A stretch of DNA of 38,463 nt, taken from Lacisediminihabitans sp. Lineage in GTDB: Bacteria; Actinomycetota; Actinomycetes; Actinomycetales; Microbacteriaceae. The notes below the pieces were generated by a model. The model ran no database searches, was not told the origin of the DNA, and saw only the letters and a program-made list of their open reading frames with translations. Shown here piece by piece: positions 1 to 38,463 of this stretch. Position numbers and translations under genes: made by a program. The first letter of the stretch is position 1. Every line of letters starts with the position of its first letter. The stretch is from assembly GCA_025362355.1 (NCBI GenBank), contig JANYGT010000208.1, forward strand, positions 1-38,463. Reading direction: 5' to 3'.

Positions 1-2
1 CT

Positions 3-872
3 GCCTTCGAGACCACCGGCGCGCTGCTCGAGCACGGGATTCCTGCGCTCCGCGCTCACTCCCTCGCGCTCGGCGAGCCGCTGCCGCTCACCGAGCTGGA
101 AATCCTGTCGCCCGTGACTCACCCGTGCCGCGTGATCGCGCAGGCCACCAACTACGGCGCGCATGTGCGCGAGGTCGGGCTCGATCCGGCGGCGCGCACC
201 TCGAACGTGCTCTTCCGCAAATCGTCGGCGTCGATCTCCGGACCGCACGACGCCATCGTCCGGCCCGCGCACGTGCGGTTGCTCGACTACGAGATCGAGC
301 TCGGACTGGTGATCGGCAAGCACATTCCGCTCGGAACGGCCATCGGTGACAGCGATCTCAACCGGTATGTCGCGGGGCTCGTCGTGACCAACGATGTGAG
401 CGCGCGTGACGTGCAGCTGCGCCAGGGCCAGTTCTATGAGAGCAAGTCGTATCCGACATTCACGCCGATCGGCCCGCGCCTCGTGCTGCTCGAGCCGAGC
501 GAGTTCACCCAGCTCGATCGCCTCCGCCTCACCCTCTCGGTCAATCACGTGATCAGGCAGGACCGAACGGTCAGCGACATGATCGTGCGGCCATCGCGTG
601 CGCTCACGCTGCTCGCCCGGTTTCAGGAACTCGACCCGGGCGACATCCTCCTCACCGGAACTCCGGGCGGAACGGCGCTCGAGGCTCCGGCCAAGGCGGT
701 CGAAATCCTCGGTGGATTTCTGCCGACCGAAAAGAAGTGGGACGTCTTCTTCCGCCGCCAGGCGAAGAACCCCCGCTACCTCCAGAACGGTGACGTCATC
801 ACCGCCCGCATCGCCACGGACGACGGAGCAGTCGACCTCGGCGAACAGAGAAATCGAGTTGAATTCAAGTGA
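3..872 (+). CDS. Fumarylacetoacetate hydrolase (FAH) family protein, 5' end truncated by the window edge
   Basis: Frame is open from position 3 through the listed ORF 114..872. Contains FAH-type segments DYEIELGLVIGK, VTNDVSARDVQ and GDILLTGTPGGTA. Confidence 0.88.
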   Translation, partial: AFETTGALLEHGIPALRAHSLALGEPLPLTELEILSPVTHPCRVIAQATNYGAHVREVGLDPAARTSNVLFRKSSASISGPHDAIVRPAHVRLLDYEIELGLVIGKHIPLGTAIGDSDLNRYVAGLVVTNDVSARDVQLRQGQFYESKSYPTFTPIGPRLVLLEPSEFTQLDRLRLTLSVNHVIRQDRTVSDMIVRPSRALTLLARFQELDPGDILLTGTPGGTALEAPAKAVEILGGFLPTEKKWDVFFRRQAKNPRYLQNGDVITARIATDDGAVDLGEQRNRVEFK

Positions 873-2752
873 TCACTGCACCAACCCCTAGCGCCGCACT
901 GTGGCCGCGCTACCGAGGTCCGGCGGATGTGCCGGCGATCGAGCAGATCCCGCTCGAAAGCCGAGGCCTCCCGTCGAGTACCTACGCGCTCGTCGAGCGG
1001 GCGGCCGAGAAGTGGCCGTACATCCCCGCCGTGAGCTTCCTTCCCGCCGCGCAGGCGTGGAACACCCCCATCACCCTCACCTTCGGCGGGCTGAGGGCAC
1101 GCGTGACCCAGGTCGCGAACGCGATGTCGCGGCTCGGGATCACCCGCACGGATGCCATCGGCATCCTCACCCCGAACACCAGCGAATCCTTCATAGCGCT
1201 GCTTGCCTCTGAAGCGGTCGGCATCGCGTCGCCGATCAATCCGACGCTCGCGCCGGAGCGCATCCTTGCGATGCTGATGTCTACCGGGGCTCGGGCGCTC
1301 GTCGTCGCCGGCCCGGAGTTCGGCCCGCAGGTCTGGGCCGGCGTCATGGGTCTCGCCGGGCTGCCGCAGGTGAAGCAGCTCATCGTCGTGCGACCGGACG
1401 GCATCGCCTCCGCGGCGCCGGAACTGCCCACCGTCCCCGGGGTCACGATCGCGTATCTGAAAGATCTCGCCGACGCTGAGGATGCCGCAAGCGCGGTGTT
1501 CGAGGCGCCCGCCCCGACCGACATCGCCGCCTACTTCCACACCGGGGGAACGACCGGGGTTCCGAAGATCGCCGCGCACACCCACGGCAATCAGGTCTCC
1601 ATGGCGTGGATGCTGGCGGCGAGCGAGAGCCTGAACTCCACGGATCCACTGTTCGCCGGGCTTCCGCTCTTCCACGTCAACGCGCTGCTCGTCACCGGTC
1701 TCGCCCCGCTGTTCATCGGTCGCCGGTCGATCTGGGCGCCCCCGCTTGGCTACCGGGACCGCGAGATGCTCGGCCGCTTCTGGAAGATCGTCGAGCACTA
1801 CCGCATCTCCGGGATGTCGGCCGTTCCGACGGTGTACGGAGCCCTGACGCAGGTGCCGGTGGATGCCGACATCTCGACCCTGCGCATCCCGGCCGTCGGT
1901 GCGGCACCTCTTCCCGCTGCCGTGCGGGCAGGTTTCGCGAAGCACACCGGGATCGAGCTGCTCGAGGGCTACGGCCTGACGGAGGCGACCTGTGTGAGCG
2001 CTCTCTCGTTTCCCGGCGTAGACCGCCCGGGAGCGATCGGGCAGAGGCTCCCGTACCAGCAGGTCAAGGCGGTACTTGTCGACGCGGAATCGGGCGAATG
2101 GATCGATCTTCCGGTCGGCGAGCCCGGACTCCTCGTCGTCTCCGGACCGACCGTCTTCGCGGGCTACCTCCGCGAGGGTGTCGTCACCCGGGGCGAGCTC
2201 GTTCGCGACGGATGGCTCGACACCGGAGACATCGGTCGCGTCGATCAGGAGGGGTTCGTCTACCTTCAGGGTCGACTGAAAGACCTCATCATCCGGGGTG
2301 GCCACAACATCGACCCCGCCATCGTCGAAGAGGCCGTACTGAGTCATCCGGATGTCGTCGCCGCTGCCGCCGTCGGTCGCCCCGACCTTCATTCCGGTGA
2401 GGTGCCGGTCGTCTACGTCGTGCTTCGGCAGGGTCACAAAGCGACCACCGACGACATCCGCGAGTGGGCTCACCAGCACATCTCCGAGCCGGCCGCCGCC
2501 CCGAAAGACGTCATCGAGATCGACGAGCTTCCCCTCACCGAGGTCGGCAAGGTGTACAAGGTCGCACTGAGCCAGGATGCCGCCCGCCGGCTGGTCGCGC
2601 AGCATCTCAGCGAGATCGACGGAGACGCCGAGATCACCTCGGGCGAGCGCGCGCCGTCGATCGCCATCACCGCCGCACCGGAGGTACGCGCGAAGGTCAG
2701 CGCGGCTCTCGACGGCTACACGTTCGCCTGGCACTTCGAGGCCGTCTCATGA
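869..2752 (+). CDS. AMP-dependent acyl-CoA synthetase / CoA ligase
   Basis: AMP-binding motif YFHTGGTTGVPK, ELLEGYGLTEAT, GWLDTGDIGRVDQEGFVYLQGRLKDLIIRGGHNIDP. GTG start overlaps the upstream stop (GTGA). Confidence 0.93.
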   Translation: MITAPTPSAALWPRYRGPADVPAIEQIPLESRGLPSSTYALVERAAEKWPYIPAVSFLPAAQAWNTPITLTFGGLRARVTQVANAMSRLGITRTDAIGILTPNTSESFIALLASEAVGIASPINPTLAPERILAMLMSTGARALVVAGPEFGPQVWAGVMGLAGLPQVKQLIVVRPDGIASAAPELPTVPGVTIAYLKDLADAEDAASAVFEAPAPTDIAAYFHTGGTTGVPKIAAHTHGNQVSMAWMLAASESLNSTDPLFAGLPLFHVNALLVTGLAPLFIGRRSIWAPPLGYRDREMLGRFWKIVEHYRISGMSAVPTVYGALTQVPVDADISTLRIPAVGAAPLPAAVRAGFAKHTGIELLEGYGLTEATCVSALSFPGVDRPGAIGQRLPYQQVKAVLVDAESGEWIDLPVGEPGLLVVSGPTVFAGYLREGVVTRGELVRDGWLDTGDIGRVDQEGFVYLQGRLKDLIIRGGHNIDPAIVEEAVLSHPDVVAAAAVGRPDLHSGEVPVVYVVLRQGHKATTDDIREWAHQHISEPAAAPKDVIEIDELPLTEVGKVYKVALSQDAARRLVAQHLSEIDGDAEITSGERAPSIAITAAPEVRAKVSAALDGYTFAWHFEAVS

Positions 2753-4272
2753 GTGAATCAGAGTCGGTCGTGACAGACGTCGAGAAGGTCTCCGTCGTCA
2801 TCGTCGGTGCCGGTCCCGTCGGCCTCACCGCCGCGCTTCTCCTCGCCCGGCGCGGCATCGATTCGCTGGTGCTGGAACGGCATCCGGCGCCGTATCCCCT
2901 GCCGCGGGCCGTGCACATCGACGGTGAGGTCATGCGGATCCTGCAGGAGGCGGGTGTCGCCGATGGTTTTCGCGGCATCAGTCGCGCCATGCCGGGGCTT
3001 CGACTTCTCGACAGCAGATTGCGCACGATGGCGGAGTTCCGGCGTGACAACCTCGTGGGCGCCGGCGGGCATCCGGAGGCGTCCATGTTCGACCAGCCAG
3101 ACCTCGAGAGGGTGCTGGCCGAGGCCGTGGCCGCGGAGCCGCGGGTGCGGGTCGTCTCGGCGGCGACGGTCACCGGTGTGACCAACGGTTCGGCCGGCGC
3201 GAGTGTGCGCTACGACCTTGCCGGGGAGGAGAAGCGGGTCGACGCCCGCTTCATCCTCGGCTGCGACGGCGCCGGCAGCACCGTGCGCGCCGCTCTCGAC
3301 ATCCAGTTCCGGGATCTCGGTTTCGCCGAACCCTGGCTGGTGGTCGACATCCGCGCCCGCAAGCCGCTCGTCATGTGGGAGGGGGTGCACCAGGTGTGCG
3401 CCAGCGGGCGGGCTGCGACCTACATGCATCTCGTCGGCGACCGGTACCGCTGGGAGTTCCGCATCCTCGAGTCCGACGATCTCAACGAGCTGACGTCGGA
3501 CGAGGGTGTCGCCCGACTCCTCGCCCCGTGGGCGGAGTCCGTCGACCCGGCAGACCTCGAGGTGATCCGCGTCGCCTCCTACACCTTCCGGGCCCGCGTC
3601 GCGGAACGGTGGCGTGTCGGCAGCATCTTCCTGCTCGGCGATGCCGCGCATCTGACCCCGCCGTTCATCGGTCAGGGGCTCGGTGCCGGCCTTCGCGATG
3701 CCCACAACCTGGTCTGGAAGATGGCCCGCGTGTTCGCGGGATCATCGCCGGCCGAGTTCCTCGACAGCTATGAGGCCGAACGCTCGCCCCACGCCGTCAG
3801 CCAGATCCGGTCGGCCGTCGCGATCGGCTGGGCGCTGACCGGCGGGAGCGGTCCGACGGCGGCGTTGCGTCGCACTCTCGTCCGCGCGCTCTCGCGGATC
3901 CCCGCGGTCTCGACCGCCGCCCTGAGTGCGTCCTCTCCCCGGCTGAAACTCCTTCAGCTCGCGAGGGCGCACGCCTCGGTCGGAACGCTGCTTCCGCAGC
4001 CGCGTGAGGGGGACGAGTGGTTCGACGATCGCCTCGGCACGGGATACGCCCTCATCACCCTCGATCCGGTCGCGGATCGTTCGAGCGGTGTCACGATCGT
4101 CGAAGTCTCCTCGTCGAGTGACCTCGGGCGCTGGCTGTCGACGTCGAAGGTGCGAGCCGTGGTCGTGCGCCCGGATCGCGTCGTCGCCGCTGTCGCCCGC
4201 ACGTCGATGGAGATCAGCAGCGTTCTGGATGCCGTCGCCGAGCCGGTCGTCGAGAGGGTGCGCAGCGCGTAG
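2749..4272 (+). CDS. FAD-dependent aromatic monooxygenase (MhpA/UbiH-like)
   Basis: N-terminal VVIVGAGPVGLTAALLLARRGI, central GCDGAGSTVR, and FLLGDAAHLTPPFIGQGLGAGLRDAHNLVWK. ATG at 2749 overlaps the upstream stop (ATGA); the listed ORF starts further upstream. Confidence 0.92.
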   Translation: MSESESVVTDVEKVSVVIVGAGPVGLTAALLLARRGIDSLVLERHPAPYPLPRAVHIDGEVMRILQEAGVADGFRGISRAMPGLRLLDSRLRTMAEFRRDNLVGAGGHPEASMFDQPDLERVLAEAVAAEPRVRVVSAATVTGVTNGSAGASVRYDLAGEEKRVDARFILGCDGAGSTVRAALDIQFRDLGFAEPWLVVDIRARKPLVMWEGVHQVCASGRAATYMHLVGDRYRWEFRILESDDLNELTSDEGVARLLAPWAESVDPADLEVIRVASYTFRARVAERWRVGSIFLLGDAAHLTPPFIGQGLGAGLRDAHNLVWKMARVFAGSSPAEFLDSYEAERSPHAVSQIRSAVAIGWALTGGSGPTAALRRTLVRALSRIPAVSTAALSASSPRLKLLQLARAHASVGTLLPQPREGDEWFDDRLGTGYALITLDPVADRSSGVTIVEVSSSSDLGRWLSTSKVRAVVVRPDRVVAAVARTSMEISSVLDAVAEPVVERVRSA

Positions 4273-4327
4273 ACGGTTGCGCCCAATAAGCTCGCGACAG
4301 CTGATTCGCGAACTGAAGGAGTGCGCC

Positions 4328-4687
4328 ATGGACATGAGACTCGAGTTGGTTCCGCTGCCCTCGACCGACGTCGACCGCAGTAAGGCGTTCTATGTCGATC
4401 GGGTGGGTTTCATCCTGGATCACGACATCGAGCCTGGCAATGGCATGCGGATCGTGCAGCTGACTCCGCCAGGGTCGGCGTGTTCCATCGTGATCGGCGT
4501 CAGCGGTGCAACCGACGGTCCGGTTCACGGCATCCATCTGGTGGTCGATGACCTCGAGAGCGTTCGCGGGGCGCTCATCGGCAGGGGCGTCGAGGTCTCC
4601 GAGGTCACGGACATGGGGGGTGTGAGGTACGCCTACTTCAGCGATCCCGACGATAATTCCTGGGCACTTCAGCAGATCTTCGGCTGA
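4328..4687 (+). CDS. VOC (glyoxalase/bleomycin resistance) family protein
   Basis: MDMRLELVPLPSTDVDRSKAFYVDRVGFILDHD...YAYFSDPDDNSWALQQ. ATG at 4328 preceded by AAGGAG. Confidence 0.9.
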   Translation: MDMRLELVPLPSTDVDRSKAFYVDRVGFILDHDIEPGNGMRIVQLTPPGSACSIVIGVSGATDGPVHGIHLVVDDLESVRGALIGRGVEVSEVTDMGGVRYAYFSDPDDNSWALQQIFG

Positions 4688-4732
4688 TCGAGCCGAGCAC
4701 ACTTACAACTTGCTGACTGTTTCCACTTGAGA

Positions 4733-4764
4733 TTGCACTCAGTGCAAGGGTGCACTTAGTGTAA
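4733..4764. promoter_or_regulatory. Two tandem operator-like palindromes upstream of the TetR gene
   Basis: TTGCACTcAGTGCAA (4733-4747, perfect arms) and GTGCACTtAGTGTAA (4750-4764), just upstream of the TetR ATG at 4769. Confidence 0.6.
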
Positions 4765-4768
4765 TTGA

Positions 4769-5413
4769 ATGCTCTCGTCGAAGACCCCCGATCGGCGGAC
4801 GACCCTCAAAGTGCGCCATCGCGGGGCCATCCTCGCAGCAGCACGCGGGCTGATCGACGAGCGCGGCGGCCCCTATTTCACGGTGGATGAGCTCGCAGAC
4901 CGGGCAGATGTCTCGCGACGCACCGTCTTCAATCACTTCGCCTCGCTCGATGAGATCGTGCTCACCCTGTGTGACGAAGCGCTCGAGGTGATCATCGACG
5001 ACTTCATCGCGACGGTGGTCGCCATGCCAGCCGGTGACGGATCCCGCTCGTCGATGTTCGATGAGATCTCACATTCCCTGACGACGGCCGACATCCCCGG
5101 GGCGGTCGAGAGCATGGCCCGCATCCTCGGAGAGCCGGGATCGGATGCGAGCCGCGAGCAGACCCTCAGCGCGCGGGCATTCACGCGCGCCGCGGACCGC
5201 CTGCTCGACGAGGTGCTCCGGCGAAATCCGACCGCCGATGTGCTCGATGCCGAGCTACTCGTCGGCTCGTTGATGAATGGCGTCATCGTCGTCGTCGGCC
5301 ACTGGATCCGGGAGGTCGGCATACGCCTCGACGGCACGGGAAGGGCTGCCTGGCAAGGCCTGCTCGGCACTCTGCTTTCGAGCGTACGTTCCGGATATAT
5401 GCCGTTGTCCTGA
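4769..5413 (+). CDS. TetR/AcrR family transcriptional regulator
   Basis: N-terminal HTH AILAAARGLIDERGGPYFTVDELADRADVSRRTVFNHFASLDEIV. Confidence 0.9.
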   Translation: MLSSKTPDRRTTLKVRHRGAILAAARGLIDERGGPYFTVDELADRADVSRRTVFNHFASLDEIVLTLCDEALEVIIDDFIATVVAMPAGDGSRSSMFDEISHSLTTADIPGAVESMARILGEPGSDASREQTLSARAFTRAADRLLDEVLRRNPTADVLDAELLVGSLMNGVIVVVGHWIREVGIRLDGTGRAAWQGLLGTLLSSVRSGYMPLS

Positions 5414-5516
5414 TCTTTCACACGGGGTTCACCGACGCATCCCTTCTCCTCATCTCCATCGCTCGCCCGAGCGCACCGATCCGTCGGGGCTCTCACACAA
5501 TGAATGGGACTTCACC

Positions 5517-8129
5517 ATGGCCGGACTCCTCTACCGTCTCGGGCGTCTTTCGGCGCGACGCCACTGGACCGTCATCGTCTCGTGGGCCCTGATCATCGCT
5601 CTCGCGGGGGTCGGCTACGGGCTGTTCCACGGCGCGATCTCGTCGGCGATCACCATTCCCGGCACCGCGACCAGCAAGGTCACGGATGAGCTGGCCACCA
5701 AGTTCCCGAAGGCGAGCGGGGGGAGCGGCAGCATCGTGTTCGCGACGACCGACGGCTCGGCGCTGTCCGACGGCCAGAAGTCCGACGTCACCGCACTCCT
5801 CGGCAAGATCGGGCGCTTCGCCGGGGTGAAGGCCACGACGGATCCGTTCACCACCCAGGCGAAACTGGATGCCCAGAAGCAGCAGATCACCGACGGCCGA
5901 GCCAAGATCACCGCGGGTGAACAGCAGCTCTCCGCGTCGCAGTCGCAGCTGGATGCCGGCAAGGCGCACCTCGCCACCGCACAGCAGCAGCTCACCAGCG
6001 CCGAAGCGCAGGCCGGGGCCGCCGGCAAGGCGCCCGCGGCGGCCGCCCAGTTCGCGCAGCAGCAGGCTGTCCTCGATGCCCAGACCGCCGCGCTGACGAC
6101 GAATCAGCAGAAGATCGATGCCGGCAAGGCGACCCTCGCGGAGCAGAAGACGAAGCTCGGACTCGGAGCGGAGCTCGCCGGTCTTGCGAAGAACATCCGA
6201 CTCGTCTCGTCCGACGGTTCCGCTGCCGTCGGCACCGTGCAATTCACCAAGAGCACGAACTCCATCTCGCCTCAGCTCAAAGACCGTGTGGTCAGCGCAG
6301 CCGCCGACGCCGGCATCTCCGGGGTGAAGGTGAGCGTCTCCAATGACATCGCCCAAGGCGTTCCGAGCGTCATCGGCCCCGGCGAGATCGTCGGTTTGAT
6401 CGTCGCCGCCATCGTGTTGCTCGTCATGCTCGGCACCGTCATCGGGGCTGCGCTCCCCCTGCTCAGCGCGCTGGTCGGGGTCGGCGCCGCGACCCTCGGC
6501 GCGCTCGCCTTCTCCGGTGTCGTGCAGTTCACCTCCGTCACCCCAGTTCTCGGGCTGATGCTCGGTCTCGCGGTAGGGATCGACTACTCCCTGTTCATCA
6601 TCAATCGGCACCGAACGCAGCTGAAGCAGGGGCTCGAGCTGCACGAGTCGATCGGCCTCGCGAACGGCACGTCGGGCAATGCGGTCGTCTTCGCCGGCAC
6701 GACGGTGATCGTCGCGCTGCTCGCGCTCAACATCACCGGCATCCCCTTCCTCGGCCTGATGGGAACGGTCGGAGCCGTCGCGGTGGCCGTCGCCATCCTC
6801 GTCGCGATCAGCTTCACGCCGGCGGTGCTCTCCCTCGTCGGGATGAGAATCCTGCGGAAGAAGGAGCGCGCGCTGATCGGCACGGCGGAGGCGGCGCCGG
6901 TCGCGAACAGGGCGATGGCGACGCCCCGGGCGATCGTCACCCTCGTGGTCGGTGTCATCGTGCTCGCCGTCATCGCGCTTCCCGCGATGCAGATGCGGCT
7001 CGGGCTACCCGACGGGGCGTCCGAGGCTACATCCTCGAGCCAGTACACGGCCTACAAGACGATCGAATCGAAGTTCGGCGCCGGGCAGAACAGTCCACTC
7101 CTCGTCGTCGCGAATCTGCCGAAGGCGGCCACCGGCGATGCTCTCCTCGCCAAGGAGGTCATGATCGGACAGAAGATCGCGAGCCGGAGTGCCGTGTCGG
7201 CGGTCGTGCCCATCGGCGCATCATCCGACAACACGACGGTGGCGTTCCAGATCATCCCCACCGGCGGACCTTCGAGTGTCTCGACCGAGAAGCTCGTCCA
7301 CGACCTTCGAAACCTCTCCCCGCTGTCATCGTCGGACGGACGGATCACCCTCGGTGTCGCCGGCAATGCGAGCGCGCAGATCGACGTCTCCGAGAAGCTC
7401 GCGAACGTGCTGCCGATCTATCTCGTGGTCGTCGTCGGGCTGTCGCTGATCATCCTTATCATCGTGTTCCGATCCCTGGTCGTGCCCCTCACGGCGACCG
7501 CCGGCTTCGTGCTGTCGCTGTTCGCGACCTTCGGCGGTTTGACGGCGATCTACCAGTTCGGCTGGCTGAGTGCGATCTTCGGGGTGCACGATCCGGCTCC
7601 GATCCTCAGCTTCCTGCCGGTCATCGAGGTCGGCATCCTCTTCGGACTCGCGATGGACTACCAGCTGTTCCTCGTCTCGGGCATGCGGGAGGCGTTCGCT
7701 CACGGTGCACCGGCGAAAATCGCGGTGCAGCGCGGGCTGCAGGTCGGCCGTCCGGTGGTCACGGCAGCGGCGATCATCATGATCGCGGTCTTCTCCGGAT
7801 TCATCTTCTCGGATTCCTCAACCATCCGTCCGATCGGTTTCGGCCTCGCCTTCGGTGTGCTGGTCGACGCGTTCATCGTGCGGATGCTGCTCATCCCCTC
7901 CGCGATGCACCTTCTCGGCAGAGCCGCATGGTGGTTCCCCAAATGGCTCGATCGCATCGTTCCGGACGTCGACGTCGAGGGTGCATCCCTCGAACGAACG
8001 CATCCGCATCCCGGTGCGGTCGCACCTTCGGCGGATGCGGGAGGATCGCCGGTGCCCGAGCAGTCCGGCGCGGTGACGCGAACCGATGAGGTCGCCGTCG
8101 GCCACCGTCATCCGGCGCACCGAGCCTGA
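5517..8129 (+). CDS. MMPL/RND family transporter
   Basis: Two six-helix halves with MMPL motifs (GLAVGIDYSLFIINRHR; FGLAMDYQLFLVSGMRE). Start MAGLLYRLGRLSARRHW at ATG 5517 inside the longer ORF. Confidence 0.93.
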   Translation: MAGLLYRLGRLSARRHWTVIVSWALIIALAGVGYGLFHGAISSAITIPGTATSKVTDELATKFPKASGGSGSIVFATTDGSALSDGQKSDVTALLGKIGRFAGVKATTDPFTTQAKLDAQKQQITDGRAKITAGEQQLSASQSQLDAGKAHLATAQQQLTSAEAQAGAAGKAPAAAAQFAQQQAVLDAQTAALTTNQQKIDAGKATLAEQKTKLGLGAELAGLAKNIRLVSSDGSAAVGTVQFTKSTNSISPQLKDRVVSAAADAGISGVKVSVSNDIAQGVPSVIGPGEIVGLIVAAIVLLVMLGTVIGAALPLLSALVGVGAATLGALAFSGVVQFTSVTPVLGLMLGLAVGIDYSLFIINRHRTQLKQGLELHESIGLANGTSGNAVVFAGTTVIVALLALNITGIPFLGLMGTVGAVAVAVAILVAISFTPAVLSLVGMRILRKKERALIGTAEAAPVANRAMATPRAIVTLVVGVIVLAVIALPAMQMRLGLPDGASEATSSSQYTAYKTIESKFGAGQNSPLLVVANLPKAATGDALLAKEVMIGQKIASRSAVSAVVPIGASSDNTTVAFQIIPTGGPSSVSTEKLVHDLRNLSPLSSSDGRITLGVAGNASAQIDVSEKLANVLPIYLVVVVGLSLIILIIVFRSLVVPLTATAGFVLSLFATFGGLTAIYQFGWLSAIFGVHDPAPILSFLPVIEVGILFGLAMDYQLFLVSGMREAFAHGAPAKIAVQRGLQVGRPVVTAAAIIMIAVFSGFIFSDSSTIRPIGFGLAFGVLVDAFIVRMLLIPSAMHLLGRAAWWFPKWLDRIVPDVDVEGASLERTHPHPGAVAPSADAGGSPVPEQSGAVTRTDEVAVGHRHPAHRA

Positions 8130-8403
8130 TCACGGCGCGACGTTCCCTACCGCGGCGTGTCACACCGCCGAATCATCCGGAACTAAGAATCTTCTCATCG
8201 CCGACTCGGGTGCGTCTTAGCCGGGCCCGGCACGATTGCACCAAGGGGAATCCGCAGGAGACTCACGACGATCGAGACGATTTCCACGATTTCGACGGCA
8301 TTCGGGTTGCCGCTGACACCGTTCGGGAACGTCTCGGATCGAGTACCTGCCGGAGCACCCTGTCGCCGTAATCGATTCGGGTTCGATCTCGGCGGTGTGA
8401 GGT

Positions 8404-8438
8404 GCGAGGTGGCCGGTCCAGATGACCGGACACCTCGC
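8404..8438. promoter_or_regulatory. Long imperfect inverted repeat upstream of the secreted-repeat protein gene
   Basis: GCGAGGTG-g-CCGGTC-cagat-GACCGG-a-CACCTCGC: 14 paired positions with one mismatch and a 5-nt loop. No T-tract follows. Confidence 0.5.
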
Positions 8439-8493
8439 CTTCGCCCGAACTGGGGCCTCTCGAAAACGACCTGACCAGAGGAGGATTGTGACC

Positions 8494-9168
8494 ATGAGAC
8501 GCTCATCCCTCCTTCCTGTCGCGCTCGCCGCGACGGTGCTGGTCGGTGCGCTCTCGTTCGGTGCCGTCGCGGCGTTCGCGACCCCGTTGCCCGATCAGGT
8601 CACCGAGGTCTCCGGCGTGTCACCGCTCGTCGTGCCACCCGGCTACCGACCCTCGGATTTCGACGCCGCGCCATCGGGCCAGCACCTCGCCGCGAGCGGG
8701 CTCATCGTTGTCAGCGCCGGACAGGCTGCGACACTTCCGGATGCCGGCACCTCCGCTTCGACCCGAAAGCCCTCGACTGCCGACAGCCCAGCGGGCGACG
8801 ACTCTGCTGAGACCCGGGGCACGACTGATTCGCCCAAGGGCAGTGACTCATCGCATACGGGCGGCGGTTCGTCCGACGCGGGTGCGAAGTCCTCCTCCGG
8901 CGACACGTCCGCGGCAGACGGCTCGAAGAACGACACTTCCACCGGGGAGAAGGCTGCGAACGACAAGGCGGCAAAAGACAAGGCGGCTAAAGACAAGGCC
9001 GTCGCAGACCAGGCTGCCGCTGACCAGTCTGCCAAGGACGCGGCAGCCAAAGACAAAGCGGCAAAAGACAAGGCCGCCAAAGACAAGGCCGCCAAAGACA
9101 AGGCCGCCAAAGACGGGTCAGGTTCGAACGGCAACAACGGCGACGGCACCGGCACCGGCGGGAACTAG
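8494..9168 (+). CDS. Secreted low-complexity protein with C-terminal DKAAK repeats
   Basis: Signal-peptide-like [29 protein letters not shown], then a Ser/Thr/Asp-rich linker and [33 protein letters not shown] upstream; GTG at 8488 is an alternative start. Confidence 0.7.
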
Positions 9169-9184
9169 CAGCCCCGCCCCGTGA

Positions 9185-9841
9185 TCAGCGCAGGCGGTAT
9201 CCCATCCCGCGCACCGTCTCGATCGCCTCGTTTCCGAGTTTGTTCCGCAGATAGCGGATATAGACATCGAGAACGTTCGAACCCGGGTCGAAGTCGTATC
9301 CCCAGACGCGGCTGAGCAACTGCTCACGACTGAGCACCTGCTCGGGATTCTTGAAGAACTCCTCGGCGAGCGCGAACTCCCTCGTCGAGAGGTCGACCTC
9401 GACGCCCGCGACCTGGGCTCGACGCGTGCGGGAGTCGAGGCTGAGCTGGCCGTGCGCCAGCGTGCCGCTCGCCGTCTGCTCCCGATCACGGAGGCGGAGG
9501 CGGATGCGCGCAAGCAGTTCATCGAATTTGAACGGCTTCGCGAGATAGTCGCTCGCACCGCTGTCGAGGCCGAGCACGGTGTCTTCCACCGAGTTGCGTG
9601 CGGTGAGCATGATGACCGGAATGGACGGATGGGTTGCTCGAAGACGTCGAAGCACCTCGAATCCATCGAGCGACGGCAACCCGACATCCAGCAGCACGAG
9701 GTCGAACGCCCCACTCTGTGCATCGACGAGCGCCTCGGCCCCGTCGGGGGTCACGGTGCAGGCGTAGCCGGCAGACCGAAGCCCCCGCTCGACGAAATGG
9801 GAGATGCGCGGCTCGTCTTCCGCGACAAGGATGTTGCTCAT
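9185..9841 (-). CDS. OmpR/PhoB-type response regulator
   Basis: MSNILVAEDEPRISHFVERGL...DLVLLDVGLPSLDGFEVLRRLR...C-terminal winged helix VLSREQLLSRVWGYDFDPGSNVLDVYIRYLRNKLG. Confidence 0.95.
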   Translation of the reverse strand: MSNILVAEDEPRISHFVERGLRSAGYACTVTPDGAEALVDAQSGAFDLVLLDVGLPSLDGFEVLRRLRATHPSIPVIMLTARNSVEDTVLGLDSGASDYLAKPFKFDELLARIRLRLRDREQTASGTLAHGQLSLDSRTRRAQVAGVEVDLSTREFALAEEFFKNPEQVLSREQLLSRVWGYDFDPGSNVLDVYIRYLRNKLGNEAIETVRGMGYRLR

Positions 9842-11325
9842 GCGTTTACGGCCTCCGGCTGATGGATGGATGAAGCGTTCTGCGGCAGCACGATCGTGAA
9901 GGTCGTGCCGCTGGTCGATGAGGTGAGCGTGACCGAGCCACCGTGGGCGTCGGCGATCGCCTTGACTATCGGCAGCCCGAGGCCCGATCCGCTGATCCCC
10001 CGATTGGTCTCGACCCTGCCGAAGCGCTCGAAGATCCGCTCGTGGAACTCGGCGGGGATGCCACCGCCCTGGTCGGAGACCGACAGTTCGACGCGATCGT
10101 CGAAGCGACGGGCTGCGAGCTCGATCGTCGACCCGGCGGGCGAGTATTTGGCGGCGTTGTCGCAGAGCTGAAGCCACGCCTGTGTCGCGCGCGGCGGGTC
10201 GATGGTGATGCCGGAGGATGCGACGGGGGACAGCCGCCACTCGTGCCCGGGCAACACCCTGACCTTGGTGAAGACGTGTGCCGCGAAATCCCGCACGTCG
10301 ATGTTCTGCCGAACGGGGTCGGTCTTCTCTGTTTCGGCGAGTGACGCGAGGTCCTGGACGAGCGCTGCGACCCTCCCGAGCTCGTCGATGGCGAGATCGC
10401 GAGTCTCCCGCACCTCGATCGGATCATGCACGTCGAGGATCTCGAGGTGGCCGAGCACGATCGTGATCGGGGTGTTCAGCTCGTGACGCACGTCGTCGAG
10501 CAGCTGGCGTTGACCGGTCATCGCGCCGTCGAGGCGGTCGAGCATCTCATTCACCGTGCCGGTGAGTGGTGAGAGGTCGTCTCGACCCCGCACCGGAATG
10601 CGCTCCGAACGGTTGCTCGAGGTGATGCGTTCGGCGGCGATCCGCACATCCCGGATCGGCCTCAGCAGACGCCCGGAGAGAAACCAGCCCGATGCGGCGA
10701 TCACGAGGAGCGACACCGCGATCACCTGCCAGTAGGTGACGAATGCCGAGGTGACACCGGCCAGTTCGGCGCTCATGTCGGTGGCCGACAGGTAGATGGC
10801 CGATTGAGTGCTGCCCGCAACGGAGACCGGAAGCGCAACGTAGCGAACGGATCTCCCGGGAGCCGAGACGGTACCGAGGTGCACCTTGCCGTCGGCCTCC
10901 TCGCCCACCACCCGAGCCACGAATCCCGGGATGGCCTGAAGCTGGAAGTCGGTCGCCACCCCGGAGATGTACTTCGCACGCCCGCCGACGATGCCGAGCG
11001 ACGACTCGTGCGCATCCGGGATCACCCGTCCGATGATCGCGGCGAGAGCGGCGTCGTTCGATCGGAAGGGCTCCGGCACTGCCGGGGATGCGGCCGGATC
11101 GGTCGGCTTGCTGTTCGAGGCACCGAGAATCACCATGCGAGCGGAGTAGACCCGGGAGAGGAGACCCGAATCGACCGAGGCCAGCACCCTCTGGCGTTGG
11201 ATGAGGAAGGTGACGGCACCCCCACCGGCCATGCCGAGCGCCGAGACGATCAACAGTGCCGAGAGCAGCCGCGATCGCACCGACCAGGAGGGCCGGGCTC
11301 TCCGAGTACCCGCTCTCGCCCCCAC
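9838..11325 (-). CDS. Sensor histidine kinase (HisKA/HATPase_c)
   Basis: HAMP region, H-box LLDDVRHELNTPITIVLGHLEIL, and DQGGGIPAEFHERIFERFGRVETNRGISGSGLGLPIVKAIADAHGG. Overlaps the response regulator start. Confidence 0.95.
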   Translation of the reverse strand: MGARAGTRRARPSWSVRSRLLSALLIVSALGMAGGGAVTFLIQRQRVLASVDSGLLSRVYSARMVILGASNSKPTDPAASPAVPEPFRSNDAALAAIIGRVIPDAHESSLGIVGGRAKYISGVATDFQLQAIPGFVARVVGEEADGKVHLGTVSAPGRSVRYVALPVSVAGSTQSAIYLSATDMSAELAGVTSAFVTYWQVIAVSLLVIAASGWFLSGRLLRPIRDVRIAAERITSSNRSERIPVRGRDDLSPLTGTVNEMLDRLDGAMTGQRQLLDDVRHELNTPITIVLGHLEILDVHDPIEVRETRDLAIDELGRVAALVQDLASLAETEKTDPVRQNIDVRDFAAHVFTKVRVLPGHEWRLSPVASSGITIDPPRATQAWLQLCDNAAKYSPAGSTIELAARRFDDRVELSVSDQGGGIPAEFHERIFERFGRVETNRGISGSGLGLPIVKAIADAHGGSVTLTSSTSGTTFTIVLPQNASSIHQPEAVNA

Positions 11326-11398
11326 GAGACAAGTATGGGCGCGCGGTTAGCGAAGTAACATCACCTTTCCGAGGGCCACGGTCGCGATGACCGCGGGG

Positions 11399-13486
11399 TC
11401 ACCCCCCGAGGGCGACGTGCAGGATCTTCTCCGCACTGTTGTTCGGGATGCTGTCCTTGTCGCCCTGATTCGTCGTGGTCAGCCAGAGGCCGCCGTCGGG
11501 TGCCGGCTCGACAGTGCGCAGTCGCCCGTAGGTTCCGACGAAGTACTGCTGCACGTTCGTCAGCGATGTGCCGCTGATCACCTCGCGATAGAGGCGGGTG
11601 CCGCGTTCGCAGGCGACATAGACGACATCCTTCACGATCGCGATGCCGGAGCAGGAGCCCTCAGAGGTCGGATATGTGTGCTTCGGGGCGATAAAACCCG
11701 CCGTTTCGCAGGTTCCGGTCGTTCCCTCGCAGGCCGGCCAGCCGTAGTTGCCACCCTTCACGATGAGATTCGTCTCATCCATCACGCTGTTGCCGAACTC
11801 CTGCTCCCAGAGCCGGCCCTGCGAATCGAAGGCGAGGCCCTGCGGGTTGCGGTGACCGTAGCTCCAGACCGCGGTGCCGAAGGGGTTGTCAGACGGGATC
11901 GTGCCGTCGGGATTGATCCGCAGTACCTTGCCGTTGAGACTCGCCAGATTCTGCGCGTTGTCGCCGTTCTGGGCGTCACCGGTCGATGCATAGAGCTTGC
12001 CGTCCGGACCGAAGCGCAGACGACCGCCGTCATGGAACTTGTTGCGCAGGATGCCGGAGAGCAGCACCTGCTCGCTGCCGACATCCAGCACATCGTTCAT
12101 GAGCTTCAGGCGCACGATCCGGTTGTCGGTCGGCGATGTGTGCATGACGTACAGCCAGTGGTCGGTGCCGAAGGTCGGGGCGATGGCGAGCCCGGTCAGG
12201 CCGCCCTCGCCGTCGGTGCTCTGAACATTCGGTACCGTGCCGACGGTGACCTTCAGGCCGGTCTTCGGGTCGAGGCGCACGATGTCGTGAGCGTCGCGCC
12301 GGGTGTACAGGATGCTGCCGTCCGGCAGGGTGGCGAGCCCCCAGGGGATGTCGGAGTCCGTCGTCACCTGCGAGACGTCGCACACCGGGTTGCTGCATCC
12401 GGAGCCGGTCGTCGCGCTGACCGTCGCGCTGCTCGGCGACAGGTTGGCCTGGGCATCCCGGGCCACCACGCGGTAGCGGTAGACCGTCGAGGCGACGAGT
12501 CCACTGTCGAGATAGCTCGTTCCGGGCGCAACGGCCGCCGTTCCGGTCACCGAGCCGACCTTCACGTCGTCGCGATAGACGTCGTACGCTCGCACGCCGA
12601 CATTGTCGGTGGATGCCGCCCAGTCGAGCGTCACGCTGGTGCCGGAGACGGTCGCCGCAAGCGATCCCGGCGCCGTCGGCGGGATGCTGTCGACCGAGCA
12701 CTGCGGCGCAGCGATCGGCACCGTCGGGCTCGCCTGCGAGACGTTGCCGGCGGCATCCCGCGCGTTGACGTACAGCCCCCAGTTCACCCCCGGCACCACG
12801 GTGAGCTTCGTCGAGAGCATCGTGCCGCCGACCGAGGTCATCAGCTGGCCGTCGTGGTAGACGTCGTAGTACGCGACGCCGACGTCGTCTGTGGCGGCGT
12901 TCCAGGCGAAGAGCACCGATGAGCAGGTCAGGTCGGTCACGCGTGGCCCGCCGGGAACGCTCGGCGGCACGGTGTCGGCGGGTGCGACCGGGGTCGTCCA
13001 CTGCTGGTTGCCGCCGCCGTTGCAGGTCCAGACCGAGATCGGCGAGCCGTTTGCCGTCCCTCCTCCCACGACGTCGAGGCACAACCCCGACTCGACACCG
13101 CGGATCGTGTGGTCGGCCCCGACGGTCCAGCGCTGGTTGGCACCGCCGTTGCAGCTGTAGATCTGCAGGCGGGAACCCGGCGCGGTGGCGTGCGCCGAGA
13201 CATCCAGGCACCGCGTTCCGTTGTAGACGGTCAACGCGCCGGCGGCGGTGAGCGTCCACTGCTGGTTCGTTCGCGCATCGCAGCCGTACAGGTTGAGGGC
13301 CGCTCCGTTCGCGCTGCTGGCTCCGACCACATCGAGACAGCGACCGGACGCGGTACCGCGCACGTTTCCGGTCGGAGGGCCGGATGCGGCGGATGCGGCG
13401 AGGGGTGCGACGAGGAAGCCGACCGTGAGGAGAGAGGCGAGCACTGCCCGGAGGCGGCGAGGCCTCCGCGTGGTGATCTCGGACAT
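11399..13486 (-). CDS. Secreted multidomain protein: ricin-B lectin repeats, two FN3-like domains, and a PQQ-dependent-type sugar (glucose/sorbosone) dehydrogenase domain
   Basis: Signal peptide LRAVLASLLTVGFLVAPLAASA. Three Q-x-W lectin repeats (NQQWT, NQRWT, NQQWT), FN3-like PPTAPGSLAATVSGTSVTLDWAASTDNVG, and dehydrogenase motifs DGSILYTRRDAHDIVRLD, LRFGPDGKLYASTGDAQN, SYGHRNPQGLAFD, GGNYGWPACEG. Start MSEITTRR at 13486. Confidence 0.88.
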   Translation of the reverse strand: MSEITTRRPRRLRAVLASLLTVGFLVAPLAASAASGPPTGNVRGTASGRCLDVVGASSANGAALNLYGCDARTNQQWTLTAAGALTVYNGTRCLDVSAHATAPGSRLQIYSCNGGANQRWTVGADHTIRGVESGLCLDVVGGGTANGSPISVWTCNGGGNQQWTTPVAPADTVPPSVPGGPRVTDLTCSSVLFAWNAATDDVGVAYYDVYHDGQLMTSVGGTMLSTKLTVVPGVNWGLYVNARDAAGNVSQASPTVPIAAPQCSVDSIPPTAPGSLAATVSGTSVTLDWAASTDNVGVRAYDVYRDDVKVGSVTGTAAVAPGTSYLDSGLVASTVYRYRVVARDAQANLSPSSATVSATTGSGCSNPVCDVSQVTTDSDIPWGLATLPDGSILYTRRDAHDIVRLDPKTGLKVTVGTVPNVQSTDGEGGLTGLAIAPTFGTDHWLYVMHTSPTDNRIVRLKLMNDVLDVGSEQVLLSGILRNKFHDGGRLRFGPDGKLYASTGDAQNGDNAQNLASLNGKVLRINPDGTIPSDNPFGTAVWSYGHRNPQGLAFDSQGRLWEQEFGNSVMDETNLIVKGGNYGWPACEGTTGTCETAGFIAPKHTYPTSEGSCSGIAIVKDVVYVACERGTRLYREVISGTSLTNVQQYFVGTYGRLRTVEPAPDGGLWLTTTNQGDKDSIPNNSAEKILHVALGG

Positions 13487-13586
13487 GTGGTTCCCCTTCG
13501 TTGGATGGATACCACTCGTCAGTCCATGACAGCATCTCCGGCCGAGTGACGCAAGGGCGGGCATCCCCGTTTCGACGCTGTGGCTC

Positions 13587-15029
13587 TCAGCGACGCTGGC
13601 GGATGACCGTGACGGCCAGGGCGCCGAGCAGTGCGAGCGCCGCAGCCCCGATGAACCCCAGGGAGAAGCCTGACGTCAGCGCATCGCCGAGTGACACCCC
13701 GCCGGCCGAGAGCGACTCGGTGCGCGCGGCGGCGACGGTTGAGAGCACCGCGAGGCCTATGGCCCCACCGATCTGCTGGCTGGTGTTGACCAGGCCGCTC
13801 GCGAGACCGGTCTGCGTGTCGCTGACGCCGTTCACAGCCAGCTGGGTGCCGGCGACGAATGCCGCGCCGAGCCCGATCCCGATGACGATCGAAGGGGCGA
13901 GGATGCTGCCGACGAACGAGGCGGTGCTCGGGGCGAACGACAGCCAGACGAGACCGCCGGCGAGTACCACGAGTGCTCCGACGAGGGTCGGCCGAACACC
14001 GAAGCGTCCGATCAGGCTCGGCGCGACGGCGGCGATGAGTACGAGGGCTCCGGCGAGAGGCAGCTGGCTGAGGCCCGCGGTCAGCGCGTCGTAGCCGAGC
14101 ACCGACTGCAGGTAGACGGAGAGCGCGAAGAACAGTGCGACCGTTGCGGCTCCGATCGTTGCGATGGCGATGTTGCCGGCGGTGATGGATGCCGTGCGGA
14201 AGATCCCGAGAGGAACAAGCGGCGAGGAGGAGCGGGCCTCGATCGCGATGAACGCCGCGATGAGTGCGACGGCCACCGCGAAGAGCCCGAGGCTGATCGG
14301 GTGGGCGAAGCCGAGCCGCTCGGCCTGGGTGAATCCGGCGACGAGGGCGACGAGGCCCGCCGTCACGGTGATCGCCCCGGGGATGTCGAGCCGCTGCTTC
14401 GAACCGGAGGGGTCTCGGGTCACCAACATGGGGATGGCGACGAGGATCACGACGCCGACCGGGACGTTGACGAAGAACACGGCAGACCAGCCGAACGCCG
14501 CGGTGAGCACTCCGCCGAGCAGAACGCCGGCGGCGCTTCCGATACCGGCGACGGCTCCCCAGATGCCGAGTGCCTTCGCACGGTCTCCGGGGGTGCGGAA
14601 GAGCTGGGTGAGGAGGGCGAGGGAGGCGGGGGCGAGCAGTGCCGCCGAGGCGCCCTGGATGGCGCGGGCCGTGAGCAGCATCTCTCCGCTGACGGCGAGT
14701 CCGGCAGTCGCGGATCCCAGCACGAAGCCGAGGACACCGATCAGGAAGAGCCGGCGGTGACCGAAGCGGTCGGCGAGTCGGCCGCCGAAGAGCAGTAGGC
14801 CGCCGAAGGGGAGGACGTACGCGGTGATGACGCCGCTGAGCGCCGCGGTGTTCATGGCGAGCGCCGATCCCACGGAGGGAAGGGCGATGTTCACAATCGA
14901 CGCGTCGAGCACGACAAGGAACTGCGCCAGGGCGAGCACGACGAGTGCCAACCACCGGCGGGTGCTGCGGACGGGAAGTGGTGCGGCCTGTCGTGCATCC
15001 AGTGCTGATGCGGGGGCGAGCATAGTCAT
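13587..15029 (-). CDS. MFS drug transporter, DHA2 (EmrB/QacA-like) family
   Basis: WLALVVLALAQFLVVLDASIVNIALPSVG, RLADRFGHRR, repeated hydrophobic helices. Confidence 0.93.
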   Translation of the reverse strand: MTMLAPASALDARQAAPLPVRSTRRWLALVVLALAQFLVVLDASIVNIALPSVGSALAMNTAALSGVITAYVLPFGGLLLFGGRLADRFGHRRLFLIGVLGFVLGSATAGLAVSGEMLLTARAIQGASAALLAPASLALLTQLFRTPGDRAKALGIWGAVAGIGSAAGVLLGGVLTAAFGWSAVFFVNVPVGVVILVAIPMLVTRDPSGSKQRLDIPGAITVTAGLVALVAGFTQAERLGFAHPISLGLFAVAVALIAAFIAIEARSSSPLVPLGIFRTASITAGNIAIATIGAATVALFFALSVYLQSVLGYDALTAGLSQLPLAGALVLIAAVAPSLIGRFGVRPTLVGALVVLAGGLVWLSFAPSTASFVGSILAPSIVIGIGLGAAFVAGTQLAVNGVSDTQTGLASGLVNTSQQIGGAIGLAVLSTVAAARTESLSAGGVSLGDALTSGFSLGFIGAAALALLGALAVTVIRQRR

Positions 15030-15074
15030 GATCGTGCCTTTCTATTTCGAGGGGTGGGAGGTCTAGCGCATGTG

Positions 15075-15092
15075 AGTGACTGATCAGTCACT
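15075..15092. promoter_or_regulatory. Perfect 18-bp palindrome upstream of the MFS gene (candidate TetR operator)
   Basis: AGTGACTGATCAGTCACT is its own reverse complement. Confidence 0.65.
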
Positions 15093-15130
15093 GTTCATGA
15101 TAAAAAAATGAGGAGCGAGATCGGGATCGG

Positions 15131-15700
15131 TCAGGAAGCCACCGGATGGCGGATTCCCTCGACCAGGATGCGCGCCCACTCGCCGGACTGCGGATCAATG
15201 CCCGTCGAGACGATCAGGTGGCAGAGCTGGCCGACGGCGATGAAGTTCTGGATGTCGGAATCGGGTGCACCCGAGCGTCGCTTGGCGAAGATGGTGATGC
15301 GTTCGAGGCCGCGGCGCACCGCCTCGGCGATCTCCGGCACGTCTGTCGATGCCTGCGCGTGCACCTGCAGCATCAGCAGCTCGCGGTCCGCGACGAGGTC
15401 GGCGTAGCCGCCGCCCATGGCGTCGAGCACGGCGGCGGGCGACTGGTCGGCCGAGGCATCCGCTCCACTCGCGAGAACGGCCTCGGTGAGGGAGTAGCAG
15501 TGATCGAGGGCCGCGACGAAGAGGGATTCCTTGCCGGGGAAGAGCTTGAAGACGTAGGCCGGCGAGATCTTCGCGCGGCTGGCGACGGCGGCGATCGGGG
15601 TGCCGAGGTAGCCCCGGTGCGAGAATTCGGTCACCGCGGCGGAGATGACGCTCCCGCGTCGTGCCTCGGCGGTGGAGAGGATGGAAGCTCGTGTGGACAT
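15131..15700 (-). CDS. TetR/AcrR family transcriptional regulator
   Basis: GSVISAAVTEFSHRGYLGTPIAAVASRAKISPAYVFKLFPGKESLFVAALD. Confidence 0.92.
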   Translation of the reverse strand: MSTRASILSTAEARRGSVISAAVTEFSHRGYLGTPIAAVASRAKISPAYVFKLFPGKESLFVAALDHCYSLTEAVLASGADASADQSPAAVLDAMGGGYADLVADRELLMLQVHAQASTDVPEIAEAVRRGLERITIFAKRRSGAPDSDIQNFIAVGQLCHLIVSTGIDPQSGEWARILVEGIRHPVAS

Positions 15701-15701
15701 G

Positions 15702-15721
15702 TGAGTGACTGTACACTCACT
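15702..15721. promoter_or_regulatory. Near-palindrome immediately upstream of the TetR gene, sharing GAGTGACTG with the 15075 site
   Basis: tGAGTGACTGTACACTCACTC; compare GAGTGACTGATCAGTCACTG at about 15074-15093. Confidence 0.6.
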
Positions 15722-15760
15722 CTTTCGCGAGGCGCAAGAGTTTCGGGGAAACAGGCCGCA

Positions 15761-16603
15761 TCAGGGGATCAGACCGCGCCGGCGCGCGACGATGACGGCC
15801 TCGAAGCGGCTCGCCGCATCCAGCTTCCTCATCGCCGAAGAAAGGTAACTCTTGACCGTGCTCTCGGCCAGCTGAAGCTGGCTGGCGATGAGCGCGTTGC
15901 GCTTGCCGAGGGCGACGTTCGCCAGCACATCGAGTTCGCGGGGAGAGAGCTCCGATGCGTTCGGCAGGGTCGAAAGCTGAAGTTCCCGGCCGATCGCTTC
16001 GAGCCGCTTCGCGAGGATCGGGTCGGTCACACTTCGGCCGATCTGCCGGAGGTCGGCGTACAGCTCGCGCAGTTCGTCTCGCTCGAGGCGAGCGAGCACC
16101 AGCGATTTCCGCTCCCCACCCTCGGTCGCGATGACCGCGAGCCGACGCTCGACCTCGTCGTTCACCGAGTACTCCCAGGCGAGGGCCGTGGCGAGCGCGA
16201 GAGAGGTGCGCACGACCGGATCAGCCAACCGGGTCGCGGTTCGATGAGCGCCGTAGATCACCGCTCGCACCGACCCGTCGACGACCACCGGGATGGCGAG
16301 GAGCCCCACGATGTCCTCGGCGAGCACCTCGCGGTCGTAGCGGTGGGTGATCGCGGTCGAATTGCGATACTGGGTGGCCGCCACAGGCCTCCGTTCGGCG
16401 ATGGCCCGGCCACCGAGACCCTCGCTCGGTTCGATGAGCAACCCGTCGAGGGTGTGGCCACGGGTGCCGACGAACGAGGTCAGTGGCGCTCCGTCCCGTG
16501 CGACAAGACCACCGAACGCGACGGGAAACCCGGCACGGATGGTCAGTGCCTTCAGAGTCTTCTGCAGCAGCTCGAGATCATGCAATGGTGATTCGCTGAC
16601 CAC
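15761..16603 (-). CDS. GAF-domain LuxR-type transcriptional regulator
   Basis: C-terminal LSPRELDVLANVALGKRNALIASQLQLAESTVKSYLSSAMRKLDAASRFEAVIVARRRGLIP. GTG start (VVSESPLHDLELL) preceded by GGAGGT on the minus strand; the listed ORF start at 16858 is probably too long. Confidence 0.88.
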   Translation of the reverse strand: MVSESPLHDLELLQKTLKALTIRAGFPVAFGGLVARDGAPLTSFVGTRGHTLDGLLIEPSEGLGGRAIAERRPVAATQYRNSTAITHRYDREVLAEDIVGLLAIPVVVDGSVRAVIYGAHRTATRLADPVVRTSLALATALAWEYSVNDEVERRLAVIATEGGERKSLVLARLERDELRELYADLRQIGRSVTDPILAKRLEAIGRELQLSTLPNASELSPRELDVLANVALGKRNALIASQLQLAESTVKSYLSSAMRKLDAASRFEAVIVARRRGLIP

Positions 16604-16629
16604 GGTGCTACCTCCTTTGGACGGTAGCG

Positions 16630-16647
16630 GAGCACGTCGACGTGCTC
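16630..16647. promoter_or_regulatory. Perfect 18-bp palindrome between divergent promoters
   Basis: GAGCACGTCGACGTGCTC. Confidence 0.6.
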
Positions 16648-16735
16648 GTAGCCTGCATGGTAGCAGTCCGACACGCCGACCAGCCCAGCGAGCGATCAGC
16701 ACCGTCTCACTCGGCCATTTCGAAGGAGAAATGCG

Positions 16736-16780
16736 ATGATCACCGACTTCCAACCGTCCAGATTTCGGCACGGCTCGTGA
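16736..16780 (+). CDS. Candidate 14-aa leader peptide (MITDFQPSRFRHGS)
   Basis: ATG at 16736 after GAAGGAGAA. Its TGA overlaps the GTG at 16777 of the acyl-CoA synthetase (GTGA). Confidence 0.4.
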   Translation: MITDFQPSRFRHGS

Positions 16781-18699
16781 GAAGCCACAACGCCGAGACG
16801 CACCATGTCGGCGTCTTCGAGGAGGTATCCGAGCGGGCGACGCTCGACCCGGAAGCATTCTGGCTTGATGCCGCCCAGGCCATCGACTGGGACGTCTACC
16901 CGACCGCGGCGCTCGATGACTCCCACGCGCCGCTCTATCGATGGTTCGCGGATGCCAGGCTCAACACCTCCTACAACGCGCTCGATCGTCACGTCGCAGC
17001 CGGCCGCGGCGAGACGACGGCGCTGATCTACGACTCCCCGGTCGTTCGAAAGTCCAAGAGCTACACCTACAACCAGCTGCTCGACAAGGTCGAGCGGTGC
17101 GCCGGCATGCTCGCCGAGGCGGGTGTCCTTTCCGGTGACCGGGTCGCCATCTATCTTCCGATGATCCCGCAGGCCATCGTCGCGATGCTCGCCTGCGCGA
17201 GACTCGGCGCCGTGCATTCGGTCGTGTTCGGAGGCTTCGCCGCCAAAGAACTCGCCGCCCGCCTCGACGATGCCGAGGCGAAGGTCATCATCACCGCATC
17301 CGGTGGGATCGAGACGGCACGGGTAGTCGAATACCTCCCCACCATCGTCGAAGCCCTCGCTCTCAGTGCGGGCACGGTCCACACCGTCATCGTCAAGGAC
17401 CGTCCCGAGGTGCCCGGATCGGCGGGGGAGTATTCCGTCGCCGGAACCGACTGGATCGACTGGCACGAACGGATGCTGATGGCCGACCCACATCCGCCGG
17501 TCTCCGTCGCGGCGACCGACCCCCTCTACATCCTCTACACCTCTGGCACGACGGGGTCACCGAAGGGCGTGGTGCGCGACAACGGCGGTCACGCCGTCGC
17601 CATGACCTGGTCGATGAAGAACATCTACGACGTGCATCCGGGCGACGTCATGTGGACGGCAAGCGACGTCGGCTGGGTGGTCGGACACTCCTACATCGTC
17701 TACGGCCCGCTGCTCGCCGGGGCGACAACGGTGCTCTACGAAGGCAAACCGGTCGGAACCCCGGATGCCGGTGCCTTCTGGCGGGTGGTCTCCGACTACG
17801 GCGTGAAGACGCTCTTCACCTCGCCTACGGCGCTCCGAGCCATCCGCAAGGCCGACCCGCACGCGCTGCTCGCCAAGAACTACGATCTCTCGAGCCTCGA
17901 CGCGCTCTTCGTCGCGGGGGAGCGACTCGATCCCGACACCTGGAACTGGGCAACCGCCCTGCTCGAGAAACCCGTCATCGATCACTGGTGGCAGACCGAG
18001 ACGGGATGGGCGATCTGCTCGAGCCCGCATGGCATCGAGCGCCTCCCGCTTCGGGCAGGGTCACCGTCGTTCCCCTCCCCGGGGTTCCGCGTCGAGATCT
18101 TCGACGACAGCGGCGCCGCGCTCGGCATGCTGGAGGAGGGCCACATCGTGATCCGGCTGCCGCTTCCGCCCGGCACCCTCCCCACCCTGTGGCGCGGCGA
18201 CCAGAGGTACATCGACAGCTACCTCACCGCGTTTCCGGGGTACTACCTCACGGGGGATTCCGGATACTTCGACCGCGACGGCTACCTCTTCGTGATGGGT
18301 CGCACCGATGACATCATCAATGTCGCCGGCCACCGCCTCTCCACGGGGTCGATGGAGGAGGTGCTCGCACAGCATCCCTCCGTCGCCGAGTGCGCGGTCA
18401 TCGGCATCCACGATCCGATCAAGGGCGAGAAGCCGGCCGGATACGTCGTTCTCAAGAGCGGGGTCGAGATCGAGGACGCCGTGCTCGCCGCCGAGCTCAT
18501 CGCCATGATGCGCGAGCAGATCGGTGCCGTCGCGGCGTTCAAAGACGTGACGGTCGTCTCGGCGCTCCCGAAGACGCGGTCGGGAAAGATTCTGCGCAAA
18601 ACCATGCGCCAGATCATCAACGGGGACGACTACGTCGTGCCCCCGACGATCGAGAATACGGAGGCCATCGCGGTGATCATCGCGACGGTCTCCCGGTAG
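16777..18699 (+). CDS. Acetyl/propionyl-CoA synthetase-like AMP-forming ligase (PrpE/AcsA type)
   Basis: LYILYTSGTTGSPKGVVRDNGGHAVAM, VIDHWWQTETGWAI, GRTDDIINVAGHRLSTGSMEE, LPKTRSGKILRKTMRQI. GTG start assumed. Confidence 0.92.
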   Translation: MRSHNAETHHVGVFEEVSERATLDPEAFWLDAAQAIDWDVYPTAALDDSHAPLYRWFADARLNTSYNALDRHVAAGRGETTALIYDSPVVRKSKSYTYNQLLDKVERCAGMLAEAGVLSGDRVAIYLPMIPQAIVAMLACARLGAVHSVVFGGFAAKELAARLDDAEAKVIITASGGIETARVVEYLPTIVEALALSAGTVHTVIVKDRPEVPGSAGEYSVAGTDWIDWHERMLMADPHPPVSVAATDPLYILYTSGTTGSPKGVVRDNGGHAVAMTWSMKNIYDVHPGDVMWTASDVGWVVGHSYIVYGPLLAGATTVLYEGKPVGTPDAGAFWRVVSDYGVKTLFTSPTALRAIRKADPHALLAKNYDLSSLDALFVAGERLDPDTWNWATALLEKPVIDHWWQTETGWAICSSPHGIERLPLRAGSPSFPSPGFRVEIFDDSGAALGMLEEGHIVIRLPLPPGTLPTLWRGDQRYIDSYLTAFPGYYLTGDSGYFDRDGYLFVMGRTDDIINVAGHRLSTGSMEEVLAQHPSVAECAVIGIHDPIKGEKPAGYVVLKSGVEIEDAVLAAELIAMMREQIGAVAAFKDVTVVSALPKTRSGKILRKTMRQIINGDDYVVPPTIENTEAIAVIIATVSR

Positions 18700-18739
18700 T
18701 CAGCCTCATCATCCACCAGCACACGAAGGAGTGTCACCC

Positions 18740-19354
18740 ATGAGCGTCACCATCGAAACACAAACGCAACCCCATTCCCCGCCCGCACTTGCACCGCCGG
18801 CGTCGGTCATCGCTGATCCGGCCGCCCTCGGACTCGGGGCGTTCGCACTGACGACGTTCCTGCTGAGCCTCGCGAACTCCGGACTCCTCCCCGGGGCCGG
18901 GGCCGCCGTACTCGGGATCGCGCTCTTCTACGGCGGGATCGCGCAGGTCGCGGCCGGCCTCTGGGAATTCGCGAAGGGCAACACCTTCGGCGCGACCGCG
19001 TTCGTCTCCTACGGTGCGTTCTGGCTCTCCTTCTGGTGGCTGGAAACCAACCCGGCGGTGGCGAAGGAGGCCGGAGCCGCGGGAGTGGGCGCATTCCTCC
19101 TGGCGTGGACCATCTTCACCCTCTTCATGACGGTGGCCGCCATCAAGACGAACGGCGCGCTGCTGGCGGTCTTCGTCGTGCTCACGCTGACGTTCGCGGC
19201 TCTCGCCATCGGAGAGTTCAGCGGCCAGGTCGGGATCACCCGTCTCGCCGGGTGGCTCGGCCTGCTCACCGCGGTGCTCGCCTGGTACAGCGCGGCGGCC
19301 GTCGTCATCAATGCGACGTGGAAGCGCGCGGTGCTGCCGGTCTGGCCTCGCTAG
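18740..19354 (+). CDS. GPR1/FUN34/YaaH (SatP) family acetate/succinate transporter
   Basis: ADPAALGLGAFALTTFLLSLANSGL...FYGGIAQVAAGLWEFAKGNTFGATAFVSYGAFWLSFW. Confidence 0.93.
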   Translation: MSVTIETQTQPHSPPALAPPASVIADPAALGLGAFALTTFLLSLANSGLLPGAGAAVLGIALFYGGIAQVAAGLWEFAKGNTFGATAFVSYGAFWLSFWWLETNPAVAKEAGAAGVGAFLLAWTIFTLFMTVAAIKTNGALLAVFVVLTLTFAALAIGEFSGQVGITRLAGWLGLLTAVLAWYSAAAVVINATWKRAVLPVWPR

Positions 19355-19378
19355 CACCGGTTCCACTTCATCCGCGCC

Positions 19379-19448
19379 ATCATTGATGGCTTCCGTGGAC
19401 GTTGCGCCTTCCACATCGTCCCCAACGTCCACGGAAGCCCACACTGTT
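19379..19448. repeat. 70-bp palindromic intergenic element, copy A
   Basis: ATCATTGATGGCTTCCGTGGACGTT...AACGTCCACGGAAGCCCACACTGTT. Perfect 16-bp arms GGCTTCCGTGGACGTT / AACGTCCACGGAAGCC around a 20-nt loop. Confidence 0.75.
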
Positions 19449-19563
19449 CCGTCCCGCCAGCCTCGATTCAGGCGTTGCGGATGCCGCGGAACTCCGAATC
19501 GTGCCAGATGAGCGGCGCGATGCCCGGGGTACCCTCCGGTAGCCGGCGGGCACATGCCGTCGC

Positions 19564-19633
19564 ATCAATGATGGCTTCCGTTGTAGTGGGGCCGCATGTT
19601 GCGGCCCCAACGTCCACGGAAGTCCACACTGTT
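19564..19633. repeat. 70-bp palindromic intergenic element, copy B
   Basis: ATCAATGATGGCTTCCGT...GGGGCCGCatgttGCGGCCCC...AACGTCCACGGAAGTCCACACTGTT. Same length and conserved ends as copy A, different core. Confidence 0.75.
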
Positions 19634-19654
19634 GGCTGACAGGCTCCGCGAGCG

Positions 19655-20107
19655 CTAGGTCCCGTGCGTGATCAGCACCGGGCAGGAGGCGTGAGCCGCG
19701 CATTCGGCGCTCACCGAGCCGAGGAGCAGTCCCGAGAGACCCCCGTGTCCGCGACTTCCCACGATCAACATCGAGGAGGTCTTGCTGTCCTCGATGAGCA
19801 CGCGCGCGGCGTCCCCTTCGATCGCACCGGCGGAATACCAGTCTGGCGGCTCGCCCTCGAAGAGCTTCCGGCCAACCGAACCGGCCGACTGTTGCGCCGT
19901 GTTCTCCTGCGACCATCCGCTCAGGGGGAATCCGCCGATCGACATCGGTGGTTCCCAGGCGACGACGAGGTGCAGGTCCGCGTCCATCAGCGGAGCGAGG
20001 TGCACGGCGTAGCGCGCCGCTGCGTTCGCGGGGGCCGAGCCGTCGTAGCCGACGACGATGCCATCGCGACGAACGTCCTGTGGATGAGACGACAGCCCTG
20101 TGGTCAT
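19655..20107 (-). CDS. Universal stress protein (UspA family)
   Basis: GIVVGYDGSAPANAAARYAVHLA...SSMLIVGSRGHGGLSGLLLGSVSAECAAHASCPVLI. Start MTTGLSSHPQD chosen at 20107; 20134 is an alternative. Confidence 0.93.
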   Translation of the reverse strand: MTTGLSSHPQDVRRDGIVVGYDGSAPANAAARYAVHLAPLMDADLHLVVAWEPPMSIGGFPLSGWSQENTAQQSAGSVGRKLFEGEPPDWYSAGAIEGDAARVLIEDSKTSSMLIVGSRGHGGLSGLLLGSVSAECAAHASCPVLITHGT

Positions 20108-20152
20108 GCCTGCAGTCTCGCAACCGAGCGGCATCCGGAACAGGGCCGAAGG

Positions 20153-22066
20153 TCACGTCTCCCGCGTCTGGCGCTCTGCAGTCTGCTCGCGGGGGTGAAG
20201 GGCGCGGAGTGCGTTCAGGATGGTCGCCAGATCGACGACCTCCTGAATCCCGGCGCCGACGACCGTGGGAATCACTCCGAAAGCGGCGATGAGCATCAGT
20301 CCGACGCTCAGCCCCATGCCGAGCCAGATGCTCTGCAGGGCGATGCGCACGGTGTCCTGGCCGATCTCGACGGCGCGAACGACGAGTGAGATGTCGTCGA
20401 CGAGGATCACCGCCGATGCGGACTCGCTCGCCGCCGTCGCCCCGCGTGCTCCCATGGCGATGCCGACATCCGCCGAGGCGAGCACCGGGGCGTCGTTGAC
20501 GCCGTCACCGACCATCAGCACCGGGCGCTCGCGGAGTGACTTCACGGCGTTCACCTTGTCGGCGGGCAGGCAGTCGGCCTGCACGGTGGAGATCCCCACG
20601 GCACGAGCCACCTCCTCTGCCGTCACCCGCGCGTCGCCGGACAGCATGACGATATCTCTCACGCCGCGACTCCGGAGGGCACCGATCGTGTCGCGCGCAT
20701 TCGCCCTGACCGGATCCGTCGCGATGATGCTGCCGGCGAACAGTCGGTCGACCGCGACGTAGATGGCAAGCTCGTTTCCGGTCAGGGCGGTTGCGATGGC
20801 CTCCGGCGCGAGGCCCCTGATGAACGACAGCGTTCCGACCGCGACGTCGTGTTCACTGAGAGTGGCGGCCACCCCCTGCGCATCGACTTCGCTCGATCTC
20901 GAGACGTCGACGAGTGCGAGGCCGCGCTGGCGTGCGGCGGCGACGATGGAGGCCGCGAGCACGTGGGACGACAGCGTCTCCGCCGACGCGACGAGGGCGA
21001 GCAACTCGCTCTCGTCGAACGGTGGCATGGCATTGATCCTCGTGATGGTCGGTGTACCGGAGGTCAGCGTTCCGGTCTTGTCGAAGACCGCGCTGCGGGC
21101 CCGTGCCAGCAACTCGAGCACACCTCCGCCCTTGACGATGATCCCGTGGCGGGCCGCGCGGCTCATGCCGCCCATGAAGGCTACGGGGGCCGCGAGCACG
21201 AGTGGGCACGGGGTCGCGAGCACCAGAACCTCGGCGAAGCGCACCGGATCTCCGGAGAGGAACCACGCCACTCCGCCGATGACCAGTGAGATCCCCGTGA
21301 ACGGAATCGCGTAACGATCGGCAAGGCGTACCACCGGTGCCCGATTGGCGGCGGCTTGTCTGACGAGGGCGACGATGCCCTGATACTGGCTGTCGCCGGC
21401 GGATGCTGTCGCGGTGAAGGTCGCCGCGAGGGTGCCGTTGATCGACCCGCTCAACACCTCTTCGCCGGCCACCCGGCTCTTCGGCATGCTCTCTCCCGTG
21501 AGCGACGACTCGTCGAATACCGCGGTCGGGGTGAGGAGCATCCCATCGACCGGCACGACCTCGCCGGAACGCACGAGCACGACGTCGCCGACACGCACGT
21601 CTGCGGCCGCGACATCCTCGAACGTGCTCGACCCGGCGACGCTGCGATGGGCGGTCTGCGGCTCACGGCTGAGGAGGGCACTCAGCTCCCGCTGGGCGCG
21701 ACCGGTGGCGAAGTCTTCCAGCGCCTTCCCGCCCGCGACCATGAGCACGATGATCATGCTCGCAGCGACTTCTCCCACCGCGACGGTGGCGACGATGGCG
21801 ACGATGGCGAGGATGTCGATGCCGAAGATCCGCCGGCGCAGTTGCCGGACCATCCGCACGGCCTCGATGCCCGCCACCCCGAGCGCGAAGGCGCTGAAAC
21901 CCCAGCGGACGACGGCCTCGAATCCGGCCATCCAGGCGAGCGCGCCGAGGATGCCGACCAGGATCGTGCACGACACGATCGGATACCGGAGGAGCACGGG
22001 GCGCTGCGGCGCGTCGGAGGTCATCCCGGCTGATTCACGACGCGCGCCACGGGTGTTCGTCGTCAC
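20153..22066 (-). CDS. Heavy-metal translocating P1B-type ATPase with a TPCPL transmembrane motif
   Basis: TPCPLVLAAPVA, phosphorylation motif DKTGTLTSGTP, LSGDARVTAEEVARAVGI, MVGDGVNDAPVLASADVGIAMG. No N-terminal metal-binding domain. Confidence 0.92.
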   Translation of the reverse strand: MTTNTRGARRESAGMTSDAPQRPVLLRYPIVSCTILVGILGALAWMAGFEAVVRWGFSAFALGVAGIEAVRMVRQLRRRIFGIDILAIVAIVATVAVGEVAASMIIVLMVAGGKALEDFATGRAQRELSALLSREPQTAHRSVAGSSTFEDVAAADVRVGDVVLVRSGEVVPVDGMLLTPTAVFDESSLTGESMPKSRVAGEEVLSGSINGTLAATFTATASAGDSQYQGIVALVRQAAANRAPVVRLADRYAIPFTGISLVIGGVAWFLSGDPVRFAEVLVLATPCPLVLAAPVAFMGGMSRAARHGIIVKGGGVLELLARARSAVFDKTGTLTSGTPTITRINAMPPFDESELLALVASAETLSSHVLAASIVAAARQRGLALVDVSRSSEVDAQGVAATLSEHDVAVGTLSFIRGLAPEAIATALTGNELAIYVAVDRLFAGSIIATDPVRANARDTIGALRSRGVRDIVMLSGDARVTAEEVARAVGISTVQADCLPADKVNAVKSLRERPVLMVGDGVNDAPVLASADVGIAMGARGATAASESASAVILVDDISLVVRAVEIGQDTVRIALQSIWLGMGLSVGLMLIAAFGVIPTVVGAGIQEVVDLATILNALRALHPREQTAERQTRET

Positions 22067-22162
22067 CGGCCACTACCAATCGCGCTCACGGCCCCGCAGG
22101 TCAGGGCAGTTAAAGCGTGCTCGGTCGCTGCGGCGCGAGAAAGTGCCGAAGGTCCCGCGGGT

Positions 22163-22918
22163 CTACTCGTGAATGACCTGTTTCGACGGGATCAGGCTGA
22201 TCGAGTTCGCGGTCACGCCGACGAGGCCGAGGGTCGGTCGCAGCAGGGTCGGCGGCAACTCCTGCGCGGTCGGCGGGGTCGCAGCCCCGAGCGTGAGCGC
22301 GGTGCCGTCGAGCAGCGACGCCGAGATCGAGTCGAGGTAGACCTGCACGTTGCCGCGCAGCTCCATCCGTCCGGAGTTGGTGACGAGCGACGGACCGGTC
22401 GCGCGGCGCACATCGAGCAGGAAGTCCGTGATGACGATGTCGTCCGCCACGAGCTTGATCACGGGTGTTCGCGTCCCGTCGGCGAGGCGCACCGTCACGA
22501 ATCCGATGGAGCGGAGCCCGGAGAACGAGATGGATGACCCCCCGAGTTGCGCCGCCGGAAGTGTGAACGTCGGCGCATTCGGGTCGTCGACGGCGATCAG
22601 CGGAACGCCGGATGCCGCGGGAGGGGGAGTCGACCCGGGCAGCGCGAGGACTGGAGGAAGAACCGGCGGCAGGGCCGGCAACCCCGGCAGTCCCGGCGTG
22701 GGCGTCGGGGCGGGTGTCGGCGCCGGTGCCGGCGCGCCGCAGCTCATCAGGATCGGCAGACAGAGCGCCTGCCGCGCATCCGGAACTCGGGCCGCGCCGA
22801 TGCCGCCCGTCGCGACGACGAGGCAGAGGGCGATCCCCAAAGTCCCGGTTGCGCGGGGACGTAGTCGCCGCACAACCGGACCCTCCTCCACGGGGGTCGC
22901 AGCGTTACGTGACCGCGC
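22163..22918 (-). CDS. Secreted protein of unknown function with a Pro/Gly-rich linker (start approximate)
   Basis: TM/signal segment GTLGIALCLVVATGGIGAARV, then APAPAPTPAPTPTPGLPGLPALPPVLPPVLALPG and a beta-rich C-terminal region. The listed ORF starts at 23029 and overlaps the DUF6114 gene; an internal GTG start near 22918 is more plausible. Confidence 0.6.
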   Translation of the reverse strand, partial: ARSRNAATPVEEGPVVRRLRPRATGTLGIALCLVVATGGIGAARVPDARQALCLPILMSCGAPAPAPTPAPTPTPGLPGLPALPPVLPPVLALPGSTPPPAASGVPLIAVDDPNAPTFTLPAAQLGGSSISFSGLRSIGFVTVRLADGTRTPVIKLVADDIVITDFLLDVRRATGPSLVTNSGRMELRGNVQVYLDSISASLLDGTALTLGAATPPTAQELPPTLLRPTLGLVGVTANSISLIPSKQVIHE

Positions 22919-22950
22919 CACCGTGAACCGATTGATCTTCTGCGCGCCGG

Positions 22951-23367
22951 TCAGGACCGGCGCGACACTAAAGGGAGGTGCTCCGCGCGCGCTTCGCCAG
23001 TCGGTTCGGCGATCCTGCGCGGCATCCATGACACCACGAGGATTCCGCCGACCGAGCCGAGCAGCATCCCGAGGAAGAATCCCCCCAGATTGACGCCGAT
23101 GAGCGAGTAGACCGAGACGACGAGCGAGATGACCCCGTAGAAGATCCGGTGCACGGGCATCGCGATCACCAGCACACCGAGCAGCACCATCAGCACCGGG
23201 ATGATGGTGGCCTGAAGTCCCTCGATGCCGACCTGCACGTGGATCTTGCCGACATCGAGCTGTCCGGAGAAGAACATCTCGACGCCCGCGAGAATGGTGA
23301 GCACCGCGCCGACGAAGGGACGACGTCGTCGCCAGGCGCGGAATCCCGAAGCGCTCCTCGTTCCCAT
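22951..23367 (-). CDS. DUF6114-like membrane protein
   Basis: RRRRPFVGAVLTILAGVEMFFSG...GLQATIIPVLMVLLGVLVIAMPVHRIFYGVISLVVSVYSLIGVNLGGFFLGMLLGSVGGILVVSW. Four-helix arrangement and adjacency to a DUF6230-like gene. Confidence 0.75.
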   Translation of the reverse strand: MGTRSASGFRAWRRRRPFVGAVLTILAGVEMFFSGQLDVGKIHVQVGIEGLQATIIPVLMVLLGVLVIAMPVHRIFYGVISLVVSVYSLIGVNLGGFFLGMLLGSVGGILVVSWMPRRIAEPTGEARAEHLPLVSRRS

Positions 23368-23368
23368 A

Positions 23369-23980
23369 TTAGAAGCATCCCTTCGAGCCGTCGGTCAGCT
23401 GCAGATGCATTCCGGTGAGGGTGAAGACGGAGGCCTGGGTCGACCACGCGGTCTGCTGCAGGCCGACGATCTTCAGCGCGTCGGCATCCTGTGCGAAGTC
23501 GCCGGCCGTGCCCTTCGGTCCGGTGTTGACGGTGGATGCGTCGACCCCGATGCGGATGTTGTTGAACGTCGAGTCGCCCTTGAGGTCGGTCATGCCGATC
23601 TGGAGGTCGCTCGCGGCGGCGGGCTTGCCGCCACCCCCGGCGGTGATCAGCAGCCCGACCTTGCCGAGCGGGGTGTCGGTGATGACCGACTGGCAGAGGT
23701 CGGCGAGGGTCGCGGATTTGATGTTGGCGATGGCCACCTGGTGGGGCTTGCCCGCCGTGTCGTTGGTGACGCCGGCGTACTGCGAGAATCCGGTCCCGTC
23801 GAGCTGGGACGCACTGATCTGGAACTGGCTGCCCGACACGGCGAATGAGACGGGCACGGCGCCCTGGGCCACCCCTCCCATCAGCAGAGTCGCGACGACC
23901 GCGACCGGAACGGCGGCGAGCACGATGCGACCGGAGTGGGACGAGGTGAGCTTTCTGATGGTCATCTTCGTGGCGTTCAT
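23369..23980 (-). CDS. DUF6230-like secreted/membrane-anchored protein
   Basis: Signal region IVLAAVPVAVVATLLMGGVAQGAVPVSFAVSGSQFQISASQLDGTGFSQYAGV...ATLADLCQSV...GLQQTAWSTQASVFTLTGMHLQL. Confidence 0.78.
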   Translation of the reverse strand: MNATKMTIRKLTSSHSGRIVLAAVPVAVVATLLMGGVAQGAVPVSFAVSGSQFQISASQLDGTGFSQYAGVTNDTAGKPHQVAIANIKSATLADLCQSVITDTPLGKVGLLITAGGGGKPAAASDLQIGMTDLKGDSTFNNIRIGVDASTVNTGPKGTAGDFAQDADALKIVGLQQTAWSTQASVFTLTGMHLQLTDGSKGCF

Positions 23981-24112
23981 AGATCCTCCTTGATCTCTGA
24001 CCAGCGGGGGAGAGCTGGTCGTGAGAAAGCCGTGGCTCTCACTAAGAGAGAGCGGCCGGGAGCGAACTATGACGCGAGATCGAGAAGTTTTTTGACGAAA
24101 GTCGACTAAGGC

Positions 24113-24784
24113 TCAGGGCCCGCCGAGCCAGTGGTCGATGCGGTGGTGATCGGGCGTGAAGCCGTTCGCGACTCCCCACAAGACAGCCTGCGTGCGGGAG
24201 GTCACCCTGATCTTGCGGTAGATCGAGCGGATGTACGACTTGACGGTGTTCGGGCTGAGGTAGGTGAGCGCGGCGACCTCCGCGTTGTTCTTCCCCTGCG
24301 TGATCAGGGCGAGGATCTCGGATTCCCGATCGGTGATCCCCTCGCGGCGCCCAGGCCAGTCGAGGGCGAATGCGCTGGTGACGCGCCTCGGTGGCTGGCT
24401 GACGACCGTGTTGCCGGCGTGAACCTCTTCGAGAGCGGCGACGAGGTCGCGCGCCGGCAGCGTCTTCGACAGGTAGCCGTGAACGCCCTGATCGCGGGCG
24501 CTCTGCACGAGATCGGGGTGGAAGTTCCAGGTGTAGACGACGACGCGGCTGGCTCGCGGATTTCTCACCAGCGCCGAGATCTCTTCGTGATCGGATTCCG
24601 GCTGGGCGAAAGAGTCGTACAGCACGATGTCGGTAAAGTCGTTGAGCGCGGCGTTCGAATCGATTTCCGTCACGACGATCCGATCGCGGTAGCTGTCGAA
24701 CATGTGCGCGAGTCCGGTGAGTACGACGTCGTAGTCGTCGACGAGAGTCACGGTGACCGGTCGGGTGAGAGTCGTCGAGGGCAT
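24113..24784 (-). CDS. Orphan NarL/LuxR-type response regulator
   Basis: Receiver TVTLVDDYDVVLTGLAHMF...DIVLYDSF...GYLSKTLPARDLVAAL. HTH ITDRESEILALITQGKNNAEVAALTYLSPNTVKSYIRSIYRKIRVTSRTQAV. No adjacent histidine kinase. Confidence 0.9.
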   Translation of the reverse strand: MPSTTLTRPVTVTLVDDYDVVLTGLAHMFDSYRDRIVVTEIDSNAALNDFTDIVLYDSFAQPESDHEEISALVRNPRASRVVVYTWNFHPDLVQSARDQGVHGYLSKTLPARDLVAALEEVHAGNTVVSQPPRRVTSAFALDWPGRREGITDRESEILALITQGKNNAEVAALTYLSPNTVKSYIRSIYRKIRVTSRTQAVLWGVANGFTPDHHRIDHWLGGP

Positions 24785-24794
24785 CCACTCAATT

Positions 24795-24812
24795 TACACC
24801 CCAAGGGGTGTA
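24795..24812. promoter_or_regulatory. Inverted repeat upstream of the orphan response regulator
   Basis: TACACCCC-AA-GGGGTGTA, 10 bp upstream of the start codon. Confidence 0.55.
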
Positions 24813-24907
24813 CCTGCTCACCCGGCGGGGTGCTTGGCTGGGACCTATCGTTCAGAAGGACGACGTGATCGCACGTGTTTCGCGTGCTTACCCTGAAAGC
24901 AGACATC

Positions 24908-25186
24908 ATGCTCGGACTCATCGTCAGCATCATCATCATCGGCCTGATCGCCGGAGCCGTGGCACGACTCCTCGTGCCCGGACGCCAGAACATCTCGATT
25001 CCGATGACGATCCTCCTTGGCATCGTCGGCTCCTTCGTCGGCGGGTTCCTCGGATTCTTCCTCTTCCACGCCGACCCCGCGGGCGGCTTCTTCCAGCCGG
25101 CCGGCATCATCGGCTCCATCATCGGGGCGGTCATCGTGCTGCTCATCTGGACCCGCGTCGGAAGCCGTCGCACCTCGCGTCGCTGA
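24908..25186 (+). CDS. GlsB/YeaQ/YmgE family stress-response membrane protein
   Basis: MLGLIVSIIIIGLIAGAVARLLVPGRQ...GIVGSFVGGFLGFFLF...GIIGSIIGAVIVLLIW. Confidence 0.92.
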   Translation: MLGLIVSIIIIGLIAGAVARLLVPGRQNISIPMTILLGIVGSFVGGFLGFFLFHADPAGGFFQPAGIIGSIIGAVIVLLIWTRVGSRRTSRR

Positions 25187-25232
25187 GGTATGGGCATTCA
25201 CGCCGAATAGAGAATGCCGAATAGAGAATGAT

Positions 25233-25262
25233 GGGGGCCCGCAGGAAATGCTGCGGGCCCCC
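25233..25262. terminator. Intrinsic-terminator-like hairpin
   Basis: GGGGGCCCGCAG-gaaatg-CTGCGGGCCCCC (12-bp perfect stem), followed by TCGTTGTT. Confidence 0.75.
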
Positions 25263-25306
25263 TCGTTGTTATGAACAGAGAACGCTTTTTAGCGAAGGAG
25301 ACACTG

Positions 25307-25840
25307 ATGACCGAGCAGACCGCGGCAGCACGCACCGAGACGGCGATCCTCGCCGGTGGATGTTTCTGGGGAGCACAGCAATTGCTCCGCCGGCGTCCGG
25401 GGGTCATCTCGACGCGCGTCGGATATTCCGGTGGATCCGTGGAGAATGCGACCTACCGTAATCACGCGGGACACGCGGAGGCCGTCGAGATCGTCTTCGA
25501 TCCGAGCCTGATCTCGTACCGCGATCTCCTCGAGTTCTTCTTCCAGATCCACGATCCGTCGACGAAGGATCGCCAGGGAAACGATGTGGGTTCGAGCTAT
25601 CGTTCGGCGATCTTCTATGCCGACGACGAGCAGAAGCGCGTCGCACTCGAGACCATCGCCGATGTCGACGCATCCGGGATCTGGCCGGGGAAGGTCGTCA
25701 CCGAGGTCACCGCGGCCGGGGCTTTCTGGCAGGCCGAGGAGGAGCACCAGGACTACCTGGAAAAAGACCCGTACGGCTACACCTGCCACTTCGTCCGCCC
25801 CGGATGGAAGCTGCCGCACCGAGAAGACGCCTCCGTCTAG
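25307..25840 (+). CDS. msrA: Peptide-methionine (S)-S-oxide reductase MsrA
   Basis: [29 protein letters not shown]...[17 protein letters not shown]...[10 protein letters not shown]...[26 protein letters not shown] upstream of ATG 25307. Confidence 0.95.
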
Positions 25841-25874
25841 CTGGACCCGCCTCCGAGAACGCCCCCGCACTTCT

Positions 25875-25952
25875 GAAAACGCAGGAGATACTCCTCAGAT
25901 CGAGCAAATCGTGCTTCCCTTGCTCGAAATCCCTCGAATCTCCTGCGTTTTC
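25875..25952. repeat. 78-bp intergenic element with 15-bp perfect inverted ends and an inner inverted repeat
   Basis: GAAAACGCAGGAGAT (25875-25889) and ATCTCCTGCGTTTTC (25938-25952). Inner TCGAGCAA...TTGCTCGA. Confidence 0.75.
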
Positions 25953-26019
25953 GTTCGGGCGGCCGAACCCGGACACCACAGGGTTACGATGGAATTCAGA
26001 GCGAGTGGAGGCGGGCTTG

Positions 26020-27381
26020 ATGACCATGACTTCGTCGCAGACAGTTGCCCAGCCCCTGACGCACTCTGAGATCCTGGCCATTCGCGAGGACTTCCCCATC
26101 CTGTCGACAACGGTCAACGCACATCCGCTCGTCTATTTGGACTCCGGCGCCACGAGCCAGAAGCCGCGTGCCGTGCTGGATGCCGAACGCACCTTCCTCG
26201 AGACGGAGAACTCCGCCGTCCACCGCGGCGCCCACACGCTGGCCGCCCTCGCGACCGAGACCTTCGAGAATGCGCGCGCGACGGTTGCGCGTTTCATCAA
26301 CGCCGCCGACGACGAGATCGTCTGGACGTCCAACGCGACCGAGGGGCTCAACCTCATCGCGTACGCGTTCTCGAATGCGAGCGTCGGTCGCGGCGGGATC
26401 GAAGCGAAGCGGTTCGCGCTTTCACCAGGAGACGAGATCCTCGTCACCGAGATGGAGCATCACGCGAACCTCATCCCGTGGCAGGAACTCGCCGCGCGAA
26501 CGGGGGCGACGCTGCGCTTCGTCCCGATCGACGACGGGGGATCCCTCCGTCTCGAATCGCTCGACGAGCTCGTCAACGCGCGCACCAGGATCGTCGCCTT
26601 CACTCACGTGTCCAACGTGCTCGGGGTGATCAATCCGGTCGAACTGCTCGTGGCACGGGCGCGAGCGGTCGGCGCGCTCGTCGTGCTCGACGCCTGTCAG
26701 TCCGCTCCGCACTTTGCTCTGGACGTCGCCGCCCTCGACGTCGACTTCGCAGTGTTCTCGGGGCACAAGATGCTCGGCCCGACCGGGGTCGGGGTGCTCT
26801 ACGGGCGCAGTGAGCTGCTGAATGCGATGCCACCATTCCTCACCGGCGGATCGATGATCACGACGGTGACCATGGAATCCGCGGAGTTCCTGCCCGCGCC
26901 GCAGCGATTCGAGGCCGGCACCCAGCGGGTCTCGCAGGCCATCGGGCTCGCGGCCGCGATCGACTATCTCGACGCTGTGGGAATGGATCGGATCGCCGCC
27001 CACGAATCAGCACTCGGTGCGAAGCTCGCCGACGGCCTGCGGGCGATTCCGGGTGTGCGGGTGCTCGGCCCCGGCCCCGGCGAGGCCCGGGTGGGACTCG
27101 CAAGCTTCGACGTCGCCGGCATCCACTCGCACGATGTCGGCCAGTTCCTCGACGACCGCGGTATCGCCGTGCGGGTCGGACACCACTGCACTCAACCACT
27201 GCACCGCCGTCTCGGCGTCGTGTCGACCACCCGCGCGAGCGCGTACCTCTACACGACCGACGACGAGGTCGACGAGTTGCTCGCCGGTGTCGCCGACGTG
27301 TCGGCATTCTTCGGAGCGGCCAGACGAGGGGCCCGAGATGAGCGGCCAGCTGAGAGACCCGAGATGAGAGGCACCCTGTGA
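26020..27381 (+). CDS. sufS: Cysteine desulfurase, SufS family
   Basis: YLDSGATSQKPRAVLDAERTFLETENSAVHRGAHTLAALAT...SGHKMLGPTGVGVLYG...VRVGHHCTQPLHRRLGV. ATG 26020 chosen. Confidence 0.94.
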   Translation: MTMTSSQTVAQPLTHSEILAIREDFPILSTTVNAHPLVYLDSGATSQKPRAVLDAERTFLETENSAVHRGAHTLAALATETFENARATVARFINAADDEIVWTSNATEGLNLIAYAFSNASVGRGGIEAKRFALSPGDEILVTEMEHHANLIPWQELAARTGATLRFVPIDDGGSLRLESLDELVNARTRIVAFTHVSNVLGVINPVELLVARARAVGALVVLDACQSAPHFALDVAALDVDFAVFSGHKMLGPTGVGVLYGRSELLNAMPPFLTGGSMITTVTMESAEFLPAPQRFEAGTQRVSQAIGLAAAIDYLDAVGMDRIAAHESALGAKLADGLRAIPGVRVLGPGPGEARVGLASFDVAGIHSHDVGQFLDDRGIAVRVGHHCTQPLHRRLGVVSTTRASAYLYTTDDEVDELLAGVADVSAFFGAARRGARDERPAERPEMRGTL

Positions 27382-27830
27382 CTTCGGCGGAATTGAACGG
27401 CCTGTACCAGCAGATGATCCTCGACCACGCTCGCACCCCCTATGGCTTCGGCCTGACCGAGGGTGCCATCTCGCGCTCCCACCAGGTCAATCCGACCTGC
27501 GGTGACGAGATCACGCTCGAACTCCATCTCGAGCCGGGAACGGATGTCGTCTCCTCGGTGCGCTGGGAAGGTCACGGCTGCGCGATCTCGCAGGCATCCG
27601 CGAGCCTGTTCGCCGACCTCGTCGACGGTCTTCCGATGCCGGAGATCTCGACCCGGATCGATTCCTTCCGCGAGGTGATGCGCTCGCGGGGAACCATCGA
27701 TCCCGATGAGCGACTGCTCGGGGATGCCGTGGTGCTCGCCGGGGCATCCAGATACGTCGCGCGGGTCAAGTGCGCGATGCTCGCCTGGGTGGCGGCGGAA
27801 CACGCGATTTCGCTGGCGAAGGCGGCCTAG
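27378..27830 (+). CDS. sufU: Iron-sulfur cluster assembly protein SufU
   Basis: LYQQMILDHARTPYGFG...NPTCGDEITLELHLE...WEGHGCAISQASASLFADLV...RVKCAMLAWVA. GTG start overlaps the sufS stop. Confidence 0.94.
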   Translation: MTSAELNGLYQQMILDHARTPYGFGLTEGAISRSHQVNPTCGDEITLELHLEPGTDVVSSVRWEGHGCAISQASASLFADLVDGLPMPEISTRIDSFREVMRSRGTIDPDERLLGDAVVLAGASRYVARVKCAMLAWVAAEHAISLAKAA

Positions 27831-27831
27831 G

Positions 27832-27851
27832 GGTTTCCGACAGCGGAAGCC
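27832..27851. terminator. Short hairpin between convergent genes
   Basis: GGTTTCCG-acag-CGGAAGCC (one G-T pair), between the sufU stop and the convergent 27856 ORF. Confidence 0.4.
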
Positions 27852-27855
27852 TCGG

Positions 27856-28191
27856 TCAGGCTCGCAGGGCGATCGGGACTATTCCCGGATACGCCCAGTC
27901 CACCTTGAGCGGCCCGATTCCGGCGCTCTCGGGAACTGCCGCGTTGATCTCCTCTTTCAGTGCGCCACGGAAAGCGATCGCGGCGGCCTCATTCTTCGCG
28001 ACAGCCTGGATCCGGAGTTCGTGCGGGTTGTCTTCGAGTAGCACCGAACCGACCCCCGGCATCCAGACGATCGCCTGGTTGCCATCGAGTTGCACGGAGT
28101 CGAAGCGGCCGAGTCGATGACGTACAAGATGGAGCCAGAGCATGGAATCCGTCGGACGGACAGTCAGGGTGATCACGATCATGGTCGGCAT
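27856..28191 (-). CDS. Small hypothetical protein
   Basis: Compact soluble-looking 111-aa ORF with a plausible fold-like sequence (ITLTVRPTDSMLWLHLVRHRLGRFDSVQLDGNQAIVWMPG...). No family confidently recognised. Confidence 0.6.
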   Translation of the reverse strand: MPTMIVITLTVRPTDSMLWLHLVRHRLGRFDSVQLDGNQAIVWMPGVGSVLLEDNPHELRIQAVAKNEAAAIAFRGALKEEINAAVPESAGIGPLKVDWAYPGIVPIALRA

Positions 28192-28356
28192 CCTCTTTGT
28201 CGTATGGACTCACCGGGCGATGGGCTCGCTTGGTCTTCGTAGCCGACTCGCCAGCCGGTTGCCCGCACGTGACCGGAATCGAAAGGACGCCGAACACCGG
28301 GCCAGCGCAGAGGTTTCGCATAGCTTCCCTTTACACGGCCGACCTATCGTTCAAGA

Positions 28357-29064
28357 ATGCGTGGACGAACGGGGCGAACGGGACGACTGCGACGAATGGT
28401 CGCGGTTGCGGCGACGGCGACTGCGGCAGTGGTGACCCTCGCCGCGGGATCCGCCTCTGCCGCCGCATTTCCGGTCATCGTGCCGCACACGATCAACGCG
28501 TCGTCGCAGGGGCAGTTCGTGGTGGGGATCGGTGATTCGATCCTGGAGGGCCACGGTCTCTCTCCCGACCAGTCGTGGCTCGCCCTGCTTGCCGAGCGGC
28601 AGGGCTGGAAGCTCACCAATCTCGCGAGCGACGGCTCGGGTTTCGTCACGGAGGGGGACAATTCGGATACCTTCGCCGACCAGGCCGAGGCGGCGATCGA
28701 CCTGAAACCCGACATGATCGTGATCTCCGGCAGCAGCAATGATCTCGGGTCCGACGATGCGGCGATCGCGAGTGCCACACGCGCAACGATCGACAAACTG
28801 GCCGCCGCTCTTCCCGCAACGAAGATCGTGACCGTGAGTGCGGTTTGGGGTGACACGACGCTGCCGTCCCAGCTCGACTCGATCACGGCGGATGTCGCGA
28901 CCGCCGCCGCCGGGGTCGGGGCGAGTTATCTCGACATCGGCCAGCCGCTCGCGGGGCGTCCGGCGCTCATGCAGGCCGACGACGTGCACCCGACCGCCAG
29001 GGGCCAGCGCGTTCTCGCGGCAGCTGTCGGCAGGGCGATGCGTTCCGATCGCGTAACCGGGTGA
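28357..29064 (+). CDS. Secreted SGNH/GDSL-type hydrolase
   Basis: Signal-like MVAVAATATAAVVTLAAGSASAA. Block I VVGIGDSILEG, block III GSSNDL, block V DDVHPTARGQRVLA. Confidence 0.85.
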   Translation: MRGRTGRTGRLRRMVAVAATATAAVVTLAAGSASAAAFPVIVPHTINASSQGQFVVGIGDSILEGHGLSPDQSWLALLAERQGWKLTNLASDGSGFVTEGDNSDTFADQAEAAIDLKPDMIVISGSSNDLGSDDAAIASATRATIDKLAAALPATKIVTVSAVWGDTTLPSQLDSITADVATAAAGVGASYLDIGQPLAGRPALMQADDVHPTARGQRVLAAAVGRAMRSDRVTG

Positions 29065-29073
29065 CGCGGCGGC

Positions 29074-29358
29074 TCAGCGGGTGAGGAGTCCCGCGCGTTC
29101 CGGATGCTCGTCGAACCACTGGCCGACGTACCAGCACATCGGTACGACGCGGAGGGAGGTGGATGTCTCGACGTCATCCATCGCGAAGGTGACGACCTCG
29201 CCGGCCCGCCCCTTTCCGCGCTCTTTCGGCTGCGTGTAGGTGCGGGTGAACGAGATGGCGTCGCCGCTGATCAGGTAGTCGGCGACGGCGGTGAGGTTGC
29301 CGTCGATCGTGAGGGTGTAGCGGCGGGCATCGGGCTCGTGAGCAAGAACGTGTGCCAT
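29074..29358 (-). CDS. Small GNAT-like acetyltransferase (Gcn5-related, PF14542-type)
   Basis: RRYTLTIDGNLTAVADYLISGDAISFTRTYTQPKERGKGRAGEVVTFAMDDVE...LRVVPMCWYVGQWFDEHPE. Confidence 0.75.
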   Translation of the reverse strand: MAHVLAHEPDARRYTLTIDGNLTAVADYLISGDAISFTRTYTQPKERGKGRAGEVVTFAMDDVETSTSLRVVPMCWYVGQWFDEHPERAGLLTR

Positions 29359-29394
29359 AGGAGAACGCTACGCCGGAGGCGAGGCCGAACGAGA

Positions 29395-30024
29395 CTAGAT
29401 CTTGAGGCGGACGAAGAGCGGGGAGCCCCAGAATCCGGTCACGTGTTCGACGTACCGGCCCCAGGTCGGCGAGTTGTACATTCCGCCGGCCCCGTCGTAG
29501 ATGCCGACGTGACGGTGCGGCCACCAGACGAGGTCGCCGGCGACCGCCTGGGACTGATCGATGACGACTCCGAGTGCCGCCTGGTGATCGGCGCCGCGGG
29601 GAAGCTTGATGCCGAGCCCGGCGAACACGTACTGCGTGAATCCGTCGCAGGAGAAGCTCGTGGTCGGGCTGTTGCCGGTGCCGTAGGGGACCACCCCGAC
29701 GAACTGGGCACCATAGGCGAGGATCGCCGCTCCGCTGTAGGCCTGGCCGGGCGGTGTCGCACCGACGAACTTGTTGACGAGCGAAGCCGTCTTCACGAAG
29801 ATCGTCGGCGGAGCTGCTACCGGAGCAGGCTTCGTCACGGTGTAGGCGTCGCGCGCACTGGCTACGACATCCACCGAGGTGGCCACCGAAACCGTCTGCG
29901 CAGCCACCGGACGGGCCTGTACGGCCCCTTGGGGTCCCAGGTCTGCGTAGGCGGGGATGGCCGCGGTTGCGATGATTCCACACGCAACCACGATGGCCCC
30001 CAGCTTTGCCACGGCGGTAGTCAT
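29395..30024 (-). CDS. Secreted NlpC/P60-type cell-wall peptidase
   Basis: Signal peptide KLGAIVVACGIIATAAIPAYA. Catalytic Cys context TTSFSCDGFTQYVFAGLGI, His context DLVWWPHRHVGIYDGAGGMYNSP. Confidence 0.82.
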   Translation of the reverse strand: MTTAVAKLGAIVVACGIIATAAIPAYADLGPQGAVQARPVAAQTVSVATSVDVVASARDAYTVTKPAPVAAPPTIFVKTASLVNKFVGATPPGQAYSGAAILAYGAQFVGVVPYGTGNSPTTSFSCDGFTQYVFAGLGIKLPRGADHQAALGVVIDQSQAVAGDLVWWPHRHVGIYDGAGGMYNSPTWGRYVEHVTGFWGSPLFVRLKI

Positions 30025-30114
30025 CCGACCAGCCTAGGGCAAGGTGTCAAATCGGTAACGGTTCGGGCCAAAATAAAAAATGTTTCCCGACACGCCGAAA
30101 ACACTAGATGTAGT

Positions 30115-30147
30115 GGAATGACAGGAGTGTCATTCCGGTTATATAGT
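30115..30147 (+). promoter_or_regulatory. Candidate promoter with overlapping inverted repeat
   Basis: GGAATGACA-ggag-TGTCATTCC (30115-30136) overlaps a candidate -35 ATGACA (30118-30123). Candidate -10 TATAGT at 30142-30147, spacer 18. Confidence 0.5.
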
Positions 30148-30152
30148 GGGGA

Positions 30153-30200
30153 CCCACGACGACGGATGCCGAACGGCAGATGGCGTGGGGGCAATTTTTT
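30153..30200 (+). promoter_or_regulatory. Leader hairpin followed by a U-tract (attenuator-like)
   Basis: CCCACG (30153-30158) can pair with CGTGGG (30184-30189). Inner TGCCGaaCGGCA. Then GGCAATTTTTT. Confidence 0.45.
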
Positions 30201-30204
30201 ACAC

Positions 30205-30257
30205 CAACGCTTTTCAATCACAACGCTTTTCAATGACAACGCTTTTCAATGACAACG
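30205..30257 (+). repeat. 16-bp tandem repeat, 3 full copies plus a partial fourth
   Basis: CAACGCTTTTCAATCA, CAACGCTTTTCAATGA, CAACGCTTTTCAATGA, CAACG. Confidence 0.95.
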
Positions 30258-30270
30258 AGGAGGTCCGCAC

Positions 30271-30354
30271 ATGGACAACGACAACAACTTCGTCGGCGGC
30301 TACGCAGTACCCGTAGACCCGATGGACGACCTGCAGTGCGACAGCTGCCAGTAG
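30271..30354 (+). CDS. Candidate small protein/peptide, 27 aa: MDNDNNFVGGYAVPVDPMDDLQCDSCQ
   Basis: ATG at 30271, TAG at 30352-30354. Perfect SD GAGGAGGT at 30257-30264, 6 nt from ATG. Dedicated promoter-like and terminator elements. Not in the supplied ORF track. Confidence 0.72.
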   Translation: MDNDNNFVGGYAVPVDPMDDLQCDSCQ

Positions 30355-30382
30355 GCAGCTGCCACCACACAACGGTGTAATT

Positions 30383-30419
30383 CAGCCCCGGCGCCAGTGA
30401 TGGCGACCGGGGCTGTTTT
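30383..30419 (+). terminator. Intrinsic terminator after the 27-aa ORF
   Basis: CAGCCCCGG-CGCCA-gtga-TGGCG-a-CCGGGGCTG-TTTT. Confidence 0.8.
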
Positions 30420-30434
30420 GGTTAGGATTTGCGG

Positions 30435-30881
30435 GTGCCAGTAAACCCAGCGCTGCAGGGGCGTGTCTTTCCGCCGACAGCGCCCTATCTCGTCGCGCGG
30501 GAGAAGATTCGCGAGTTCGCCCGTGCCGTGTTCTCCGACAGTCCTCTCTCGCTGGATGTCTCGGCCGCACGCGCGGCGGGCTACGACGATCTCGTCGCCT
30601 CGCCGACCTTCGCGGTCGTCGTACAGGAGTCGACGCTCGCGCAATTGCTCGCCGAGCCCGACGCCGGCATCGATTTCTCCCGCGTCGTCCACGGCGACCA
30701 GCGCTTCTCCTTCAGCCGACCCATCGTGGCGGGCGACGAACTCGTGGCCACCCTCACGATCGCCGGCGTCAAGTCGCTCGGTGGTCATTCGATGGTGACG
30801 GCTCAGTCGGACATCACCGACGCGAGCGGCGAACACGTGGTCACCGCCACGTCGACGCTGGTGGTGCGGGGCGACGAATGA
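30435..30881 (+). CDS. MaoC/HadA-like dehydratase (FAS1-like N-terminal dehydratase domain)
   Basis: VNPALQGRVFPPTAPYLVAREKIREFARAVF...YDDLVASPTFAVVV...RVVHGDQRFSFSRPIVAGDELVATLTI. Upstream of a HadB-like gene and murB. Start GTG 30435 or TTG 30429. Confidence 0.88.
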   Translation: MPVNPALQGRVFPPTAPYLVAREKIREFARAVFSDSPLSLDVSAARAAGYDDLVASPTFAVVVQESTLAQLLAEPDAGIDFSRVVHGDQRFSFSRPIVAGDELVATLTIAGVKSLGGHSMVTAQSDITDASGEHVVTATSTLVVRGDE

Positions 30882-31342
30882 CCGCCCTCAGCATCGGCGA
30901 TGTCATCGCCGAGCGCACCTTCGTCCTGACGCGCGATTCTCTCGTGCGCTACGCCGGGGCATCCGGGGATTTCAATCCGATCCACTACCGCGATGACATC
31001 GCCCGCTCGGTGGGACTCTCCGGCGTACTCGCCCACGGGATGCTCACCATGGGCTTCGCCGTGCAGCCCGTCGTCGACTGGATCGGTGACCCGGCGCGCG
31101 TGCTCGACTACCAGGTGCGCTTCACCCGTCCGGTTCCGGTGGACGCGACGGATGGCGCGACGGTCGCCGTCGTGGCGAAGATCGGCGCGCTGGAATCAGG
31201 CGAAGTGGGGCCGGATCAAGACGGGCCGGATCAAGACGGCCCAGATCAAGTGGGCCCGGATATCGCCCGCATCGACCTGACGGTCACCTTCGACGGCTCG
31301 ACGGTGCTCGGCAAGGCCCAAGTGCGGGTTCGTCTCGGCTGA
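30878..31342 (+). CDS. MaoC/HadB-like dehydratase with a repetitive C-terminal insert
   Basis: DSLVRYAGASGDFNPIHYRDDIARSVGLSGVLAHGMLTMGFAVQPV hydratase motif. C-terminal GPDQDGPDQDGPDQVGPD. Confidence 0.88.
   Translation: MTALSIGDVIAERTFVLTRDSLVRYAGASGDFNPIHYRDDIARSVGLSGVLAHGMLTMGFAVQPVVDWIGDPARVLDYQVRFTRPVPVDATDGATVAVVAKIGALESGEVGPDQDGPDQDGPDQVGPDIARIDLTVTFDGSTVLGKAQVRVRLG
31208..31262 (+). repeat. 15-bp in-frame tandem repeat in the hadB-like gene
   Basis: GGGCCGGATCAAGAC x2 plus one degenerate copy and a partial copy. Confidence 0.9.
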
Positions 31343-32529
31343 TGGACCCTTCCGACCTGACGACCCTCTCCGGACTGACGACCAACTCCGACCTGACGAC
31401 CAACTCCGACCTGCCGACCCTCTCCGACCTGACGACGCTGCGGGTCGGCGGACCCGCTGCACGACTGCTGTCTCCGACGACCGTCGAGGAGCTCGTCTCG
31501 GCGACCCTCGCAGTCTGGGATTCCGGCGAGGAGTGGCTCGTGCTCGGCGGCGGCTCGAATGTGGTCGTCGACGATGACGGATTCGATGGCAGCGTCATCC
31601 GCACGCTCACCCGGGGAATCGAGCTGAGCCGGGAATCACAGACGAGCACCTCGGATGACGCGGGCCGGGTACTCGTCAACGTGCAGGCCGGCGAACCCTG
31701 GGACGCCCTCGTCGCGTCCACCGTCGAGCGTGGACTGGCCGGGATCGAGGCGCTGTCCGGAATCCCGGGGTCGTCGGGCGCAGCGCCCATCCAGAACATC
31801 GGAGCGTACGGCCAGGAGCTCGGCGACACGCTCGTCGCCCTCGACTTCGTCGATCATGCCACCGGGGAGCGAACCCGGTTGCGCGCCGACGAGCTCGAGC
31901 TCGGGTACCGCACCTCCGCGCTCAAGGCGGGTCGGCGGGGACTCGTCGTCGCTATCGAACTGCGGCTGACAGACGGCGGTGGGCTGAGCGATCCGATCCG
32001 TTATCCGCAACTCGCGACGGCCCTCGGTGTTCCGCTCGGTGAACGGCTTCCGCTCGGCACGGTTCGTGATGCCGTGCTGGCGCTTCGGGCCGCGAAGGGG
32101 ATGCTGCTCGACGCGAAAGACCCCGACTCGGTCAGTGCCGGCTCCTTCTTCACCAACCCGATCGTGAGCGACTCGTTCGCGAGGGGCCTTCCGAAGGATG
32201 CGCCGCGGTGGCCCGTCGACGACCAGCCTGTCGCCGAGCCCATCGTGCTGCCGCTCGACGCCGACATCCCGCAGCGCGAATTTCCGACCGCCGAAGCGGT
32301 GAAGCTGAGCGCCGCCTGGCTCATCGAGAACTCGGGAATCACCCGCGGGTTCCGGCTTCCCGGTTCCCGCGCGGCGATCTCGAGCAAGCACAGCCTCGCC
32401 ATCGTGAATACCGGCGGGGCGACGAGCGCGCAGATCGCCGAACTGGCGCGCTACATCCAGACGAGGGTGCTGACCGAGTTCGGCGTGATCCTGCAGCCGG
32501 AACCGGTGTTCGTCGGCAGCGCGCTCTGA
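31342..32529 (+). CDS. murB: UDP-N-acetylmuramate dehydrogenase
   Basis: DLTTLRVGGPAARL...WLVLGGGSNVVV...LSGIPGSSGAAPIQNIGAYGQEL...SAGSFFTNPIV. Confidence 0.96.
   Translation: MDPSDLTTLSGLTTNSDLTTNSDLPTLSDLTTLRVGGPAARLLSPTTVEELVSATLAVWDSGEEWLVLGGGSNVVVDDDGFDGSVIRTLTRGIELSRESQTSTSDDAGRVLVNVQAGEPWDALVASTVERGLAGIEALSGIPGSSGAAPIQNIGAYGQELGDTLVALDFVDHATGERTRLRADELELGYRTSALKAGRRGLVVAIELRLTDGGGLSDPIRYPQLATALGVPLGERLPLGTVRDAVLALRAAKGMLLDAKDPDSVSAGSFFTNPIVSDSFARGLPKDAPRWPVDDQPVAEPIVLPLDADIPQREFPTAEAVKLSAAWLIENSGITRGFRLPGSRAAISSKHSLAIVNTGGATSAQIAELARYIQTRVLTEFGVILQPEPVFVGSAL
31351..31440 (+). repeat. 18-bp tandem repeat x5 in the murB 5' end
   Basis: Units encode SDLTTL SGLTTN SDLTTN SDLPTL SDLTTL. 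Confidence 0.92.
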
Positions 32530-32585
32530 GACGGCAGTGCGCTCTGAGACGGCACTGCGCTCTGAGACGGCACGCGCTCTGAGAC
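32521..32585 (+). repeat. About 18-bp tandem repeat across the murB stop codon
   Basis: GCGCTCTGAGACGGCAGT / GCGCTCTGAGACGGCACT / GCGCTCTGAGACGGCAC / GCGCTCTGAGAC. Confidence 0.92.
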
Positions 32586-32600
32586 CGGGCCACCGGAAAG

Positions 32601-33269
32601 TCAGCGCGGCAGGATCCCGAGTTCCATCGCGAGGGTGACGGCGCGGGTGCGATCGTTGACGCCCAGCTTCTCGAAGGTGTGCAGCAGGTGGGTCTTCACG
32701 GTGGCCTCGCTGACGAACAGCGACCGCGCGATCGTCGGGTTGCTCTGGCCCTTGGCGACGAGCGCGAGCACCTGCTTCTCCCGTTCGCTCAGCGAGATCG
32801 TGGCCGGGCGCGCGACCCTTCTCACCAGCAGCGCCGCGATGGACGGGGCGAGCGCGACCTCCCCGCGGGCGACCGACCGGATGCCGGCCAGGATCTCCTC
32901 CTGTGGAGCCGCCTTCAGCAGATACCCGCTCGCCCCGGCCTCGATCGCGGCCAGGATCGACTCGTCGCTCTCATAGGTCGTGAGCACGATGATCCGGATG
33001 CCCGGCTCGGCGGCGAGGATGGCGGCGGTCGCCGCCGCGCCGTCCAGCGAAGAGGCCGCGGGGTTCGGCGCCGGGTTCGGTGTGCTGGTGGGCACAGGCA
33101 TCCGCAGATCCATCATCACCAGATCGGGCTTCAGCGAGAGTGCAAGCGCGACGGCCTCGCGGCCGGTGGATGCCTCGCCGACGACCTCGACATCCGGGGC
33201 CGTCTGCAGCAGGGCGACGATGCCGCTCCGCACGATCGGATGGTCGTCGGCGACGAGGATCCTGATCAC
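32601..33269 (-). CDS. NarL/FixJ-type response regulator
   Basis: IRILVADDHPIVRSGIVALL...LVMMDLRMP...ISLSEREKQVLALVAKGQSNPTIARSLFVSEATVKTHLLHTFEKLGVNDRTRAV. Confidence 0.95.
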   Translation of the reverse strand: MIRILVADDHPIVRSGIVALLQTAPDVEVVGEASTGREAVALALSLKPDLVMMDLRMPVPTSTPNPAPNPAASSLDGAAATAAILAAEPGIRIIVLTTYESDESILAAIEAGASGYLLKAAPQEEILAGIRSVARGEVALAPSIAALLVRRVARPATISLSEREKQVLALVAKGQSNPTIARSLFVSEATVKTHLLHTFEKLGVNDRTRAVTLAMELGILPR

Positions 33270-33299
33270 GGTGCCGGCCTGATCATGCTGCGATCCTGA

Positions 33300-34493
33300 T
33301 CACGCCGCGACCAGCGGAAGAGTTACGAGCACGGTCGTGCCCGCGCCCGGATGCGTCTCGAGCGACAGGTTGCCGTTCACGAGGGCGAGCCGATCGCGCA
33401 TGCCGGCGAGGCCGAATCCTGGCTGGTGAGGCGACTGGGTGAAGCCGACCCCGTCATCCCGCACGAGCAGTGTGACGATGTCGCCAGACGTTCGCAGCAC
33501 GATGTGGACCTCCCGCGCGCCGGAGTGTTTGCGAACATTCGCGAGCGTCTCCTGCGCCGATCGCAGCAGCACGACCTCCGTGTCACGATCGAGCTCGAGA
33601 GAGGCGGGCGCTGAGACGAGGATCCGGATGCCCGTCTCCCGTTCGAAGCGCGCCCCCAGCCGTTCGAGGGCGGCCACGATCCCGCCGCCGAGCTCGACGG
33701 GTGCGCTCGCGGCGACAAGCGAGCGGGTCTCGACCAGGGCATCCCTCGCGCTCTCCTCGATCATCCCGAGAGTCAGTCCGAGCTGGTTGCGGACGGCGGG
33801 GTTGTCGCCGGCGACCAGCTCACGCTGGCCTCGCTGCGACAGCATCACGAGGCCGGTAAGACTCTGCGCGATGGTGTCGTGCAGCTCGCGGGCGAGCCGC
33901 TCCCGCTCGCTCGTCACGCCGCTGTCGCGATTGGCCAGAGCCAGGGCCTCCTGCGTCGCGGTGAGCTCGTCCAACAACCGCTGGCGCTGCTGGCTGAGGT
34001 CGGAGATACGCGTGATCCAGAGCCCGAGGGCGAGGCTGCCGATCAGCGAGATCGCTTCGATGACGAAAGTCTGGATGACATTGTCGGGCGAGGTGCCGAG
34101 GCAGACGAGGAAGCCGATGCTGACGGCGATCGCGAGCAGGAAGTTCGAGATGATGGCCCTGCGCGTCGACTCGAGCAGAATCCAGAGCAGTGGGAAGGCG
34201 ATCGCCTGCACGACCGCGGTGTTCGGAGACCCGGCGACCATCGCACCGGAGCCGACCACGAGGATCGCCGCGAAGACGGGGGAGTCCTTGCCGTCGCGGA
34301 GCGCCGTCCGGCCGATCGTGGAATAGGCGATGGACACGAGGGCGATCGTGACGAGCGAGACGACCCGCTGGCCGGCGCTCGGTGAGTAGCCGAACACGGC
34401 GAGGGCGGCGACGACCAGCATCGTCGTACCGAAGAAGACGTGCCACCACCTGTTCCCGGTCATGGTGCCAGCTTGCCACTGCGTGACGGACAT
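33300..34493 (-). CDS. Sensor histidine kinase (HisKA_3, NarX/DesK type)
   Basis: Multiple N-terminal TM helices; ERERLARELHDTIAQSLTGLVMLSQRGQ; VRDDGVGFTQSPHQPGFGLAGMRDRLALVNG. Start MSVTQW at 34493 (or MTGNRW at 34463). Confidence 0.93.
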   Translation of the reverse strand: MSVTQWQAGTMTGNRWWHVFFGTTMLVVAALAVFGYSPSAGQRVVSLVTIALVSIAYSTIGRTALRDGKDSPVFAAILVVGSGAMVAGSPNTAVVQAIAFPLLWILLESTRRAIISNFLLAIAVSIGFLVCLGTSPDNVIQTFVIEAISLIGSLALGLWITRISDLSQQRQRLLDELTATQEALALANRDSGVTSERERLARELHDTIAQSLTGLVMLSQRGQRELVAGDNPAVRNQLGLTLGMIEESARDALVETRSLVAASAPVELGGGIVAALERLGARFERETGIRILVSAPASLELDRDTEVVLLRSAQETLANVRKHSGAREVHIVLRTSGDIVTLLVRDDGVGFTQSPHQPGFGLAGMRDRLALVNGNLSLETHPGAGTTVLVTLPLVAA

Positions 34494-34501
34494 GCGACCA
34501 C

Positions 34502-35314
34502 TCAGCTGTCCTTGCGGATCCAGCGGAACGTGAGCCGAGCCGCGATCAGACCGCCGACCAGCCAGATGGCCAGCACGAGCGCGATGGTGCCGAGATTCCA
34601 CGTCGATCCCTGCTCGACCTTCGAGAAGGTGTCGGGGAGGAAGACGTAGCGCATGCCCTGCGCCATCCATTTGAGGGGGAAGACCGACGCGATGTTCTGC
34701 AGCCAGGTCGGCAGCAGCGAGAACTGCAGGTAGACACCGCTGATGAACTGGAGCACCAGCACGATCGGGATGATGACGGCCGTCGCGCTCTTGCCGGTGC
34801 GGGGAACCCGCGACAGCGCTATCCCGAGCACGGCAGACGTCGTGATGCCGAGCAGATAGACCCAGGCGAGCGTTCCCCACTTGGCTGCCTCGGTCGGAAG
34901 GGCGACCCCGAAAGCGAAGTGGGCGATCAGGATGAGCAGCGCGATCTGCAGCAGGGAGGTGACGAGCACCTGCCCGAACTTGCCGATGAAGTACGAGACG
35001 ACGGGCAGAGGGGTTCCGCCGAGACGCTTGAGGGTACCGTCGCTCCTTTCCATGGCGATGTCGACGGCGAGATTCTGGATGCCGCTCAGCAGGATGCCGG
35101 CCGCGATCATGCCGGGCAGATAGAACGCCGCCGCCGTGATGCCGCCGGAGCCGTCCGGATTTGTGCCGTACTTTCCGGCCGAGCTGAACGCGACCGAGAA
35201 GATCGAGAGCATCACGATCGGGAAGAGGAAGGTGAAGAAGATCGTGTCTCCCTGGCGGAAGTAGATCTTCGTCTCGTAGCGTGCACGGTCGACGCCGAGG
35301 GCGATGGTGTTCAT
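34502..35314 (-). CDS. ABC-2 type transporter permease
   Basis: RYETKIYFRQGDTIFFTFLFPIVMLSIFSVAF...FYLPGMIAAGILLSGIQNLAVDIAMERSDGTLKRLGGTPLPVVSYFIGK. Confidence 0.92.
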   Translation of the reverse strand: MNTIALGVDRARYETKIYFRQGDTIFFTFLFPIVMLSIFSVAFSSAGKYGTNPDGSGGITAAAFYLPGMIAAGILLSGIQNLAVDIAMERSDGTLKRLGGTPLPVVSYFIGKFGQVLVTSLLQIALLILIAHFAFGVALPTEAAKWGTLAWVYLLGITTSAVLGIALSRVPRTGKSATAVIIPIVLVLQFISGVYLQFSLLPTWLQNIASVFPLKWMAQGMRYVFLPDTFSKVEQGSTWNLGTIALVLAIWLVGGLIAARLTFRWIRKDS

Positions 35315-36237
35315 GAGAGTTCCTTTTCTGTGGACTTCACGTCAGTGGTCTTCTCATACGCGCTCACGAGTTCGAGGTAGATGTCCTCGAGGCTCGGGCG
35401 GATGACTTCGAGGCCCTGCGGCTCGGCTCCGAGCGACGCGTACAGCCGTGCGACGACGCCGGCCGGTTCGAGGGTGCGCTCTTCGTGGGTGCCGTTCTGG
35501 TCGGTCCAACGCACTACCGGGATCCGGGCATCCGCCGCTCCGAGCTCGTCGATCTTCCCGATGTCGATCAGTTTTCCGCCGGCGATCACGCCCGCTCGAT
35601 CGCTCAGCTGGGCGGCCTCGTCGAGGTAGTGGGTGGTGAGCAGGATGGTGGTGCCCTCACGCTTCAGCGAGCGGATGAGCTCCCAGAACTCGCGCCTGGC
35701 CTCCGGGTCGAAGCCGGTGGTCGGCTCATCGAGGAAGAGCAGCTCCGGGCGTCCGATGACGCCGAGGGCGACATCCACTCTCCGTCGCTGCCCGCCGGAG
35801 AGCGACTTGATGCGGGTCTTCGCCTTCTCCGTCAGGCCGACCGCAGCGATCACCTCGTCGACGTCGCGCGGGTTCGGGTAGAGGCGGGCGAAGTGGGACA
35901 GCTGCTCCTGCACGCTGACGTTGCCGCTCTCGCCGGTCGACTGCAACACGATGCCGAGGCGCGACTTCCAGTCGATGCCGCCGTGCTGCGGGTCGACGCC
36001 GAGCACGCTTGCGGTGCCGCTCGTGCGGTCGCGGTACCCCTCGAGGATCTCGATGGTCGTCGACTTCCCGGCACCGTTCGGGCCGAGCAGCGCGAAGGTC
36101 TCGCCGCGCTCGATGTCGAAGGTGATGCCGTCGACGGCGGCGAACGAGCCGTAGGTCTTGCGGAGATCCTGCACGCTCACATGCGTATCGCCGCCTGCGC
36201 TCTGCGTTCCGGTGCTGCTGATCTGGGTTGAGGTCAT
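35311..36237 (-). CDS. ABC transporter ATP-binding protein
   Basis: Walker A LLGPNGAGKST, signature KSLSGGQRRRVDVALGV, Walker B LLFLDEPTTGFDP. Overlaps the permease start. Confidence 0.96.
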   Translation of the reverse strand: MTSTQISSTGTQSAGGDTHVSVQDLRKTYGSFAAVDGITFDIERGETFALLGPNGAGKSTTIEILEGYRDRTSGTASVLGVDPQHGGIDWKSRLGIVLQSTGESGNVSVQEQLSHFARLYPNPRDVDEVIAAVGLTEKAKTRIKSLSGGQRRRVDVALGVIGRPELLFLDEPTTGFDPEARREFWELIRSLKREGTTILLTTHYLDEAAQLSDRAGVIAGGKLIDIGKIDELGAADARIPVVRWTDQNGTHEERTLEPAGVVARLYASLGAEPQGLEVIRPSLEDIYLELVSAYEKTTDVKSTEKELS

Positions 36238-36413
36238 GAGGCAATGCTGGCGCGTGGATGTCGACGGGGCAATGGTGCACCGGCTACACCCCCATCAACC
36301 GATCGGTGGATGCCGCCCGCACGCGAAAGCGTGGCCGGGATCGCATCCATCAGGGGGGTCGCGATCCCTGCCACGCTCGTTACCGAAGGGCCTCAGCAGT
36401 CACTGGGGGGCGG

Positions 36414-38432
36414 CTACCGGAGGTGCTTGCGTCGGTAACCCTCTCGTGCAAGGTAGGCACCCGCTGCCACCAGCGCGAGGAGAACAGCGATGAGGGTCGC
36501 GATCCCGATTCCCGTGAAGGCGAGCGAACCGGAGGCACTGGCTGTCGGCATAGTGAAGGAGGAGTCGCTGACCTGTCCGGTGGTTCCCGGGTTGCCGGTG
36601 GTCGGCGGTGTCGTCGGTCCGCCGGGGTTACCGGGGTCGCCGGGGCCACCCGGCGTACCGATCACGGTGACTCGCGGCCCGACCGTCGCCTGGGCGAGGT
36701 TGAGGGTTGCGAGGCCCGACGATCCGAGATCCTTCAGCACCGATATCCGCACGGCCGTCTCAGTGAACAGTGGTCCGGAGGTGACGGCCGATCCTGACGC
36801 GCCGCCCGCTGTCGTGTCCTGCGAGTTCAACTTCACGGAGAGGAGGCCGGTGAGCGCCCCCTGCACGGTCGCACCGTTTGCGACCGGCCCGAGGAGTGCC
36901 GTGACCGCGGGGTTCAGCAGGTTGGCGTTGAGGTTGTTGACGAGCTGGCTCACCGCACCGTTGTTATCGAACAGCCGGTCGGTCAGCGTGGTGCCGAGCC
37001 CTCCGAGGATGCCCTGGATGTTGAGGTTCGCGTTGACGGTTCCCCCGAGGAGGCTCGCCGTCGCTGTCGCCGTCGCGGCCGTGCCGTTCAGGATCTGGCC
37101 GACGGTGCCGTGAACGTGGACATCAGCGGATGACTGGAGCGTCTTGCCGAGGATCCCCGGGATGCCGGGGATGGCCGGCGTGCCCGGTGTGCCTGCCTGC
37201 GGTACGCAGAGGTGCAGGATGTCGAGAACGTTGCACAGTACGGGAGGCAGGCCGGGGATGGCCGGCACTCCGGGAACTGCCGGGGTTCCGGATGTCGTCG
37301 ACAGCGCCTTCACGTCGACGTCGAGGTCGACTCTCGCGTTGTGCAGCGAGACGTTGACCTGGTTCTTGATCTGGTCGACGAGGCTGGCGACCTGCGTCGT
37401 GATCGAGTTCAGGATCTGGTTGACGATCGCATCCGTCAGCACCTCGGTGCCGACCGGCTTGTTGTTCAGTCCGCCGAGCAGCTTGTCGAGGTCGACGGCC
37501 ACCGATCCGGTCTTGAGGTCGAGCGTGATCCCCGGTGTCGTGTAGGTGCCGGTGAGCAACGGAGCGACGGATGCCTGGAGGTCGGTGCTGACGCTGGCGT
37601 TGACGGTCGCCGAGCTTCCGGCGACATTCAGGATCGGATTCAGGTTGACGAGCGCTCGGTTCACCGAGCTGGTCAGTGCGCCGTTCGAACCACCGAGGCC
37701 GTTGAGCGAGGACGTCACGCCGTCGAGCGAGGTTCCGACCTTGCTTCCGAGGTTGGCGAGTGCCGGGCTCGTGAAGTTGAGCGTCAGACCGGCGAGCGAA
37801 TAATTGCCGGATACGGCAGCGGGGCTTCCGGTCGCCTGGGCGGCGACCGCCTTCAGCTGCAGTCGCAGGTCGCTGATCACGCTGGCGAACCGGCTGTTGA
37901 GCAAGGTGTCGAGGTCGACTGAGAGGTTGCCACCGGTTCCGTCTCCGGTGCCGCCGACTCCGATCGCTCCGTCATTGCTGACGGCGCCGCTCGCTCCGAG
38001 CGAGTTACCGCCGCTCTTGGCCCGCGCATACTGCGAAAGCACGCCGGCGTCGATGACGCTGCCGAGATTGAGCTGCACTCCGGCTGGCGCATCCACTTTG
38101 ATCGAGCGGAGCACGGTGGCCGAGAGCGGGTCTTTCACTTCACTCGTGCCGGATGAGCCGGAGTTGAAGGCCTGCGCCGACTTCAGAGCGATGATCTGGT
38201 CGAGGTTGATACCGGCTATCGAGCCCGAGAGGAATTTGCCCTGGGCGTACGAGCCCGTCGCCGTCGTCACCGGGTCGGCCTGCGCGGAGAGCGGCACGAG
38301 TGCCATGAACGACGAACCGATGGCGACGGCGGTGACGAAGCCACCGACCTTCTTCAGACGAGTCTTCCTGATCCGAGCGGATGTTTCGGTCGCGGCAGTT
38401 TTCCCTGCACGCGGAGAATGCGGATTAAACAC
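36414..38432 (-). CDS. Choice-of-anchor G family secreted surface protein with C-terminal LAFTG sorting signal
   Basis: Signal region FVTAVAIGSSFMALVPLSAQA; ATGSYAQGKFLSGSIAGINLDQIIALKSAQAFN; collagen-like G-x-P tracts; C-terminal LAFTGIGIATLIAVLLALVAAGAYLAREGYRRKHLR. Confidence 0.85.
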   Translation of the reverse strand: MFNPHSPRAGKTAATETSARIRKTRLKKVGGFVTAVAIGSSFMALVPLSAQADPVTTATGSYAQGKFLSGSIAGINLDQIIALKSAQAFNSGSSGTSEVKDPLSATVLRSIKVDAPAGVQLNLGSVIDAGVLSQYARAKSGGNSLGASGAVSNDGAIGVGGTGDGTGGNLSVDLDTLLNSRFASVISDLRLQLKAVAAQATGSPAAVSGNYSLAGLTLNFTSPALANLGSKVGTSLDGVTSSLNGLGGSNGALTSSVNRALVNLNPILNVAGSSATVNASVSTDLQASVAPLLTGTYTTPGITLDLKTGSVAVDLDKLLGGLNNKPVGTEVLTDAIVNQILNSITTQVASLVDQIKNQVNVSLHNARVDLDVDVKALSTTSGTPAVPGVPAIPGLPPVLCNVLDILHLCVPQAGTPGTPAIPGIPGILGKTLQSSADVHVHGTVGQILNGTAATATATASLLGGTVNANLNIQGILGGLGTTLTDRLFDNNGAVSQLVNNLNANLLNPAVTALLGPVANGATVQGALTGLLSVKLNSQDTTAGGASGSAVTSGPLFTETAVRISVLKDLGSSGLATLNLAQATVGPRVTVIGTPGGPGDPGNPGGPTTPPTTGNPGTTGQVSDSSFTMPTASASGSLAFTGIGIATLIAVLLALVAAGAYLAREGYRRKHLR

Positions 38433-38463
38433 GGTGGTACCTTCCTGATTCCGTTTGAGAACC

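Follow-up and report, generated by a model that had tools for sequence, protein, structure and literature searches.

A 27-codon gene of Microbacteriaceae predicted to encode a detached redox tail of class I ribonucleotide reductase

Organisation of the locus

The window analysed here, the 38,463 nucleotides of contig C222 of a Lacisediminihabitans sp. assembly (3.19 Mb in 304 contigs, with an estimated completeness of 79%), carries on its forward strand an 84-nt open reading frame of 27 codons, ATG to TAG, at positions 30271–30354, with the product MDNDNNFVGGYAVPVDPMDDLQCDSCQ. A Shine-Dalgarno sequence, GAGGAGGT (30257–30264), lies 6 nt from the ATG, and an intrinsic terminator follows the gene (30383–30419), composed of a hairpin at 30383–30415 that begins 28 nt past the TAG and a TTTT run at 30416–30419, with a z-score of -4.4 against shuffled sequences. 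Upstream, a sigma-70-like promoter is predicted by consensus match (30118–30147), with a -35 hexamer ATGACA at 30118–30123, an 18-nt spacer, and a -10 hexamer TATAGT at 30142–30147. Two NrdR-type boxes accompany this promoter, box 1 (ACACTAGATGTAGTGG, 30101–30116) matching the consensus ACACWATATATWGTGT at 13 of 16 positions, and box 2 (TCCGGTTATATAGTGG, 30134–30149) following box 1 in a 33-bp register and containing the -10 hexamer. The initial annotation had proposed an unannotated 27-codon gene that forms a transcription unit of its own, with a Shine-Dalgarno sequence at 6-nt spacing and a terminator with TTTT about 30 nt after the stop. All of this holds, the gene looks translated, and the promoter-like element with an inverted repeat that it described corresponds to the NrdR box pair around the sigma-70-like promoter.

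Between the promoter and the Shine-Dalgarno sequence lies a 16-bp tandem repeat, CAACGCTTTTCAATGA, in 3.3 copies (30205–30257, forward strand), which was not found in the leaders of the tail genes of relatives and belongs to the window copy only; it is possibly a recent expansion altering the length of the leader. The domain scan places a divergent NlpC/P60 gene upstream (29395–30024, reverse strand) and hadA, hadB, and murB downstream on the forward strand (30435–32529), with the terminator standing between the small gene and hadA. An Rfam scan of the window at gathering thresholds gave no match, and the peptide, scanned against Pfam, NCBIfam, and PHROGs, matched no family.

Conservation of the small gene

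A tblastn search with the 27-aa peptide gave matches in 38 of 99 relatives (best match 1e-14), 35 of them within its own family, which contributes 60 of the 99 genomes. With a pN/pS of 0.13, pooled within the genus, the gene (hereafter the tail gene) is judged to be under purifying selection, and the 27-codon ATG to TAG frame first proposed from the window is thus real. A profile search recovered the tail in 136 of 300 family genomes, usually in two copies and in at most eight, with further copies present elsewhere in the source genome; neither these copies, nor the tandem repeat, nor the link to ribonucleotide reductase described below figured in the initial annotation. Named carriers in genome_contigs include Lacisediminihabitans, Frigoribacterium, Microcella, Salinibacterium, Cryobacterium, Clavibacter, and Aurantimicrobium, with the separate tail genes of Microbacteriaceae spanning 22–40 codons, and most records that hold the tail ORF leave it unannotated.

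Relatives share the Shine-Dalgarno sequence, the start, and a C-terminus ending exactly in CQ-stop, and nearly all of them have an AGGAGG-like element upstream of the ATG. The conserved tail segment of the window gene, GGYAVPVDPMDDLQCDSCQ (30295–30351, forward strand), ends in the C-terminal Gln, and residues P14, D16, P17, C23, C26, and Q27 are invariant in alignment A1, so that the CxxC tail, whose conservation had been put forward as a check on the gene, is retained. The Cys pair is located at the extreme C-terminus, as C23-x-x-C26-Q27-stop (C23 at 30337–30339 and C26 at 30346–30348), within the tail consensus VDPMDxLQC[D/E]SCQ-stop. Synteny with hadAB-murB, a further check put forward at the outset, is likewise borne out, with hadA adjoining 39 of the 45 standalone loci tested.

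The source assembly contains another tail-hadA-hadB-murB set, likewise with NrdR boxes (L033, G000:C78:26000-32000), which shows only ~71% identity in alignable DNA; the contig that holds it is probably a contaminant of a metagenome-type assembly.

Relationship to the large subunit of ribonucleotide reductase

Ribonucleotide reductase (RNR) makes DNA precursors de novo, and the swinging tail that bears its cysteines is regarded as belonging to the large subunit. The usual set in Microbacteriaceae consists of two tail copies, one flanked by nrdA and nrdB and the other standing alone beside hadAB-murB. The nrdA-linked copy directly follows an ORF of ~790 aa, identified as the RNR large subunit (Ribonuc_red_lgN and lgC; NCBIfam NF005101, ‘ribonucleoside-diphosphate reductase subunit alpha’, 1502 bits), and precedes an ORF of ~330 aa identified as the small subunit (Ribonuc_red_sm). 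At 20 loci from four other actinobacterial families (f5, f10, f38, f45) NrdA itself ends in the fused tail, as in the examples VGGVACPVDPMERLQCESCQ and ACPVDPQERLQCESCQ, and the tail model, built from 22 rows of which three are fused tails, matches fused NrdA C-termini with E-values down to 7e-11. Fused tails hold a third conserved Cys (ACPVDP) that is replaced in split tails (YAVPVDP), and the mechanism may therefore differ in detail.

At all 34 nrdA-tail junctions of Microbacteriaceae the nrdA stop codon precedes the tail ORF, often with a start-stop overlap of the ATGA/TGATG type. None of the 34 split NrdAs has a Cys after the conserved TTYYL, their C-terminus being a cysteine-free linker rich in Ala, Pro, and Gly. 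The closest solved structure to split NrdA is 5im3, the NrdA of Pseudomonas aeruginosa, with which the cysteine motifs NCF, SNLCTE, and VCNL and the TTYYL of split NrdA align, and on this alignment the catalytic core of the split enzyme looks intact. In a tree of the NrdA barrel a single branch (82/92) separates the split NrdAs from the others, which is compatible with one detachment; in this reconstruction an ancestral nrdA was cut once, between linker and tail, on the branch from which the Microbacteriaceae class Ia RNR descends.

The distribution of the tail follows the type of the large subunit. In the first survey, covering 60 family genomes, a class Ia-type NrdA was found in 33, each of which also encodes the tail peptide (33/33), and a class Ib NrdE (over the TIGR04170 cut-off) was found in 25, with the tail peptide in none of these (0/25). 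This perfect match across 58 relatives corresponds to a Fisher p of 6e-17, a value which ignores shared ancestry, so that the effective sample behind it is smaller. Two tail-positive assemblies of 64% completeness gave no RNR large-subunit match, presumably due to their incompleteness. One genome of the larger survey (G191) showed a weak tail match (1.5e-5) and yet an RNR of NrdE length.

Four genomes (G027, G105, G189, and G275) have nrdB directly after nrdA, with no tail ORF between them, and the sole tail copy found in each stands elsewhere, 33 kb from nrdA in G027. This copy is preceded by NrdR boxes in all four genomes and lies beside hadA in three of them. As G027, G189, and the pair G105/G275 occupy separate places in the tree, the nrdA-adjoining copy was lost at least three times, and these genomes provide evidence from nature that a tail gene distant from nrdA still yields a working tail. 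With the tail in a separate ORF, and no tail adjoining nrdA in these four genomes, it does not behave as a covalent part of the large subunit.

NrdR boxes upstream of the tail genes

The published NrdR box consensus is acaCwAtATaTwGtg, with two boxes placed an integral number of helix turns apart (PMC4009431). Pairs were accepted at a score of at least 21/32 against this consensus, shuffled versions of the same regions never scoring above 20. NrdR pairs were found upstream of 42 of the 63 copies read that are not linked to nrdA; of the other 21, most either lie on mobile elements or are fused or linked to nrdA in a way that went unrecognised by the script. A second set, the standalone loci of genome_contigs, which partly overlaps the first, has an NrdR pair in 77 of 78 cases. 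No pair was found directly upstream of nrdA-linked copies (0/45) or at viral tail copies (0/80).

The same NrdR pair occurs upstream of nrdA in the same genomes, with a score of 23/32 in the source genome, and nrdR itself is encoded in the source genome and in the five relatives tested (TIGR00244, over cut-off). Both features of an NrdR regulon, two boxes ~31–33 bp apart and an NrdR gene in the genome, are therefore found. The window locus resembles known members of the regulon in having the same two boxes in 33-bp register over the promoter, however the controlled gene here is a micropeptide gene and not a known nrd gene. Since the -10 hexamer lies inside box 2 and the -35 hexamer between the boxes, NrdR binding should repress the gene; the predicted binding would cover the promoter of the window tail gene.

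Copies on phages, plasmids, and other mobile elements

An IMG/VR scan revealed the tail on at least 360 viral contigs, with all 80 of the viral copies kept for inspection ending exactly at the Q-stop. The usual viral position is after the terminase large subunit gene or a holin gene. Tail ORFs, mostly unannotated, are also present on the Clavibacter phages CMP1 and CN1A, on Pontimonas phage phiPsal1, and on Leifsonia and Clavibacter plasmids. No RNR large subunit was found on 50 larger viral contigs, many of which are fragments, nor on phiPsal1, CMP1, CN1A, and the two plasmids checked. As mobile copies come without NrdR boxes and without an RNR large subunit, they probably provide the RNR of the host with reducing power whether or not NrdR is active, and the simplest reading of the viral copies is that the host enzyme is their target, with NrdR control bypassed.

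On a plasmid of Leifsonia sp. ZF2019 (L158, 3962–4063) a 33-aa tail is named ‘ribonucleotide-diphosphate reductase subunit beta’ by RefSeq (WP_223361114.1), which is a misannotation. Pseudanabaena phage Pan2, whose assigned host is cyanobacterial, carries an annotated 27-codon hypothetical gene (L160, 3002–3085) for the tail-like peptide DDFDTIDGFACPNDPADLVSCESCQ, which may represent a second lineage with a detached tail.

The redox-tail model does not account for the few mobile-element tails that are joined to unrelated proteins. At one locus on the minus strand (L084, G057:C26, ending at 3460 of the reverse complement) the tail is fused in frame to a remnant of an NrdH-like redoxin, to which NrdH models align only beyond their first 14 or 15 positions (from 15 or 16 onwards) and which shows no CxxC of its own; the N-terminus of NrdH seems to lie in another frame. 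Tails also end other reading frames at L075 (G035:C7), L049 (G005:C1), L076 (G057:C26), and L078 (G040:C1), with a truncated SSB-like protein as the partner at L075, and with L049 located near genes of mobile-element type such as LPD29. One genome, G054, holds six tail copies (among them L035, L037, L040, L042, and L044), and a leader, CCGGAAGGCAAAGA, is common to at least two of these and to L076 of G057, in mobile-looking regions.

Discussion

Homology, genomic context, and the NrdR boxes together lead us to identify the window peptide, on sequence grounds, as the detached redox tail of a class I NrdA. We assign a probability of about 0.86 to the reading in which the tail gene encodes a trans-acting redox tail of class I (NrdA-type) RNR as a free 27-residue protein, and we infer the biochemistry as follows. 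NrdA would be left with an active-site disulfide after each turnover, and the free peptide would dock near the active site via the conserved VGGYxVPVDPM segment, with C23 and C26 reducing the disulfide by thiol-disulfide exchange. The oxidised peptide would in turn be re-reduced by thioredoxin or an NrdH-type redoxin, and the NrdR boxes would switch the tail gene together with nrdAB at high dATP.

The separate NrdR control of the tail and its carriage by phages would also fit a regulator or competitor at the tail-docking site of NrdA, with another redoxin reducing the active site directly, and dithiothreitol (DTT) and similar small molecules can directly reduce RNR active sites (PMC4520616); TCEP acts by way of the tail cysteines (PMC5704485). 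However, every NrdA of the split architecture is without tail cysteines of its own, at least one CxxC tail is kept in every genome examined, and relatives with a fused tail use the same segment in cis; the invariance of both Cys residues would moreover be needless for a competitor, and we consider a regulatory role unlikely.

Joining of the tail to NrdA by ribosomal frameshifting or stop readthrough at the junction, with free peptide as a minor product, finds some encouragement in the 8 of 34 junctions at which the tail shares the frame of the nrdA stop codon, and in the frequent overlap of the tail frame with the end of nrdA. The other 26 junctions are however distributed over both remaining frames, with overlaps of the ATGA/TGATG type as in translational coupling, and standalone copies have their own Shine-Dalgarno sequence and NrdR promoter. 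These junction frames, together with the four genomes, from at least three lineages, that have no tail beside nrdA, led us to reject such a fusion, which we regard as very unlikely.

The initial annotation had suggested a RiPP precursor, a thiol- or metal-binding micropeptide, or a regulatory leader peptide, options that the short peptide with an acidic N-terminus and a C-terminal CxxC, and the terminator downstream, might favour. Against this stand the homology to the RNR tail, the NrdR-type promoter, and the unrelated neighbours of the gene in phages and plasmids. No modification enzyme is conserved beside the tail gene or travels with it, the conserved neighbours encoding HadA, HadB, MurB, and NlpC/P60, and the RiPP proposal is abandoned. 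A leader peptide fares no better, with hadA following most standalone copies and nrdB, phage genes, or plasmid genes following others; furthermore, a terminator placed behind a self-contained coding unit does not have the anatomy of an attenuator. Of these suggestions the thiol micropeptide came nearest and was a sound one, the CxxC looking functional; metal binding is not supported, and the RiPP precursor, the metal-binding micropeptide, and the leader peptide together appear highly improbable. A non-functional relic or chance ORF, as the very short length and the lack of annotation in most records might suggest, is hardly credible and is refuted by conservation; it is opposed by the pN/pS of 0.13, the exact C-terminus of the 80 viral copies, the association with NrdA type, and repeated mobilisation.

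The proposed trans-acting tail shares its homologous sequence, terminal CxxC, and partner enzyme with the tails of class I RNRs (NrdA/NrdE), such as the fused actinobacterial CPVDPQERLQCESCQ. In contrast to these, the window type occupies a separate gene of 22–40 codons, often away from nrdA, and the detached tails keep two of the three tail cysteines. The genes-in-pieces nrdA of phage Aeh1 is likewise a class I NrdA in separate pieces, but there a homing endonuclease divides the catalytic part, whereas the split in Microbacteriaceae falls at the redox tail. In the split class II NrdJa/NrdJb of Pseudomonas aeruginosa, a separate subunit supplies thiol-disulfide exchange, NrdJb binding with sub-micromolar affinity and being needed in vivo (PMC4520616); the equivalent domain, when fused, has 150–220 aa, six conserved Cys residues, and zinc (PMC5704485). 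Both systems have the reducing, cysteine-bearing part encoded apart from the catalytic subunit on which it acts or, for the tail, would act, and NrdJa/NrdJb is the closest experimental precedent for the detached tail. However, NrdJa is a class II (B12) enzyme, and NrdJb is a folded domain, always encoded by the partner gene of nrdJa and not homologous to the tail; the window peptide instead has 27 aa, two Cys residues, and homology to a class I tail. The glutaredoxin-NrdB of Facklamia ignava is likewise an RNR redox partner relocated by gene rearrangement, but by fusion with a full glutaredoxin domain and not by detachment (PMC6187632). Searches of the open-access literature brought up no class I RNR described as having a free, trans-acting tail peptide.

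We hold it reasonably probable that a large group of Microbacteriaceae runs its RNR with a detached, diffusible, separately regulated tail of ~25 residues, and that phages and plasmids carry the NrdR-independent tail gene alone, as an auxiliary metabolic gene of ~75 bp driving the host RNR during infection. Such a gene is usually missed by annotation pipelines. Since a synthetic peptide can serve as the tail and be supplied, mutated, or exchanged, this is a ready system for the measurement of docking and disulfide exchange. A bacterial family appears to run an essential RNR with its tail as a separate protein of 22–40 residues, doubled and under its own NrdR promoter, with hundreds of tail-only viral contigs suggesting that phages can control host dNTP synthesis by a gene of ~75 bp.
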